Positions 1 to 64,000 of a stretch of 64,000 nucleotides of DNA are shown in pieces. A model generated the notes under the pieces. That model had not been told where the DNA came from. It worked only from the letters and a program-made list of their open reading frames with translations, and made no database searches. How positions within the stretch are numbered: position 1 is the stretch's first letter; each line of letters opens with the position of its first letter. Origin of the DNA: Ruminococcus sp. (GTDB lineage Bacteria; Bacillota; Clostridia; Oscillospirales; Ruminococcaceae); contig JAJQIH010000015.1 of NCBI GenBank assembly GCA_021199305.1, positions 1 through 64,000 on the forward strand, given 5' to 3'. Position numbers and translations under genes: made by a program.

Positions 1-22
1 CCCCCCCCCCCCCCCCCCCCCA
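1..22. other. poly-C run at window edge
   Basis: Twenty-two consecutive C residues open the window and are followed at once by AT-rich sequence. A homopolymer of this length at the very edge is more like a sequencing or assembly artefact at a contig end than a biological feature. Confidence 0.7.
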
Positions 23-79
23 CTATAATAAATAAGAAGTTGAAATAAATTGAACTTTGTTGAATCAGTACGCAGGCGC

Positions 80-110
80 TTGTTCGGCAGTAGGGAAGAC
101 TAGTTATAAT
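80..110 (+). promoter_or_regulatory. possible SigA promoter of the first two-gene module
   Basis: A perfect TATAAT lies at 105-110. The best upstream hexamer is TTGTTC at 80-85, with a long 19-bp spacer. It sits 17 bp before the start codon at 128. The -10 is convincing and the -35 is weak. Confidence 0.45.
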
Positions 111-127
111 AATTGAGAGGGTGTACT

Positions 128-388
128 ATGGAAAACTCTGCTGTAATTAAAGCAAAGGAGAAATATGATTATCTATTTTCTTCGGCGGACAAAGTTAAGG
201 CGTTTGACAAATTGGCTGAGAAATACTATTTTGCTAATTTTGGCTCTACTTCTAAATCAGATTTGGATACCTTGATGTTTTCATTCTATATAGAACGGAT
301 ATTAGAGGCTTCTGAAAATGAATCTGCTACGATTACACTTTCGATAAATGACGTAGAATCTACAATATATGAAGACAGGGAGTGGTAA
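128..388 (+). CDS. hypothetical protein (first gene of a two-gene module)
   Basis: An 86-residue soluble protein of no family I recognise. It is rich in Lys, Glu, Asp and aromatic residues, reads as largely helical, and has no signal peptide or membrane segment. The start at 128 was preferred to the upstream TTG at 113 because a GAGAGGG ribosome site lies just before it. The stop codon is separated by a single base from the next start at 390, so the two proteins are probably made together. The small acidic pair in an AT-rich accessory stretch recalls toxin-antitoxin or immunity modules, but no diagnostic motif supports this. Confidence 0.7.
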   Translation: MENSAVIKAKEKYDYLFSSADKVKAFDKLAEKYYFANFGSTSKSDLDTLMFSFYIERILEASENESATITLSINDVESTIYEDREW

Positions 389-389
389 A

Positions 390-707
390 ATGAAATACTT
401 TGGCACAGCATATTTAGGAAATATCGATGCTTATGATATGAAAAAATTGAGTATTTATAACGATCCATATGAAGCTTTAACGATGGCAAACTCGGAGTGG
501 GATTCAGACCCTGAAAAGCAGATAGCTCGCCTTCTAATAGTATTAAGGAAAGGAGAAACGCCTAAAGAAAGTGTTAATGAAGACAAGGCGTATTTTCAGT
601 TCACGGATTCTCAGGCATGTAAGCAATTCGTTGAAAGCAAAAAAGAAATAGTATGGTCAAGACCAGAAAACCAAAAATGGAATGGAAATAGTAAATTGAT
701 GAGGTAA
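390..707 (+). CDS. hypothetical protein (second gene of a two-gene module)
   Basis: A 105-residue soluble protein of unknown function. It begins MKYFGTAYLGN, has a mixed alpha/beta look, and has a basic C-terminus ending in NSKLMR. No signal peptide or catalytic motif is visible. The start at 390 follows an AGGGAG ribosome site inside the end of the upstream gene, and one base separates it from that gene's stop, which suggests translational coupling. The ATG at 369 lies inside the upstream gene and lacks a better ribosome site. It could be the partner of the preceding protein. The pair is followed after 47 bp by the dockerin protein gene. Confidence 0.7.
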   Translation: MKYFGTAYLGNIDAYDMKKLSIYNDPYEALTMANSEWDSDPEKQIARLLIVLRKGETPKESVNEDKAYFQFTDSQACKQFVESKKEIVWSRPENQKWNGNSKLMR

Positions 708-754
708 TACTAATTGAAAAATATTTTGGACCAATATACAACGGAGGAAACATT

Positions 755-2479
755 ATGAAAAAGAAATTATTAAGTTTATTCACAGCACTCGCTATGGTAG
801 TTGGATTTACCATTTGCCTGCCCACAATTTCAGTTGGAGCGACGACCTTAACGTCGGGTGACTACGAGTACGAAATTCTCGAAGACGGAACTGCGGAAAT
901 TTCTTTCTACGACGGTACCGCTTCGACCGTAAATATTCCGAGTAAGATAGGCGGCTATACTGTTACAAGTATCGGCAATCGAGCTTTCTATGCTTATGAT
1001 ACTTTGACTAGCGTTACTATTCCAGACACAGTCACAAATATTGGCGAATATGCATTTGCTTGGTGCGATGGCTTAACTAGTGTAACAATCGGAGATTCTG
1101 TTACAAGTATTGGAGCTTCTGCATTTTTAGAGTGTGAAAGCTTGACTAGCATAACAATACCTGACTCTGTTATAATCATTGGAGATTATGCATTTTATGA
1201 CTGCTATGGCTTAGAAAGTGTAACAATCGGAGATTCTGTTACAACTATAGGCGATTATGCATTTTGTGGGTGTATGTACGGGTTTAAAAGCATAACTATC
1301 CCTGACTCTGTTATAACCATAGGCGAATATGCTTTTTGGTGTTGCGTTGGTTTGACTAAAATAACAATTCCAGACTCTGTTATAACCATAGGAGCTTATG
1401 CATTCAATGGTACACCTTGGCTTGAAAACAAGCAAGCCGAAGATCCATTGGTTGTAGTAAATGGAATACTAATTGACGGAACTACTTGTAGAGGTAATGT
1501 AACAATACCTGACACAGTTACCAGCATTGCAGATTCTGCATTTGCAGATAACGCTGTTTTAAGAAGCGTTACTATCCCAGATTCTGTTACTACTATAGGA
1601 GATGAAGCATTTTGTAATTGCGACAGCTTAACAAGCGTAACGATTGGAGACTCTGTTATAATTATTGGAGATTTCGCATTTTTTTATTGCGACAGCTTAA
1701 CAAGCGTAACAATTGGCAATTCTGTTACAAGTATAGGAGAATATGCATTTGCTGGATGTAGAAACTTAGTAAGCATAACAATCCCTGATTCTGTTACAAG
1801 TATAGGAGGTGCGGCACTTGATGCGTGTGATAATTTAGTTATTTACTGCTATTCAGGTTCATATGCAGAAGAGTACGCAATTAAATATGATATAGAATAT
1901 GTTTTGCTAGATGACCCAGGCGAGGAAACCACAACAGAGGAACCAACAACAGAAGATCCAACCGAAGAACCTACTACAGAGCCAACAACTGAATTAACAT
2001 ACGAGTATGAAATACTTGATGAAAACACAGTAGAAATCACAGCTTACACGGAAAGTGCTACTGAGATTGAAATTCCTAGCGAAATTGACGGATATACTGT
2101 TACAAGTATAGGAGATTCAGCTTTTGCTAATACAAGTCTTACAAGTGTAACAATCCCTGAAACAGTCACAAGCATAGCAGCTAACGCCTTTGATGGCTGT
2201 GACAACCTCGTAATCTATTGTTACTCTGGTTCATACGCAGAAGAGTATGCGACAGTTCACGGCATAGAGTATGTTCTGATTGAAGATGTTATTTTAATGG
2301 GCGACATAAATTCTGACGGAAAGATAACAACAGCAGATGTCGGTCTTGCAAACAGCCACGCAAAGGGCATAAAGCTCTTATCAGATGAACAGTTTGAAGT
2401 CGCTGATATGAATAGCGACGGCAAGGTAACGACAGCAGACGTCGGAATAATCAACGCATATGCCAAAGGGATAAGATAA
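755..2479 (+). CDS. secreted BspA-type leucine-rich-repeat protein with C-terminal type I dockerin
   Basis: A 574-residue exported protein. Residues 1-29 form a signal peptide (KKK, hydrophobic core, VGA end). About ten LRR_5/BspA-type repeats of roughly 23 residues follow, with the recurring pattern SVTIPDSVTSIG-YAF-C. A Thr/Glu/Pro linker at about 390-414 leads to a second short repeat block. Residues 516-574 form a type I dockerin: two calcium loops (DINSDGK and DMNSDGK), each followed by TTADVG and an AKG helix end. Dockerins bind cohesins, so the protein probably docks onto a scaffold or cell-surface cohesin. BspA repeats usually serve in adhesion or ligand binding. The start has a GGAGG site at 743-747. 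It is the clearest cellulosome-type signature in the window. Confidence 0.93.
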   Translation: MKKKLLSLFTALAMVVGFTICLPTISVGATTLTSGDYEYEILEDGTAEISFYDGTASTVNIPSKIGGYTVTSIGNRAFYAYDTLTSVTIPDTVTNIGEYAFAWCDGLTSVTIGDSVTSIGASAFLECESLTSITIPDSVIIIGDYAFYDCYGLESVTIGDSVTTIGDYAFCGCMYGFKSITIPDSVITIGEYAFWCCVGLTKITIPDSVITIGAYAFNGTPWLENKQAEDPLVVVNGILIDGTTCRGNVTIPDTVTSIADSAFADNAVLRSVTIPDSVTTIGDEAFCNCDSLTSVTIGDSVIIIGDFAFFYCDSLTSVTIGNSVTSIGEYAFAGCRNLVSITIPDSVTSIGGAALDACDNLVIYCYSGSYAEEYAIKYDIEYVLLDDPGEETTTEEPTTEDPTEEPTTEPTTELTYEYEILDENTVEITAYTESATEIEIPSEIDGYTVTSIGDSAFANTSLTSVTIPETVTSIAANAFDGCDNLVIYCYSGSYAEEYATVHGIEYVLIEDVILMGDINSDGKITTADVGLANSHAKGIKLLSDEQFEVADMNSDGKVTTADVGIINAYAKGIR

Positions 2480-2500
2480 ATTTACTTTCGGTTAACCGTA

Positions 2501-2536
2501 CAAAGCAGCAGGCACCACGCCTGCTGCTTTGTTCTA
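2501..2536 (+). terminator. Rho-independent terminator of the dockerin protein gene
   Basis: A perfect 13-bp stem pairs 2501-2513 with 2519-2531 around a 5-base loop (ACCAC). The T-rich tail is short (TTCTATAG). The 2537-2668 stretch after it holds no gene that I can support. Confidence 0.75.
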
Positions 2537-2668
2537 TAGTGAAAAACAAATAAAACCTAATAAAAAGTTCAATACATCCACCCCCAAAAAACCACCCCTT
2601 ATTTTCTCCATTCTCTCTACTCCGCTTACCTCTTCACCCACATCACAACTATTAACCCAAAAACCAAA

Positions 2669-2704
2669 AAGCAGACCGAAAAATCAGTCTGCTTGTTTTT
2701 TATT
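2669..2704. terminator. bidirectional terminator, mainly for the ispE operon
   Basis: Stem AAGCAGAC at 2669-2676 pairs with GTCTGCTT at 2687-2694. T-rich tracts flank it on both strands: TGTTTTTTATTT on plus, TTTTTGGTTTTT on minus. It lies directly after the ispE stop on the minus strand. Confidence 0.8.
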
Positions 2705-3570
2705 TACTTAAATTCTACTCCGTTTTGAACCGGCTTTGCAAGGTGAACAAACGGAAAGCGCCCCGAAAGCTCGCTGTAAGCCTTTTTTGCGTCGGACTGA
2801 TTGTCGAATAGTCCGAAAACTGCACTTCCGCTTCCGGTCATTATAGCGCCCAGCGCACCGCTTTCAATTAGCGCCGCCTTAGCTTCATTGATTACTTCCT
2901 TTGGCGTTACAAGCTCAAATACGTTGTACAGATTTTTTGAAAGGGTAGATATATCTCCCTGAGCGATAGCGCCTGAAAGCTCGTCCTGATTGAAGCTGCT
3001 GCTGATGTTCGCCTCATCGCATCGCTTGTAAGCGGCGTCTGTTGGCGACAGAACATCTGACTTTACAATAAGCGCATAGAAATTGTCAAGTGGTTCAAGC
3101 GGGGTAAGCTTCTCGCCAATTCCCTCGCAGAGAATAGTTCCGCCGCACATACAAAACGCTACGTCTGCGCCGACCGACACGCCAATCTTTAAAAGCTCGT
3201 CCTTTGAAGCGTTAAGCTCAAAAAGCTCATTGAGAGCGAGGAGCGTAGCTGCTGCGTCTGCGCTTCCACCGGCAAGTCCTGCGCCGTGCGGAATTTTTTT
3301 CTCTATGTGGATTTTTACACCCCGCTCGCCGTACCGCTCAAAGAGCTTTGCCGCCGCTTTGCAGACGATATTTTTTTCTCCTGTCGGAATACTGTCGTCG
3401 TCGCAGGTTATAAAAATGCCATTCTGGTTGCTCTTTTCAAAGTAAAGCGAGTCGCAAAGTGAAACGCTTTGCATAACAGTTGATAAGAGGTGATAGCCGT
3501 CGTCACGCCTGCCAGTAATGTCGAGCGAAAGATTTATTTTGGCAAAAGCCAAAGCTTTGATTTTATCCAT
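2704..3570 (-). CDS. ispE: 4-diphosphocytidyl-2-C-methyl-D-erythritol kinase
   Basis: GHMP-family kinase of the MEP isoprenoid pathway. It phosphorylates the 2-hydroxyl of CDP-methylerythritol using ATP. The 288 residues match the family length. Visible signatures are the N-terminal AFAKINLSLDITGRRDDGYH motif, the ATP-binding PHGAGLAGGSADAAA, and the C-terminal GSGSAVFG. It is the last gene of the minus-strand lrp-aminotransferase-ispE run, 5 bp after the aminotransferase stop, and is closed by a terminator. dxr, ispG and ispF elsewhere in the window belong to the same pathway. Confidence 0.96.
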   Translation of the reverse strand: MDKIKALAFAKINLSLDITGRRDDGYHLLSTVMQSVSLCDSLYFEKSNQNGIFITCDDDSIPTGEKNIVCKAAAKLFERYGERGVKIHIEKKIPHGAGLAGGSADAAATLLALNELFELNASKDELLKIGVSVGADVAFCMCGGTILCEGIGEKLTPLEPLDNFYALIVKSDVLSPTDAAYKRCDEANISSSFNQDELSGAIAQGDISTLSKNLYNVFELVTPKEVINEAKAALIESGALGAIMTGSGSAVFGLFDNQSDAKKAYSELSGRFPFVHLAKPVQNGVEFK

Positions 3571-3575
3571 GCCCT

Positions 3576-4748
3576 TTAAGCTTTAAGCTCCTCCAGAAAT
3601 TCGCCGATACATTTAAGAGCAATCTTCAAGTGCTTGAGCGAATAAGCGTAAGAAACCCTAACGAAGCCTTCGCCGCAGTCGCCGAAAGCGTTTCCAGGAA
3701 CGACAGCAACCTTCTTTGAAAGCAAAAGCTTCTCGCAAAACTCTTCGCTTGAAAGTCCGGTTGACTTTATACAAGGGAAGACATAAAACGCTCCCTCAGG
3801 CGTAAAGCAATGAAGTCCAAGCTTATTGAATCCGTCAACCACAAACCTTCTGCGCATATCGTATTCTTCAGCCATCATTTTGACGTCGCTCAAACAATTC
3901 TGAAGTCCTTCGATCGCCGCATATTGAGAAACTGTAGGCGACGACATTATAACGTACTGGTGAATTTTAAGAACCTGCGAAACTATCTCCTTTGGACCGC
4001 ACAAAAATCCGAGTCGCCAGCCAGTCATAGCAAAGCCTTTTGAAAAGCCGTTGATTAAAACTGTTCGCTCTTTCATTCCGTCAATTTCAACTATTGAGGT
4101 GTGCTTTCGTCCATAAGTAAGCTCAGAATATATTTCGTCTGACAAAACCATTATGTTGGTTCCTCGTAGAACCTCAGCTATAGCCTCCAGGTCCTCTCTT
4201 GTCATAATAGCGCCTGTCGGATTGTTAGGGAAGGGAAGAACCAGCGCTTTGGTTTTGTCGGTTATTTTTTCTCTTAGCTCATCAGCAGTGAGCTTGAAAT
4301 TATCCTCTTCCTTGGTTTCGATAATTACAGCCGTTCCGCCGCAAAGCTCAACAATCGGACGATAGCAGACAAAGCAAGGCTCAATAATCAAGACCTCATC
4401 TCCCGGCTCTATCATTGCACGAATGGATAAATCAATAGCTTCCGAGCCGCCGACAGTTACAATTATTTCGCTTTCGCTGTCGTAATGCGTGTGAACTGAA
4501 TTTTCTATATATCTGGAAATTTCAGCTCTCAGATCTGCAAGTCCTGCGTTAGCGGTGTAGAAGGTTTTTCCCTGCTCAAGCGCCGTAATAGCAGCTCTTC
4601 TTATCGGCCAGGGCGTCTGAAAATCAGGCTCGCCGACGCCGAGAGAAATCGCTCCCTCAGTCGTTGCGGCAAGGTCGAAAAACTTTCTTATTCCCGAAGG
4701 CTTCATCACACGAGTTGCCTTGTTTATAATCTTGTTGTAATCCATCAT
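3576..4748 (-). CDS. pyridoxal-phosphate aminotransferase, class I/II
   Basis: A 390-residue fold-type I aminotransferase of the AspC/PatA group, cytoplasmic. Visible signatures are GVGEPDFQTP near the N-terminus, FPNNPTGAI, LSDEIYSEL, the PLP-Lys motif NGFSKGFAMTGWRLG, and a C-terminal Arg in GFVRVSYAYS that would bind the substrate carboxylate. The start overlaps the stop of the upstream Lrp-type regulator in ATGA, so the two are translationally coupled. In Firmicutes this Lrp-aminotransferase pair is common, and the regulator probably senses an amino acid related to the substrate. The exact amino donor cannot be read from sequence. Confidence 0.92.
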   Translation of the reverse strand: MMDYNKIINKATRVMKPSGIRKFFDLAATTEGAISLGVGEPDFQTPWPIRRAAITALEQGKTFYTANAGLADLRAEISRYIENSVHTHYDSESEIIVTVGGSEAIDLSIRAMIEPGDEVLIIEPCFVCYRPIVELCGGTAVIIETKEEDNFKLTADELREKITDKTKALVLPFPNNPTGAIMTREDLEAIAEVLRGTNIMVLSDEIYSELTYGRKHTSIVEIDGMKERTVLINGFSKGFAMTGWRLGFLCGPKEIVSQVLKIHQYVIMSSPTVSQYAAIEGLQNCLSDVKMMAEEYDMRRRFVVDGFNKLGLHCFTPEGAFYVFPCIKSTGLSSEEFCEKLLLSKKVAVVPGNAFGDCGEGFVRVSYAYSLKHLKIALKCIGEFLEELKA

Positions 4749-5221
4749 GGGCTGACAAACCCTCTCTCGTCAACAATTTCTTCGTTAAGGTCAACTCCGT
4801 TGTCCTTGTACTTTTTCAGGACAAAATGTGTGGCGGTTGATAAAATTCCGTCAAGCGGAGCTAAGCGTTGAGAAACGAAGAGAGAAACGTCCAGAAGCGT
4901 TTTGCCCTTTACTGTAACGCCAAGATCGTATGCGCCTGACATCAGCCATACATTTTCAACCTCTTCGTATTGACCTACTGCTCTGGCAATAGCGTCAAAG
5001 CCGCTTTGAGCCTTCGGCGAAACCTTTAGCTCGATATAAGCGGTAACAGGATTTAAATCTGCCTGCTCGTCTATAACGGCGCTGTATCCCTTGATAACGC
5101 CTTCACTTTCGAGTCTGGCAATTTCATCGTTTACCTCTTGTTCGGTTTTTCCGAGCAAAACCGCAAGCTCTGCGCTCGAAGTACGGGCATTTCTTTTTAA
5201 TAGATTTAAAAGAGCGTCCAT
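4745..5221 (-). CDS. Lrp/AsnC family transcriptional regulator
   Basis: A 158-residue regulator. The N-terminal winged helix-turn-helix (about residues 1-50: LLKRNARTSSAELAVLLG, then a wing ending IKGYSAVID) is followed by an alpha-beta RAM ligand-binding domain (about 60-140). Lrp proteins usually form octamers and respond to amino acids. It is the first gene of the operon with an aminotransferase and ispE, and has a strong AGGAGG ribosome site and its own promoter. It may regulate the downstream aminotransferase, which is inference from coupling. Confidence 0.92.
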   Translation of the reverse strand: MDALLNLLKRNARTSSAELAVLLGKTEQEVNDEIARLESEGVIKGYSAVIDEQADLNPVTAYIELKVSPKAQSGFDAIARAVGQYEEVENVWLMSGAYDLGVTVKGKTLLDVSLFVSQRLAPLDGILSTATHFVLKKYKDNGVDLNEEIVDERGFVSP

Positions 5222-5253
5222 ATTTACGCCTCCTTGAAAAATTGTTACTACTA

Positions 5254-5282
5254 ATTATACAACAATTTGTATTTTCAGTCAA
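5254..5282 (-). promoter_or_regulatory. SigA promoter of the lrp-aminotransferase-ispE operon
   Basis: Read on the minus strand: TTGACT (5282-5277), 17-bp spacer, TATAAT (5259-5254). This is near-perfect consensus, upstream of the AGGAGG site of the Lrp-type gene. Confidence 0.85.
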
Positions 5283-5306
5283 TACAAAAGATTTCGCAAA
5301 AACCAA

Positions 5307-5334
5307 GGGCGAGCAGCACTTACGCTACCCGCCC
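5307..5334 (-). terminator. terminator of the HPr-like gene
   Basis: An interrupted stem GGGCG-GGTAGC...GCTGC-TCGCCC on the minus strand is followed by TTGGTTTTT. It lies between the HPr-like stop and the promoter of the lrp operon. Confidence 0.65.
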
Positions 5335-5357
5335 TCACAAGTTTGTTTTTTAGTCAA

Positions 5358-5588
5358 TTAGTCGACGATGAACTTCTTGATTTCTGCAAGAAACTTATCA
5401 GCATCGTCTGTGTGAGCAACCAATTCGATTTTGTTTGAAAGGTCAAGGCTGAAAATACCCATAATTGACTTAGCATCAACAGCATATCTTCCTGAAACAA
5501 GATCGACATCAAAGTCGTACAGGGTTACTGTGCTAACGAATTCCTTTACATCGGCGATTGACTCGAGTAAAATGTTTGTCTTTACCAT
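5358..5588 (-). CDS. HPr-like protein lacking the active-site His (Crh-like)
   Basis: A 76-residue protein with the HPr fold signature AKSIMGIFSLDLS, where Ser41 matches HPr Ser46, the HPr-kinase target. The region that in HPr carries the GLHARPA active site reads ESIADVKEFVS, with no His at the phosphotransfer position. By homology it cannot pass phosphate to sugar permeases. It resembles Bacillus Crh, which has Gln there and acts only as a Ser-phosphorylated CcpA partner. It stands alone between its own promoter and terminator, divergent from mtaB, with a GAGGAGGA ribosome site. A role in carbon catabolite control is inference; hprK and ccpA are not in the window. Confidence 0.88.
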   Translation of the reverse strand: MVKTNILLESIADVKEFVSTVTLYDFDVDLVSGRYAVDAKSIMGIFSLDLSNKIELVAHTDDADKFLAEIKKFIVD

Positions 5589-5658
5589 AATTTGTTCCTC
5601 CTCTAAAAAATTTAAGAAGACCCTTAGGAATTCTTGTAGAGCTTTTCTCTACATCTCA

Positions 5659-5686
5659 AATATATCACATTAAAAAAATTTGTCAA
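5659..5686 (-). promoter_or_regulatory. SigA promoter of the HPr-like gene
   Basis: Minus strand: TTGACA (5686-5681), 16-bp spacer, TATATT (5664-5659) with an upstream TG at the extended -10 position. The leader before the start at 5588 is about 65 bases. Confidence 0.8.
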
Positions 5687-5705
5687 TGGGATTTCTGTAA
5701 AAAAT

Positions 5706-5734
5706 TTGAAAAAACGCAAGATTTGTTGTATACT
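5706..5734 (+). promoter_or_regulatory. SigA promoter of mtaB
   Basis: TTGAAA at 5706-5711, 17-bp spacer, TATACT at 5729-5734. It faces away from the HPr-like promoter. Confidence 0.8.
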
Positions 5735-5764
5735 ATTTACGAATGGCGAAACCAGAGCCTGAAT

Positions 5765-5783
5765 TTTGTGCAATTTGCACAAA
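5765..5783 (+). promoter_or_regulatory. perfect inverted repeat in the mtaB leader (candidate operator)
   Basis: TTTGTGCAA (5765-5773) and TTGCACAAA (5775-5783) are exact reverse complements around one base. The half-site TTTGTGCAA recurs at 5798-5806, just before the ribosome site. The repeat lies about 25-45 bases after the predicted transcription start, a usual place for a repressor operator. No T-tract follows, so it is not a terminator. The cognate regulator is unknown. Confidence 0.6.
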
Positions 5784-5827
5784 TGCAAACAGCATATTTT
5801 GTGCAAAAAACCGAAGGAAATTGTGAA

Positions 5828-7141
5828 ATGAACATATATTATATCAACTTTGGCTGCAAGGTCAACGCTTATGAGCTTGAAGCGATAAAGGAACTGGCGG
5901 AGAGCCTGGGACATAGCGAGGTAAGCGACGTTTCGCTTGCTGACGCCGTAATAATAAACAGCTGTACAGTAACAGGTGAAGCGAGCCGAAAGTGTAAAAA
6001 TGCGGCGAAGTCAGCAAGACTTCACAACAAGAACGCCTGCGTTGCAATTATTGGCTGCTTTCCACAGGCGTTTAAGCAAAGCTTACTGTCGCAAGGCTAT
6101 TTTGATGTGGCGGTCGGCACTAAAAACAAAGCGAGCGTAATAAATTACATCGAGCAGTTTTTAAAAACCCGCAAAAGAATAATTGCAGTAGACGAGTTTG
6201 CGCCTTCCGATACGTTTGAGCAAATGCGCGTTTGCAGGAGCGATTCAAAGACGAGAGCAGTTTTGAAAATCGAGGACGGCTGCAATATGTTTTGCTCCTA
6301 TTGTATCATTCCGTTCGCAAGGGGCAGAGTCAGAAGCCGAAGCCTTGAAGAAATCAAAAGCGAAGCTATAAAGCTTGCCGACCACGGACACAAGGAGATT
6401 GTCCTCGTCGGAATTAACCTTTGCTGCTACGGAAAAGATTTACAAAACACAACCCTTGCTGACGCTGTAAGAGTTGTCAACGATATACCGCAAATTGAAA
6501 GAATAAGGCTCGGCTCTATAGAACCTGAGATGCTTGATGATAATGAAATAGCAAAGCTCAAAGGCTGCGAAAAGCTTTGCGGACATTTTCATTTGTCGCT
6601 GCAAAGCGGCTGTGACAAAACGCTTAAAGCTATGAACAGGCGATACACCACGAAGCAGTATAAGACGCTTGTAAAAAAGCTCAGAGCGGAATTTGAAAAC
6701 GCATCGATTACCACCGACATTATGGTGGGTTTTCCGGGCGAAACGGACGAAGACTTTAACCAGTCGCTCGAATTTGTAAAAGATATAAGCTTTGCCTCGG
6801 CGCATATTTTCCCTTATTCCGTAAGAGAGGGAACCAAAGCGGCGGGAATGCCAGGGCAGGTGTCGCCTGAAATAAAGAAACAGCGTACGGCAAAGATGAA
6901 AGAGATAACGGACGCCTGCAAAAATGAGTTTTTACGCTCTCAGGTTTCAAAGCTCCAGAGGGTGATTTTTGAGCGTGACGAGGGACTTGATTACCATAGA
7001 GGACATACCGAAAATTATACGCCTGTAAGAGTTCCAAAGATAGATATTCAAAGTAATTTGCACAAAAAAAGTTTTTGTGTTAGAATAGTGGAAGCGAGAG
7101 ACGATTTTTGCTTGGGCGAAATAGAGGACGACAAATATTAA
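5828..7141 (+). CDS. mtaB: tRNA (N6-threonylcarbamoyladenosine(37)-C2)-methylthiotransferase
   Basis: Radical-SAM methylthiotransferase that converts t6A37 to ms2t6A37 in tRNAs reading ANN codons. It has 437 residues from the start at 5828, chosen for the GAAGGA site at 5813-5818 and because MNIYYINFGCKVN is the usual family N-terminus; upstream in-frame codons run through the promoter. The N-terminal domain carries the auxiliary-cluster Cys motifs (FGCKVN, SCTVTG, GCFPQ). The radical-SAM cluster is CNMFCSYC with Cys152, 156 and 159. A TRAM-like RNA-binding domain ends the protein (about 375-435). The gene has its own promoter with a palindrome in the leader; purL follows after 78 bp. Confidence 0.93.
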   Translation: MNIYYINFGCKVNAYELEAIKELAESLGHSEVSDVSLADAVIINSCTVTGEASRKCKNAAKSARLHNKNACVAIIGCFPQAFKQSLLSQGYFDVAVGTKNKASVINYIEQFLKTRKRIIAVDEFAPSDTFEQMRVCRSDSKTRAVLKIEDGCNMFCSYCIIPFARGRVRSRSLEEIKSEAIKLADHGHKEIVLVGINLCCYGKDLQNTTLADAVRVVNDIPQIERIRLGSIEPEMLDDNEIAKLKGCEKLCGHFHLSLQSGCDKTLKAMNRRYTTKQYKTLVKKLRAEFENASITTDIMVGFPGETDEDFNQSLEFVKDISFASAHIFPYSVREGTKAAGMPGQVSPEIKKQRTAKMKEITDACKNEFLRSQVSKLQRVIFERDEGLDYHRGHTENYTPVRVPKIDIQSNLHKKSFCVRIVEARDDFCLGEIEDDKY

Positions 7142-7219
7142 ACGAAGGGCGGATTGGAATACAGAAAGAATTTCCAACGCTTGTGATTAAGCATTTAATT
7201 TTTGAAGGGAGTTTTATAA

Positions 7220-10200
7220 ATGTCAGTTTATCGAATTTATGCAGAAAAGAAGTCTGGTTTTGACGTAGAAGCGCAGTCACTTTTAAACGGAATCAAAAAC
7301 GTGCTGGGAATTTCACAGCTTGAGGGCGTGAGAATTATAAACCGCTATGATGCAGAGGGCTTGACAGAGGAGAGCTTTAAGCTTGCAACACCTGTAGTTT
7401 TTTCAGAGCCTGCTGTTGATACCGTTTATGACGAGCTTCCGAAAATGGCTGAGGACGAGCATATTATTGCAGTTGAATATCTTCCCGGTCAGTTTGATCA
7501 GAGAGCAGACTCCTGCGCTCAATGTATATCTCTTCTGACGGGCGGAATGCGTCCTACTGTCAGAAGTGCAAAAATAAACGTTTTCAAGGGAGATTTATCA
7601 AGTGTTGAGCTTGAAAAAATAAAGCATTATATTATAAACCCTGTTGAAAGCCGTGAAGCTGAGCTTAAAAAGCCGGAAACTCTCGATACTGATTATGCAA
7701 TTCCTGATAAGGTAGATACAATCGAAGGCTTTATCTACGCTTCGGATTCTGAGCTCAGAGATTATATCAGCTCAATGGGACTTGCCATGGACTTTGACGA
7801 CATTAAGTTCTGTCAGGCATATTTCAGAGATGAAGAGGGCAGAAATCCAACTATAACAGAAGTCAGAATGATAGATACCTATTGGTCTGACCACTGTCGT
7901 CATACAACATTTTCAACGATAATCGACAACGCTGAAATCAAAGCTCCTTATATTGAAGATACCTACAAGGATTATGTAAGGACAAGAAGACGTTTGTATT
8001 CAGGTCGTAAGGACAAGCCGATGACGCTTATGGACTTAGCGGTAATCGGCACTAAAAGATTAAAGCAGGAGGGCCTGCTCGACGCATTGGACGAGAGTGA
8101 GGAAATAAACGCTTGCTCGGTTAATATAAAGGTTGACGTTAACGGCAAGGAGCAGGACTGGCTGCTGATGTTTAAAAACGAAACTCACAACCACCCGACT
8201 GAAATCGAGCCGTTCGGTGGCGCAGCTACCTGTCTTGGCGGAGCGATAAGAGATCCTCTTTCAGGAAGAAGCTACGTTTATCAGGCTATGAGAGTTACTG
8301 GCGCTGCTAATCCGCTTGTTCCTTTTGAGGACACAATTCAGGGTAAGCTCCCGCAGAGAAAAATTACAGTCGGCGCCGCTCAGGGTTATTCCTCTTACGG
8401 AAACCAGATAGGTTTAGCAACAGGTCACGTCAGCGAAATTTACCACTCTGGATATGCAGCCAAGAGAATGGAAATCGGCGCTGTTATTGCTGCCGCTCCA
8501 AAGGAAAATGTAAGAAGAGAACGTCCGGCTACCGGTGACGTTGTAATACTGCTCGGCGGAAAAACGGGTCGTGACGGCTGCGGCGGAGCAACAGGCTCTT
8601 CAAAGTCGCACACTTTATCATCGCTTGAAACCTGCGGAGCAGAGGTTCAGAAGGGTAACGCTCCGGAAGAAAGAAAGCTTCAGAGATTGTTCAGAAACCC
8701 TGAGGTTACAAAGATGATCAAGCGCTGTAACGACTTCGGCGCAGGCGGTGTTTCCGTTGCAATAGGAGAGCTTACAGACGGACTTATTATAAACCTCGAT
8801 TCTGTTACGAAAAAGTACGACGGACTTGACGGCACAGAGCTTGCAATTTCAGAATCTCAGGAGAGAATGGCAGTAGTTATTGCAAGAAGCGATATTGAAA
8901 AGTTTATGGCAAAGGCTGCCGAGGAAAACTTAGAGGCAACCTTAGTTGCAGTTGTAACAGATGACAGACGACTCAAGATGAACTGGAAGGGAAATGAAAT
9001 TGTAAATCTTTCCAGAGATTTCTTGAATTCCAACGGCGCTGAAAAGCATACAAACGTGCTGGTTCCAGAGCCTATATTTAACAAGAGCGAAGAAATTGAC
9101 GATTCTGCTGACAAGTGGGAGGCTATGATTTCAAACCTCAACATCTGCTCGCAAAAGGGACTTGTTGAGTATTTCGATTCCACTATCGGCGCAGGAACAG
9201 TTCTTATGCCGTTTGGCGGAAAGTATCAGAATACGCCTACTCAGGCTATGGCAGCGAAGATTCCTGTTTTAAACGGCGATACTACTACTGCTTCAATTAT
9301 GGGCTGGGGCTTTAACCCGTTCCTGTCAGAACAAAGTCCTTATCACGGAGCAATGGCGGCGGTTGTAGAATCCGTTTCAAAGGTTATAGCAACAGGCGGC
9401 AGCTATAAGGAATGCTGGCTTACCTTCCAGGAGTATTTTGAAAGAACTCAGGATAAGCCTGAAAGATGGGGCAAGCCTTTCGCAGCACTTTTAGGAGCGT
9501 TCAAGGCTCAGACTGAGCTTGGCTGCGCAGCAATAGGCGGTAAGGATTCTATGAGCGGAACATTTGAAAAGATTGACGTTCCGCCAACGCTTGTGTCCTT
9601 TGCAGTTTCAAAGGCTTCCTGCTACGACATTATTTCTCAGGAATTCAAAAAGACAGGAAGCAAGGTTATACTTATCCGTCCTGAATACGATGAAAACGGC
9701 TGTCCTGTATGGGATAGCATAAAGAGCGTATTTGATAAGGTCGAAATGCTTATCAAGGAAAAGAAGGTTCTTTCCTGCTGGAGCGTAGCTTATGGCGGAG
9801 TTGCTGAAGCAGTCGCTAAGATGTCCTTCGGTAACAGGATAGGCTTTAAATTTACGACAACTCTTTCCCCGAAGGAGCTTTTCAGAGCCTGCTACGGAAG
9901 CTTTGTAATCGAGCTTGACGAGGGAGTTGAAACTGACGAGAGAGTAATCGGTGAAACGACCGAAGAGTACAAGATTATAACTGCAAGCTATACAATCGAC
10001 CTTGTTCGTCTTGAAAGACTCTGGTCGCAAAAGCTTGAGCCTGTTTTCCCGATTAAGGCAAACGTTCAGAACGAAATCGCTGAAAAGTTCAGTTACAGAG
10101 CCGACAAGAGAAAGGAGCCTATTTCTCCTATCGCCAAGCCTCGTGTTCTGATCCCTGTTTTCCCTGGAACAAACTGCGAATACGATACCGCAAAGGTATT

Positions 10201-10936
10201 TGAAAAGGCGGGAGCAATAGCTGATATATTCGTTATAAAGAACCTTACTCCGTCGGCTATCGAAGAGAGCGTTGTCGAAATGGAAAAGAGAATCAGACAA
10301 TCTCAGATTATTATGATTCCTGGTGGATTTTCAGGAGGAGACGAGCCTGACGGAAGCGGAAAGTTTATCACCTCGTTCCTTAGAAATCCAAGCCTGACGC
10401 AGGCTATCAATGAGCTTCTGACATACAGAGACGGACTGATGCTCGGAATCTGTAACGGCTTCCAGGCGCTTATCAAGCTGGGACTTGTTCCTTATGGCGA
10501 GATAAGAGATATGAGAGATGATTCTCCAACTCTTACCTTCAATACAATCGCAAGACACCAGTCAAAAATGGTTAATACAAGAATTGCTTCAAATAAATCT
10601 CCGTGGCTTGCGCAGACTGAGGTTGGCGATATTCACACAGTTGCTATTTCTCACGGCGAAGGACGTTTCGTTGCAACCGAAGAGGAAATAAGAGCACTTG
10701 CTGAAAACGGACAGATTGCAACGCAGTATGTTGATTTCAATTCTGTTCCTACAATGGATATTCATTGCAACCCGAACTCATCTATGTACGCTATCGAGGG
10801 TATAACCTCTCCTGACGGACGAGTTTTCGGTAAAATGGGACACTCCGAGAGAATCGGCGAGTGCGTTTGCAAAAACGTACCAGGAAACAAGGATCAAAAG
10901 ATTTTTGAAAGCGGAGTCAAGTATTTCACAATGTAG
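7220..10936 (+). CDS. purL: phosphoribosylformylglycinamidine synthase, long single-chain form
   Basis: Fourth step of purine synthesis: FGAR, glutamine and ATP give FGAM. The 1238-residue chain fuses all activities. There is an N-terminal PurS-like part, then the synthase core (DTYWSDHCRHTTF, ETHNHPTEIEPFGGAATC, NDFGAGGVSVAIGEL, GGKDSMSG), and from about residue 970 a class I glutaminase (VFPGTNCEYD, IPGGFSGGDEPDGSGKF, nucleophile Cys1078 in GICNGFQ). Many Firmicutes use separate PurS, PurQ and PurL; the fused form is typical of Proteobacteria and also of Bacteroidetes and some Clostridia. A GAAGGGA site precedes the ATG. No other pur gene is adjacent, and a strong terminator follows. Confidence 0.95.
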   Translation: MSVYRIYAEKKSGFDVEAQSLLNGIKNVLGISQLEGVRIINRYDAEGLTEESFKLATPVVFSEPAVDTVYDELPKMAEDEHIIAVEYLPGQFDQRADSCAQCISLLTGGMRPTVRSAKINVFKGDLSSVELEKIKHYIINPVESREAELKKPETLDTDYAIPDKVDTIEGFIYASDSELRDYISSMGLAMDFDDIKFCQAYFRDEEGRNPTITEVRMIDTYWSDHCRHTTFSTIIDNAEIKAPYIEDTYKDYVRTRRRLYSGRKDKPMTLMDLAVIGTKRLKQEGLLDALDESEEINACSVNIKVDVNGKEQDWLLMFKNETHNHPTEIEPFGGAATCLGGAIRDPLSGRSYVYQAMRVTGAANPLVPFEDTIQGKLPQRKITVGAAQGYSSYGNQIGLATGHVSEIYHSGYAAKRMEIGAVIAAAPKENVRRERPATGDVVILLGGKTGRDGCGGATGSSKSHTLSSLETCGAEVQKGNAPEERKLQRLFRNPEVTKMIKRCNDFGAGGVSVAIGELTDGLIINLDSVTKKYDGLDGTELAISESQERMAVVIARSDIEKFMAKAAEENLEATLVAVVTDDRRLKMNWKGNEIVNLSRDFLNSNGAEKHTNVLVPEPIFNKSEEIDDSADKWEAMISNLNICSQKGLVEYFDSTIGAGTVLMPFGGKYQNTPTQAMAAKIPVLNGDTTTASIMGWGFNPFLSEQSPYHGAMAAVVESVSKVIATGGSYKECWLTFQEYFERTQDKPERWGKPFAALLGAFKAQTELGCAAIGGKDSMSGTFEKIDVPPTLVSFAVSKASCYDIISQEFKKTGSKVILIRPEYDENGCPVWDSIKSVFDKVEMLIKEKKVLSCWSVAYGGVAEAVAKMSFGNRIGFKFTTTLSPKELFRACYGSFVIELDEGVETDERVIGETTEEYKIITASYTIDLVRLERLWSQKLEPVFPIKANVQNEIAEKFSYRADKRKEPISPIAKPRVLIPVFPGTNCEYDTAKVFEKAGAIADIFVIKNLTPSAIEESVVEMEKRIRQSQIIMIPGGFSGGDEPDGSGKFITSFLRNPSLTQAINELLTYRDGLMLGICNGFQALIKLGLVPYGEIRDMRDDSPTLTFNTIARHQSKMVNTRIASNKSPWLAQTEVGDIHTVAISHGEGRFVATEEEIRALAENGQIATQYVDFNSVPTMDIHCNPNSSMYAIEGITSPDGRVFGKMGHSERIGECVCKNVPGNKDQKIFESGVKYFTM

Positions 10937-10945
10937 AGCTTATTT

Positions 10946-10978
10946 ATCCGCCTGCAATAATTTGCAGGCGGATTTTTT
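10946..10978 (+). terminator. Rho-independent terminator of purL
   Basis: A 12-bp perfect stem (ATCCGCCTGCAA, 10946-10957, with 10962-10973) and a TAAT loop are followed by a run of six T. Confidence 0.93.
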
Positions 10979-11056
10979 GTGTCTGATTTTACTACCTGTC
11001 ATTTTCTATTCCTGCTTTTCATATTTATTAAAAAACGAAAGCAAGGAGAGAAAGCT

Positions 11057-12235
11057 ATGAAAAGAAGGATATTTATCTGTCTTGCGACGATGATTTTTAT
11101 GATGAATTTCCTGAACATTTACTGTCTGGCTGACGGCGGGGAGGACAGCGTTTACGCTTTAAAAGGCCAGGATACTCTTTCGGTGTCTGCAAGCAGCTAT
11201 GTGATACTTGAAACCAGCACAAATACCTTTCTGGCGGGGCAAGGCTCTTATGAGGAGTTTCCTGCTTCTCATTTTACAAAGCTTATGACACTCACGCTTG
11301 TCTGCGAGAAAATTGACGAGGGAAAGCTGTCGCTTGACGATACGGTAACTGTAAGCGAGTACGCAAATTCTCAGCAGGGTACGCAAATCTGGCTTGATAA
11401 GGGAGAAAAGATAACGGTTTCAGAGCTTATAAAAGCGGTAACAATAGGAAACGCTAACGACGCTTGCGTAGCACTAAGCGAAACGGTAGACAAGAAAATT
11501 TCCGATTTTGTTGAGCGTATGAACAAGCGAGCGGCCGAGCTTCAGATGATAAATACAGTCTATGTCGATTGCACGGGCGTTTCAAACGACAATATAACGA
11601 CAGCTCACGATACGGCTCTTTTAGCATCGGAGCTTTTAAAGCATGAGTATCTGGCAGAATACTTAACTGCGTGGAGGGATTTTGTCGGCGAAAAGCAGTC
11701 GGAGGTAGTAAATCAGAATACGCTTGTCAAAAGCTACGACGGAATTACAGGGCTGAAGGCTTGCATCAGTTCCACGGGAGTTAATATGACAAGCGTCAGC
11801 GCCAAAAGGGGAGAGATGAGCGTTGTATGCGTTGCAATAGGCTCAGAAAGCAGTGAGCAAAGAGCAGCTGACGGAGAAAATATGCTTGACTACGCGTTTT
11901 CGCAGTTTCAGATTTACGAGCCTGAAATTGACAAAGCTCTGCTTGATGATATAAAAATTGTTCACGGCGAGGATGAGAGCGTTAAGGTTTCTCTTTACAA
12001 GCCTTTGCGACTTGTCATAAAAAGAGGTACCTCCCCGGAACTTGATGTTACAGCAACCAGAGAGCAAAGCGTCACTGCGCCAAAGAAAAAGGGCGATAAG
12101 GTTGGAAGCGTAACCGTTACAAACGGCGAAAAGACAGTTTTTTCAACAGATATTGTGCTTTGCGACGATGCTGAAAAGATAACTGTCAGCAAAGCGTTTT
12201 TCAAGCTTATATATTCTCTTATTGGAGAAATATGA
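11057..12235 (+). CDS. D-alanyl-D-alanine carboxypeptidase homologue (PBP5/DacF-like) with altered catalytic motifs
   Basis: A 392-residue exported peptidase-S11-like protein with a signal peptide at 1-28 (MKRRIF, hydrophobic core, YCLA). The penicillin-binding domain aligns well with PBP5-type enzymes, but each catalytic motif is off. SxxK reads SHFTK, so Ser71 and Lys75 are one residue too far apart. SxN reads NAN (132-134), in GNANDACVAL where family members have SGNDAC. KTG reads ITG (230-232). A PBP5_C-like beta domain ends the protein, but no long C-terminal amphipathic anchor is evident. It is probably inactive or mechanistically changed, and may bind peptidoglycan without cleaving it. 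The start at 11057 has AAGGAGAG at 11043-11050; upstream codons run into the purL terminator. Confidence 0.85.
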   Translation: MKRRIFICLATMIFMMNFLNIYCLADGGEDSVYALKGQDTLSVSASSYVILETSTNTFLAGQGSYEEFPASHFTKLMTLTLVCEKIDEGKLSLDDTVTVSEYANSQQGTQIWLDKGEKITVSELIKAVTIGNANDACVALSETVDKKISDFVERMNKRAAELQMINTVYVDCTGVSNDNITTAHDTALLASELLKHEYLAEYLTAWRDFVGEKQSEVVNQNTLVKSYDGITGLKACISSTGVNMTSVSAKRGEMSVVCVAIGSESSEQRAADGENMLDYAFSQFQIYEPEIDKALLDDIKIVHGEDESVKVSLYKPLRLVIKRGTSPELDVTATREQSVTAPKKKGDKVGSVTVTNGEKTVFSTDIVLCDDAEKITVSKAFFKLIYSLIGEI

Positions 12236-12264
12236 ACAAAATAATAACAATTCTCAAAAAGGAC

Positions 12265-12293
12265 TTGAAAAAAGGTCTGAATTATAGTATGAT
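12265..12293 (+). promoter_or_regulatory. SigA promoter of pgi
   Basis: TTGAAA at 12265-12270, 17-bp spacer, TATGAT at 12288-12293, about 85 bp before the pgi start. Confidence 0.75.
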
Positions 12294-12378
12294 AAATATG
12301 TATAAAAGGATGCGTTTTGCCCTTTGAGGGTCGCTTAAGAAAAAGACGTAATTTGATTTTCAGAAAGGATGTTTTCAA

Positions 12379-13710
12379 GTGGCTGTAAAGTTAAACACAA
12401 AATATCTTGAGGGAGTTATTTCAGCTCACGAGCTTGACGGAGTCAAGTCGCAAATAACTGCTGCTCATAATTTGATTGAAACAAGATCAGGACAGGGGAA
12501 TGATTTTCTCGGCTGGGTTGATCTTCCAGTAGATTATGACAAGGAGGAGTTTGCAAGAATCAAGGCTGCTGCCAAAAGGATTCAGGACAAGGCTGACATT
12601 CTGATTGTTATCGGAATCGGCGGTTCCTATCTCGGCGCAAGAGCTGCTATCGAGCTTTTGAAATCCCCGTTTTACAATAATATGAAGAAGGACACGCCTG
12701 ACATCTATTATGTTGGTAACAGCATCAGTCCTACCTACTTAAACGAAGTTCTTTCTATCTGCGAGGGCAAGGATATTTGCGTAAATGTTATTTCAAAGTC
12801 AGGAACTACTACTGAGCCTGCTCTGGCATTCAGAATTTTCAAAAAGCTTGTTGAGGACAAGTATGGCAAGGAAGAAGCAAAGGAGAGAATCTTTGCTACT
12901 ACCGATAAGGCAAGAGGAACTTTAAAGGAGCTTTCCGACAAGGAAGGCTATGAAACCTTTACTATTGCCGACGACGTTGGCGGAAGATTTTCCGTTCTGA
13001 CTGCCGTTGGACTGCTGCCGATTGCAGTTGCAGGCTGTGATATTGACAAGATTATGCAGGGCGCAGCAAAGGCAAGAGAAAACTATTCAAAGGACGATTT
13101 GAACGACTGCTATAAGTATGCAGCTATCAGAAACATTCTTTACCGCAAGGGCAAAAGCGTTGAAATGCTCGTTTCTTACGATCCAAGCTTTACAATGATG
13201 GCTGAATGGTTCAAGCAGCTTTTCGGCGAGAGCGAGGGCAAGGACAACAAGGGTATCTTCCCATCCTCCGCTACATTCTCTACCGACCTTCACTCTTTAG
13301 GTCAGTTTATTCAGGACGGCTCAAGAGTAATGTTTGAAACGGTTGTTGACATCAAGACTCCGAAGCAGGATTTGTTCTTAGAAAGCGACGAGCAGAATCT
13401 TGACGGCTTAAACTTCCTGTCAAACCAGAATATGTCCGTTGTAAACAGAAAGGCTTTTGAGGGAACTATTTTAGCTCACACAGAGGGCGGAGTTCCAAAC
13501 ATCGTTATCGAGGTTGACGCATTAGACGAGGAAAACTTCGGAGAGCTTGTTTACTTCTTTGAAAAGGCTTGCGCAATTTCTGGATATATGCTTGGAGTTA
13601 ATCCATTCAATCAGCCGGGAGTTGAAAGCTATAAGAAGAATATGTTCGCACTTTTAGGAAAGCCTGGCTATGAGGATGCCAAGGCAGCACTTGAAGAAAA
13701 GCTTAAATAA
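12379..13710 (+). CDS. pgi: glucose-6-phosphate isomerase
   Basis: Interconverts glucose-6-phosphate and fructose-6-phosphate in the cytoplasm. It has 443 residues, the length of the short Firmicutes form. Visible signatures are [17 protein letters not shown], the sugar-phosphate site [36 protein letters not shown], the catalytic Glu region [12 protein letters not shown], and a C-terminal [12 protein letters not shown] motif with the catalytic Lys. Translation starts at a GTG (12379) preceded by AAAGGA at 12364-12369. It has its own promoter. Confidence 0.96.
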
Positions 13711-13795
13711 GGCGCAAACAGGGCAACCTGTAAAAATATTATCGGGATTATTCCCTAAATAAAAAATGCCCGAAGGGGCGGATTGGAGCGTAATT

Positions 13796-14200
13796 ATGAT
13801 TAAAATTATCACTGGAAAAAGAGGAACGGGAAAGACCAAGATCTTGGTTGATAACATTGTAGAGGCTGCTGAAAACGCAACAGGAAACGTAGTTTGTATC
13901 GAAAGAGGAATGAAGCTTACTTATGATATTCCTCACAAGGTAAGACTTGTTGACACCGAGGAGTATGGAATTACTGGATACGACGCATTTTATGGCTTCG
14001 TTACAGGAATGCTTGCTGGAAACTATGATATTCAGGAAGTTTTCGTTGACGGAATTTTAAAAATCGGCGGAAGAAATTACGATGAGCTGGGCGCTATGTT
14101 TGAAAAGCTCGCTATGGTTGCAAAGGACGTAGTAGTTACATTTACTGTATCTGCTGACCTTGATGAGCTTCCTGCAAAGGTAAAGGCGTTTATCAAGTAA
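13796..14200 (+). CDS. small P-loop ATPase-like protein, function unknown
   Basis: A 134-residue protein with an N-terminal Walker A motif GKRGTGKT (residues 7-14), directly after a beta strand MIKIIT. A second strand-like stretch, IQEVFVDGILKIGG, may provide the Walker B acid. DVVVTFTVSADLDELP near the end resembles a sensor strand. No signal peptide or membrane segment is present. It is too short for a full RecA or AAA domain. The start at 13796 follows GGAG at 13785-13788. It lies 85 bp after pgi and just before the yceD-rpmF promoter. Clostridial genomes carry similar short proteins annotated as predicted ATPases; no role is established that I know of. Confidence 0.75.
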   Translation: MIKIITGKRGTGKTKILVDNIVEAAENATGNVVCIERGMKLTYDIPHKVRLVDTEEYGITGYDAFYGFVTGMLAGNYDIQEVFVDGILKIGGRNYDELGAMFEKLAMVAKDVVVTFTVSADLDELPAKVKAFIK

Positions 14201-14236
14201 TACATCTGAGTTTTTACGAATTTAATCAAAAAACTA

Positions 14237-14265
14237 TTGACAACGGTTTTTGAATTGGGTATAAT
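14237..14265 (+). promoter_or_regulatory. consensus SigA promoter of yceD-rpmF
   Basis: TTGACA at 14237-14242, exactly 17 bp, TATAAT at 14260-14265. Both hexamers match the consensus perfectly, as expected for a ribosomal-protein gene. Confidence 0.93.
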
Positions 14266-14298
14266 AATCTTTGTGACATTTGAGGAGTGCGAATTGAT

Positions 14299-14754
14299 AT
14301 GGAGCTTATGCTTAAAGAGTTGTTTGAGGGAGTCTCAACTGAGCGTGAGTTTGACGGATTCGTCACTTCAGATGAGCTCAGGCTGCCAGCAGGCTTATCC
14401 TTTAACGAACCTTTAAAGGTAGTCGGCAGGGTATTTAACCGTGCTGGTATCGTAACGCTTGAGTACAAGCTTACCGCTAAGGCGCAGCTTGTGTGCGACA
14501 GATGTCTTGATGAGTTCGGGAAGGTTTTTGAATACGATTTCAGTCATATTCTTGTTACAAACTTAAACAGCGAGGACGATTATGACAAATATGTCGTTTG
14601 CGAAAACAATATTCTCAAACTTGATGATTTGGCTATTTCTGATTTATTGTTGCAGCTGCCTTCAAAGATTTTATGTAAGGAAGACTGCAAGGGCTTATGC
14701 TTCGTCTGTGGGCAGAACCTTAACGAAGCGACTTGCGAATGCTCAAAGAGTTAA
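14299..14754 (+). CDS. yceD: YceD/DUF177 family protein
   Basis: A 151-residue member of the DUF177 (YceD) family, widely found directly upstream of rpmF. In E. coli and plants it is linked to 23S rRNA or ribosome assembly. The zinc-ribbon-like Cys sets are CDRCLDEF (about residues 67-74) and CKEDCKGLCFVCGQNL...CEC near the C-terminus. The start at 14299 was chosen because the GTG at 14287 lies within the GAGGAG ribosome site. It is followed after 51 bp by rpmF and driven by a perfect promoter. Confidence 0.88.
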   Translation: MELMLKELFEGVSTEREFDGFVTSDELRLPAGLSFNEPLKVVGRVFNRAGIVTLEYKLTAKAQLVCDRCLDEFGKVFEYDFSHILVTNLNSEDDYDKYVVCENNILKLDDLAISDLLLQLPSKILCKEDCKGLCFVCGQNLNEATCECSKS

Positions 14755-14805
14755 TAGCCGCAGCAATAATTTGTTTTAAAGTAACCTAAGAGGAGGTGCC
14801 CGAAA

Positions 14806-14991
14806 ATGGCAGTACCAAAGAGAAAAGTATCTAAGGCAAGAAGAGATAAAAGACGCTCTAATGTCTGGAAGCTAAACCCACCTGCACTATCAAAATGCTC
14901 GCATTGCGGAGAGCTTACGGCTCCACACAAGGTATGCAAAAATTGCGGATATTATAAGGGTATTGAAGTAATTCACAAAGAAGAAGCGTAA
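14806..14991 (+). CDS. rpmF: 50S ribosomal protein L32
   Basis: A 61-residue L32 with the basic N-terminus MAVPKRKVSKARRDKRRSN and an intact zinc ribbon (CSHCG and CKNCGYYKG). Bacteria often carry a zinc-free paralogue for zinc starvation; this one is the Cys-containing form. A strong AGAGGAGGTG ribosome site precedes the ATG, and a strong terminator follows. Confidence 0.97.
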   Translation: MAVPKRKVSKARRDKRRSNVWKLNPPALSKCSHCGELTAPHKVCKNCGYYKGIEVIHKEEA

Positions 14992-14999
14992 TGCTTTAG

Positions 15000-15031
15000 G
15001 CGGAGGTGGGAACGCTCACCTCCGCTTTTTT
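15000..15031 (+). terminator. Rho-independent terminator of rpmF
   Basis: Stem GCGGAGGTG (15000-15008) pairs perfectly with CACCTCCGC (15017-15025), followed by six T. Confidence 0.93.
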
Positions 15032-15071
15032 CTTACTATTTCATTAGTTTTTGGCAAAGGAGAAAATATTT

Positions 15072-16400
15072 ATGGCGTTGCCTTTAGTCGCCATTGTCGG
15101 CAGACCAAACGTCGGTAAATCCACGCTGTTTAACAAGCTTATAGGACACAGGCTTTCAATAGTTGAGGATACGCCGGGCGTTACAAGAGATAGAATATAT
15201 GCTAAGTGCGAATGGCTGTCAAAATCCTTCATGCTTGTAGATACAGGAGGAATTGAGCCGAAAACGGACGATATGATGCTTTCGCAGATGAAAAGACAAG
15301 CTCAGCTTGCTATTGAAAAAGCTGATGTGATTATTTTTGTTACCGATTTGCGAAGCGGCGTTACAGCTAACGATTTAGACGTTGCTAATATGCTTCTGAA
15401 GTCTGGAAAGCCTATCGTGCTATGCGTTAATAAATGTGACGGCGTGGGTGAGGTTCCGCCCGAATTTTACGAGTTTTACAATCTTGGACTGGGAGATCCT
15501 ATCGCCGTTTCGTCGGTTCACGGTCACGGAACGGGCGACCTGCTCGACGCTGTGTTTGAAAAAATGCCCGAATCGGCAAATTACGAGGACACAGACGGCG
15601 TAAAGGTTGCGGTGATTGGTAAGCCTAACGTCGGAAAGTCGTCAATTATAAATAAGCTTTGCGGCGAGGAAAGAGTAATAGTTTCGGACATTGCAGGAAC
15701 TACAAGAGATGCAACCGATACTGAAATTGAAACGGATAAGGGTAAGTTTGTATTTATCGACACCGCAGGAATAAGAAAAAAATCCAAAGTTTCAGAGTCA
15801 ATCGAGCGATATAGTGTTTTGCGTTCGTATATGGCGGTCGATCGAGCTGACGTTGCAGTAATTGTAATCGATGCTACAGAAGGCTTTACCGAGCAGGATT
15901 CAAAGGTCGCAGGCTATGCTCACGAGCAGGGAAAGGCTTGCGTTGTAGCTGTAAATAAGTGGGATGCAGTCGAAAAGCAAACTGGCACTATGAACGAGTA
16001 TACAAAGAAGCTCAAAAACGATTTTTCGTTTATGTCTTATGTTCCGTTCGTATTCGTTTCAGCAAAAACAGGTCAAAGGCTTGACAAGCTGCTCGATAAG
16101 ATTTTATTTGTCGCACAGCAGAATGCTGTAAGAATTTCAACAGGTAAGCTTAACGACATTTTAGCTTATGCTACAAGCAGAGTTCAGCCGCCGAGCGATA
16201 AGGGCAGACGGCTAAAGATATATTATATGACTCAGGCGTCTACAAAGCCGCCTACATTTGTAACCTTTGTAAACAGGAAGGAGCTTTTCCACTTTTCCTA
16301 TCAAAGGTATATAGAAAATCAAATTCGAGAAACCTTTTCTCTTGAGGGGACGCCAGTGCGGTTTGTAGTAAGAGAAAGGGCGAGAGACGACGTCAAGTAG
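15072..16400 (+). CDS. der: ribosome-assembly GTPase Der (EngA)
   Basis: A double GTPase needed for 50S subunit maturation. It has 442 residues. The first G domain has GRPNVGKST and DTGG, with NKCD; the second has GKPNVGKSS, DTAGIRKK and NKWD. A C-terminal KH-like domain follows (about 350-442). The start at 15072 follows AAGGAG at 15057-15062; the TTG at 15051 overlaps that site. It heads a likely der-plsY-gpsA unit, an order common in Clostridia. Confidence 0.96.
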   Translation: MALPLVAIVGRPNVGKSTLFNKLIGHRLSIVEDTPGVTRDRIYAKCEWLSKSFMLVDTGGIEPKTDDMMLSQMKRQAQLAIEKADVIIFVTDLRSGVTANDLDVANMLLKSGKPIVLCVNKCDGVGEVPPEFYEFYNLGLGDPIAVSSVHGHGTGDLLDAVFEKMPESANYEDTDGVKVAVIGKPNVGKSSIINKLCGEERVIVSDIAGTTRDATDTEIETDKGKFVFIDTAGIRKKSKVSESIERYSVLRSYMAVDRADVAVIVIDATEGFTEQDSKVAGYAHEQGKACVVAVNKWDAVEKQTGTMNEYTKKLKNDFSFMSYVPFVFVSAKTGQRLDKLLDKILFVAQQNAVRISTGKLNDILAYATSRVQPPSDKGRRLKIYYMTQASTKPPTFVTFVNRKELFHFSYQRYIENQIRETFSLEGTPVRFVVRERARDDVK

Positions 16401-16432
16401 CTGTTGTCGCTTAGCGAAAGGGGAAGTTTAAA

Positions 16433-17095
16433 ATGAGCGCATCCCAGATTCTGGCGATTGTTATCGTTGCCGTTACGGCATATCTTTTTGGAAGCTTAAA
16501 CTCGGCGATAATTGTATGTAAAATCACAAAGCATGACGATATAAGAAAGTACGGAAGTAAAAACGCAGGACTTACAAACGTCCTCAGAGTTTACGGAAAG
16601 TCAACTGCTGCTATAACTCTTTTGTGCGATTTATTCAAGGGAATTTTTGCTGTAACTGCCGCAAGAATTATAGTAGGAAATCTGTTTGAAATTTATTATT
16701 TTGGCGAAAATATGTTTATAGGCTACGTAGCGGGACTTGCAGTTGTGCTGGGCCATGTATTCCCTCTCTATTATGGCTTTCATGGGGGAAAGGGCGTACT
16801 TACCGCCTGCACGACAATGATTACAATCGACCCGCTGAGTATGTCAATAGCTTTGCTTGTGTTTATAATAGTTGTCGCAATTTCAAGATATGTTTCCCTC
16901 GGCTCTATATTGGCAGCAGTAGCTAATCCGATAGCTACTGCTATAACGCAAACCTTGCGGGGAACTGACGGAGTGCTTGTTCATACAATTCTGGCAATTG
17001 CTTTATCGGTGCTTGTAATTGCTATGCACCACGCAAATATTGTAAGGCTTATAAAGGGAACGGAAAACAAGCTGAGCTTTAAAAAGAATCAGTGA
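16433..17095 (+). CDS. plsY: glycerol-3-phosphate acyltransferase PlsY
   Basis: Integral membrane enzyme that transfers the acyl group from acyl-phosphate to glycerol-3-phosphate, the first step of phospholipid synthesis. It has 220 residues with about five membrane segments. The family motifs are visible: LFGSLNSAII, KYGSKNAGLTNVLR, and GHVFPLYYGFHGGKGV. It is followed 17 bp later by gpsA, which makes its glycerol-3-phosphate substrate. Confidence 0.95.
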   Translation: MSASQILAIVIVAVTAYLFGSLNSAIIVCKITKHDDIRKYGSKNAGLTNVLRVYGKSTAAITLLCDLFKGIFAVTAARIIVGNLFEIYYFGENMFIGYVAGLAVVLGHVFPLYYGFHGGKGVLTACTTMITIDPLSMSIALLVFIIVVAISRYVSLGSILAAVANPIATAITQTLRGTDGVLVHTILAIALSVLVIAMHHANIVRLIKGTENKLSFKKNQ

Positions 17096-17112
17096 CTTAA
17101 AAGGAGGACAAT

Positions 17113-18096
17113 ATGGCAAATATAGCTATTTTAGGTTCGGGCGGCTTTGGATTGGCTTTAGCAGTTTTGTGCCACAACAGAGGACACAAGGTGTGCGTCT
17201 GGTCTAAGTTTCAGGATGAGATCGACACAATCAAGCGAGCTGGTGAATTAAAGGCTAAGCTGCCAGGTGTTGTAATTCCAAAGGATATAGAGCTTTCAAC
17301 CGACATTTCCTGCGTCAAGGGAAAGGATATTGCAGTAATTGGAATCCCGTCGGCATTTGTAAGAAGCGTTTGCGAGGACGCGGCTCCTTTCGTCGACGAA
17401 AAGACAGTAATTGTAAGCACCACTAAAGGCCTTGAGGATAAAAGCCTTAAAAGAATGACTGAGGTAGTAAGCGAATGTATGCCGAAGAATACAGTCGTTG
17501 CGCTGACAGGACCCTCTCACGCAGAGGAAATCGCAAGAGGTATTCCTACCCTTGTAGTAGCCGCTTGCAAGGATTTGTCCGTAGCGGAGCATATTCAAAG
17601 CGAGCTTTCAAGCGACACATTCAGAATTTATACTAGCGAGGATGTAATTGGCTGTGAAATTGGCGGAGCGCTTAAAAATATTATTGCCCTCGCTGCAGGA
17701 ATCTGCGACGGAATGGGATATGGCGACAACACCAAAGCGGCTTTAATGACAAGAGGAATGAGCGAAATTCGCCGTCTGGGCGTAACGCTTGGAGGAAAGA
17801 GCGAAACCTTTTCAGGTCTTACAGGTATTGGCGACCTGATTGTCACCTGTACAAGTATGCACTCAAGAAACAGACGAGCTGGCATCCTTATCGGTCAGGG
17901 TGTAGCGCCTGACGAAGCTATCAGAAGAGTGGGAACCGTTGAGGGCTACTACTGTGCTAAAACGGCTTATGAGCTTTCAAAGAGAGTAGGAGTTGAAATG
18001 CCTATCACTCAGCAGCTTCACAATGTTCTCGAAAACGGCAAGGATGCGACTGAGAGCTTAAAGGAACTGATGCTTCGCCCTTATGTTTCTGAATAG
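17113..18096 (+). CDS. gpsA: NAD(P)-dependent glycerol-3-phosphate dehydrogenase
   Basis: Reduces dihydroxyacetone phosphate to sn-glycerol-3-phosphate for membrane lipids. It has 327 residues. The N-terminal Rossmann motif reads GSGGFGLALAVL, and TGPSHAEEIARG follows. The catalytic Lys lies in GGALKNIIALAAGICDGMG, followed by NTKAALMTRGMSEI and the C-terminal GLTGIGDLIVTCTS. The start has AAGGAGGA just upstream. It ends the der-plsY-gpsA run before a terminator. Confidence 0.96.
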   Translation: MANIAILGSGGFGLALAVLCHNRGHKVCVWSKFQDEIDTIKRAGELKAKLPGVVIPKDIELSTDISCVKGKDIAVIGIPSAFVRSVCEDAAPFVDEKTVIVSTTKGLEDKSLKRMTEVVSECMPKNTVVALTGPSHAEEIARGIPTLVVAACKDLSVAEHIQSELSSDTFRIYTSEDVIGCEIGGALKNIIALAAGICDGMGYGDNTKAALMTRGMSEIRRLGVTLGGKSETFSGLTGIGDLIVTCTSMHSRNRRAGILIGQGVAPDEAIRRVGTVEGYYCAKTAYELSKRVGVEMPITQQLHNVLENGKDATESLKELMLRPYVSE

Positions 18097-18125
18097 CACA
18101 GAATAGGAAAAACAGAAGAAAAATA

Positions 18126-18160
18126 ATTGCGAGGGCAGGCTTTATGCTCTCGCAATTTTT
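18126..18160 (+). terminator. Rho-independent terminator of gpsA
   Basis: Stem ATTGCGAG (18126-18133) pairs with CTCGCAAT (18149-18156), with an inner GCA/TGC pairing, followed by TTTTTG. Confidence 0.9.
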
Positions 18161-18182
18161 GTTGTATAAGGCAAAAATCATC

Positions 18183-18211
18183 TTTACAAATTTTACCCCT
18201 TATGGTATACT
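18183..18211 (+). promoter_or_regulatory. SigA promoter of the pyrH-polC operon
   Basis: TTTACA at 18183-18188, 17-bp spacer, TATACT at 18206-18211, about 55 bp before pyrH. Confidence 0.8.
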
Positions 18212-18268
18212 ATTCTTTAAAGAATGGCGTGCCGTTTTTTAATATCAACGAAAGAGAGCGTTGGGAAT

Positions 18269-18973
18269 ATGGAAGTTAAATATAAAAGAATTCTTTTGAA
18301 GCTGAGCGGCGAAGCGCTTGCTGGAGAAAAGAAAACCGGACTTGATTATGAAGTCATTACAGCCTTCGGAAAAAGCATTAAAAAGTGCGTTGACGCAGGA
18401 GTTCAGGTCGGAATTGTAGTTGGCGGTGGAAATTTCTGGAGAGGTCGTTCAAGCGGCGCAATGGACAGAACGAGAGCCGATCACATCGGTATGCTGGCAA
18501 CGGCTATGAATGCGCTGGCGGTTGCTGACGGACTAGAAAATTTAGGGGTTGAGGTCAGAGTTCAGACTGCTATTACAATGCGTGAGGTAGCAGAGCCTTA
18601 CATCAGAAATAAGGCAATGAGGCATTTTGAAAAGGGAAGAGTTGTAATATTCGGCTGCGGAACTGGAAATCCTTTCTTTTCAACCGATACTGCAGCAGCT
18701 TTGAGAGCAGCGGAAATTGAAGCGGATGTAATTCTGAAGGCAACAATGGTTGACGGCGTATACGACAAGGACCCGCACAAGTATGACGACGCTGTAAAAT
18801 ATGACTCTATCAGCCACGCTGAAATTCTGGCAAAGGACCTTGCCGTTATGGATTCAACAGCAACGGCGCTTTGCAAGGATAATAATATACCGATTCTGGT
18901 ATTTAACTTAGAAAGACCTGATAATATCTACGACGCTTGCATGGGAAAGAGCGTGGGTACTATCGTTCAATAA
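18269..18973 (+). CDS. pyrH: UMP kinase
   Basis: Phosphorylates UMP to UDP. It has 234 residues of the amino-acid-kinase fold, with [14 protein letters not shown] at the N-terminus, [10 protein letters not shown], and [20 protein letters not shown]. The start at 18269 follows GAGAG and matches the family N-terminus; earlier in-frame codons lie within the leader. It is the first gene of the pyrH-frr-uppS-cdsA-dxr-rseP-ispG-polC series, a conserved Firmicutes order. Confidence 0.96.
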
Positions 18974-18998
18974 AAAACGAATAATGGAGGAAAATACA

Positions 18999-19553
18999 AT
19001 GAAAGAAGTTTTAGACAGATGCGAAAGAAAGATGAACAAAACCATTGACGCATTAAAGAGCGAGTTTGCGTCAGTAAGAGCCGGAAGAGCAAATCCTGCG
19101 ATTCTCGATAAGGTTCTGGTTGATTATTACGGAGCGCCGACACCGATAAATCAGATGGCGGCAGTTTCTGTAAGCGAAGCGAGAGTGCTTGTTATTCAGC
19201 CATGGGATAAGTCAACTCTCAAGTCGATTGAAAAGGCTATTCAGGCATCAGATATTGGAATCAATCCTGTAAACGACGGAAACGTATTAAGACTTGCTTT
19301 CCCACAGCCTACCGAGGAAAGAAGAAAAGAGCTCGTTCGTGATATCAAGAAAATGGGCGAGGAGTCTAAGGTTGGAATCAGAAATATAAGACGTGATTCT
19401 ATGGAAAAGCTGAAGGCTCTTAAAAAGGATAACTCGATTACTGAGGACGACCAGAAAAACGGCGAGAAGAAAATTCAGGATATAACTGATAAGTTTGTAA
19501 AGAACATCGACGCAGTTGTTGCTGAAAAGGAAAAAGAGGTTCTTTCTATATAA
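18999..19553 (+). CDS. frr: ribosome recycling factor
   Basis: Splits post-termination ribosomes together with EF-G. The 184 residues are the family length. Characteristic stretches are ALKSEFASVRAGRANPAILD, VIQPWDKSTLKSIEKAI and FPQPTEERRKELV. The start at 18999 was preferred because the ATG at 18984 overlaps the GGAGG ribosome site at 18986-18990. The stop overlaps the uppS start by one base. Confidence 0.97.
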   Translation: MKEVLDRCERKMNKTIDALKSEFASVRAGRANPAILDKVLVDYYGAPTPINQMAAVSVSEARVLVIQPWDKSTLKSIEKAIQASDIGINPVNDGNVLRLAFPQPTEERRKELVRDIKKMGEESKVGIRNIRRDSMEKLKALKKDNSITEDDQKNGEKKIQDITDKFVKNIDAVVAEKEKEVLSI

Positions 19554-20272
19554 TGGCGGACAACAGATTTGACGGACAGGAAGTACCAGCTCACGTAGCC
19601 ATTATTATGGACGGCAACGGAAGGTGGGCTAAAAAAAGAGGTCTGCCCAGAAAGTTCGGACACAGAGAAGGCGCAAAAACATTCCGCAAAATTACTCGCC
19701 ATGCTAAAAAGATTGGTATCAAATACCTCTCACTTTATGCGTTTTCAACAGAAAACTGGAAGCGCCCGAAGGACGAGGTCGACGCAATAATGGATCTTTT
19801 CGATAAGTATCTTGACGAGGTCAGGGATTTTATCGAGGAGAATATACGGGTTTGTTTTATCGGCGACAGGACAAGGCTTTCTGAGTCGCTTCAGCGCAAG
19901 ATGAAAAGCGTTGAGGAGGATTCAAAGGACTTCAGCGCAATGACTCTCATTCTCGCAATCAATTATGGCGGTCAGGACGAAATCACAAGAGCGGTAAAGG
20001 CTATCGCACAAAAGGTAAGCGACGGCGAGCTGAGTGCTGACGATATAACGCCAAAGGTTCTGGAAGAAAACCTTGATACGAAGGAGTTCCCGCTGGTTGA
20101 TCTTTTGATAAGACCCAGCGGCGAGCAAAGAATATCGAATTTTCTCATCTGGCAGTCGGCTTATGCCGAGTATGTTTTCTCGGATATTTTGTGGCCCGAC
20201 TACAAGCCCTCCGACTTAGAGGACGCAGTTTATGAATATCTTGAAAGAAACAGAAGGTTTGGAGGCGTTTAA
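19553..20272 (+). CDS. uppS: undecaprenyl diphosphate synthase (cis-prenyltransferase)
   Basis: Builds the C55 lipid carrier for peptidoglycan from farnesyl and isopentenyl diphosphate. It has 239 residues. The catalytic N-terminal motif IIMDGNGRWAKKRG contains the key Asp, and the C-terminal substrate motif reads RPSGEQRISNFLIWQ. The ATG shares one base with the frr stop. Its product links the MEP genes dxr and ispG in the same operon to cell-wall synthesis. Confidence 0.96.
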   Translation: MADNRFDGQEVPAHVAIIMDGNGRWAKKRGLPRKFGHREGAKTFRKITRHAKKIGIKYLSLYAFSTENWKRPKDEVDAIMDLFDKYLDEVRDFIEENIRVCFIGDRTRLSESLQRKMKSVEEDSKDFSAMTLILAINYGGQDEITRAVKAIAQKVSDGELSADDITPKVLEENLDTKEFPLVDLLIRPSGEQRISNFLIWQSAYAEYVFSDILWPDYKPSDLEDAVYEYLERNRRFGGV

Positions 20273-20275
20273 GGC

Positions 20276-21109
20276 TTGAAGACACGAATTATATCTGCCG
20301 CAGTAGCAATAGCATTGCTGGTGGTTGTTTTGATTTTCCACAATACCATTGCATTGCCAGCTACAGTTTGCTTTTTGGTTGTCGTTGCAATTTACGAGCT
20401 TTTAAAAGCGGCAGGCGTTCAAAAATATAAGGTTTTAACCGCATCGAGTATGATTTTTGGCGGCTCCGTACCGCTTGTATGGTTTGGATCGTGTGTGCTT
20501 TTTGAAAACACAGCATTTTTAAAATATCTCGTGCCGATTGAAATCTTTGTCTATCTTATGGTTTTATTTTGCTGCCTTCTGGCATATTATAAAACTATAA
20601 AGTATGAGAAGCTGTTTTTTGCAGCGTTTGAAACCTTTTTCGTAACGGCGGCACTCTCCTGTATACTTGTAATTCACGAGTTCGACGGACTTATAGCGGT
20701 GATATTGACTCTTGGCGGTGCCTGGCTTTCAGACAGCGGAGCGTACTTTGCCGGAACCTTTTTAGGCCGCCACAAGCTTTGCCCCAATATAAGCCCGAAA
20801 AAGACTGTCGAGGGAGTTATTGGCGGAGTTGTTTCAAACGGAATTTTAATGTGCGTAATAGCTCTTGTCTACAGCTTTATTGACGACAAGGCTGAGATAA
20901 ATTACATTCTGCTGTTTGTAGCAGGTTGTATTTGCTCAATACTAGGTCTTTTGGGAGATTTAAAAGCATCTCTTATCAAAAGGCAGGCAGGAATCAAGGA
21001 CTATGGAAATATAATGCCAGGACACGGCGGTGTAATGGATCGCTTTGACAGCGTACTTACTGTAGCGCCGTTTATGACTTTGGTATTCTGGCTGTTTGAC
21101 ATAATATGA
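20276..21109 (+). CDS. cdsA: phosphatidate cytidylyltransferase
   Basis: Membrane enzyme that makes CDP-diacylglycerol from phosphatidate and CTP. It has 277 residues with about seven membrane segments. The C-terminal signature is SDSGAYFAGTFLGRHKL, then SPKKTVEGVIGG and GDLKASLIKRQAGIKDYG...GHGGVMDRFDS. Translation starts at TTG (20276), preceded by GGAGG at 20261-20265 in the end of uppS; no nearer ATG fits. Confidence 0.94.
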   Translation: MKTRIISAAVAIALLVVVLIFHNTIALPATVCFLVVVAIYELLKAAGVQKYKVLTASSMIFGGSVPLVWFGSCVLFENTAFLKYLVPIEIFVYLMVLFCCLLAYYKTIKYEKLFFAAFETFFVTAALSCILVIHEFDGLIAVILTLGGAWLSDSGAYFAGTFLGRHKLCPNISPKKTVEGVIGGVVSNGILMCVIALVYSFIDDKAEINYILLFVAGCICSILGLLGDLKASLIKRQAGIKDYGNIMPGHGGVMDRFDSVLTVAPFMTLVFWLFDII

Positions 21110-21117
21110 ACTTTCAG

Positions 21118-21144
21118 TAGGGGTGTATATTTTCTGCACCCCTA
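21118..21144 (+). other. hairpin between cdsA and dxr
   Basis: TAGGGGTG (21118-21125) pairs with CACCCCTA (21137-21144). No T-run follows (TTAAGC), so full termination is unlikely. It may moderate read-through or stabilise the upstream mRNA end. Confidence 0.5.
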
Positions 21145-21184
21145 TTAAGCTTAATTAACTTAAAACAAAAAAGGAATTTGGTAT

Positions 21185-22339
21185 ATGGAAAAGACAATTT
21201 CTATACTCGGCTCGACAGGCTCGATAGGAACTCAATGCCTTGATATTGTCAGGAAGCACGGCTTTAAGGTGGCGGCTCTTACAGCGAACAAAAGCGTGGG
21301 GCTTTTAATTAACCAGGCTCTGGAGTTTAAGCCGAAAGTAGTCTGTATAATGGACAAAAGCTGCGAAGGGGAATTGAGCGATGCTTTAAAGGACAGCGGC
21401 ATTAAGGTTCTGTCAGGAATGGACGGACTTTGCGAGGTGGCAACGCTCGATAACGCCGACATTCTAGTAAATTCCCTTGTGGGAATGGTAGGACTTACAC
21501 CAACCCTTTTGGCGATTGACAAGGGAAGAGATATAGCACTTGCGAACAAGGAAACGCTGGTGACGGGCGGAAAACTTGTAACCGAGAGCGCTAAAAGAAA
21601 TGGTGTCAGGCTTTTTCCGATAGACTCCGAGCATTCTGCAATCTTTCAATGCTTGCAGGGAAACGAAAACAATAAAATCAAGAAAATAATACTTACAGCC
21701 TCCGGCGGACCGTTTTACGGAATGACAAAAAGCGAGCTTAGCGGCGTTACAGTTGAGCAGGCGCTAAACCACCCGAATTGGTCGATGGGAAGCAAGATAA
21801 CAATAGACTCCGCAACGCTGATGAATAAAGGCCTTGAATTTATCGAGGCTATGTGGTTGTTTGGTGTAAAGCCTTCGCAGATTGAAATAGTGGTTCACAG
21901 AGAGAGCGTTATTCATTCGGCAGTTGAATACGAGGACAATTCGATAATAGCGCAAATGGGCGTACCTGATATGAAAATACCAATTCAGTATTCGCTTTTG
22001 TACCCGAAAAGAATCGACTGCCCGACGAAAAGTCTTTCGCTTACCGATTACGGAACGCTTCATTTTTCAAAGCCTGATTATGAAACCTTCGATTGCTTGT
22101 CGGCTTGTATAAAGGCTATAAAAATGGGCGGAATTATGCCGACTCTTGTAAACGGCGTAAACGAAGCGGCAGTAGAGTTGTTTCTGAACGAGAAAATCAG
22201 CTTTTTAAAAATTGGGGAGCTAGTAAAGGGTGTTACAGACGAAATAGAAAATAAAGAAGTTAATTGCCTTGACGATGTGCTTTCTGCCGACAGGCAGGCA
22301 CGGGAATATGTGCGAAAGAAAATTTCTGGCAAGGAGTAA
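21185..22339 (+). CDS. dxr: 1-deoxy-D-xylulose 5-phosphate reductoisomerase
   Basis: First committed MEP-pathway enzyme. It converts DXP to MEP with NADPH and a divalent metal. It has 384 residues. The NADPH motif is GSTGSIGTQCLDIV; other markers are ALANKETLVTGG, the metal and substrate region PIDSEHSAIFQCLQG, ASGGPF, NHPNWSMGSKITIDSATLMNKGLEFIEA (in part), and VHRESVIHS. The start has AAGGAA upstream. rseP follows after two bases. Confidence 0.97.
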   Translation: MEKTISILGSTGSIGTQCLDIVRKHGFKVAALTANKSVGLLINQALEFKPKVVCIMDKSCEGELSDALKDSGIKVLSGMDGLCEVATLDNADILVNSLVGMVGLTPTLLAIDKGRDIALANKETLVTGGKLVTESAKRNGVRLFPIDSEHSAIFQCLQGNENNKIKKIILTASGGPFYGMTKSELSGVTVEQALNHPNWSMGSKITIDSATLMNKGLEFIEAMWLFGVKPSQIEIVVHRESVIHSAVEYEDNSIIAQMGVPDMKIPIQYSLLYPKRIDCPTKSLSLTDYGTLHFSKPDYETFDCLSACIKAIKMGGIMPTLVNGVNEAAVELFLNEKISFLKIGELVKGVTDEIENKEVNCLDDVLSADRQAREYVRKKISGKE

Positions 22340-22341
22340 AT

Positions 22342-23403
22342 ATGAACGCATTTATTGGAATTGTTATTGCGATTATAGTTTTCGGTCTTATAATCTTTAT
22401 TCATGAGTTTGGACATTTTACTGTAGCGAAGCTTTGCAAGGTCAAGGTCAACGAGTTTGCTCTTGGAATGGGACCTGCTCTTGTAAAATTCAGGCGTGGT
22501 GAAACGCTTTATGCGCTAAGGCTTTTGCCGTTCGGCGGATATTGCTCTATGGAGGGCGAAAACGACGAGAGCGACAACGAACGAGCCTTTTGCAACAAGC
22601 GGGTCTGGCAGAGAATTTTAATTGTTGCGGCGGGAGCTATTATGAATCTCATTCTGGGACTTATAGTCGTTGCAATAATGCTTTCAACGCAGGACGCAAT
22701 AACAAGCAGTACAATAACCTGGTTTTCAGACGACGCCACCTCAAGCGAAACAGGTCTTGAGCTTGGCGACGAAATAAAGAGCATAAACGGTATGCACATT
22801 TTTTCTGAAATTGATATGTCCTATCAGCTTCAATCTGACGAGGACGGAGTGTTCGATTTTACCGTTTTGCGTGACGGAGAAACTGTCGAGCTTAACGGCG
22901 TAACCTTTGCGCTCGACGAAACTGAGGACGGAAATGTTTTACATCTTGACTTTAAGGTAGCGCCGATAGAAAAGGGCTTTTTCTCGGTCTGCGAATATTC
23001 GGTAAAGACGAGTGTTTCTTACGGCAGGCTGGTGCTTGTGTCGCTAAAGGATCTGGTCTTAGGGAAGTACAAGATTAACGACCTGTCTGGTCCTGTAGGA
23101 ATAGTTTCAGTTTTAAGCGACGTTGTCGATTCTAATGCCGATACCTCGGGAATTGACTGGTATTCGCTCTTCCAGCAGCTTTTATCCCTCTCGGCACTTA
23201 TTACCATAAATGTTGGAATCTTTAATCTGCTGCCGCTGCCTGCCCTTGACGGAGGCAGACTGCTGTTTCTGATAATTGAAGCTATAAGGAGAAAGCCTGT
23301 TCCAGCAAAGTACGAGGGATATGTTCACACAGCAGGCTTTGCGCTTTTGATGCTGCTGATGGTTTACATTACAGCACACGATATTTTTAAATTGTTTGTT
23401 TGA
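22342..23403 (+). CDS. rseP: site-2 intramembrane zinc metalloprotease (RseP/RasP family)
   Basis: Cleaves membrane-bound anti-sigma factors and signal-peptide remnants within the membrane. It has 353 residues. The zinc motif HEFGH is at residues 21-25 in the first membrane helix. A PDZ domain sits at about 130-200 (GLELGDEIKSINGM). The conserved LLPLPALDGGRL motif lies near the C-terminus, and about four membrane segments are visible. The position between dxr and ispG is the standard one in Firmicutes. Confidence 0.95.
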   Translation: MNAFIGIVIAIIVFGLIIFIHEFGHFTVAKLCKVKVNEFALGMGPALVKFRRGETLYALRLLPFGGYCSMEGENDESDNERAFCNKRVWQRILIVAAGAIMNLILGLIVVAIMLSTQDAITSSTITWFSDDATSSETGLELGDEIKSINGMHIFSEIDMSYQLQSDEDGVFDFTVLRDGETVELNGVTFALDETEDGNVLHLDFKVAPIEKGFFSVCEYSVKTSVSYGRLVLVSLKDLVLGKYKINDLSGPVGIVSVLSDVVDSNADTSGIDWYSLFQQLLSLSALITINVGIFNLLPLPALDGGRLLFLIIEAIRRKPVPAKYEGYVHTAGFALLMLLMVYITAHDIFKLFV

Positions 23404-23415
23404 CAGGGGATTGCT

Positions 23416-24453
23416 ATGAGAAAAGTCAGAGAAGTTAAAGTCGGAGGACTGACACTTGACGGAAAGAAAATTTATATTCAGTCAATGCTTAACGTTCCTT
23501 CAACGGATATAGAAAAAAGTGTCGCTCAGGCAAAAAGCCTCGAAGCGGCAGGCTGCGAGATAATAAGGGCGGCGATTCCTGATATGGATGCTGTAGCTCT
23601 TATTCCTGCAATAAAAAAAGAGGTCAGCATACCCCTTGTAGCCGATATTCATTTTGATTACCGCTTAGCACTTGCGGCGGCTGACGCAGGAGTCGACAAG
23701 ATAAGAATAAACCCTGGAAATATAGGCGATAAGCAAAGGGTAAAAGCTGTAGTCGACAAGTGTAAGGAGAAGAAAATTCCTATACGAATCGGAGTAAACT
23801 CCGGTTCTCTTGAAAAGGAGCTTTTAAACAAATACAGTTCTCCGTGCGCCGAAGCTCTGGTTGAAAGCGCTTTACGTCACGCTAAAATTTTAGAGGAGCT
23901 TGACTTTTACGATACTGTTATTTCAATCAAGTCGTCAAATGTGAAAACGATGATTGAAAGCTACCGTTTGCTTGCATCTCAATGCGATTATCCGCTGCAC
24001 CTTGGCGTTACAGAAGCGGGTACCGAGCGAATGGGCGTTATAAAATCAGCTGTTGGAATAGGCTCGCTTTTGCTTGACGGAATTGGCGAAACGATAAGAG
24101 TTTCGCTTACCGACGACCCTGTTTTGGAGGTCGAAGCTGCAAAGGACATTTTAAAGGCAATCGGCAAGCGTGGCGGCGTGAAAATTGTTTCCTGCCCGAC
24201 CTGTGGAAGAACACGAATCGACCTTATTTCCTTAGCCAAAGAGGTTGAGCAAAGAACGAAAAACATAGACAAGGATATAACAGTTGCCGTAATGGGCTGC
24301 GTTGTAAACGGACCGGGCGAAGCGAGAGAAGCGGACATCGGACTTGCCGGCGGAAATAAAGAAGCTGTAATTTTTAAAGGCAATACTGTTATCAGAAAAA
24401 TTCCGGAGCAAGCGGCAGTTGACGCACTTTTGGAGGAAATAGACAAGCTTTAA
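23416..24453 (+). CDS. ispG: 4-hydroxy-3-methylbut-2-enyl diphosphate synthase
   Basis: Iron-sulfur enzyme of the MEP pathway that turns ME-cPP into HMBPP. It has 345 residues, the bacterial two-domain form. The TIM-barrel part includes QSMLNVPSTD and ADIHFDYRLA. The 4Fe-4S ligands are in CPTCGRT and VMGCVVNGPGEA. It belongs to the pyrH-polC operon. Confidence 0.96.
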   Translation: MRKVREVKVGGLTLDGKKIYIQSMLNVPSTDIEKSVAQAKSLEAAGCEIIRAAIPDMDAVALIPAIKKEVSIPLVADIHFDYRLALAAADAGVDKIRINPGNIGDKQRVKAVVDKCKEKKIPIRIGVNSGSLEKELLNKYSSPCAEALVESALRHAKILEELDFYDTVISIKSSNVKTMIESYRLLASQCDYPLHLGVTEAGTERMGVIKSAVGIGSLLLDGIGETIRVSLTDDPVLEVEAAKDILKAIGKRGGVKIVSCPTCGRTRIDLISLAKEVEQRTKNIDKDITVAVMGCVVNGPGEAREADIGLAGGNKEAVIFKGNTVIRKIPEQAAVDALLEEIDKL

Positions 24454-24480
24454 GAAACGAGCTTACGAAAGGAAATATAA

Positions 24481-27400
24481 ATGGAGAAATTCTATTTTGG
24501 TAATTTTTTTGAAGAATATAAAAAGCTGATACCACGCTCCTGTGAAAACGCAAGGATTTTAAAGCTGTACACAAACGAAGCGAAAACAATGCTGAAGTGC
24601 GTTTGCTCGTTCGATGAGCTGGCGCCATATATGGATATAAAAACTGCTGAGAAAAATCTTCGCGACTCGCTTTCTCTTGAGCGTTTTGTGCTTGAGCCGC
24701 ATTTTAATCCGAGCTTGTTCTGCGCTGAATACTTTCCAGAGGTGGTTTTGTTTTTAAAAGACCGTTTTTCAGTTGTAAATGGCTTTTTTGACGGAGCAAG
24801 CTGTACATACTCTGACGGGAACCTGGAAATCTCGCTCAGAAACGGCGGCTACAGCCTTTTGAAAAACGCTGGAATTGACACAGCACTCCCGAGCCTTATA
24901 AGTGAGCTTTTCTCGCTGAACGTAGCTGTTAAATTTACAGGTACTTTAGGACTTGACAAGCAGCAGGCGGAGCTTGACCACCAGAAGGCGCTCGAAAGCA
25001 TTCCTCTGCCTGAATTTGTTCCGAACAAAACAAAAGCACCTGACGATGAGTTTACTCATTGCACCGTTGATTTTACAAAGTATATGCTCGACGGTAAAAA
25101 CGCTGTTATTTTAAAGGGAAAGAAAATTCCGCAAGATGCCGAAATTACGCCAATGGACAGCCTTGATGTTGATACAGAGGGTGCTGTCGTCTGGGGCGAC
25201 GTATTTGAAATTGATACAAGAGAAACAAAGACAGGAATGCTGATTGCAAACATTTTTGTCACCGATTATACTAATTCGTTTGCAGTTAAAATGCTCGGCT
25301 CTTCAAACAAGCGAGCAAGGCTTTCAAAGGAAAAGCTCTCGTCGATTTTAGAAAACATCAAAAAAGGCTCAACATTGATTATCAAGGGAAATGTCGTTGA
25401 GGACCAGTACGACAGAACTGTAAATATTGAGCCTGACGATATAATGCTTGTCAAGCGAATTTTAAAGAAGGACACTTACGAGCAAAAGAGAGTAGAGCTT
25501 CATTGCCATACCAATATGTCAGCAATGGATGCTTTAACTCCTGCGGACAAGCTTGTAAAGCGTGCATTTTCGTGGGGACACAAAGCTTTGGCTATAACCG
25601 ACCACGGCGTTTGCCAGGGCTTTCCAGACGCTATGTACTGCGTTGACAAGATAAGAAAGGACGGCGGAGATTTCAAGGTAATATACGGAATCGAAGCTTA
25701 TGAGGTAAACGACGATAATGGCGAAAATCCGCTTGAGGTTAAAAAGCCGTACCACCAGATTATACTTGTAAAAGACAAGGTAGGACTGAAGAATCTCTAC
25801 AAGCTCGTTTCCTATTCCAACTTAAACTACTTCTATAAGTGCCCGAGAATACCAAAATCCGAGCTTATAAAGCATAGAGAGGGTCTTATTGTCGGAAGTG
25901 CCTGCGAAGCGGGAGAGGTTATTCAGGCGTATTTGCGTGGAGAAAGTTACGAGGACATCAAGAAGATAGCAAGCTTTTACGATTATCTTGAAATTCAGCC
26001 AATATCTAACAACAGCTTTATGCTTCGCTCCGACCGTGAGCCTTATGATAAAATAAAGACAAATCAGGATCTGATTGATATAAACCTGTTTGTTATAAAG
26101 TTAGGCGAGGATTTAAACAAGCCTGTTTGCGCTACGGGAGACGTTCATTTTATGGACGAGTCCGACTCAATTTTCAGAGCAATTTTGCAGGCGGGCCAGG
26201 GCTATACTGACGCAGACCGTCAGCCGCCTATATACCTAAAAACTACAGACGAGATGATGCAGGAATTTATCCCTTATCTCGGCGAGGAGAAGGCAAGAGA
26301 GGTTGTTATCACCAATACGAATCTTATTGCCGATATGACAGACCCAGAGCTCAGAGCATTCCCGAAGGGAACCTTTACCCCTCACATTGAGGGCGCAAAC
26401 GAGGAGCTTGAGGACATCTGCTGGAAAAGGGCGAAGGAAATTTACGGCGACCCTCTTCCTGAGATTGTTTACAACCGTTTAAAAAGAGAGCTTGATTCTA
26501 TCATCAAGCACGGCTTTGCGGTTTTGTATGTTATCGCCAAGCGACTTGTTGCAAATTCGGTTGAAAACGGCTATCAGGTCGGTTCCCGTGGTTCGGTAGG
26601 TTCGTCGTTTGTAGCTTCAATGTCTGGAATTTCTGAGGTAAACCCTTTGGTTCCACATTACGTTTGCCCGAAATGTAAGTACAGCGAGTTTATAACCGAC
26701 GGTTCAATAGGCTCAGGCTACGACCTGCCACCTAAAAAATGCCCGAACTGCGGCGAGGAGTTAAATCGTGACGGACACGATATTCCGTTTGAAACCTTTT
26801 TAGGCTTCAACGGCGACAAGTCGCCTGATATCGACCTTAACTTTTCGGGAGATTATCAGTCCAAAGCTCACAAATACACAGAGGAGCTTTTTGGACGGGA
26901 TCACGTTTTCAAGGCTGGAACGATAGCCTCTATTGCTGAAAAAACCGCAAAGGGATTTGTGCTAAAATACCTGGAGGAGCGAGGAAGAACTGCTACCCCA
27001 GCAGAGATTCAGAGGCTTGCGCTCGGCTGCACAGGAGTCAAGAGAACGACAGGACAGCACCCTGGCGGAATGGTTGTTATTCCTGATGATTATGAGGTTT
27101 ACGACTTTACGCCTGTTCAGCACCCTGCTGAAAAGACGGACGTTGATATAATTACAACTCACTTTGACTTCAATTCCCTGCACGACACTATACTTAAGCT
27201 TGACGAGCTGGGACACGATGTTCCGACCCTTTACAAATATCTTGAGGATATGACAGGGCTTGACGTCACAAAGGTCGATATGTCTGACAAGGACGTTTAT
27301 TCGCTGTTTACTTCTACAGAAGCTCTTGGCGTAACGCCTGAAGAAATAGGCTCTCAGACAGGAACGCTTGCTATTCCTGAAATGGGAACTCCGTTTGTAC

Positions 27401-28251
27401 GACAGATGCTGATTGACGCCAATCCTCAGAACTTTTCCGACCTTTTGCAGATTTCTGGCTTGTCGCACGGAACAGACGTCTGGCTTGGAAATGCACAGGA
27501 GCTTATCAAAAACGGAACCTGCACCATTTCAGAGGTTATAGGAACCCGTGACAGCATTATGACCTATCTTATCTACCACGGCGTTGACCCGTCACGTTCA
27601 TTTAAGATAATGGAAATTACCAGAAAGGGTAATGCGCCAAAGCTCTTGACCGAAGAAATGAAGCAGGATATGCTTGACCACGACGTTCCGCAATGGTACA
27701 TAGATTCCTGTATGAAGATAAAGTATATGTTCCCGAAGGCACACGCTGCCGCTTATGTAACTGCGGCAATACGCTTAGCGTGGTTTAAGATACATTATCC
27801 GCTTGAATTTTACTCTGCATTTTTTACCGTCCGTGGCGAAGATTTTGACGCTCTGAGCGCAATGCAGGGCAAGGACGGCGTTCAGTTTAAAATCAAAGAG
27901 CTGAAGCTTCGGGAAAATAAAACTGCAAAGGACGAGGGAACGCTTGATACGCTGATGATAATCAATGAAATGCTTTGCAGGGGCTATGAGTTTTTGCCGA
28001 TAGATATAAATAAAAGCCATGCGACCATTTACAAGGTCGAGGACGGAAAGCTAAGGCTGCCGTTTGTTTCATTGCAGGGCGTTGGCGGAGTTGCCGCCAG
28101 GAGCGTTTACGATGCAGTACAAAAGGGCGATTTTCTGTCGGTAGAGGAGCTTCAGGATCAGGCAGGAGTTTCAAAAACTGTCATTGAAGCGCTCGAATCG
28201 GTAGGCGCATTCGGCGATTTGCCAAAAAGTAACCAGCTTACACTATTTTAA
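24481..28251 (+). CDS. polC: DNA polymerase III alpha subunit, PolC type, without the exonuclease domain
   Basis: Replicative polymerase with 1256 residues, against about 1440 for Bacillus PolC. Order: N-terminal domain, OB fold (about 230-335), PHP ([15 protein letters not shown] from about 339), zinc-binding segment (CPKC near 727 and CPNC), palm Asp783 and Asp785 in [12 protein letters not shown], and the remaining fingers and C-terminal regions. In standard PolC a DEDD 3'-5' exonuclease of about 180 residues interrupts the PHP domain after IYGMEA. Here IYGIEAYEV (residue 401) runs through about 20 residues into [22 protein letters not shown], so that insert is absent. The reading frame is intact. 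Proofreading must come from the PHP domain, a separate DnaQ, or be lacking. The start has AAAGGAAA. Confidence 0.95.
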
Positions 28252-28263
28252 TTTGAAAAAGGC

Positions 28264-28292
28264 TTGACAAGAGATAGCTTTTGTGTTATTAT
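28264..28292 (+). promoter_or_regulatory. SigA promoter of the his operon
   Basis: TTGACA at 28264-28269, 17-bp spacer, TATTAT at 28287-28292. Confidence 0.88.
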
Positions 28293-28301
28293 GCTATCAT
28301 A

Positions 28302-28332
28302 TTAGCGTGGCAGCACTTTAGCACGCTAAAGT
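28302..28332 (+). promoter_or_regulatory. palindromic leader element of the his operon (candidate operator)
   Basis: Two overlapping inverted repeats follow the promoter. TTAGCGTG (28302-28309) pairs with CACGCTAA (28322-28329). ACTTTAGC-AC-GCTAAAGT (28315-28332) is an 8-2-8 palindrome. Neither has a T-run, and no T-box is visible. Placement just after the transcription start suits a repressor site. A TrpR-like YerC/HisR regulator is known to control his genes in Firmicutes, but matching this site to it is a guess. Confidence 0.6.
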
Positions 28333-28354
28333 AAGCTTGAACGGAGAGGTACAG

Positions 28355-29569
28355 ATGAAAAGATACGAGCTAATAACTCCTGAGGGAACCAAGGATTTGC
28401 TTTTTGACGAATGCTTAGCCAAAAGGGAGATAGAAAAAAGGCTTTCAGATATATTTAAAAGTCACGGCTACAGCGAGGTTGTAACAACGGGAATTGAGTT
28501 TTACGACGTATTTTCCAAAGGATCAAGAACCGTCAAGCAGGAAGCGCTTTACAAGCTGACCGACTCAAAGGGCAGACTTATAGTTTTGCGCCCAGATTCG
28601 ACAATTCCTATAGCAAGACTTGTTGCAACAAGACTGAAGGATGCGCCGCTGCCGCTAAGGCTTTATTATAATCAGGCGTATTTTGAAAACAACGCTTTGC
28701 TGAAAGGACATTCCGACGAGGTAACTCAGGCGGGCGTTGAGCTTATTGGCACTAAGTCAAGACGAGCTGATTTTGAAATTTTATCTTTAGCTGTTGAAGC
28801 GTTGTCAGCGGTCGAGCCTGAAAACTTCAGAATTGAAATCGGAAATGTAGGAATCTTCAAAGAGCTTGTCGCACAGTTAGGAGTTGACAAGGATACCGCT
28901 GAGCAGATAAGATACCTTATAGTAAACAAGAACTATCCAGCTTTAGGCGACCTGCTCGATACCTTTGGCGACAATGACGTTATCAGGGCGTTAAAGGAGC
29001 TTCCCCGACTTTTTGGTAAGGAGGAGGTTTTCGAGCGAGTTGAAAAGCTTTTTGTAAACGATACTATAAAGTCAATCTTAGACGACTTGAAGTACGTCTA
29101 CGAGTCGCTCTTAACGCTTGGAATCAAGGACAATCTGTCGGTTGACCTCGGAGCCGTCAACAGGATTGACTACTATACAGGTCTTACCTTTAAAGGCTAT
29201 TTAGAGGGAATAGGCGAGGACGTGCTTGCAGGAGGAAGATATAATCATCTTATCTCTGAGTTTGGTTACGACCAACCTGCAACCGGCTTTGGAATAAACG
29301 TAAACGCTTGTACATCTCTTCTTCTCAAAAACGGTAACGCTCCGAAAACAAGCGTCAGCGATGTTATCGTGTATAGCGAAATGCCGGACGTTATGAAGGC
29401 TATATGCTATTCAAATAAGCTTGCAAAAAGCGGGGTAGCTGTTGAAAATTCAGTTTTTGAAACGCTTCAGGAAACAAAAGAATATGCGCTGCAAAAGGGA
29501 ATAAAAAAGCTCGTAGTTGTAGCAGACGATATAGAAGAAATTGATATGAAGGGCGGTGAGCAGGTATGA
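28355..29569 (+). CDS. hisZ: ATP phosphoribosyltransferase regulatory subunit
   Basis: Histidyl-tRNA-synthetase-like subunit that pairs with short-form HisG and carries the histidine-feedback function. It has 404 residues. It shows the class II catalytic-core motifs (TPEGTKDLLFDE, LRPDSTIPIARLVATRL, GRYNHLISEFG) but no full anticodon domain. Adjacent hisG of short form supports hisZ rather than hisS. The start at 28355 has GGAGAGG at 28343-28349. It is the first gene of the his operon; its stop overlaps hisG in ATGA. Confidence 0.94.
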   Translation: MKRYELITPEGTKDLLFDECLAKREIEKRLSDIFKSHGYSEVVTTGIEFYDVFSKGSRTVKQEALYKLTDSKGRLIVLRPDSTIPIARLVATRLKDAPLPLRLYYNQAYFENNALLKGHSDEVTQAGVELIGTKSRRADFEILSLAVEALSAVEPENFRIEIGNVGIFKELVAQLGVDKDTAEQIRYLIVNKNYPALGDLLDTFGDNDVIRALKELPRLFGKEEVFERVEKLFVNDTIKSILDDLKYVYESLLTLGIKDNLSVDLGAVNRIDYYTGLTFKGYLEGIGEDVLAGGRYNHLISEFGYDQPATGFGINVNACTSLLLKNGNAPKTSVSDVIVYSEMPDVMKAICYSNKLAKSGVAVENSVFETLQETKEYALQKGIKKLVVVADDIEEIDMKGGEQV

Positions 29570-30192
29570 AGCCGCTGAGAATTGCGCTTACAAAGGGAAG
29601 ACTTGAAAAGGATACCGTTTCACTTTTTGAAAGAATAGGTTACGACTGCACTGCAGTAAGAGAAAAGGGCAGAAAGCTTATTCTGCCTGTCGGCGACGGA
29701 GAACTTGAGGTTGTATTAGCCAAAGCAAACGACGTTATAACTTATGTAGAGCATGGCGTTTGCGATATGGGAGTTGTCGGAAAAGATACAATTATGGAAA
29801 TGGGCGGCTCGTTTTTTGAGCTTTGCGATTTAGGCTTCGGCAGGTGTAAATTCGCCCTTGCGACAAAGAAAGGCTTAAAGTTTTACGGCGGCTATGGAGT
29901 TAAAACGATAGCTACAAAGTACCCGAATGTTTCGAGAAGTTATTTCGAAAGCAAGGGTATGGATATTGAAGCGATAAAGATTGAAGGCTCGGTTGAGCTT
30001 GCGCCGCTTTTAGAGCTTTCGGACGGAATAGTTGATATTGTTGAAACGGGTACAACCCTTAAAGAAAACGGACTCGAAGTTATCGAGGAGATAGCTCCTA
30101 TTTCAGCAAGAGTAATAGTAAACAGAGTTTCTATGAAGCTAAGACAAAAGGAAATCGAACAGCTTTTGTCGCTGATGGAAAACAACAAATAG
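29566..30192 (+). CDS. hisG: ATP phosphoribosyltransferase, short form
   Basis: First histidine step: ATP and PRPP give phosphoribosyl-ATP. It has 208 residues, the short form without the C-terminal regulatory domain, which fits the presence of hisZ. Motifs include IALTKGRLEKDTVSLFE and the PRPP-binding IVDIVETGTTLKENGL. The ATGA overlap with hisZ suggests matched synthesis of the two subunits. Confidence 0.96.
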   Translation: MKPLRIALTKGRLEKDTVSLFERIGYDCTAVREKGRKLILPVGDGELEVVLAKANDVITYVEHGVCDMGVVGKDTIMEMGGSFFELCDLGFGRCKFALATKKGLKFYGGYGVKTIATKYPNVSRSYFESKGMDIEAIKIEGSVELAPLLELSDGIVDIVETGTTLKENGLEVIEEIAPISARVIVNRVSMKLRQKEIEQLLSLMENNK

Positions 30193-30206
30193 AGGTGTTT
30201 GAAAAG

Positions 30207-31499
30207 ATGATAAGGAAAATATATGCAAACGGCGTTGAAGAGAAGAAATTCTTTGAAGAGCTTGACAAGCGTTCAAGCGAAACCGATAAAAAGGTTACAG
30301 CCGTTGTAAATGAGATTATAGAAAATGTCAAGGCAAACGGCGACGGCGCAGTTAAGGCTTATACTGAAAAGTTTGACGGCAAGCTGCCTTTGTACTATGA
30401 AGTGCCGAGGGATGTTATAAACGACGCTTTGACGGACGCTTATGAAAATGATTACGAATTTGTCGAAGCGCTTTTAAACGCTCAGGAAAATATTACCGAG
30501 TTTCACCAAAGACAAAAGTCGCAGTCGTTTATTGACACGAAGGAAAGCGGAGTTGTTTTAGGACAGCGTGTAAGAGGACTGGAGCGTGTAGGACTTTACG
30601 TTCCAGGCGGCACAGCGGCTTATCCTTCAAGCGTTTTGATGAACGCTATTCCTGCAAAGATTGCAGGCGTCAAGGAAATAATTATGGTTACTCCGCCATT
30701 AAAGGACGGAAAGCCTAACCGAAATATTTTAGTAGCGGCGGCTATATGTGGAGTTGACAGAATATTTATGTGCGGCGGAGCGCAGGCTGTAGCAGCGCTC
30801 GCTTTCGGAACAGAGGAAATTCCAAAGGTTGACAAGATTGTAGGCCCGGGAAATATTTTCGTAGCGACAGCTAAAAAGCTGCTTTACGGCATAGTAGATA
30901 TTGATATGATAGCAGGGCCGAGCGAGATTTTAATTGTAGCTGACGAAACAGCAAATCCGAAGTACGTAGCGGCAGATCTTATGAGCCAGGCGGAGCACGA
31001 TAAGCTTGCGTCGTCTATACTTGTTACAACCAGCGAGAAGTTGGCTGACGAAGTAGTAGCTCAGATTGAACTTCAGATTCAGTCGCTTTCGAGAAAGGAA
31101 ATTATTGAGAGCTCGCTGTCTGACTACGGTGCGATTATTATTTGCAATACAAAGGACGAGGCTTGCGAAATGGCGAACAGATTGGCGCCTGAGCATCTTG
31201 AGGTTCTTTTTGAAAACCCGATGGAATATGTCGGAAGGCTTAACAATGCGGGTTCGATTTTCCTCGGTCAGTATGCGCCTGAGCCACTCGGAGATTATTA
31301 CGCTGGCCCTAACCACGTTCTGCCGACAAGCGGTACTGCAAGGTTCTTCTCGCCGCTTTCAGTAAACAGCTTTGAGAAGCGTTCAAGCTTTATTTATTAC
31401 ACTCAGGACGCTCTCTGCCAGGCAAAGGATGATATTGTGCTGATTGCTGAAAAAGAGGGACTTACAGCTCACGCAAATGCAATCAAGGCGAGATTTTAG
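30207..31499 (+). CDS. hisD: histidinol dehydrogenase
   Basis: Catalyses the last two steps, L-histidinol to L-histidine, with NAD and zinc. It has 430 residues. Markers are [51 protein letters not shown], the metal-site SQAEHD, and APEHLE with the catalytic Glu and His. The start at 30207 follows AGAGGTG; the GTG at 30195 overlaps that site. Confidence 0.96.
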
Positions 31500-31522
31500 T
31501 TTTTGATGAAAGGAATAGTTCT

Positions 31523-32587
31523 ATGGAAAAATGGGAGGAGTACGTAAGAAGGGTAGTTCCGTATACGCCTGGCGAACAGCCAAAGGAAACGGACGTTATA
31601 AAGCTTAACACCAACGAAAATCCCTACCCGCCATGCGAGGGGGCAAAAAAGCTGCTTGAAAATTATAACAGCGATGATTTAAAGCTTTACCCGGACCCTG
31701 CCTGCACAGAGCTTGTTGACGCTATTGCGAAGGTGCAAAATGTAAAGCCTGAGAATGTGTTTGTGGGAATAGGTTCGGACGACGTTTTGTCAATGGCGTT
31801 TCTGACCTTTTTCGGAAGCGACAAGCCGATACTTTTTCCTGATATAACCTATTCGTTTTATGACGTCTGGGCGGATGTGTACAATATTCCGTACAAGACA
31901 AAACCGCTGGACGAGGACTTTGAAATCAAAAACGAGGATTATCTTGAACCAAACGGCGGAATAGTTTTTCCGAATCCTAACGCTCCGACGGGAGTTTACA
32001 AGGAAACACAAGAGATTGAGAAAATCATAAAGGCTAACAAGGATTCGGTTGTTATAATTGACGAAGCGTATATAGATTTCGGAGGTCAGTCATGCGTGCC
32101 GCTGATAAATAAGTACGATAATCTGCTGGTTGTCCAGACGTTTTCAAAATCAAGGTCGATGGCAGGAGTCAGAATCGGTTACGCAATCGGCAGCGAGCAG
32201 CTTATAAAGTTTATGAGCGATGTAAAGTTTTCGATAAATTCGTATACTTTAAACCGCTTGTCGCTGAAGCTTGGCGTTTTGGCACTTGAAGATACCGACT
32301 ACTTTAACAAGACGACGCAAAAAATTATCAGCACAAGAGAAAAGACAAAGACCCAGCTTGAATCGCTTGGCTTTAATTGCCTTGAATCAAAGAGCAACTT
32401 TATTTTTGCAAGTCACAAAAGCGTTTCGGCGGCAAAGATTTTTGAGGAGCTTAAAAAGAGAAGAATTTTCGTTCGCTACTGGAACAAGCCGAGGATTGAC
32501 AACCATCTGAGAATTACAATAGGAACTGATGAGCAAATGGAAAAGCTGATTTGTGCGCTTGAAGAAATTGTAGCGTGCGAAGATTAA
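31523..32587 (+). CDS. hisC: histidinol-phosphate aminotransferase
   Basis: PLP enzyme making histidinol phosphate from imidazole-acetol phosphate and glutamate. It has 354 residues. Visible signatures: KLNTNENPYPPC, FPNPNAPTG, IIDEAYIDFGG and the PLP-Lys motif FSKSRSMAGVRIGY. The C-terminal RITIGTDEQ carries the substrate Arg. An AAAGGAA site precedes the start. Confidence 0.96.
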   Translation: MEKWEEYVRRVVPYTPGEQPKETDVIKLNTNENPYPPCEGAKKLLENYNSDDLKLYPDPACTELVDAIAKVQNVKPENVFVGIGSDDVLSMAFLTFFGSDKPILFPDITYSFYDVWADVYNIPYKTKPLDEDFEIKNEDYLEPNGGIVFPNPNAPTGVYKETQEIEKIIKANKDSVVIIDEAYIDFGGQSCVPLINKYDNLLVVQTFSKSRSMAGVRIGYAIGSEQLIKFMSDVKFSINSYTLNRLSLKLGVLALEDTDYFNKTTQKIISTREKTKTQLESLGFNCLESKSNFIFASHKSVSAAKIFEELKKRRIFVRYWNKPRIDNHLRITIGTDEQMEKLICALEEIVACED

Positions 32588-32604
32588 ACCAAAGGAGGAT
32601 TATT

Positions 32605-33183
32605 ATGAGAACAGCTGAAATCAAGCGAACAACCAAAGAAACGGACATTGAAGTTTGTGTAAACCTTGACGGCGACGGCAGAGTGTCTGTTGATACAGGC
32701 ATTGGATTTTTCGATCATATGCTAAACTCCTTTGGGGTACACAGCGGTATTGATCTGAACGTTGTCTGCAGGGGCGACTTGAATGTTGACGGCCACCACT
32801 CGGTTGAGGACGTCGGAATAGTTTTAGGTCAGGCTTTTGCCAAGGCACTCGGCGATAAGTCAGGAATAGCACGCTTTGGAAGTGCTTTTGTACCAATGGA
32901 CGAAGCTCTCTGCTTTTGCGCATTGGATATAAGCGGCAGACCGTTTCTTGCCTTTGACGGAGAGCTGGATGATGAAAAGATAGGCGAGTTTGATACCTGC
33001 CTTACTGAGGAATTTTTCAGAGCGTTTGCTTTTAATTCGGGAATAACCCTGCACATTCGTAAGGAGTACGGCAAAAACGACCACCACATAGTTGAAGCTA
33101 TGTTTAAAGCTGTTGCTCACGCAATCAAGCAAGCGGTTACTGTAACTGGAAGCGATATACTTTCCACAAAGGGAGTGTTATAG
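32605..33183 (+). CDS. hisB: imidazoleglycerol-phosphate dehydratase
   Basis: Manganese-dependent dehydration of IGP to imidazole-acetol phosphate. It has 192 residues, the monofunctional form without the histidinol-phosphatase domain, so that phosphatase must be encoded elsewhere. The paired metal motifs are GIGFFDHMLNSF with DGHHSVEDVGI, and the second repeat with NDHHIVEAMFKA. The start at 32605 follows AAAGGAGGA. The hisH start is adjacent to its stop. Confidence 0.96.
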   Translation: MRTAEIKRTTKETDIEVCVNLDGDGRVSVDTGIGFFDHMLNSFGVHSGIDLNVVCRGDLNVDGHHSVEDVGIVLGQAFAKALGDKSGIARFGSAFVPMDEALCFCALDISGRPFLAFDGELDDEKIGEFDTCLTEEFFRAFAFNSGITLHIRKEYGKNDHHIVEAMFKAVAHAIKQAVTVTGSDILSTKGVL

Positions 33184-33798
33184 ATGATAGCAATAGTAGA
33201 TTACGGCGCAGGAAATATTTTTTCCGTAAAGAATGCGCTCGACTACTTGGGAGTTGAAAACTCATTGACAAAAAGTGCGGCTGAAATTCAGTCTGCCGAC
33301 GCTATAATTTTACCGGGCGTGGGAGCGTTTCCGTGGGCAATGGGAAAGCTTTGCGAAAGCGGGTTGGTTGATACTTTAAAGGCAGAGGCTAAGAAAAAGC
33401 CTTTCCTTGGAATTTGTCTTGGAATGCAGCTTTTATTTGATAAAAGCTATGAGTTTGAAGAGTGTAGCGGTTTGGGACTTATTTCTGGCTACGTTGATAA
33501 AATCGATGAGCCTGATCTGGTTATCCCTCATATGGGCTGGAACAAGCTTGTCTACAACCACGACTGCCCGTTGCTTGAAGGACTCAGCGACGACGAATAT
33601 GTTTATTTTGTTCACTCGTATAAAGCGTTTTGCGACGACAAAAATCTATGCGCTTATGTTGATTACGGCTCGCCTGTAACGGCATTGGTTTCAGATGGAA
33701 ATCTTTGCTTTGGAAGTCAGTTTCACCCGGAAAAAAGCGGCAAAACAGGACTTAAAATACTTGAAAACTTTGTCGGTCTTGCAAAGGAGAGAATATAA
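33184..33798 (+). CDS. hisH: imidazole glycerol phosphate synthase, glutaminase subunit
   Basis: Supplies ammonia to HisF. It has 204 residues of class I amidotransferase. It shows [25 protein letters not shown], the nucleophile-elbow Cys in [18 protein letters not shown], and the catalytic FHPEKSG. It directly abuts hisB and overlaps hisF by one base. No hisA lies between hisH and hisF, where many operons carry it. Confidence 0.96.
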
Positions 33799-34553
33799 TG
33801 CTTGCAAAAAGAATTATACCCTGTCTTGACGTTCGTGACGGCAAGGTTGTAAAGGGAGTAAATTTTGAAGGAATAAAAGAGGTCGGCGACCCTGTTGAAT
33901 GCGCTTATGAGTACAATCTGCAGGGTGCTGACGAGATAGTTTTTTACGATATTATCGCTTCCCACGAGGGCAGAGGAGTCATGCTTGACGTTGTCCGTGA
34001 AACGGCGAAGAAGGTATTTGTGCCTCTTACTGTCGGCGGCGGAATCAAAACGGTTGACGATATCCGCAATACCCTTCGTGCCGGTGCTGATAAGGTTTCT
34101 GTCAATTCTCAGGCGGTTCAGAACCCTGAGCTTATAAGACAGGGAGCTGATATTTTCGGCTCGCAATGTATTTGCGTTGGAATTGATGCGAAGAAGGTTT
34201 CTGATAACAGGTGGACAGTTTATATAAACGGCGGAAGAATTGATATGAAGCTTGATCTGATAGACTGGGTAAAGCAGATAGAACAGCTGGGAGCAGGGGA
34301 AATCTGCCTAAATTCTATCGATACGGACGGCGTTCGTGGCGGCTTTGACCTGCAGATGCTAAGGGCGGTTGTAAACGCTGTAAAAATCCCTGTAATCGCA
34401 AGCGGTGGCGCAGGAAAGCTTTCTGACTTTGCCGAAGCCTTTCTCGAAACTGACTGCTCTGCGGCGTTGGCTGCAAGCCTTTTCCACTTCAGAGAGCTTA
34501 CCATCGACGACGTTAAAAACGATTGCCGCCAAAAGGGAATTGTGGTGAGGTAA
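33798..34553 (+). CDS. hisF: imidazole glycerol phosphate synthase, cyclase subunit
   Basis: TIM-barrel cyclase that forms IGP and AICAR from PRFAR and HisH-derived ammonia. It has 251 residues. Catalytic Asp residues lie in [17 protein letters not shown] and in CVGIDAKK. The two phosphate-binding sites appear as [11 protein letters not shown] and [10 protein letters not shown]. The start shares a base with the hisH stop. It is a standard HisF, with no sign that it also does the HisA reaction. Confidence 0.96.
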
Positions 34554-34581
34554 GAGAGCGAACAACTTAGTGAGGTATAAT

Positions 34582-34932
34582 ATGAGTAAAATTAAAATTG
34601 ATCCTAACGATCTTGACAAATATTTTGAAAAGGCGGAGCTTACTCCTGCAATTGCGTTTGACGTTGATACAAAGACGGTTCTAATGCTTGCTTATATGAG
34701 CAAGGAGAGCCTGAAAAAAACGCTTGAAACAGGCTATACCTGGTACTATAGCCGTTCAAGGCAGGAGCTTTGGAACAAGGGCGCAACAAGCGGACATCTG
34801 CAAAAGGTAGTTTCAATTTACGCCGACTGCGACAACGATACTTTTCTTTTGAATGTAAGGCAGACTGGCGCCGCTTGTCACACAGGCTCATACAGCTGCT
34901 TTTTCAACGAAATTTACAATGAGGAGAATTAA
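34582..34932 (+). CDS. hisI: phosphoribosyl-AMP cyclohydrolase
   Basis: Third histidine step, opening the adenine ring of PR-AMP; zinc enzyme. It has 116 residues, with no fused HisE domain. The conserved motifs are [38 protein letters not shown], and the Cys-containing GAACHTG. The start at 34582 follows TGAGGT. hisE follows after two bases. Confidence 0.95.
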
Positions 34933-34934
34933 CA

Positions 34935-35273
34935 ATGACAGTTTACGAGGAAATCTTTGAGGTTTTAAAGCTTCGCAAAAAGGCATTCGACGAGGGAAAC
35001 GCACCTGAAAAGTCGTATACCTGCTATCTTTTTGAAAAGGGAGTGGATAAGATTTGCAAAAAGGTAGGCGAGGAAGCTGCCGAAACTATTATTGCGGCGA
35101 AAAACAACGACAACGACGAGCTTAAAAACGAAATCAACGACCTTCTGTACCACGTTATGGTGCTTGCAGTAAATCAAGGACTTGAATGGTCGGACGTTGA
35201 AAAGGTTCTGGACGAGCGAAACGAGAAGATCGGAAACTTAAAGGAGTTTCATCAGGTCGACAAGAATACTTAA
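34935..35273 (+). CDS. hisE: phosphoribosyl-ATP pyrophosphatase
   Basis: Second histidine step, PR-ATP to PR-AMP. It has 112 residues of the all-helical MazG-like fold, with the metal-binding motif VGEEAAETIIAAKN and ELKNEINDLLYHVMV. The start has GAGGAG just upstream, from the end of hisI. Last gene of the his operon, closed by a terminator. Confidence 0.95.
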   Translation: MTVYEEIFEVLKLRKKAFDEGNAPEKSYTCYLFEKGVDKICKKVGEEAAETIIAAKNNDNDELKNEINDLLYHVMVLAVNQGLEWSDVEKVLDERNEKIGNLKEFHQVDKNT

Positions 35274-35279
35274 AAACAG

Positions 35280-35310
35280 ACCCTTGGCAAATTCGATTTG
35301 CTAAGGGTTT
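35280..35310 (+). terminator. terminator of the his operon
   Basis: ACCCTTgGCAAAT and ATTTGCtAAGGGT form a long stem (35280-35308) around TCG with one mismatch. The T-tail is short (TTT then CATTATAT). Confidence 0.75.
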
Positions 35311-35395
35311 CATTATATGATTTTCTAAGTATCAAAATCCTGACACAATCAGAGCTTATAGTGAATGTATCAAATTGATAAGGAGAAGTGATTTT

Positions 35396-36736
35396 ATGAA
35401 ATTAAAAAGACTTTTGGCAGCTTTGATGTCGCTGTGCGTTTTTGCACTTTGCACAGGCTGTGACGACGATTCTGATAATTCGTCAGACACAACTACAACA
35501 ACTCCGACCACAACCACTACAACTGAAAACGAAACGACTACCACCACAACAACTACAGAAAGCACAACCACAACTACCACCACAGCAACGGCTTCTGAGG
35601 CGGGCGCTTCAAACATTGAGATCTCAGACGCTCAGTCAACCAATACGACTCTCACATCAGGTTCTGCAACAGTTACCATTGGCGACAAGCAGATAACGCT
35701 TAACGGCGCATATATCATTGACGGAATTGAAGCGGAAATTGTTGGCGGTAGCTACGAATCAACTTCATCAGATCAGAACGTATTTCTTGTAATTAACGGC
35801 GGCAGCCTTGAAATTTCAAACGCTGTGATTAACAAGACCGGAGATGCATCCTCAAACGATTCTGAAAGAACCTCCGACGTTTCAGACGACTATAACTTCT
35901 ATGGACTGAATTCTGTAATATTAGTTGTCGGAGAGGGAAGCTCGGCTGAAATTGAAAACTGCACTATAAATTCTGAGAGCAGCGGAGCGAACGCAATATT
36001 CGCAACCGAAAGCGCAGAGGTTGACGTGGAAAATGTAGAAATCACCACAAACGGAAATTCTTCAAGAGGAGTATACGCTACTTACGAGGGCGAGATTGAA
36101 GCGGAGCATCTGACAATTACAACAAGCGGCGCTCACTGCGCTCCTATCGCAACGGACAGAGGCGGCGGATATGTATCGGTTGAGGATTCAATCGTTACCT
36201 CGTCAGGTGACGGAAGCCCAAGCGTTTATTCAACGGGCGAGATTTATGTTGAAAACGTAATCGGAACATCAGGTGATGCTCAGGCAGCAGTAATTGAGGG
36301 CAAGAACTCAATCACTATGGTAAACTGTGAGTTTACGGTAAATGGCGGAAGTAACGCTGTAATGCTCTATCAGAGTATGTCGGGCGATGCGGCTGACTCT
36401 GATGCTACAAGCTCCTGCTCAACGCTTACTATGAAGGACACAACGATTACAAATAATTCCGACGGAGTTGTTTTCTATATCACAAATACAAGCTCGATTA
36501 TAAATCTTTCGGGAACCAACACCTTCAGCGGTTCTGCCGACGAGCTTATTTCAGCGGCAACAGGAAACTGGGGCAACAGCGGTTCAAAAGGCGGAACCCT
36601 TACACTTAACGCTGACGGACAAACGCTGACAGGAAGCATTTCAGCTGACGATATAAGCAGCGTTTCAGTAACTCTTTCAAACGGCTCAACCCTTACAGGT
36701 TCAACCTCAGGAAGCGTTACAGTAAACGAAGAATAG
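35396..36736 (+). CDS. surface lipoprotein with Thr-rich linker and beta-helix-like repeats
   Basis: A 446-residue exported protein of unknown function. The N-terminus (MKLKRLL, hydrophobic core, LCTGC) fits a lipoprotein signal, with Cys22 as the likely lipidated residue, although the -3 position is Cys instead of Leu. A Thr/Glu-rich linker (about 30-72) follows. The rest is a Ser/Thr/Asn/Gly-rich repeat region with regular ITIG, IEGNS and VTVNG strand patterns, as in right-handed parallel beta-helix (pectate-lyase-like) folds. No catalytic set is apparent. It could bind or process polysaccharide at the surface. The start at 35396 has AAGGAG at 35380-35385. It lies alone between terminators. 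Confidence 0.8.
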   Translation: MKLKRLLAALMSLCVFALCTGCDDDSDNSSDTTTTTPTTTTTTENETTTTTTTTESTTTTTTTATASEAGASNIEISDAQSTNTTLTSGSATVTIGDKQITLNGAYIIDGIEAEIVGGSYESTSSDQNVFLVINGGSLEISNAVINKTGDASSNDSERTSDVSDDYNFYGLNSVILVVGEGSSAEIENCTINSESSGANAIFATESAEVDVENVEITTNGNSSRGVYATYEGEIEAEHLTITTSGAHCAPIATDRGGGYVSVEDSIVTSSGDGSPSVYSTGEIYVENVIGTSGDAQAAVIEGKNSITMVNCEFTVNGGSNAVMLYQSMSGDAADSDATSSCSTLTMKDTTITNNSDGVVFYITNTSSIINLSGTNTFSGSADELISAATGNWGNSGSKGGTLTLNADGQTLTGSISADDISSVSVTLSNGSTLTGSTSGSVTVNEE

Positions 36737-36765
36737 TTGGATTCGGTTTTTAACAGAACAAAAAC

Positions 36766-36803
36766 AAACAGCAGACTTGAATTTTACAAGCCTGCTGTTT
36801 TTT
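36766..36803 (+). terminator. Rho-independent terminator of the beta-helix lipoprotein gene
   Basis: AAACAGCAG (36766-36774) pairs with CTGCTGTTT (36792-36800), followed by more T to 36803. Confidence 0.87.
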
Positions 36804-36804
36804 G

Positions 36805-36981
36805 TCAGAACATATTTGAAAAGTCCTCAACCATACTTCCAATTGCTCTCATAGCCTTTCCGGCGTTTGATTTAAGCTTTTTCTTGTCCTTGTGCGTAGC
36901 ACAGCACATAGCATAAGTTGCAGCGCCTACAACCATACCAACGCTGACGCCCTTGGCAAGAGATGTGATATTTACGCTCAT
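36805..36981 (-). CDS. 58-residue small protein, possible membrane-associated
   Basis: A short minus-strand gene. It starts with ATG at 36981, with AGGAGG about eight bases upstream, and ends with TGA at 36805-36807. The protein begins MSVNITSLAKGVSVG and has a short hydrophobic Gly/Ala/Val stretch with Cys residues (about 9-28). A basic KDKKKLKSNAGK segment follows, then an amphipathic tail ending VEDFSNMF. The layout (small hydrophobic N-terminus, charged helical tail) is like YtxH-type small envelope proteins. It is divergent from pdxK. Function unknown. Confidence 0.78.
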   Translation of the reverse strand: MSVNITSLAKGVSVGMVVGAATYAMCCATHKDKKKLKSNAGKAMRAIGSMVEDFSNMF

Positions 36982-37042
36982 TTTATTACCTCCTATCGTT
37001 TTTAATATTATCTGTCGGAAATTATATTCTATTCACAAGCGG

Positions 37043-37071
37043 TTGCGTAAATTCGGAAAATATGATATACT
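37043..37071 (+). promoter_or_regulatory. SigA promoter of pdxK-pyrK-pyrD
   Basis: TTGCGT at 37043-37048, 17-bp spacer, TATACT at 37066-37071, about 40 bp before the pdxK start. Confidence 0.7.
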
Positions 37072-37111
37072 TAATTTCAAACAGTATGAATTTGCATTTG
37101 GAGTAGACAAT

Positions 37112-37969
37112 ATGAATAACATCAAAAAGGTTTGCGCAATACACGATATTTCCGGCATCGGAAGATGCTCGCTAACAGTAATAATTCCTGCGTTGTCAAG
37201 TATGGGAATACAGGTGTGCCCTGTTCCAACCGCTGTATTTTCAGCGCACACAGGCTATCACGAATTTGTAAAAAGAGATCTGACTGACTTTTTAGAGCCT
37301 GCCCTCGGGCAGTACAAAAAGCTGGGAGTTGAATTTGACTGCATTTACAGCGGATTTTTAGCTTCTGAGGAGCAGATTGACCACGTTCTCCAGTTTCTGA
37401 CAAGCTTTGATAAGTCGCTTAAGGTTGTTGACCCTGTAATGGGCGACAACGGCAAACGCTATAAGACAGTAACTGAAAACCATATCAAGCGAATGATCGA
37501 GCTTGTAAAGGAAGCGGATATTATAACGCCTAATATAACCGAAGCGGCAATTCTGCTGGGCGAGGAATATCCAAGTGGTTCTCTTTCGTCGCAGAAGGTA
37601 AAGAGCTGGCTTGTAAGGCTTTCTGAAACGGGGCCCGACACGATAGTCATTACAAGCGTAATACTCGACGACGGAACCCTTTGCAATGTCGGATACGATA
37701 AAAAGCAAAACAGCTTCTGGAAGGTTCCCTGCGAGTATGTTCCAGCGCACTATTCAGGTAGAGGAGATATGTTTTCAAGCGTTTTGGTTGGCGGAATTTT
37801 AAAGGGCGACAGCCTGCCTATTGCAATCAACAGAGCTACGAGCTTTACCGAGCTTGCAATTAAAACGACCTACAGCTATATGAACGAGCCGCTTGACGGA
37901 ATAATGCTTGAAAAGTGTTTGAGCTGGCTTTCATCAGACCAGATTTTAAAGGATTACAAAAAGCTTTAA
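37112..37969 (+). CDS. pdxK: pyridoxamine/pyridoxal kinase
   Basis: Ribokinase-fold kinase for vitamin B6 salvage; phosphorylates pyridoxal or pyridoxamine. It has 285 residues. Signatures: AIHDISGIGRCSLTVIIPAL at the N-terminus, VVDPVMGDNGKRY, ADIITPNITEAAILLG, and the anion-hole and catalytic Asp motif SGRGDMFSSVLVGGIL. The start at 37112 follows GGAG at 37100-37103; upstream in-frame codons run through the promoter. pyrK follows after 11 bp. PLP is needed by two aminotransferases in this window (3576-4748 and hisC), though no functional link to the adjacent pyr genes is obvious. Confidence 0.93.
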   Translation: MNNIKKVCAIHDISGIGRCSLTVIIPALSSMGIQVCPVPTAVFSAHTGYHEFVKRDLTDFLEPALGQYKKLGVEFDCIYSGFLASEEQIDHVLQFLTSFDKSLKVVDPVMGDNGKRYKTVTENHIKRMIELVKEADIITPNITEAAILLGEEYPSGSLSSQKVKSWLVRLSETGPDTIVITSVILDDGTLCNVGYDKKQNSFWKVPCEYVPAHYSGRGDMFSSVLVGGILKGDSLPIAINRATSFTELAIKTTYSYMNEPLDGIMLEKCLSWLSSDQILKDYKKL

Positions 37970-37980
37970 GGGGTGTAGAA

Positions 37981-38745
37981 ATGTATCAGAACAAATACGA
38001 AATAATCAGCAAGAAGCAAATAGCCGACGGCATTTTCGACTTCACCATTTCCTGTAAGGAGGTAGCCGAAGCGGCGACTGCAGGGCAGTTTGTCCACATA
38101 AGCGTTCCTGGCTGCTTTTTAAGACGACCGATTTCAATTTGCGAGATTGACAAGCAAAGCGGCACAATTCGCCTTGTCGTTCAGGTAAGAGGAAACGGAA
38201 CAAAAATTATGTCGTGTCTTAACGTGGGTGAAAAAATGGACTTGTTAGGGCCGCTCGGAACAGGCTTTACAAAATCTGAAAATGCAGATTCTGTTATTTT
38301 GATAGGTGGCGGAATCGGAACTCCGCCAATGCTCGAGCTCAGCCGCTGTTACGGCGAAAGGGCAAGAGTAATAACAGGCTTCAGAAACAGCTCGCTTTCA
38401 ATTTTAAGCGACGATTTCAAAAAGACGGGCGCCCGCCTTACCGAGTGTACCGACGACGGTTCAAGGGGAATAAAAGGCTTCGTTACCGACGCTCTGAAAG
38501 AGGAAATAAAGAAAAGCAGACCGCAAAAGGTTTACGCCTGCGGGCCAATGGTAATGCTGAAGGGCGTTGCTGAAATCTGTAAGTCAGACAATATTGACTG
38601 CGAAATTTCTTTGGAAGAAAGAATGGCTTGCGGCGTCGGAGCTTGTTTAGGCTGCGCCGTCAAGCTAAACCGTGACGGCAACGAGTTTTACGGCCACGTT
38701 TGTAAGGACGGGCCTGTATTTTCAGCGAAGGAGGTAGTTTTCTGA
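37981..38745 (+). CDS. pyrK: dihydroorotate dehydrogenase B, electron-transfer subunit
   Basis: FAD and 2Fe-2S subunit that passes electrons from PyrD to NAD. It has 254 residues. The FAD-binding barrel includes LRRPISICEID; the NAD domain includes ILIGGGIGTPPMLEL. The C-terminal cluster motif is MACGVGACLGCAVKL with HVCKDGPVF. The start at 37981 has AAGGGGTG upstream. The stop overlaps the pyrD start by one base. Confidence 0.95.
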   Translation: MYQNKYEIISKKQIADGIFDFTISCKEVAEAATAGQFVHISVPGCFLRRPISICEIDKQSGTIRLVVQVRGNGTKIMSCLNVGEKMDLLGPLGTGFTKSENADSVILIGGGIGTPPMLELSRCYGERARVITGFRNSSLSILSDDFKKTGARLTECTDDGSRGIKGFVTDALKEEIKKSRPQKVYACGPMVMLKGVAEICKSDNIDCEISLEERMACGVGACLGCAVKLNRDGNEFYGHVCKDGPVFSAKEVVF

Positions 38746-39656
38746 TGGCGAATTTAGGCGTTAATTTTTTGGGAATTGATTTTAAAAATCCGCTGGTAAC
38801 AGCTTCCGGAGCTTATGGATACGGACGTGAATACGAATCCCTCTATCCGTTAAGCGAGCTTGGCGGAATTTCAACAAAGGGAACGACCTTAAAGGTCAAG
38901 GACGGGAATCCGCCGCCGAGAATTGCTGAAACTCCAATGGGAATGTTAAACTCTGTAGGACTTCAGAATGGCGGAATTGATAAGTTTTTAGACTATGAGC
39001 TTGCAAATCTTTCAACCAAGGGAACGAGAATAATCGCTAATATTGCTGGCGGAACGATTGACGAGTGCGTGGAGCTTGCAAAAAGACTTAACGGCACAAA
39101 GGTTGATATGATAGAGCTTAATATTTCCTGCCCGAACGTAAAACAGGGCGGCGCAGCCTTTGGAACCAATCCTGTTACGGCTGGTGAAATCACCAAGGCT
39201 GTAAAGGAAGCGACCGAGCTTCCTTTGATGGTAAAGCTTTCGCCAAACGTAACCAGTATTACTGAGATAGCTAAAAGCGTTGAAGCAAACGGTGCTGACG
39301 CTGTATCGCTTATAAATACACTTTTGGGAATGAGAATAGACATAAACACCAGACGACCTGTTCTGAAAAACAATGTCGGCGGACTTTCTGGCCCTGCCGT
39401 TTTCCCGATTGCCGTCAGAATGGTATGGCAGGTAGCTAACGCTGTCAGCATTCCGGTTTGTGGAATGGGAGGAATAACAACAGGCGAGGACGCAATAGAA
39501 ATGATGATGGCAGGAGCGTCGCTTTTCCAGATCGGAGCGGCAATTTTCAACGACGCTTATTCGCCTGTCAGAATTGTTCGTGAGATGAACGAGTGGTGCG
39601 ACAAAAACGGAGTTTCTGATATTAACGAAATAGTCGGAACTGTTAAACCTTGGTAA
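38745..39656 (+). CDS. pyrD: dihydroorotate dehydrogenase B, catalytic subunit
   Basis: FMN TIM-barrel enzyme that oxidises dihydroorotate to orotate in pyrimidine synthesis. It has 303 residues. Markers are NPLVTASGAYGYGREY, GLQNGGIDKFL, LNISCPNVKQGG with the catalytic Cys of class 1B enzymes, and GMGGITTGEDAIEM. It is directly coupled to pyrK, which identifies the NAD-dependent class 1B form. A terminator follows. Confidence 0.96.
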   Translation: MANLGVNFLGIDFKNPLVTASGAYGYGREYESLYPLSELGGISTKGTTLKVKDGNPPPRIAETPMGMLNSVGLQNGGIDKFLDYELANLSTKGTRIIANIAGGTIDECVELAKRLNGTKVDMIELNISCPNVKQGGAAFGTNPVTAGEITKAVKEATELPLMVKLSPNVTSITEIAKSVEANGADAVSLINTLLGMRIDINTRRPVLKNNVGGLSGPAVFPIAVRMVWQVANAVSIPVCGMGGITTGEDAIEMMMAGASLFQIGAAIFNDAYSPVRIVREMNEWCDKNGVSDINEIVGTVKPW

Positions 39657-39663
39657 TTTTCGG

Positions 39664-39715
39664 GCAACACTTAGCGCAAGAAGCAAAGATGCTTGTGCGA
39701 GGTGTTGCTTTAGTT
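39664..39715 (+). terminator. terminator of pdxK-pyrK-pyrD
   Basis: GCAACAC (39664-39670) pairs with GTGTTGC (39702-39708), with further inner pairing GCGCAAG/CTTGTGC. TTTAGTTT follows. Confidence 0.82.
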
Positions 39716-39789
39716 TAACCCGAAATTTGAAAACAGCTTGAATAATACAGGTAAATCATTCCAATAATGACTGCTGAAGGAGTGATTTT

Positions 39790-40014
39790 ATGAAAGCGTT
39801 TTTGAAAAATAAAATGTCAGTAGCTATGGCGGCGGCAATGCTTTTGTCCTTTAGCCTTTCACCTGACAAAATTTCCGAGCAGTCGTTTTTGTTCCCTGAG
39901 CTGACGGCGTTTCCGTCGATTGAGCTTGACGAAGAAAAGTCTGATGAAGCTTTAAAACCAAGAATTTTTATTTTCGACTTTTTGAGGGAAATTTTCTGTA
40001 CAGATAAAGATTGA
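39790..40014 (+). CDS. small exported protein, unknown
   Basis: A 74-residue product. Residues 1-25 look like a signal peptide (MKAFLKNK, then SVAMAAAMLLSFSLS). An acidic middle (ELDEEKSDE) is followed by an aromatic/hydrophobic segment IFIFDFLREIF and a single Cys near the end (FCTDKD). AAGGAG at 39776-39781 gives a good ribosome site. It sits alone between the pyrD terminator and the addB promoter, whose -35 overlaps its stop. It could be a secreted peptide or a membrane-active small protein; no family is recognised. Confidence 0.65.
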   Translation: MKAFLKNKMSVAMAAAMLLSFSLSPDKISEQSFLFPELTAFPSIELDEEKSDEALKPRIFIFDFLREIFCTDKD

Positions 40015-40039
40015 CGTTACTCCAAAAACGAGGTATAAT
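40011..40039 (+). promoter_or_regulatory. SigA promoter of addB-addA
   Basis: TTGACG at 40011-40016, 17-bp spacer, TATAAT at 40034-40039. The start codon of addB is 35 bp downstream. Confidence 0.87.
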
Positions 40040-40074
40040 ATATCCATAACCTGATTTAACAAGGGGGAAGCAAA

Positions 40075-41655
40075 ATGCTTAAGCTGATACTGGGAGCTGT
40101 AAACAGCACCAAGAGCAAAGAATTTAACAAGGAAGTAAAAAATGCTTGCTTAAACGGCGAGGACGTAATAGTTATAGTTCCCGACCAGTATTCCTTTGAA
40201 TACGACAAGGAGCTTTATAACGAGGTAGGCGCAAAGGCTTTTAACTCAATGGAGGTAATAGCCTTCAACCGACTTTGCGAAAAAATAGTAAAGCAGGTCG
40301 GCGGCGTTTCAGGGGATTTCGCTGACGAGAACGCAAGACTTATCTGTATGTTTTATGCTGTCAGCCTTTTTCAGAAGAGCGGAAGCGCAAGGCACTTCAA
40401 AAAAGCACTTTATAAAACTGGCTTTTGCAAGGAGATGATAGAGCTTGTCGACGAGCTACGGCTTTCAGGAGTTGACAGCACATCTCTTCGTGAAGCGGGA
40501 GCTTTAAAGGGCGAATCGCTTGAGGACAAGACAAACGACTTAGCTGATATTTTCGAGCTTTACACAAGCGAGATTGAAAAGCGAGGACTTAAAGATAATT
40601 CAAGCCTGCAGTCGGAAGCTGTCAAGGCGGCTAGAAGCTCGCACTATTTTAAGAACAAGACAGTTTTTATTCATGAGTTTTCCGACTTTTCACACGACGA
40701 GTACGACCTTATAACTGTAATGCTAAGCGAAGCGAAAAGCTGCGTTGCTTCACTTATTGAAGGAAACGGCGAAAATTTAAGCTCTAACTTTTCACCATTT
40801 AAAACAACCTTCGATACGAAGTCAAACCTTATACGTATTGCTAAGTCAATGGGTTCAGAGGTAAGCGTGCTGAAGGCTGACGGAAGTCTTTTTGAAAGCC
40901 ACGCTATAGAGCATATTTCAAATAATATATTTTGCCCTGTAAAGAAGCAGTATTCCGGCTCAACCGACAGCGTTGAGGTTGTCAGAGCAAAGAGTATGTA
41001 CGAAGAAGCTGAATATGTAGCGGCTAAAATTTCCGAGCTTTGCAAGCAGGGTTATTCATACAAGGATATAGCAATCTTTACAAGGCAGATAGGCGAGTAT
41101 TATCCGATTATTGAAAGCGTTTTTGAACGCTATGATATTCCCGTTTTCGGCCATACCAGTCAAAGCGCAATGATGTCGCCGCTTGCAGTATACGTTACAA
41201 GCATTTTTGACTGCGTTATGACTGGAGAATTTCGAACTGAAAATATTCTCAGGTACATAAAATCTCCACTTTCCAAAATAAGCGAAGCGGACGCCTGTGC
41301 TCTTGAGGAGTACGTTTATAAGTGGGGAGTTGACAGAAGCCTATGGGAGAAGGATTTTACAGGTGCAAGCACCGAGAGCAAGAAGGAGCTTTCGCATATA
41401 AATCAGATACGAAGAAAAGCTATATCGCCGCTTGTGAAGTTCAAGGAAAACTCAAAGGGCAAGACTGCTGATGAAATTTGTCTTGCGCTAAACGAGCTTT
41501 TTAACGATATTCATCTGTCAGACAGAGCGTTTTCAATTCTCTCAAAAAGTATGGAAAGCGGCGACGCTGAGCTTCTGGAAACTGCAAGAGAATTCAAGCA
41601 AAGCTATATCGCCGCTTGTGAAGTTCAAGGAAAACTCAAAGGGCAAGACTGCTGA
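40075..41655 (+). CDS. addB: AddB helicase-nuclease subunit, N-terminal part (frame broken by tandem duplication)
   Basis: N-terminal 509 residues of AddB, followed by 17 out-of-frame residues (SYIAACEVQGKLKGQDC) and a stop. AddB is the non-helicase partner of AddA in the ATP-dependent double-strand-break enzyme. The N-terminus (MLKLILGAVNSTKSKEF) holds the degenerate Walker-like site. The break is caused by a second exact copy of 184 bp (41600-41786), which shifts the frame by one. Without that extra unit the gene would read straight into the C-terminal part, giving 1128 residues, close to Bacillus AddB (1166). The start has AAGGGGGAAG upstream. It may be a true mutation or an assembly error. 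Confidence 0.9.
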   Translation: MLKLILGAVNSTKSKEFNKEVKNACLNGEDVIVIVPDQYSFEYDKELYNEVGAKAFNSMEVIAFNRLCEKIVKQVGGVSGDFADENARLICMFYAVSLFQKSGSARHFKKALYKTGFCKEMIELVDELRLSGVDSTSLREAGALKGESLEDKTNDLADIFELYTSEIEKRGLKDNSSLQSEAVKAARSSHYFKNKTVFIHEFSDFSHDEYDLITVMLSEAKSCVASLIEGNGENLSSNFSPFKTTFDTKSNLIRIAKSMGSEVSVLKADGSLFESHAIEHISNNIFCPVKKQYSGSTDSVEVVRAKSMYEEAEYVAAKISELCKQGYSYKDIAIFTRQIGEYYPIIESVFERYDIPVFGHTSQSAMMSPLAVYVTSIFDCVMTGEFRTENILRYIKSPLSKISEADACALEEYVYKWGVDRSLWEKDFTGASTESKKELSHINQIRRKAISPLVKFKENSKGKTADEICLALNELFNDIHLSDRAFSILSKSMESGDAELLETAREFKQSYIAACEVQGKLKGQDC

Positions 41656-41786
41656 TGAAATTTGTCTTGCGCTAAACGAGCTTTTTAACGATATTCATCT
41701 GTCAGACAGAGCGTTTTCAATTCTCTCAAAAAGTATGGAAAGCGGCGACGCTGAGCTTCTGGAAACTGCAAGAGAATTCAAGCAAA
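41416..41786 (+). repeat. exact tandem duplication, 184-bp period, inside addB
   Basis: Positions 41416-41602 and 41600-41786 are identical (187 bases each, sharing AAA at the junction). The period is 184 bp, which is not a multiple of three. Outside the unit the flanks differ at once: 41415 A against 41599 C, and 41603 G against 41787 T. Deleting one unit restores the addB frame. Confidence 0.97.
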
Positions 41787-43645
41787 TCTGGCGAATGTTT
41801 TTGTCGTCTATAAATTCTGTTTACAAATATCTGAAGGGCGAAGCTATAACGCTGAGAAGATTTTTCGAGCTTTTAAAAACTCTGCTTTCGTCGGCTCAGA
41901 TTTCAAATCCGCCTGAGTCGCTGGATGCGGTAGAGGTTGCAAGAGCTGAGCATTCAAGGCTTTCAAAGCGAAAGGTGTGCTTTGTAGTCGGCTTGAACGA
42001 CGGGCTGTTCCCGTCCGTTCAGAAGAAAAAATCTCTGCTCAGCGACAGGGAAAAGGAAAGATTGAATTCGGGTGGTGTAAAATTCTCGGACAGCGTTTCA
42101 CAGCGCTTTGACACCGAACGCCTGATTACCTATATCGCCCTGTCAACTCCAACCGACAAGCTTATTCTTTCCTGTTCGCTTAGCGACGCTGAGGGTAAGG
42201 CGAGAAGAGCGTCAACTGTTATTACGGACGTTTTGCAGATGTTTCCTTGCCTTTCACAGATTATTGCTGCGGATATGCCAGCTTCGTTTTATTCAACAAG
42301 CGAAAAGAGCGCGTTCTTCAAGTATTTCGATTATCTTTCAAGCGACAAGAAAAAGGCTAAGTCGATAAGGCGGGAGCTTTCAAAAAACAGCGAATACGCC
42401 GAAAAGTTTGAATATTTCGACGACCTTCGGGAAAACCGCGACCATAAGCTTTCAAGCGAGGTCGCAAAGACCACCTTCTTTTCACACGACTTAAATCTCA
42501 CAGCTACAAGAGTTGAGGATTATTACAAATGCCCGTTTAATTATTTTTGTAAAAACGGACTTAAAATCTACTCGCCGAGAAAGATTGAAATAAATCCTTC
42601 TACAAGGGGAAGCCTTATTCACTTTTGCTTGGAGCAGTTAATGTGCGAGGAGGTTGACGGCAAGAGAAGATACAATCCTGATTTTGAAAACCTTACCGAT
42701 AAGGAAATAAGAGAAAAGGTTCACATCCTTTGCAACGACTATTCAAAAAGAGAATGGGGCGGAGATTTCGCAAAAACCAGACGCTTTTACGAGTCGCTTA
42801 AAAAGCTCGAAGACGCTACATTTTACGTTGTGAAAAATATCATATCAGAATTCAGGCAGTCGCTCTTTCGCCCCTGTGCATTTGAGTATGACCTTAAAAA
42901 GCAGGACGGCAAAAGCTTACTGTCAATCAAGGTTCAGGAAGGCGTATACATAAATATTTTTGGAATAATCGACAGAGTTGATGTTTACGACGAGAATGAT
43001 ATAAGATACATAAGAATTACCGACTATAAAACTGGCGGCAAAATATTAAAGCTTAGCGACCTGTACAACGGTCTTAATATGCAAATGCTCATTTATCTTT
43101 TAGCGTTGATTTCAAGCGACAACGAAATCACAAAGGGTAAAAAACCTCACGCTGCAGGAATTTTGTATATGCCGGCGAAGTTTGTCGGAAACTTCGTGGA
43201 CAGAACGCCCGCTTCATCAGACCTCTCTGAGGATATTGAGCAGCAGCTTGAAGAAATGAGAAATAAGGAGTTTAAGCGTGATGGACTTGTTGTTGATAAC
43301 AGCATTTCATTAAACGCTATGGACAAAGCGCTGAGCGGACTTTATGCTCCCGCAAAGCGTAATAAGGACGGAAGCTTTTCAAAAAAGTCGAAACTCCTGG
43401 ACGAAAAGCTCTTTTCAGCTCTTTTTGAATTTACAAGGGATAAAATCTGCGAGCTGGGAAATGGACTTTTAAGCGGAGATATAAAGGCAAAGCCTATAAT
43501 GACAGGAGATACAAAGGCTTGTAAATACTGCGATTATTGGTCGGTCTGCGGAAATTACGGCGATAAGGAACCGAGAATGGTTGTTAATGAGGATGAAGAT
43601 GAGCTGCTCGCACAGCTTGAAAGAATGTCAAGGGAGGAAGCATAA
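41618..43645 (+). CDS. addB: AddB helicase-nuclease subunit, C-terminal part (frame broken by tandem duplication)
   Basis: C-terminal portion of AddB, open from within the second repeat copy; the GTG at 41618 has no convincing ribosome site, so independent translation is doubtful. It contains the RecB-like nuclease domain (ITDYKTGG near 43017-43040) and the iron-sulfur cluster ligands: a Cys in YKCPFNYFC and the C-terminal CKYCDYWSVC set, with the C-x2-C-x5-C spacing known for AddB. Its stop touches the addA start. The 671-residue part after the repeat start joins in frame with the upstream part if one 184-bp unit is removed. Confidence 0.9.
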   Translation: MKFKENSKGKTADEICLALNELFNDIHLSDRAFSILSKSMESGDAELLETAREFKQIWRMFLSSINSVYKYLKGEAITLRRFFELLKTLLSSAQISNPPESLDAVEVARAEHSRLSKRKVCFVVGLNDGLFPSVQKKKSLLSDREKERLNSGGVKFSDSVSQRFDTERLITYIALSTPTDKLILSCSLSDAEGKARRASTVITDVLQMFPCLSQIIAADMPASFYSTSEKSAFFKYFDYLSSDKKKAKSIRRELSKNSEYAEKFEYFDDLRENRDHKLSSEVAKTTFFSHDLNLTATRVEDYYKCPFNYFCKNGLKIYSPRKIEINPSTRGSLIHFCLEQLMCEEVDGKRRYNPDFENLTDKEIREKVHILCNDYSKREWGGDFAKTRRFYESLKKLEDATFYVVKNIISEFRQSLFRPCAFEYDLKKQDGKSLLSIKVQEGVYINIFGIIDRVDVYDENDIRYIRITDYKTGGKILKLSDLYNGLNMQMLIYLLALISSDNEITKGKKPHAAGILYMPAKFVGNFVDRTPASSDLSEDIEQQLEEMRNKEFKRDGLVVDNSISLNAMDKALSGLYAPAKRNKDGSFSKKSKLLDEKLFSALFEFTRDKICELGNGLLSGDIKAKPIMTGDTKACKYCDYWSVCGNYGDKEPRMVVNEDEDELLAQLERMSREEA

Positions 43646-46600
43646 ATGCCTGTATGGACAGAAGATCAGCTTAAAGCGATAAACACTCAGAATAAGGGCG
43701 TTATAGTTTCTGCTGCGGCAGGAAGCGGAAAAACTGCCGTTTTGGTTGAAAGAACTATAAGAATGCTTTGCGACGAGGAGAAAAAGGTTGAAGCCGACAA
43801 GCTTTTAGCTGTAACCTTTACAAACGACGCCGCGTCACAGATGAAGGAAAAGCTTTCAGCGGCGCTTGACAAAAAGCTAAGAGAAAATCCTGAAAATGCC
43901 TGGATTTCCTCTCAACAGCAAAAGCTCGCCCTGGCGCAGATTACTACTATAAATAGCTTCTGCTACGACTTTGTGAGAAATCACATTCACGAGTTTGATT
44001 TTGACAGCAGCGTTTCAATCTGCGACGAAAACGATGATAAGACGATTTTCGACACAGCTCTGACACAAACTATGGAGGAGTTGTATGATAATTCGCCTGA
44101 GGATATGGCGTTTTTAAACGAATATTTGTCAGGTGAAACCGACAAGGAAATAACGGAGGCTCTGACCGATCTCAACACGTTCTTTAAGTCAATTCCATTT
44201 AAGGACGAGTGGATAGAAAAGCAGCGGGAAAGGTATTCGTCGGAAGACTTCTTTAATGAAATTGCCGACAAGACAAAGCAGAAGATAATTTCCAGAATCG
44301 GGTTTTTACTTCTTCAGCTTGAAAAGCTAAAGGATAAAGCCGAAAGGCTTGAGTATACAAGCGCACCGCTGATGACTATCGAAAGCGACATCGCAAAGCT
44401 TTCTTCTCTTCTGGATCTGGATGAAAGTGTATCGCTTGATAAGCTTTACGAAAGTATGAAGGCAGTAAAGTTTGACAAATTTTCAGGCCTTCGCAAAAAG
44501 AAAAATGAAACCTATGACGCTTCGCTTGAGCTTGAAGAGGCGGTTTGCGAATCTATTAAAAAAACGCGAAGTGACATAAGCAAACAGTTCAATAAGCTTA
44601 CCAGTCAGATTGTAGCGACAGGCGAACAGACTAAGCGTGATATTTCAGTTTGCAAAAGGCTTTTTGAAACGCTTATAAGAGCTGAGGACGAACTTTGTAA
44701 GAATATACATGATGCAAAGGTTCAGAGAAACGTGGTGTCCTTTTCTGACGTTGAGCATATGGCAGTTGAGCTTTTGCTGATTGACAGGGAAACGAGAACT
44801 CCGCTTTGCGAGGAAATTGTAAAGAATAACGACTATAAGGTAATCCTGATTGACGAGTTTCAGGACGTAAACAATATGCAGGACCTTATTTTCAAGGCAA
44901 TTTCCAACACGGAGGACCTTAACGTAATAGGAAGCAATGTTTTTGTTGTCGGCGATATGAAGCAGTCCATTTACAGCTTCAGACTTTCAAATCCACGGCT
45001 TTTCGATAAGATGAAAAAGGATGCCGCATGGCAGGAAAACGTCGAGCAGATTGACTTAAAGAAAAACTTCAGAAGCCGCAGCTGCATAATAGATTCAATA
45101 AACTACTTCTTTGAAAAGCTGATGACAACCGATATGGGCGAAATTGATTACAGCGATGAAAGCGAGCGGCTTGTCACAGGAGCAGGATACGACAAGCAAA
45201 ACGATTCTCCCGTCGAGGTTGATATTATCTGCGAGAAAGAAAAGTTACCGAGCTACTATGGGTTTGACAACGAGCAGCTTGCAATTGCAAAGAGAATACA
45301 TGAGCTTCTGAAATCGGGCGTTACTGTTGAAGAGGACGGCGAAAAGCGCCCTTGCAGGGCAGGAGATTTCTGTATACTGACCCGTGGTCGAAGCGCTCAC
45401 AAGGGGCTTTCCAAGGCTCTTAAATTTGTCGGAATAAATTCAACCTTTGATGCCTCCGACGGCTATCTTAAATCAAGAGAAATTTCCGTTATTCTCAATC
45501 TTCTGAAGGTGCTTGACAATCCTTTGTCTGACATTCCGCTTCTTAGCGTTATGCTGTCGCCGATAATGATGTTTACCCCCGACGACGTTTCACTGATAAG
45601 AAGTATTGACAAGAGAAAAAAGCTGTATCAGAATCTTTGCTCGTTTGAAGAAATCAAAGAGATTTCTCTCCCGCTTTTTGAAAAGGCTCAAAAGGCAGTA
45701 AATCTCATTAAAGAGCTAAGATTTATGTCGGCGAGTGTGTCGACCGAACGCCTTATCAGGAAAATTTACTTAAAGACAAACTACTATGCTATCGCTTCAA
45801 CCTATAAGGATGCAGGAAGTCGGGATAACCTGACGCTTCTTCTGAGATATGCAAGCGCATTTGATTCAAATTCAGCGAAGGGATTAAGCGGCTTTTTAAG
45901 GTATTTGGATTCCGTATCTGAAAACGGACACGACTTTAAAACAATGCAGGTAGCTTCATCGGATAACGACAGCGTAATAATCACTACAATGCACTCTTCA
46001 AAGGGACTTGAATATCCGTTCGTATTTTTGAGCGATCTTGACAAGAGAATGAATACAGAAGATATTAAAAGCAAAATGATTGTCAACGAGCGAATGGGAA
46101 TTTCATTCAAGTACAACGACAACGAGCTTCATATCCGCTCAACGCCTCTTCATTACGCTTATTTAAAGGATCAGTATATAGATGAGAGTATTTCCGAGGA
46201 AATAAGAATCCTGTACGTTGCAATGACAAGAGCGAAGGAAAGGCTTTTCCTGCCGATATATTTAAACGAACCGAACAGAAAAAAGCTTAAAAGCTTAGCT
46301 ACACTTCTGTCAAATACAGGAGTAGTCTGCTCAGAAATGTTAAAGTCTACTGACGGAATGTTTCGGTGGATAGTTCTTCCGCTTTTAGCTCACGAGCAAA
46401 TGAACAATTTAAGAGCGGAAGCAGAGTTTGATTCAGACTCGTTTATATTTTCAAGCGGCGGAAGCTTTACAGAAAAAGTTATATACTGCGAGGATGCGCC
46501 TCAGAAATCTGATGAGGTACGGCTTCTTGAAAAGTCACAGGAATATACTGAGTCGTTTGACTTTTCAAGCTCTTACGACGACAGGCTTTCCAGAACGCCT

Positions 46601-47206
46601 GCGAAGCTTTCAGTAAGCGAGGTCGTAAAGGAGGACAAGGAGTTTGTTTTCTACCCTCAGATTCCGAAGTTTACTGAGGAAATCGGCAAATACACAGCTG
46701 CAGAAAAGGGAACTATCACCCACAGCTTTATGGAAATCTGCGACTTTGCTTCTGCGGCAAACGACTTAGACGGCGAGCTTGAACGTCTTGTAAACAGCGG
46801 AAAGCTCTCATCAAGAAGAGCCGATAGCATAGACAGACACGCTGTTTCGGCGTTCTTTGAAAGCGACATTTACAAACGACTCAGCCAGAGCGGGAATGTA
46901 ATGCGTGAGCAGCAGTTTTTAGTAAAAATCAGCGACATCAGAACATCTGGAATCAATATGAGCGAGTACGACAATACCGACGGTATGCTTCAGGGAGTTG
47001 CCGACTGTATTTTCGAGGAGGAAAACGGCTATGTGCTGGTTGACTATAAAACCGACAGAGTAAAAAGCGAGGACGATTTGAGGGAGAATTATAAAAATCA
47101 GCTTTTGCTTTACAAGTCGGCGTTTGATATAATTTTGGATAAGCCGATAATCGGCGCATACATATACTCGTTTGTTTTGGCGAAGGGAATAGAAATTTCC
47201 TTTTAG
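43646..47206 (+). CDS. addA: ATP-dependent helicase/nuclease subunit A
   Basis: UvrD-type helicase and nuclease subunit of AddAB, which resects double-strand breaks for recombination. It has 1186 residues. Helicase motif I reads SAAAGSGKTAVL (about 20-31); motif II is LIDEFQDVN; others are VGDMKQSIYSFR, STMHSSKGLEYPFVFL-like (ITTMHSSKGLEYP) and YVAMTRAKERL. The C-terminal RecB-family nuclease motif is VLVDYKTDRV. The start at 43646 follows GGGAGG and touches the addB stop. It is intact although addB is interrupted. Confidence 0.96.
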   Translation: MPVWTEDQLKAINTQNKGVIVSAAAGSGKTAVLVERTIRMLCDEEKKVEADKLLAVTFTNDAASQMKEKLSAALDKKLRENPENAWISSQQQKLALAQITTINSFCYDFVRNHIHEFDFDSSVSICDENDDKTIFDTALTQTMEELYDNSPEDMAFLNEYLSGETDKEITEALTDLNTFFKSIPFKDEWIEKQRERYSSEDFFNEIADKTKQKIISRIGFLLLQLEKLKDKAERLEYTSAPLMTIESDIAKLSSLLDLDESVSLDKLYESMKAVKFDKFSGLRKKKNETYDASLELEEAVCESIKKTRSDISKQFNKLTSQIVATGEQTKRDISVCKRLFETLIRAEDELCKNIHDAKVQRNVVSFSDVEHMAVELLLIDRETRTPLCEEIVKNNDYKVILIDEFQDVNNMQDLIFKAISNTEDLNVIGSNVFVVGDMKQSIYSFRLSNPRLFDKMKKDAAWQENVEQIDLKKNFRSRSCIIDSINYFFEKLMTTDMGEIDYSDESERLVTGAGYDKQNDSPVEVDIICEKEKLPSYYGFDNEQLAIAKRIHELLKSGVTVEEDGEKRPCRAGDFCILTRGRSAHKGLSKALKFVGINSTFDASDGYLKSREISVILNLLKVLDNPLSDIPLLSVMLSPIMMFTPDDVSLIRSIDKRKKLYQNLCSFEEIKEISLPLFEKAQKAVNLIKELRFMSASVSTERLIRKIYLKTNYYAIASTYKDAGSRDNLTLLLRYASAFDSNSAKGLSGFLRYLDSVSENGHDFKTMQVASSDNDSVIITTMHSSKGLEYPFVFLSDLDKRMNTEDIKSKMIVNERMGISFKYNDNELHIRSTPLHYAYLKDQYIDESISEEIRILYVAMTRAKERLFLPIYLNEPNRKKLKSLATLLSNTGVVCSEMLKSTDGMFRWIVLPLLAHEQMNNLRAEAEFDSDSFIFSSGGSFTEKVIYCEDAPQKSDEVRLLEKSQEYTESFDFSSSYDDRLSRTPAKLSVSEVVKEDKEFVFYPQIPKFTEEIGKYTAAEKGTITHSFMEICDFASAANDLDGELERLVNSGKLSSRRADSIDRHAVSAFFESDIYKRLSQSGNVMREQQFLVKISDIRTSGINMSEYDNTDGMLQGVADCIFEEENGYVLVDYKTDRVKSEDDLRENYKNQLLLYKSAFDIILDKPIIGAYIYSFVLAKGIEISF

Positions 47207-47216
47207 GTAATTAAAA

Positions 47217-47252
47217 AAGGCTTCATAACGCAATGCTGCGTTATGAAGCCTT
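47217..47252. terminator. bidirectional terminator between addA and the ispF operon
   Basis: A 16-bp perfect stem (47217-47232 with 47237-47252) has an ATGC loop. The minus strand has a strong T-run (TTTTTTAATT), and the plus strand has ACTTTGTTTT. Confidence 0.92.
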
Positions 47253-47271
47253 ACTTTGTTTTATAACAAAC

Positions 47272-47859
47272 TTATTTCATGCAATATTCTGTAATTCCTG
47301 AAATTCTGAGCTCCTCGCTTTGTGGATTGTCTGATGCGTAAGAAATATAAGTCGGATAGTCGCCGCACTTTTCAATTCTTTCATATCCGTAAAGATAATA
47401 GTCGTCCTCCTCATCTGCGTCCTCAATCACTTTAAGAACATCGTCCTTTGTAATCTCTACTGCGCCGATAAGATTATACGCCGAAACCATAGTGCTTAAT
47501 ACCTCGTCGTCAACGCTTTGCAATGAGCCTTCGTCGTCGTAATGCGCCCCGTAAGAAACCTCAACTATCTCATATCCATCCGTGTTTGAAACAGCTACAG
47601 AAATTTTATAAGCATCCGCTTCAAGCGTATACGTCTGCGAATAGCTGCCCGTTGAAACTACCGCCGCCGTAGATGCTTCAAATTCCAGCGAGTTTTCATT
47701 CGCAAAGGTTTCGTAATCCACAGCGTAGTCAATAAAGTTTTCTTGCGAAGCTTCAGTTGAAACGTCCTTGTGGTCGATTCCGCCAACCATTGGAATTATA
47801 ATTATCAAAGCGACGACTATAATAATTGCGATAAGCGCCGCAGGTAATGCTCTCTTCAT
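47272..47859 (-). CDS. membrane-anchored extracytoplasmic protein, unknown
   Basis: A 195-residue protein with one N-terminal membrane helix or uncleaved signal (about residues 4-26: ALPAALIAIIIVVALIIIIP). An acidic, Tyr-rich extracellular part follows (about 30-195), with strand-like stretches such as YTLEADAYKISVAV and YEIVEVSYGAHY. No lipobox is present. A GAAGGGA site precedes the ATG. It is 3 bp after the ispF stop and ends the GH3-ispF operon on this strand. No family is recognised. Confidence 0.8.
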   Translation of the reverse strand: MKRALPAALIAIIIVVALIIIIPMVGGIDHKDVSTEASQENFIDYAVDYETFANENSLEFEASTAAVVSTGSYSQTYTLEADAYKISVAVSNTDGYEIVEVSYGAHYDDEGSLQSVDDEVLSTMVSAYNLIGAVEITKDDVLKVIEDADEEDDYYLYGYERIEKCGDYPTYISYASDNPQSEELRISGITEYCMK

Positions 47860-47862
47860 ATT

Positions 47863-48345
47863 CTATCCCTTCTTTTCAATAAGACAAACGGCGTGCGCTG
47901 AAATTCCTTCGCCGCTTCCTGTAAAGCCTAAGCCTTCTTCGGTTGTCGCCTTTACCGAAACGCATTCAGTCTGAACATTTACAGCGTCAGCGATATTTTT
48001 CCTCATATTTTCAATAAACGGCGAAAGCTTTGGTGCCTGAGCGCAAATTGTGCAGTCGATATTTGAAACCGAAAAGCCGTTTTCTTTTAGAATTTCGGTA
48101 ACTTGTCTTAGAAGCTCTATGCTGTCAGCACCCTTGTAACGCTCATCAGTGTCGGGAAAATGCTTTCCAATATCTCCGAGCGCCGCAGCTCCCAGCATAG
48201 CATCCATTATAGCGTGAAGCAAAACGTCAGCGTCCGAGTGTCCGAGAAGTCCTTTTTCAAAGGGAATCAAAACTCCGCCAAGAATAAGCTTCCTGCCCTC
48301 ACAGAGCCTGTGAACGTCGTATCCGTGTCCGATTCTTATATTCAT
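47863..48345 (-). CDS. ispF: 2-C-methyl-D-erythritol 2,4-cyclodiphosphate synthase
   Basis: MEP-pathway zinc enzyme that cyclises CDP-ME-2-phosphate, the product of IspE, to ME-cPP. It has 160 residues. Signatures: [11 protein letters not shown] at the N-terminus (zinc ligands Asp and His), [27 protein letters not shown] in pieces, and the C-terminal [20 protein letters not shown]. It lies 16 bp after the GH3 gene on the minus strand. The usual ispD neighbour is not here. Confidence 0.96.
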
Positions 48346-48361
48346 TGTCTTTCTCCAGGGT

Positions 48362-50590
48362 TTAAGCTTCTGCGTTTAATATATCTACAAGCTCGCTGAG
48401 TGTAGCTCTTGATATTTTGTCGTTAGGAATAAAGCTTACAAGCGAATGAAGCGGCATTTCACCGAGAGCTAAAATCTTAAAGTCCTCTACTGCCTGCTCC
48501 TCCTTTGAGCCTTTCTTGCCAAGTCCCAAAGCTTTGTATAAAAGCTTCTTTCCGAGCGGATTTGCAAACACATCGCAGCAAAGAGAATTAAGAGTATAGC
48601 GATGAGGTATTTCTTCCTTTGGCGCAACGTATACGCTTTTTGAAAGCTTTATATCTCTTGAAGACGAACCGACAAGAATTTCAAACTTTCCGTATTCGAT
48701 ATGCCAGTCCATAATGGAAGTGTCAAAGTATGCAAACGCTCTCTTGTCGAGCTTGAATACTACCTGCTTTGTTTCGCCTGGCAGAAGATAAGTCTTTTCA
48801 AAGCCTTTAAGCTCTTTGTCAGGTCTTATAACAGAGGATTCAGTATCCCTTACATATAGCTCAACGACCTCTTTTCCCGCAACGCTTCCTGTATTTTTAA
48901 CGCTTACCCTGACAGTCAGAATCTGATCCTCGTCAAGCTCGTCGTGCGAAACCTCAATATCAGAATACTCAAAGGTCGTATAGCTGAGTCCGAAGCCGAA
49001 CGGGAATAAAGGCTCTATTTCCTTCTTGTCGTAATATCTGTATCCGACAAAAATTCCCTCGTTGTATTTTACAATATCTCCCTCGCCGGGGTAGTTTAAG
49101 TATGACGGATTGTCAGACAGCTTTCTGGGGAATGTTTCCGCAAGCTTACCGCTCGGATTTACCTTTCCGAACAAAACGTCAACCTGCGCCTTGCCCACGG
49201 CTTCGCCGCCAAGATACCCTTCTAAAATAGCAGATACTTTATCAGCAAACGGCATTTCTATAGGTGCGCCGTTGTGCAAAACTATAACGACGTTTTTATT
49301 TACCTTGCAAACCTCGTCGATAAGCTCAAGCTGACAGTCAGGCATTCTTAAATGCTTTCTGTCAAAGCCTTCAGATTCAAACGATTCAGGCAAGCCTACA
49401 AATAATACCGCCTTGTCGCATTTGCTTGCAGCTTCAACCGCCTGAGCCAAAAGAGCTTTATCCGTTTCGTCCTTGTCGGTTACATATCCACGTGCAAATG
49501 AAACCTCGCAAATATCCTTTACTGCATCCACAGCACTTGTAACCTTGTAGGAATTTATGTGACTTGAACCGCCGCCCTGATAGCGTGGGTTTTCAGCAAA
49601 TTCACCAATAAACGCAATGCTTTCGTCAGTTTTAAGCGGCAATACACCGTCGTTTTTAAGAAGCACCATACATTCGCTTTCAATTTTACCAGCAAGCTCG
49701 TGATCCTTTTCCTTATCCCAGCTGACAGGTGCTTTAGCGTCGCAATGCTTATCGACCAGTTCAAGCACACGTCTTGCACATATATCGACATATTTTTCAT
49801 CGAGCTTACCGCTCTTTACCGCTTCGATTACAATGTTGTCGTTCTTGCCGCCGCTTGCAGGCATTTCAAGGTCAAGCCCAGCAGCAACGCCCTTTACTCT
49901 GTCGTCAACAGCGCCCCAGTCGCTCATAACAAGACCATTGAATCCCCATTCGTCACGCAAAATATCCGTCAGAAGCTTTTTGTTCTGACTTGAATATTCG
50001 CCGTTTATCTTGTTGTAAGAGCACATAAGAGTTTGCGGTTTAGCCTTTTTAACGGCAATTTCAAACGAAGCGAGATATATCTCTCTGAGTGTTCTCTCGT
50101 CAATCTGTGCGCTTACAGACATTCTTCTGTATTCCTGATTGTTGCAGGCAAAATGCTTGAGCGATGTTCCAACGCCCATCGACTGAACTCCCTTTATGTG
50201 CGAAGCCGCCATTTCACCGGACAGATAAGGATCCTCTGAGAAATATTCAAAATTTCTGCCGCAAAGGGGAGTGCGCTTGATGTTTGCGCCAGGTCCTAAA
50301 ATAACAGAAACATTTTCAGCTATGCACTCGCTTCCCAGTGCCTTGCCAAGCTCCTCCAAGAGCGAGCGGTCAAACGAGCAGGCAAGTGACGAAGCGGTAG
50401 GAAAGCAGGTAGCTTCAATGCTTCCACGCTCGCCTTCCTTTTCCTTTCTGAGTCCGTGAGGGCCGTCGCTTACCATGATTTTGTCGATTGATAGCCTGTC
50501 TATCGGCTTTGTGTGCCAGAAATCAAGTCCTGATAAAAGACTCGCCTTTTCTTCAAGCGTCATCTCGCTTATAAGTTTATCAATGTTCAT
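48362..50590 (-). CDS. family GH3 beta-glucosidase/beta-xylosidase
   Basis: A 742-residue glycoside hydrolase family 3 enzyme with no signal peptide, so probably cytoplasmic. Order: (alpha/beta)8 domain (about 1-285) with the nucleophile Asp224 in [13 protein letters not shown] and substrate residues in KHFACNNQE; alpha/beta sandwich domain (about 300-520); and a fibronectin type III-like domain (about 570-645, [19 protein letters not shown]). A 90-residue C-terminal tail follows. Its promoter is divergent from that of the AraC-type regulator. With the nearby GH31 enzyme it suggests breakdown of imported beta-linked oligosaccharides; sugar specificity is not fixed by sequence. Confidence 0.94.
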
Positions 50591-50644
50591 AAAAATTCTC
50601 CTTACAATACCTGAGTTTGCGAGTATTACGGCCGCAATTTATCA

Positions 50645-50673
50645 TATTGTAACATATAACAGTCTTTTTTTCA
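50645..50673 (-). promoter_or_regulatory. SigA promoter of the GH3-ispF operon
   Basis: Minus strand: TTGAAA (50673-50668), 17-bp spacer, TACAAT (50650-50645). Confidence 0.8.
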
Positions 50674-50679
50674 AGACGC

Positions 50680-50709
50680 ATTGCAAAGTATAAAAAAATA
50701 TGCTAAAAT
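50680..50709 (+). promoter_or_regulatory. SigA promoter of the AraC-type regulator gene
   Basis: TTGCAA at 50680-50685, 18-bp spacer, TAAAAT at 50704-50709. Its -35 lies 6 bp from the divergent -35 of the GH3 gene, so one bound regulator could affect both. Confidence 0.68.
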
Positions 50710-50755
50710 AGCCTTAAAGACGTATTTCTTTGCGGCAGGTCGGGAGGTGTAATTT

Positions 50756-51592
50756 TTGAAGTATTATCACGAGCAGGTAACGCTTGACTCTTCTGTTCCT
50801 GCGAGAATTTATATCCAGAAGGGACAGCACAGCAACAATACATATCCTCTGCATTGGCACAGCAAGCTGGAGTTCAATCTGGTTCTGAAAGGACAGATTA
50901 ACGGAAAAATCGGCGGCAAGGACGTTTGCGTAAAAGCTGACGATATATTTTTTGTAAATTCAAACGAGCTGCACGAAACTGATGCGGGAAGCGGCGATAT
51001 AATAGCTGTAACGGTACTTCTTTCAAAATCCCTCCTTGAGGAATATTTTCCTGATGTTGATGACTATTACTTTGACTTTTCACAAAACCAGTCTGCAAAG
51101 AATGAAATAAAGTCGCTTATTTTAAAGTGCGCATCTATTTTTGAAGAGAAAAATGAGTTTTACGAGCTCGAGCTTTCAATCGTCCTGCGACAGCTTTGTC
51201 TTGTGCTTATCAGAAAATGTCGAAGGAAGAGGGAAACTCAGAGCGTAAATAAATTCCAGCGTAAAAATATGACGAACATAAAGCGTGCGATAGCCTTTAT
51301 GGAAAACAATTACGAGGTACCGTTTACGCTTGATGATATATCATCTGATATTGGAATGTCGCCGACCTATTTTTCAAGATTTTTCAAAAAGACAACCGGC
51401 GAAACCTTTTATTCCTATCTTGGAAGAATGCGGCTTTACCATGCAGTAAACGACCTTGTAAACAGCGACCTTTCCGTAACTGACGTCGCTCTTAACAACG
51501 GGTTTGCTAACGTCAAGTCGTTTATCGAGCTTTTCAAAAAGGAGTATAATACTACTCCGTTAAAGTACCGAAAGGACAATTCCAACAGATAA
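50756..51592 (+). CDS. AraC-family transcriptional regulator
   Basis: A 278-residue regulator. The N-terminal cupin-like sensor (about 1-130) includes YPLHWHSKLEFNLVLKGQ. The C-terminal AraC domain (about 175-275) has two helix-turn-helix units, with FTLDDISSDIGMSPTYFSRFFKK and the second signature VTDVALNNGFANVKSFIELFKK (each shown in part). Translation starts at TTG (50756) after GGGAGGTG. Position between divergent GH3 and co-directional GH31 genes suggests that it controls sugar use here. Confidence 0.93.
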   Translation: MKYYHEQVTLDSSVPARIYIQKGQHSNNTYPLHWHSKLEFNLVLKGQINGKIGGKDVCVKADDIFFVNSNELHETDAGSGDIIAVTVLLSKSLLEEYFPDVDDYYFDFSQNQSAKNEIKSLILKCASIFEEKNEFYELELSIVLRQLCLVLIRKCRRKRETQSVNKFQRKNMTNIKRAIAFMENNYEVPFTLDDISSDIGMSPTYFSRFFKKTTGETFYSYLGRMRLYHAVNDLVNSDLSVTDVALNNGFANVKSFIELFKKEYNTTPLKYRKDNSNR

Positions 51593-51752
51593 ATTTCAGG
51601 CACTGTTTTAGCGAAATGTGAAATTGGATAATAATTGACAAAAATTCAGCAAAAAAAGGCAATACGTACATATTTTTTTGTGATAGTATGTAAATACAGG
51701 GCAAATTGTACAAAGTCTATACTTAAAAATTTTTAAAATAGGAGGTCATTTT

Positions 51753-54092
51753 ATGAAATTTGCAGACGGCTTTTGGCTTAACCAAAGAGGCTACGAAGTA
51801 AATTATGCTAATCAGGCGTTTGAAATTGACGAAATTGACGGCGGTTTTGTAGTTGTAGCTACACCAATGACGATTTATAACCGTGCTATGATGCTCGGAA
51901 GCGCAAACCTTGAGATCGAATTTACTTCAAACATTGAAAACTGTATCAAGGTAAACATCACTCACCACAAGGGCTATGCTGACAACGGTCCTCATTTTGA
52001 AATCAACGAGGGCGACTACAAGCCGACGGTTGAGATTACCGATAAGGAGGCTACCCTTATTTCCGGAAACACAAGGGTTGTCGTTTCAAAGGAAACATGG
52101 AGCGTTCAGTATTACTACAAGGATAAGAAGCTTACAAGCGGCGGCTGGCGTTCAGCAGGCGTTATTTTCGAGAGCGCTTTCAAGCAGCAGGCAAGACTTG
52201 CAACTCAGGCGGACGATTCCTTCTGGAGTTATCCTGCTAATCCTAAGAGAACATATATCCGAGAGCAGTTTGATACCACAGTAGGCGAGTATTTTTACGG
52301 CTTCGGCGAGAAGTTTACAAACTTCACCAAAAACGGTTCAACAGTAGAAATCTGGAACGCTGACGGCGGTACCTGCTCGGATCAGTCGTACAAGTCGGTT
52401 CCGTTTTATGTATCCTCAAGAGGCTACGGCGTTTTCGTAAACAGCACAGATAAGGTTTCTTACGAGGTATGCTCGGATACTGTTTCAAAGGTTTCAATTA
52501 CAGTACCTGGCGAAAATCTGCAGTATTTTGTTATCGGCGGAGAGAACCTGACTGAGGTATTAAAGGGCTATACAGATATTACAGGAAAGCCTGCGCTTCC
52601 TCCTGCATTTTCTTTTGGACTCTGGCTTACAACCTCATTTACTACAACTTATGATGAAGAAACCATCACATCCTTTATCGACGGAATGGCTGAGCGTGAT
52701 ATTCCTCTTCAGGTGTTCCACTTTGACTGCTTCTGGATGAAGGGATTTGAGTGGTGTAACTTTGAGTGGGATAAGAGCCAGTTCCCTGATCCTCCGGCAA
52801 TGCTGAAAAGACTTCACGAAACAAAGGGACTTAAAACCTGCGTCTGGATAAATTCTTATGTTGGACAGCGCTCAAAGCTGTTTGACGAGGGCGTAAAGGG
52901 TGGATACTTTATCAAGAGAACAGACGGTTCTGTTTTCCAGTGCGACGAATGGCAGCCGGGAATGGCAATCGTTGACTTTACAAATCCTGAGGCTTGCGAG
53001 TGGTACGCTTCAAAGCTAAGGGCTCTTTGTGAAATGGGAGTTGATACCTTCAAGACCGACTTCGGTGAGAGAATCCCCACAAGAGATGTTGTATATTATG
53101 ACGGCTCTGATCCTATCAAGATGCACAACTACTATACATATCTTTACAACAAGACTGTATTCAACGTATTAAAGGACTACTATGGTGAGAACAAGGCTTG
53201 CTTGTTCGCAAGAAGCGCAACAGCAGGCGGACAGAAGTTCCCTGTACACTGGGGCGGAGATTGCTCAGCTACTTACAACTCAATGGCTGAAGTAATAAGA
53301 GGCTGCTTGTCGCTTTGTATTTCAGGCTTCGGATTTACATCTCACGATATGGCAGGCTTTGAGTCAACTGCAACTCCTGATATCTACAAGAGATGGGCTG
53401 CATTCGGAATGCTTTCATCTCACAGCCGTTTGCACGGAAACCAGACATATAGAGTTCCGTGGTTGTTCGATGAGGAATCCTGCGACGTTTTACGTTTCTT
53501 CGCAAAGCTCAAGGGTAAGCTTATGCCTTATCTTTTCGCTCAGGCTAACAAGACTCACGAAATCGGAGTTCCTGTTATGAGAGCTATGGTAATCGACTTT
53601 GCTGATGATCCAACCTGCTTGACACTTGACAGACAGTATATGCTCGGAGATAACCTTCTGGTTGCGCCGATTCTTAACGACGAGAGCATTGCTGAATACT
53701 ACGTTCCAGCAGGCAAGTGGACAGACATTATCACAGGTAAGGTTTTCGAGGGTGGAAAATGGTATACTCACAAGTGCAGCTATTTTGAAATTCCTGCTCT
53801 TGCAAAGCCAAACAGCATTATCACTTACGGAAACTTTGAGCGTGACGTTGTTTACGATTACGTCAAGGATGCAAACGCTGTAATTTACGAGCTTGAGGAC
53901 GGCAAGACCGCAAGTACAGTTATTTACGACAGCGAAGCTAATAAGGTTTTAGAGCTTTCAGCTGAAAGAAAGGGTAACAAAATCGAAATTTCTCTTTCTG
54001 CTGCACCTGCTGACTTTACAGTTTCTGTTTCAAACACAGACAAGAGCGTAGCTGTTAAGGCTGGAGATACAAGCGCTGTTATCGAGCTTTAA
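51753..54092 (+). CDS. yicI: family GH31 alpha-xylosidase-like enzyme
   Basis: A 779-residue GH31 enzyme without signal peptide, similar in length and layout to E. coli YicI (772 residues), an alpha-xylosidase acting on isoprimeverose-type ends of xyloglucan. Order: N-terminal beta-sandwich (about 1-245), (beta/alpha)8 barrel with nucleophile Asp436 in FKTDFGERIP and acid/base Asp503 in HWGGDCSATY, then proximal and distal C-terminal beta domains. FHFDCFWMKGFEWCNFEWD is the YicI-like metal-free active-site loop. An AGGAGG site precedes the start. The alpha-xylosidase call rests on YicI-like motifs; alpha-glucosidase activity is an alternative. Confidence 0.92.
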   Translation: MKFADGFWLNQRGYEVNYANQAFEIDEIDGGFVVVATPMTIYNRAMMLGSANLEIEFTSNIENCIKVNITHHKGYADNGPHFEINEGDYKPTVEITDKEATLISGNTRVVVSKETWSVQYYYKDKKLTSGGWRSAGVIFESAFKQQARLATQADDSFWSYPANPKRTYIREQFDTTVGEYFYGFGEKFTNFTKNGSTVEIWNADGGTCSDQSYKSVPFYVSSRGYGVFVNSTDKVSYEVCSDTVSKVSITVPGENLQYFVIGGENLTEVLKGYTDITGKPALPPAFSFGLWLTTSFTTTYDEETITSFIDGMAERDIPLQVFHFDCFWMKGFEWCNFEWDKSQFPDPPAMLKRLHETKGLKTCVWINSYVGQRSKLFDEGVKGGYFIKRTDGSVFQCDEWQPGMAIVDFTNPEACEWYASKLRALCEMGVDTFKTDFGERIPTRDVVYYDGSDPIKMHNYYTYLYNKTVFNVLKDYYGENKACLFARSATAGGQKFPVHWGGDCSATYNSMAEVIRGCLSLCISGFGFTSHDMAGFESTATPDIYKRWAAFGMLSSHSRLHGNQTYRVPWLFDEESCDVLRFFAKLKGKLMPYLFAQANKTHEIGVPVMRAMVIDFADDPTCLTLDRQYMLGDNLLVAPILNDESIAEYYVPAGKWTDIITGKVFEGGKWYTHKCSYFEIPALAKPNSIITYGNFERDVVYDYVKDANAVIYELEDGKTASTVIYDSEANKVLELSAERKGNKIEISLSAAPADFTVSVSNTDKSVAVKAGDTSAVIEL

Positions 54093-54122
54093 TTAACGGC
54101 TTGAATATTTGAATTTTAAATG

Positions 54123-54158
54123 CAATACGGTGAGTGCTACTCGCCGTGTTGCTTTTTT
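54123..54158 (+). terminator. Rho-independent terminator of the GH31 gene
   Basis: CAATACGGTGAG (54123-54134) pairs with CTCGCCGTGTTG (54140-54151), including G-T pairs, followed by TTTTTT. Confidence 0.88.
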
Positions 54159-54190
54159 CTACATATTTGTTGCTGATTGTTAATTGTCGT

Positions 54191-54219
54191 TTGACTTTTA
54201 GTGGGATATGAAGTATAAT
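54191..54219 (+). promoter_or_regulatory. SigA promoter of the two envelope-protein genes
   Basis: TTGACT at 54191-54196, 17-bp spacer, TATAAT at 54214-54219, 37 bp before the start at 54257. Confidence 0.88.
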
Positions 54220-54256
54220 ATCTATGAATCTACTACAACAGAAAGGACAATACACA

Positions 54257-54940
54257 ATGAAAAAGAGAGTTTCTTCTTATTCGAGCTTTTGGATGACAGT
54301 AATTTCCTGTGCGCTTCTGATAGCGTGTATTGTTTTGTATATTATAACAGGACTTCAATCTGCCGCTGCAAATTCCAAAAGAAGCGACCTTGTAAAGTAT
54401 TCTGATATGTATGCGTCGGCTTATCTGTATTCGCAGTCTGAGCTATCGACATTTGCCAATACCGAAAACGCTGAGCATTATAACAATTATAACAACGCCA
54501 TTTCCGAAACGGGAACTATGCAGGGAGCAAGAAAGGTTTTGGAGGAAATAGGTCTTGAAGCTCAGGAGCAGGAGGTTCTGGATGAATTTGACAGCATTTA
54601 CAGCGAGTATATCGAGCCTGTAAATGAATCAGCTATCGAGCAAATGGTTTCAAATTCCGACTTTTCAAGCGGTAAGAAGGCGCTTGTTGACAGCGATTAT
54701 TTAAACTATTCGTCCTACTGCTATACCTGTCTTAGCACATTGTCCGATTCGGTTTATGACAGAATGACCGAAACGCTTGATAACATTGACACAAGAAATC
54801 AGATTGTAATGATATGTCTGATTGTTCTGTCGGTGATATTTGTGTTTATGCTGATTTTTACACAGCTTAGAATCAGAAAAATTTCAAGACTTTTGGAAGC
54901 GGCTGACAGCGAAGAAGAGAGCAGCGAGCAGGAAGAGTAA
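54257..54940 (+). CDS. two-pass membrane protein with helical extracellular domain, unknown
   Basis: A 227-residue protein. Membrane helix 1 is at about residues 10-32, and helix 2 at about 180-204. Between them lies a roughly 145-residue, mostly helical acidic domain. The layout matches the four-helix-bundle sensor modules of chemoreceptors and histidine kinases, but the cytoplasmic tail is only about 23 acidic residues (EAADSEEESSEQEE), with no output domain. The start at 54257 has AAAGGA at about 54243-54247. It precedes the cohesin-like gene by 23 bp, so the two are probably cotranscribed. Confidence 0.8.
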   Translation: MKKRVSSYSSFWMTVISCALLIACIVLYIITGLQSAAANSKRSDLVKYSDMYASAYLYSQSELSTFANTENAEHYNNYNNAISETGTMQGARKVLEEIGLEAQEQEVLDEFDSIYSEYIEPVNESAIEQMVSNSDFSSGKKALVDSDYLNYSSYCYTCLSTLSDSVYDRMTETLDNIDTRNQIVMICLIVLSVIFVFMLIFTQLRIRKISRLLEAADSEEESSEQEE

Positions 54941-54963
54941 TTTTAAAAACAAGGGGTGAAGGT

Positions 54964-55692
54964 ATGAAAAAGCTAATCAGCGTTTTAATGGGAATTGTTT
55001 TGTTCGCATCAATTTCCTGCCTTTCGGTGTATGCGTCCGACTATACGCTGGAGGTTGAAAACGGCGAGATTGACGACTACGGAAATATTACCGCAACGAT
55101 TATAATTTCAGAAAATTCCGGAATTTACAGCGGCGAGTTTAATTTCCTTTACAACAGTTCCTACTTTGAGCTGGGAGAAATCGAGCTTAATCAGTCGGGA
55201 ACGAACGGAAAAATTGAAACGCAAACGGATACTGAAAACGGCGTGGTAACATTTACCTATAAGGCAAACGACGAAGCTGGTTGTACCTTCGGCGGTGAGT
55301 TCGCAACGCTCAATATGCGCCTCGTTTCAACTCCCGAATCTGTGGTTTCGTTTAATCTCGATATGGCAAGCACTACCGACTATGAAGGTAATGAGCTTGA
55401 GGCAACCTATAAAATCACACCGATTGAGGTGCCTATCAGCTTTATCGTTACCGAAACCCAGGCTCAGACGGAGCAGACTGAAAGTGCGGAAGCTACAACT
55501 CAAAGCTCAGAAGGCGAGGAGGAAAGCGGCGGCTTTTTATCAGCTCTCTGGACGGTTATAAAGGTAATCCTGATTATTATAATCGTAATTGTTGTACTTC
55601 TGATAGTAGCGAGCTTTTTCACCAGAAGGTACTTTAAGAAAAAACGTCAGCGTCAGCGTCAGGCGATGCGAAACGCTCAGAACAGACAATAG
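54964..55692 (+). CDS. membrane-anchored protein with cohesin-like ectodomain
   Basis: A 242-residue exported protein. Signal peptide 1-24 (ends VYA). Residues about 25-160 form a beta-rich domain whose strand pattern (GNITATIIISENSGIYSGEF, then FNFLYNSSYFELG, VTFTYKAND and FGGEFATLNMRL) resembles a cohesin domain. A Gln/Thr/Glu/Ser linker (about 163-190) leads to a C-terminal membrane helix (about 191-219) and a basic cytoplasmic tail (RRYFKKKRQRQRQ). Cohesins bind dockerins, and a dockerin protein is encoded at 755-2479. Anchoring by a transmembrane helix instead of a sortase signal is unusual for a cohesin carrier. The domain call is by eye; another immunoglobulin-like fold is possible. 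Confidence 0.78.
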   Translation: MKKLISVLMGIVLFASISCLSVYASDYTLEVENGEIDDYGNITATIIISENSGIYSGEFNFLYNSSYFELGEIELNQSGTNGKIETQTDTENGVVTFTYKANDEAGCTFGGEFATLNMRLVSTPESVVSFNLDMASTTDYEGNELEATYKITPIEVPISFIVTETQAQTEQTESAEATTQSSEGEEESGGFLSALWTVIKVILIIIIVIVVLLIVASFFTRRYFKKKRQRQRQAMRNAQNRQ

Positions 55693-55708
55693 TGAATAGA
55701 TAAACAAA

Positions 55709-55739
55709 AAACGAGCCTACCGAATTGGTGGGCTCGTTT
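55709..55739. terminator. bidirectional terminator between the cohesin-like gene and dapB
   Basis: AAACGAGCCTACC (55709-55721) pairs with GGTGGGCTCGTTT (55727-55739), apart from one mismatch. A- and T-rich flanks lie on both sides. Confidence 0.85.
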
Positions 55740-55758
55740 GTATTTTAGTATGTAATTT

Positions 55759-56520
55759 TTAGTCGAGTGCGATAACGTCGTTCATATCGTAAAGTCCTGC
55801 ATTTGCTTTTGATAAGAAAATCGCTGCGTTTACAGCGCCAACTGCAAAGACTTCCTTTGAAGTTGCCTGGTGCGAAAGGGTAATAACCTCGTCACGTCCT
55901 GCAAAAATTATATCATGCTCGCCGACAATCGTTCCGCCTCTTATAGCGTGAATGCCAATCTCATTCTTTTCTCTCTTTTGCCGAACGCTGTGCCGCTCGT
56001 AAACGTATTTCATTTTATCATCGAGCGTTTCGTTTATAGCGTCCGCAAGCATAAGAGCTGTTCCTGACGGAGCGTCAATTTTCTGGTTGTGGTGCTTTTC
56101 GACAATCTCAATGTCAAACTGGTCGCCTAAAACTGCCGTCGCCTTTTTTGCAAGCGCACACAGCAGGTTGATTCCCAGCGACATATTAAACGTGAAGAAA
56201 ACAGGAATCTGCTCAGCAGTTTTGTGAATCTGAGTTTTCTGCTCCTCTGTGTAGCCTGTAGTTGCAATTACCAAAGGAACATTGTTTGTAAGGCAGTAGT
56301 CGCAAAGCTCCGAAAGAGCTGACGGGTGAGAAAAATCAATTATAACGTCGGGTTTGTCTGGCAAATCGTTCGGTCGCTTAACGACAGGAAAATCGCTGTA
56401 CGCTACATCGCTTAACTTGTCAATTCCCGAAATAACTTCAATATCATCTCTTTTTGAAATAATGTCAGCAATAACTCTGCCCATTTTTCCGTTTGCGCCA
56501 CAAATAGCCGCCTTTATCAT
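55759..56520 (-). CDS. dapB: 4-hydroxy-tetrahydrodipicolinate reductase
   Basis: Second step specific to the lysine/diaminopimelate pathway; reduces HTPA with NAD(P)H. It has 253 residues. The Rossmann motif is CGANGKMGRVI. Also visible are DFSHPSAL, the catalytic EKHHNQKIDAPSGTALML, and IGIHAIRGGTIVGEH. It is the third gene of the minus-strand asd-dapA-dapB operon controlled by the lysine riboswitch. Confidence 0.96.
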   Translation of the reverse strand: MIKAAICGANGKMGRVIADIISKRDDIEVISGIDKLSDVAYSDFPVVKRPNDLPDKPDVIIDFSHPSALSELCDYCLTNNVPLVIATTGYTEEQKTQIHKTAEQIPVFFTFNMSLGINLLCALAKKATAVLGDQFDIEIVEKHHNQKIDAPSGTALMLADAINETLDDKMKYVYERHSVRQKREKNEIGIHAIRGGTIVGEHDIIFAGRDEVITLSHQATSKEVFAVGAVNAAIFLSKANAGLYDMNDVIALD

Positions 56521-56543
56521 TTTAATACTTCCCTTCGATCAGT

Positions 56544-57443
56544 TTAACGTATACTGCCGACAAGCTGGTGCTTATCTAAAATTCCCTTTAAGAATGCCTT
56601 CTTTTCGTCGTCCATATCGCAAAGCGGAAGTCTGCATGAGCCAGCATTAAATCCCATAATATTTAACGCTTCCTTTACAGGAATAGGATTTACGTCGCAG
56701 AACAGTCCGTTGGCAAGGTCGAGAGTGTCAAGCGAAAGCTTTAATGCCTTGTCGTATTCTCCGTCAAGACAATACTTTGCAATCATATGAGTTTCCTTCG
56801 GCATAACATTTGACAAAACCGAAATAACTCCCTTTGCGCCAAGCGCCATCATCGGAACAATCTGGTCGTCGTTTCCGCTGTAAACGTTAAGCTCGTCGCC
56901 GCAAAGCGCTCTGATCTTCGCTACCTGAGAAATGTTTCCGCTCGCTTCCTTGATGGCAACGATATTTTTGTGCTTTGAAAGCGCAAGACAGGTAGCAGGC
57001 TCGATGTTTACACCAGTTCTTGAAGCAACGCTGTAAATGATAATCGGCTTGTCAACAGCATCAGCAATTGCTGTGAAGTGCTTTATAAGACCCCTTTGAG
57101 AAGCCTTGTTGTAATACGGCGTGACGATAAGAAGTCCGTCTGCTCCGTATTCGCAAGCCTTTTTGGAAAGGCGAATAGCAAAGTTTGTGTCGTTAGAGCC
57201 TGTTCCAGCAATTACAGGAACTCTTCCTGCAACGTAGTCGATACAATGCTTGACAACGTCGCAATGCTCTAAAAAGCTAAGCGTTGCGCTTTCTCCCGTT
57301 GTACCGCAGACAATAATAGCATCTGTTCCATTTGCAATATTAAAGTCTATAAGGTGCTCAAATTCCTCGTAGTTTACAAAACCCTCGTCGTCCATCGGCG
57401 TAACTATAGCAACGCCTGCGCCAGTAAAAATTGTGTCTTTCAT
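56544..57443 (-). CDS. dapA: 4-hydroxy-tetrahydrodipicolinate synthase
   Basis: Condenses pyruvate and aspartate semialdehyde. It has 299 residues of the DapA aldolase family. Markers are GTTGESATLSFLEH, VIAGTGSND, the Tyr in TPYYNKASQRGL, and the Schiff-base Lys in VAIKEASGNISQV. Its aldehyde substrate is made by asd, the gene immediately upstream. Confidence 0.96.
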   Translation of the reverse strand: MKDTIFTGAGVAIVTPMDDEGFVNYEEFEHLIDFNIANGTDAIIVCGTTGESATLSFLEHCDVVKHCIDYVAGRVPVIAGTGSNDTNFAIRLSKKACEYGADGLLIVTPYYNKASQRGLIKHFTAIADAVDKPIIIYSVASRTGVNIEPATCLALSKHKNIVAIKEASGNISQVAKIRALCGDELNVYSGNDDQIVPMMALGAKGVISVLSNVMPKETHMIAKYCLDGEYDKALKLSLDTLDLANGLFCDVNPIPVKEALNIMGFNAGSCRLPLCDMDDEKKAFLKGILDKHQLVGSIR

Positions 57444-57473
57444 TATCTCTTACCTCCGTGACAAAATGACGCT

Positions 57474-58553
57474 TTAGTCAAAATATCCCTTGGCAGCCAG
57501 AAGCTCAGCCATCAAAACAGCTCCGCCAGCCGCACCTCTTAACGTGTTGTGAGAAAGGCATACAAACTTGTAGTCGTATTGAGAATCCTCTCTCAGTCTT
57601 CCTATAGAAACCGCCATTCCGCCTTCAAGCTCTCTGTCAAGCTTCGACTGAGGACGGTTGTCTTCAGTAAAGTAGTTTAAAAATTGCTTTGGAGCGCTCG
57701 GAAGCTTGAGGCTCTGCGGAACGCCCGAAAATTCTTTCCAGGCGGTAAGAATTTCCTCCTTGCTCGGCTTGTTTTCAAAGGATACGAAAACTGCTGCTGT
57801 ATGGCCGTCAGAAACCGGTACTCTTAAGCACTGAGTTGTAATAGAAGGGGAGGTAGCGTTTACGATTTTATCTCCCTCGATCTTTCCCCAGATTTTAAGC
57901 GGCTCAAGCTCGCTCTTTTCCTCTTCGCCGCCGATAAATGGAATTACGTTGTCGATAATTTCAGGGAATGTTTCAAACGTCTTTCCTGCACCTGAAATTG
58001 CTTGATATGTGCAGGCAAGCACCTTGGTAACTCCGTATTTCATAAGCGGGTGAAGAGCTGGAACGTAGCTTTGAAGCGAGCAGTTTGATTTAACTGCGAT
58101 AAAGCCTCTCTTTGTTCCAAGTCTTTTCTTCTGAGCGTCGATAATTTCAATATGCTCAGGATTTATTTCAGGAACTACCATCGGAACGTCAGGCGTTGCT
58201 CTGTGAGCTGAGTTGTTTGAAACTATCGGGCATTCAGCCTTAGCGTACTTTTCTTCGAGAGCTCTGATCTCGTCCTTTTTCATATCTACAGCGCAGAAGC
58301 AAAAATCAACCTGTGAAGCAATTTCCTCAATATCAGCTGTAGCGTCGTAGATAACCATATCCTTCATAGATTCAGGAATTGGTTTCTTCATCGCCCATCT
58401 TGCTCCGACAGCGTCCTTGTATTTCTTTCCTTTGGAACGCGGAGAAGCTGCAAGACAAACAACCTCAAACCATGGGTGGTTTTCAAGAAGCGTTGCAAAA
58501 CGCTGTCCTACCATTCCTGTAGCTCCAATAATTCCCACTTTATACTTTCTCAT
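57474..58553 (-). CDS. asd: aspartate-semialdehyde dehydrogenase
   Basis: Makes L-aspartate semialdehyde from aspartyl phosphate with NADPH. It has 359 residues from the start at 58553, chosen because AGAAAGG lies upstream and MRKYKVGIIGATGMVGQRF is the family N-terminus; earlier codons lie in the leader. The catalytic Cys is in VKSNCSLQSYVPALHPL. The overall pattern (GMVGQRFATLL, AGKTFETFPEI, RVPVSDGHTAAVFV) is that of the archaeal/fungal-type enzyme, longer than the classic bacterial form. It is the first gene after the lysine riboswitch. Confidence 0.94.
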   Translation of the reverse strand: MRKYKVGIIGATGMVGQRFATLLENHPWFEVVCLAASPRSKGKKYKDAVGARWAMKKPIPESMKDMVIYDATADIEEIASQVDFCFCAVDMKKDEIRALEEKYAKAECPIVSNNSAHRATPDVPMVVPEINPEHIEIIDAQKKRLGTKRGFIAVKSNCSLQSYVPALHPLMKYGVTKVLACTYQAISGAGKTFETFPEIIDNVIPFIGGEEEKSELEPLKIWGKIEGDKIVNATSPSITTQCLRVPVSDGHTAAVFVSFENKPSKEEILTAWKEFSGVPQSLKLPSAPKQFLNYFTEDNRPQSKLDRELEGGMAVSIGRLREDSQYDYKFVCLSHNTLRGAAGGAVLMAELLAAKGYFD

Positions 58554-58606
58554 TCTGTATCTTACCTTTCTAAAAATAATTTGCATAAAATTTATTGCAT
58601 AATTTG

Positions 58607-58637
58607 TAAAAAACAAAAAACCGGTTGAAAAACCGGT
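58607..58637 (-). terminator. regulatory terminator of the lysine riboswitch
   Basis: Minus strand: ACCGGTT, loop TTTC, AACCGGT (58637-58620), followed by a T-rich run to about 58607. It lies between the aptamer and asd and is the likely expression platform. Confidence 0.87.
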
Positions 58638-58672
58638 CATCATGCGTTATAATAGAACTGCTACTAATTTTT

Positions 58673-58838
58673 GGATAGCACTCCATCACTTGCAATGATG
58701 ACAATCAGCGACCTGTTGAGCCGATGATCAGAAGTAAGTTTCCCAAGCTTAAATCTTCGGCAGCCTTGCATTTCACATCTCGGGGTGGGCCCTGATAACA
58801 ATCTACAAGAGGTTACTGATCGTGGCTGCGCCTCTATC
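58673..58838 (-). ncRNA. lysine riboswitch (L box) aptamer
   Basis: Read on the minus strand from 58838. GATAGAGGCGC opens the P1/P2 side, then CAGTAACCT, AAGGCTGCCGAAG (the conserved core), GGTCGCTGATT, and the closing GGAGTGCTATC near 58673. This order is that of the Bacillus lysC L box. GATAG at the 5' side pairs with CTATC at the 3' side to form P1. Lysine binding should favour the terminator at 58607-58637 and shut off asd-dapA-dapB. Confidence 0.95.
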
Positions 58839-58854
58839 TGTTTTACTTACATTA

Positions 58855-58883
58855 ACTATACCAAATAAAAGGCGATGTGTCAA
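58855..58883 (-). promoter_or_regulatory. SigA promoter of the riboswitch-asd-dapA-dapB transcript
   Basis: Minus strand: TTGACA (58883-58878), 17-bp spacer, TATAGT (58860-58855), about 15 bp before the aptamer. Confidence 0.9.
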
Positions 58884-58930
58884 CACCCAAATTATAAAAA
58901 CAAGGAAAAAATACATAAATGGAGAAGAAA

Positions 58931-59980
58931 ATGTTGAATTTAAAGGATATGAAAACGTCGGATTTTTATTACGACCTTCCTGAGGAACTTATCGCTCAGA
59001 CACCTGTCGAGCCGAGAAACGCATCCCGACTTTTAAAGGTTGACCGACAAAGCGGCGAAATAGTGCATAGTCATTTTTATAATTTATGCGATTTTCTCAA
59101 AAAGGGTGATTTGCTTGTGCTTAACGACTCAAGAGTTTTACCTGCGAGGATTTACGGCGAGAAGGTTGATAACGGAAGCTTTATAGAATTTCTTCTCGTT
59201 CATCAGATAGAAAACCTGGAGTGGGAAATTCTTTGCCGCCCTGGAAAGAAAGCAAAGGTGGGAACTGAGTTTTCGTTCGGCGGTATTATGACTGCCGTAA
59301 TTACAGAGGTTCTGGAGGACGGAAACCGCATAGCAAGATTTAAGCTAAAGGACGGCTACAACATTTATACCGCTCTTGATGAAATAGGACAGATGCCGCT
59401 TCCGCCGTATATTACAAAAAAGCTTGAGGACAAGGAGCGTTACCAGACGGTTTATTCAAACGAGTTAGGCTCGTCGGCGGCGCCTACTGCCGGACTTCAC
59501 TTTACCAAGGAAATGCTGAGCGACCTGCAGGACAAGGGAATTAACCTTGCGTACCTGACCCTTCACGTTGGACTGGGAACCTTTCGCCCCGTCAAGGAAG
59601 AAAAAATCCTCGACCACAAAATGCATACCGAGCATTATGAGCTAAGTGAGCAGACGGCAAAAATGATAAACGATACAAAAGAGAGCGGCGGAAGAGTAAT
59701 TGCCGTCGGCACTACCTCCTGCAGAACGCTTGAAAGCGTTGCGGCGGAAAATAACGGCAAAATAGTTGCCGCTGAGGGAGATACTGGAATTTTTATTTAT
59801 CCGGGCTTTGAGTTTAAGGTGCTTGACGGATTGATTACAAATTTTCACCTCCCGGAAAGCACGCTGATAATGCTTGTTTCGGCATTTTTAGGCTATGACA
59901 AAACAATGAACGCTTACAAAACAGCAGTTGAAGAAAAATACAGATTCTTTTCATTCGGAGATAGTATGCTGATAATTTAG
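58931..59980 (+). CDS. queA: S-adenosylmethionine:tRNA ribosyltransferase-isomerase
   Basis: Transfers and rearranges the ribose of SAM onto preQ1 in tRNA, giving epoxyqueuosine. It has 349 residues from 58931. Characteristic motifs: DFYYDLPEELIAQTP, RNASRLLKV, NDSRVLPARIYG, the central TVYSNELGSSAAPTAGLHFT (in part), and ITNFHLPESTLIMLVSAF. The start is uncertain: ATG codons at 58919, 58931 and 58949 are all possible. 58931 has GGAG six bases upstream. It is followed by a PAS gene and tgt. Confidence 0.94.
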   Translation: MLNLKDMKTSDFYYDLPEELIAQTPVEPRNASRLLKVDRQSGEIVHSHFYNLCDFLKKGDLLVLNDSRVLPARIYGEKVDNGSFIEFLLVHQIENLEWEILCRPGKKAKVGTEFSFGGIMTAVITEVLEDGNRIARFKLKDGYNIYTALDEIGQMPLPPYITKKLEDKERYQTVYSNELGSSAAPTAGLHFTKEMLSDLQDKGINLAYLTLHVGLGTFRPVKEEKILDHKMHTEHYELSEQTAKMINDTKESGGRVIAVGTTSCRTLESVAAENNGKIVAAEGDTGIFIYPGFEFKVLDGLITNFHLPESTLIMLVSAFLGYDKTMNAYKTAVEEKYRFFSFGDSMLII

Positions 59981-59990
59981 GGAGGACAGT

Positions 59991-61503
<1,513 letters not shown>

Positions 61504-61529
61504 ATTGATTTACAGAGGGGAAAATAATA

Positions 61530-62099
61530 ATGAGCTATATTGAAGTATTTCTGATTGGAGTAGGTCTTTCAATGGACGCCTTTGCGGTTTGCGCCACAAA
61601 CGGAATCGTATACAAAAACGCAAATAAAAAGTGGGGGCTGGCAATGGCTCTTTGCTTCGGCGCTTTTCAGGCGGCTATGCCTACAATCGGTTATTTTTTA
61701 GGAAGTGCTTTCACCGAGTATATAAAAGCCTTCGACCATATAATAGCGCTTGTGCTTTTAGGCTTTATCGGCGGAAAAATGATTGTCGACGCTATACGAG
61801 GAGACGACAGCGACGAAAGCGGTCTGACGCTTACTGTTCCTGTTCTGCTTTTGCAGGGAGTAGCTACAAGCATCGACGCTTTAGCGGTCGGAATTTCCTT
61901 TGCGGCGCTTGAAAGCGTAAATATTGCCACCTCCGTGACAATTATCGGCCTGACAACCTTTGTGCTTTCAATTATTGCTGTATTTTTAGGTAAGCGCTTC
62001 GGCAAGCTTTTAAACAATAAAGCTCAGCTTGTCGGCGGACTTATTCTGGTTGCAATCGGCGTAAAAATCTTTGTCGAGCATACATTTTTTGGCGGTTGA
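61530..62099 (+). CDS. mntP: manganese efflux pump
   Basis: Small membrane exporter that lowers cellular Mn2+. It has 189 residues in two three-helix repeats (six membrane helices). The paired Asp motifs are GVGLSMDAFAV in the first half and GVATSIDALAVGISF in the second. A yybP-ykoY manganese riboswitch often precedes such genes, but only 26 bp separates it from tgt here and no such element fits, so it is probably read from the queA operon. Confidence 0.94.
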   Translation: MSYIEVFLIGVGLSMDAFAVCATNGIVYKNANKKWGLAMALCFGAFQAAMPTIGYFLGSAFTEYIKAFDHIIALVLLGFIGGKMIVDAIRGDDSDESGLTLTVPVLLLQGVATSIDALAVGISFAALESVNIATSVTIIGLTTFVLSIIAVFLGKRFGKLLNNKAQLVGGLILVAIGVKIFVEHTFFGG

Positions 62100-62168
62100 T
62101 TTAGATTTTCAAATAAACACACTCCTTGTTCACGAAAAATTAACATATATATGGTAAAATAAAACGAT

Positions 62169-62843
62169 ATGATAAATTTGGTTATTTTTGATTTAGACGG
62201 AACGCTTGTAAATTCGGTTTACGACCTCGCCGACAGCGTGAATTTTGTGCTTCGTGAAAACGGGTATCCGACTCACGAAACGGAAGAATTTTATTACTTT
62301 GTCGGCAATGGAACAAGAAAGCTCTGTGAGAGAGCGTTACCGGAGGATAAACGAACTGACGCTGAGATAGATCGCATTCACGAGCAGTTTTTAAAGAGAT
62401 ACGCTAAGAATTATCTTAACAAAACCGTTTTGTACGACGGCATAAATGAAACTGTAAACTCGCTTGTTGACAGGGAAGTCAAGTGCGCAGTCGCTTCAAA
62501 CAAGACGGACATTTTCACAAAGGAAATTATAGACAAGCTTTTTGGAAGCGGAGTTTTCAGCGTTGTTATCGGAAAAAGAGAAGGATATGCTACAAAGCCC
62601 GACCCGAAAATTGTTTTTGAAATTTTAGAACGCACTGAAACTCAAAAACAAAACGCTATTTTTGTCGGGGATTCTGATGTTGATATAAAAACGGCGCACA
62701 ACGCAGGTCTTGTTGCAGTTGGCTGTTTGTGGGGATTTCGTACATATGATGAGCTTTTTGAAGCCGGGGCGGAATATATAATAGAAAAGCCTGCCGAGCT
62801 TTTAGAAATATTGCAGGAGGGAATAAGTTATGATGAATTATAA
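62169..62843 (+). CDS. gph: HAD-family phosphatase, phosphoglycolate phosphatase-like
   Basis: A 224-residue haloacid-dehalogenase-superfamily hydrolase. Motif I is IFDLDGTLVNS, motif II VASNKTD, motif III the Lys near KPDPKI, motif IV VGDSDVDIKTAHNAG. A helical cap lies at about 15-85 (class C1). Phosphoglycolate or pyrophosphate are possible substrates; sequence does not decide. No clear ribosome site is seen before the ATG at 62169. TATGGT and TAAAAT stand just upstream, so the mRNA leader could be very short. It overlaps the following regulator gene by 14 bases. Confidence 0.88.
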   Translation: MINLVIFDLDGTLVNSVYDLADSVNFVLRENGYPTHETEEFYYFVGNGTRKLCERALPEDKRTDAEIDRIHEQFLKRYAKNYLNKTVLYDGINETVNSLVDREVKCAVASNKTDIFTKEIIDKLFGSGVFSVVIGKREGYATKPDPKIVFEILERTETQKQNAIFVGDSDVDIKTAHNAGLVAVGCLWGFRTYDELFEAGAEYIIEKPAELLEILQEGISYDEL

Positions 62844-63405
62844 CATCAAGGAGGTAGCCAACAGGCTCAAGGGTTTAAGACTGGCTTATGATTTGTCAGT
62901 TGAGGAGTTTTGCGAAAAGACTGGAATTGACGTTGAGCAGTATAAGCTTATCGAAGCTGGAGAAAAGGATTTTTCAGTTACCTTTTTGTATAAATGCTCT
63001 GAGGTATTTGACGTTGACCTGGTTGAGCTTCTGACAGGCTCGGGACCGCACCTTTCAACCTATTCGATAGTAAGGAAGGACAAGGGCCTGCCGATTGAAA
63101 GAAGAGAACGCTTCGCTTATCAGCATTTAGCGTACCTTTTCAAGGACAAGGACATAGAGCCTCTCTTGGTTAAGGCACCGTTTGAGGAGGGCGCAGAGGA
63201 CAAGCCGATTGCCCTTTCAGTTCACAAGGGACAGGAATGGGATTACATCTTAAAGGGAAAACTCAAGTTTTTATATGACGGACATACCGAGTATTTAAGC
63301 GAGGGCGATTCGCTTTATTACAGCTCCAACAAGCCGCACGGAATGATTGCAGTTGACGGAGAGAATTGCGACTTTCTGGCAATACTTATCAAGGAAAAAG
63401 AATAG
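62830..63405 (+). CDS. XRE-family regulator with C-terminal cupin domain
   Basis: A 191-residue protein. The N-terminal helix-turn-helix (about 8-66: VANRLKGLRLAYDLSVEEFC, and an IEAG turn) is followed by a cupin domain at about 115-190. The latter shows the core HKGQEWDYILKGKLKF and EGDSLYYSSNKPHGMIA. The type is common beside metabolic enzymes it regulates. The start at 62830 has GGAGGG upstream and lies within the end of the phosphatase gene. It is 31 bp before an acyl-CoA synthetase gene, which is its probable target. Confidence 0.92.
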   Translation: MMNYNIKEVANRLKGLRLAYDLSVEEFCEKTGIDVEQYKLIEAGEKDFSVTFLYKCSEVFDVDLVELLTGSGPHLSTYSIVRKDKGLPIERRERFAYQHLAYLFKDKDIEPLLVKAPFEEGAEDKPIALSVHKGQEWDYILKGKLKFLYDGHTEYLSEGDSLYYSSNKPHGMIAVDGENCDFLAILIKEKE

Positions 63406-63436
63406 CTTAACAAATATCGGAAAGGGAATTTTCAAC

Positions 63437-64000
63437 ATGAAGGATTTTTACAAAAGATTTGTAACAGAGGAATTTGACGAGAACGGAATTTTGTGTAAGT
63501 TTGAGCCGACGCCGGAGCAAAACTATAACTTCGCTTATGATGTAATTGACGAGCTGGCAAGGTTAGAGCCTGATAAGGTGTGCCTTTACTGGGTGAACGA
63601 AGAACGAGAGGAGCATCAGTTTACCTTCAGGCAGGTAAGCGAGATGTCCAGCCGTTTTGCAAATATGTTCTTATCTCACGGAGTTAAAAAGGGCGATATG
63701 GTAATGCTCGTATTAAAAAGGCATTACGAGTTCTGGTTTGCAATTTACGGACTGATGAAGATTGGCGCTATTGCAATTCCTGCGACCAACCAGCTTTTAG
63801 CCAAAGACTATGTTTACCGCTTTGAAGCTGCAAGCGTAAAGTATATCTGCGCAACCGTTGAGGATAACGTCTGCGAGCATATTGAAGAGGCAATGGAAAA
63901 ATACGACGGAATCGTTGAAAAGTTCTGCACTCACGGCAACAGAGAAGGCTGGATAAATATAATGGACGAGGCTATGAAATACCCTCCGACGCTTGAAAGA
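63437..64000 (+). CDS. AMP-dependent acyl-CoA synthetase (partial, runs off the window)
   Basis: The first 188 residues of an ANL-superfamily adenylating enzyme. The start ATG at 63437 follows AAAGGGAA. N-terminal features are DKVCLYWVNEEREEHQFTF, a helix SEMSSRFANMFLSHGVKKGD, and the GLMKIGAIAIPATNQL segment seen in acetyl/medium-chain acyl-CoA synthetases. The AMP-binding P-loop lies beyond the window. Pairing with an XRE-cupin regulator is typical of these genes. The substrate cannot be told; a short- or medium-chain or aryl acid is likely. Confidence 0.88.
   Translation, partial: MKDFYKRFVTEEFDENGILCKFEPTPEQNYNFAYDVIDELARLEPDKVCLYWVNEEREEHQFTFRQVSEMSSRFANMFLSHGVKKGDMVMLVLKRHYEFWFAIYGLMKIGAIAIPATNQLLAKDYVYRFEAASVKYICATVEDNVCEHIEEAMEKYDGIVEKFCTHGNREGWINIMDEAMKYPPTLER

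Follow-up and report, generated by a model that had tools for sequence, protein, structure and literature searches.

What does a bacterium keep when it keeps a D,D-carboxypeptidase whose catalytic motifs have gone? The question is raised by one gene in a 64,000-nucleotide stretch of Ruminococcus sp. DNA, which is referred to here as the window. The gene is an intact open reading frame on the forward strand (11057-12235), with an ATG start codon and the ribosome-binding site AAGGAGAG, and it encodes a protein of 392 amino acids with the following features:

11057..12235, forward strand: secreted 392-aa protein of the Peptidase_S11/PBP5 fold without catalytic motifs (domain search, structure model)
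11057..11134, forward strand: signal peptide, aa 1 to about 26 (sequence MKRRIFICLATMIFMMNFLNIYCLADG; model helix 2-18, then a low-confidence linker)
12185..12223, forward strand: C-terminal amphipathic helix, aa 377-389, probable membrane anchor (model helix)

Membership of the Peptidase_S11/PBP5 fold is supported by both domain searches and structure prediction. In the Pfam search, Peptidase_S11 (PF00768) was matched at aa 40-264 with 140.8 bits against a cut-off of 27.6, and a PBP5_C domain was found at aa 297-373. An AlphaFold (AF2) model, built from 62 sequences (the window protein and its relatives), has a mean pLDDT of 92.8, and the closest solved structure to it is P. aeruginosa PBP5 (4k91; Z 38.5, 339 residues aligned, rmsd 3.2); a comparison with PBP5, suggested by an earlier interpretation of the DNA (the sequence-only reading), thus returns the PBP5 fold for the predicted structure. 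The nearest solved relatives are the PBP5/PBP6 D,D-carboxypeptidases (MEROPS S11; E. coli DacA/DacC; P. aeruginosa PBP5), with which the protein shares the full-length fold, the S11 and PBP5_C domains, the signal peptide and the C-terminal helix, the last of which is a probable membrane anchor by analogy with PBP5-type proteins. It differs from these enzymes in that the SxxK Ser, the SxN Ser and the KTG Thr-Gly are absent.

An active D,D-carboxypeptidase carries the nucleophilic Ser of SxxK, together with SxN and KTG or KSG, and in the window protein all three are missing. The motif sites were placed using profile alignment and the secondary structure of the model (a helix from 71, a loop at 132-133 and a strand from 234):

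11270..11281, forward strand: motif 1 site, H72-F-T-K75 replacing S-x-T-K (alignment)
11450..11458, forward strand: motif 2 site, N132-A-N134 replacing S-x-N (alignment)
11756..11764, forward strand: motif 3 site, K234-A-C236 replacing K-T-G (alignment)

When a profile of the clade to which the protein belongs (described below) was aligned with one of 13 active orthologues (100%, E 2e-126, gapless near the motifs), His72 fell on the invariant Ser and Lys75 on the Lys of the active proteins, N132 on the SxN Ser, and A235-C236 on the Thr-Gly of KTG. Ser72, Ser132, Thr235 and Gly236 have therefore been replaced, whilst Lys75, Asn134 and Lys234 are retained. The sequence-only reading had proposed that all three motifs were changed, and it was right that none stands at its active-site position and that NAN occupies 132-134; its SHFTK spacing and its ITG motif were misalignments. 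SHFTK as SxxK with an inserted residue, the arrangement also obtained when phmmer opens a gap at motif 1 against H. influenzae PBP5, is ruled out by the gapless profile alignment and by relatives that retain the serine: Ser71 aligns with the Ala of the usual P-A-S, and the Ser-retaining clade members have Ser at column 72 and Gly at 71 (GSMNK, GSLAK, GSQTK, GSFNK). The ITG at 230-232 is likewise ruled out as the third motif, being the G-x-x-G run upstream of it (G-C-N-G-L-K-T-G in active proteins). A pattern scan of the whole protein found no replacement set of SxxK, SxN and KTG: the sole S..K lies within the C-terminal domain, at S312, the sole SxN is at S54, and K[TS]G is absent. The sequence thus strongly suggests that catalysis has been lost.

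As to whether an intact enzyme is encoded elsewhere in the genome, two other S11 genes were found with SxxK and KTG intact, and because they keep these motifs catalysis appears to be covered elsewhere. One lies in scpA-scpB-ytfJ and fits a forespore DacF; in C. difficile, dacF is under the control of sigma-G (PMC3789822). The genome's other S11 protein (L233:6360-7730, reverse strand; the same gene in L002) has an intact SxxK and KTG and reads S-A-C in place of SxN, as do its counterparts in every congener read. Three congeners alone (G001, G010 and G013) carry a fourth S11 protein, which is very long (about 770-780 aa); in L201, which encodes a protein of this type, motif 2 is SGC and SxxK and KTG are intact.

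The inactivated version is a property of the lineage. In motif-blind searches of relatives, every genome of the genus that was sampled (15/15: that of the window and 14 congeners) carried it, as (H/Y)xTK, NAN and KAC, and NxN was found in ten further genera of the family, with KTG lost wherever that part could be read. A further sample added at least 13 genera, so that orthologues with the same kinds of change, which the sequence-only reading had advised seeking, are present in at least 23 genera beyond that of the window. Outside the family, every orthologue read had normal motifs. A scan of named genomes returned 80 loci, with the motifs missing in all except L102 and with the cultured Ruminococcus bicirculans 80/3, Ruminococcus sp. 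YE71 and Marseille-P6503 among the motif-less loci; as the scan used the pattern GNANDA it is biased to NxN, and it is taken for diversity only. No report of a pseudo-PBP or pseudo-carboxypeptidase in this clade was found in the open-access literature, to which the search was confined.

In a tree of 126 proteins, from which the motif columns were left out (a quick method, with SH-aLRT and no bootstrap), all 62 NxN proteins group together in a single clade (SH-aLRT 97). Its sister is the half-changed L020, with Ser, SAN and KTA (support 94), and the order of events would be one in which SxN and KTG were lost first and the Ser site drifted or was re-used later. Catalysis was probably lost a single time, before the members of this large clade of the Ruminococcus family diverged.

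The genomic neighbourhood connects active and inactive forms. Two features flank the gene:

12379..13710, forward strand: pgi, downstream neighbour conserved for active and inactive orthologues (neighbourhood comparison)
10947..10978, forward strand: inverted repeat and T6, likely purL terminator, which parts the gene from the upstream gene (sequence)

Among loci with enough flanking sequence, the next gene downstream is pgi, in the same orientation, in 94/95 of the inactive and 21/25 of the active cases; beyond it come a gene for a P-loop protein and then yceD, der, plsY and gpsA. This shared position before pgi indicates that the active and inactive forms are the same gene and not a spare duplicate. 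Normal motifs in sister species would have spoken against a selected change; they are not seen within the genus, and their occurrence in the same-position gene of more distant genera shows descent from an active enzyme. The P-loop gene (13766-14200, forward strand) encodes a 144-aa protein with GKRGTGKT and no Pfam hit, and almost every clade locus has it in this place, between pgi and yceD.

A role in sporulation, which was absent from the proposals of the sequence-only reading, is supported by two lines of evidence, the first of which is co-loss with SpoIVA, used here as the sole sporulation marker. Across 198 family genomes at least 90% complete, and with the orthologue scored as present at a best E below 1e-29 (paralogues in genomes that were read scored about 1e-27 or worse), 177 had both genes, 14 had neither and 3 + 4 were discordant (Fisher 2e-15, shared ancestry ignored). 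Thus 14/17 SpoIVA-less genomes have no orthologue; the three with an orthologue and no SpoIVA are all in at least 150 contigs, and the reverse was seen in four. Within a genus, co-loss can affect one species while the others retain both genes, and the remaining copies are of the inactive (NxN) type in g111, g116 and g127 and active in g4 and g101. By this one marker, the presence of the gene tracks that of sporulation genes. Loss of sporulation in the clade is ruled out, since SpoIVA is present across the genus as well as in R. bicirculans, YE71 and Marseille-P6503. A search for PdaA did not separate active from inactive lineages; in the domain search, the best PdaA-like match has one in-frame stop in G001, G006, G019 and G033 and none in the window genome, which could be a real break or the natural protein end.

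The second line of evidence comes from the upstream region, which was scanned with the B. subtilis sigma-E consensus GKMATATT-N13..15-CATACAHT:

10998..11027, forward strand: sigma-E-like promoter GTCATTTT-N14-CATATTTA, 12/16 matches, 59 bases upstream of the ATG (consensus scan)

The score of the window gene's own site is weak alone, and it is the enrichment across orthologues that is significant. Sites with at least 13/16 matches were found upstream of 10/61 inactive and 15/53 active orthologues, as compared with 0.9 and 1.0 in dinucleotide shuffles, and upstream of pgi in 0/61. The known sigma-E target spoIIIAA gave 5/29 at the same threshold against 0.8 expected, with a mean shift similar to that of the gene's orthologues, and its site in the window genome is GTCATAAT-N14-CATACTAT at -58. 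Scans upstream of the orthologues with sigma-A, F, G and K consensus sequences showed little or no enrichment. The spoIVA upstream region was tried as a positive control and was uninformative, the region being coding. A sigma-E logo derived from mapped promoters has been described (PMC517825).

It could instead be argued that the protein is a conserved pseudoenzyme of vegetative wall maintenance and that the link to SpoIVA reflects general genome reduction. Indeed, several of the genomes without both genes are small (G115, 0.7 Mb; G128, 0.9 Mb; G188, 0.8 Mb), and the neighbours of the gene are housekeeping genes. However, co-loss is also seen in large genomes that are 100% complete, namely G130 (2.3 Mb) and G135 (3.8 Mb), whose siblings keep both genes, and the enrichment of sigma-E-like promoters also stands against a vegetative role, which is considered unlikely.

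Conservation around the former active site bears on a different alternative, namely that Lys75, Asn134 and Lys234, together with His/Tyr/Thr72, form a new active site with another nucleophile or substrate and that the protein is still catalytic. The three retained residues are invariant in 62/62 clade members, and Lys75 and Lys234 lie outside the search patterns; Asn104, Gly131 and Asn132 are near-fixed in the clade and variable or different in active orthologues, the near-fixation of Gly131 and Asn132 being partly due to the search pattern. The invariance of Lys75, Asn134 and Lys234 exceeds the needs of a purely structural shell and may reflect ligand binding or remaining chemistry. Fixation would be expected of a new active site, whereas column 72 holds H in 45, T in 10, S in 4 and Y in 3 of the 62 members (and A additionally in genus g116), and site 236 varies between C, G, Y, F, S and W. 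Arg269 is likely the carboxylate-binding Arg when the sequence is aligned to PBP5 numbering, and its count drops from 56/62 to 34/62 in the clade. An altered enzyme therefore seems distinctly unlikely. In the minority of the clade that keeps Ser at 72, total inactivity is less sure. A broader possibility, that these residues make a catalytic or ligand-sensing site unlike that of any known S11 protein, with which the mother cell would read or modify spore peptidoglycan, is regarded as improbable.

A third possibility is that catalysis became unneeded and the gene is a slowly dying, functionless remnant. The inactive proteins do evolve faster than active orthologues at equal Pgi divergence, with a median identity of 35% as compared with 52% where Pgi is 70-75% identical. 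Against decay, dN/dS between the window gene and a 92%-identical orthologue is 0.11 (NG86) or 0.15 (YN00), with other close pairs similar, the frames are open in about 95 loci, the gene is retained in at least 24 genera, and it is lost mostly together with SpoIVA. Constraint is relaxed but real, and decay is very unlikely. Motif loss is clade-wide and accompanied by purifying selection, and with intact frames, shared kinds of change among orthologues and intact S11 paralogues the earlier proposal of a selected pseudoenzyme is well supported. The frame, signal peptide and S11 fold are intact as it held. Its premise that the three motifs alone were hit is not right: the whole protein evolves much faster than its active orthologues, and the conserved His of active orthologues (column 179) and Arg269 are also lost or relaxed. 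Its further idea of a decoy unreactive towards beta-lactams, taken here to include a sink, has the missing nucleophile in its favour and nothing more, and is of negligible probability, as a protein without reactivity cannot trap covalently, no resistance context was seen and the association is with sporulation.

The account that we consider likely is therefore that a mother-cell sporulation D,D-carboxypeptidase became a conserved pseudoenzyme that binds or scaffolds. The ancestral gene would have encoded a sporulation-linked, mother-cell-type enzyme of the PBP5 fold (S11), which presumably lost catalysis in the ancestor of the clade and was kept as a pseudoenzyme. Sigma-E would direct synthesis of the protein in the mother cell, the signal peptide would direct its export and the C-terminal amphipathic helix would anchor it to the membrane. 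We infer that its site of action is the peptidoglycan layer surrounding the forespore and that it works there by binding, not by removing D-Ala. Candidate ligands are the stem peptide or a partner in wall synthesis or wall lysis.

Known systems offer partial parallels. DacB (PBP5*) of B. subtilis is a sigma-E-dependent cortex carboxypeptidase of the mother cell (PMC517825; Popham 1995 as cited in PMC8745062), and dacB-spmAB is among the sigma-E genes required for cortex formation (PMC517825). The window gene shares with it the S11 fold, the sporulation link and a putative sigma-E-like promoter; however, DacB has catalytic activity and its gene shares an operon with spmA and spmB, whereas the inactive-looking window gene has pgi downstream and purL and a likely terminator upstream, and DacB (3mfd) matches the window sequence more weakly than Gram-negative PBP5 does. 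SpoIIQ has a LytM domain without the metal-binding His in Bacillus that is intact in C. difficile (PMC4982068), and so is also a sporulation protein with a peptidoglycan-hydrolase fold that one lineage keeps intact and that in another is inactivated without loss of function; it differs in its unrelated fold (M23), its production in the forespore and its known partner, SpoIIIAH. EnvC and Csd2 are degenerate LytM proteins (PMC5053510), dead peptidoglycan hydrolases kept as activators or partners, although again of an unrelated fold and acting in vegetative division or cell shape.

Dead peptidoglycan hydrolases that serve as partners are known mainly from the LytM/M23 fold (SpoIIQ, EnvC, Csd2). 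The present protein is found in cultured bacteria of the gut, among them Ruminococcus bicirculans 80/3, and annotation by S11 domain alone would label it there as an active enzyme. Here a carboxypeptidase-class PBP appears dead across a whole clade, its sister is half-changed, its positional orthologues include active forms and the gene is linked to sporulation. Together these make up a natural series, and this series lets one ask what part, other than cutting, a carboxypeptidase plays in the assembly of the spore wall.
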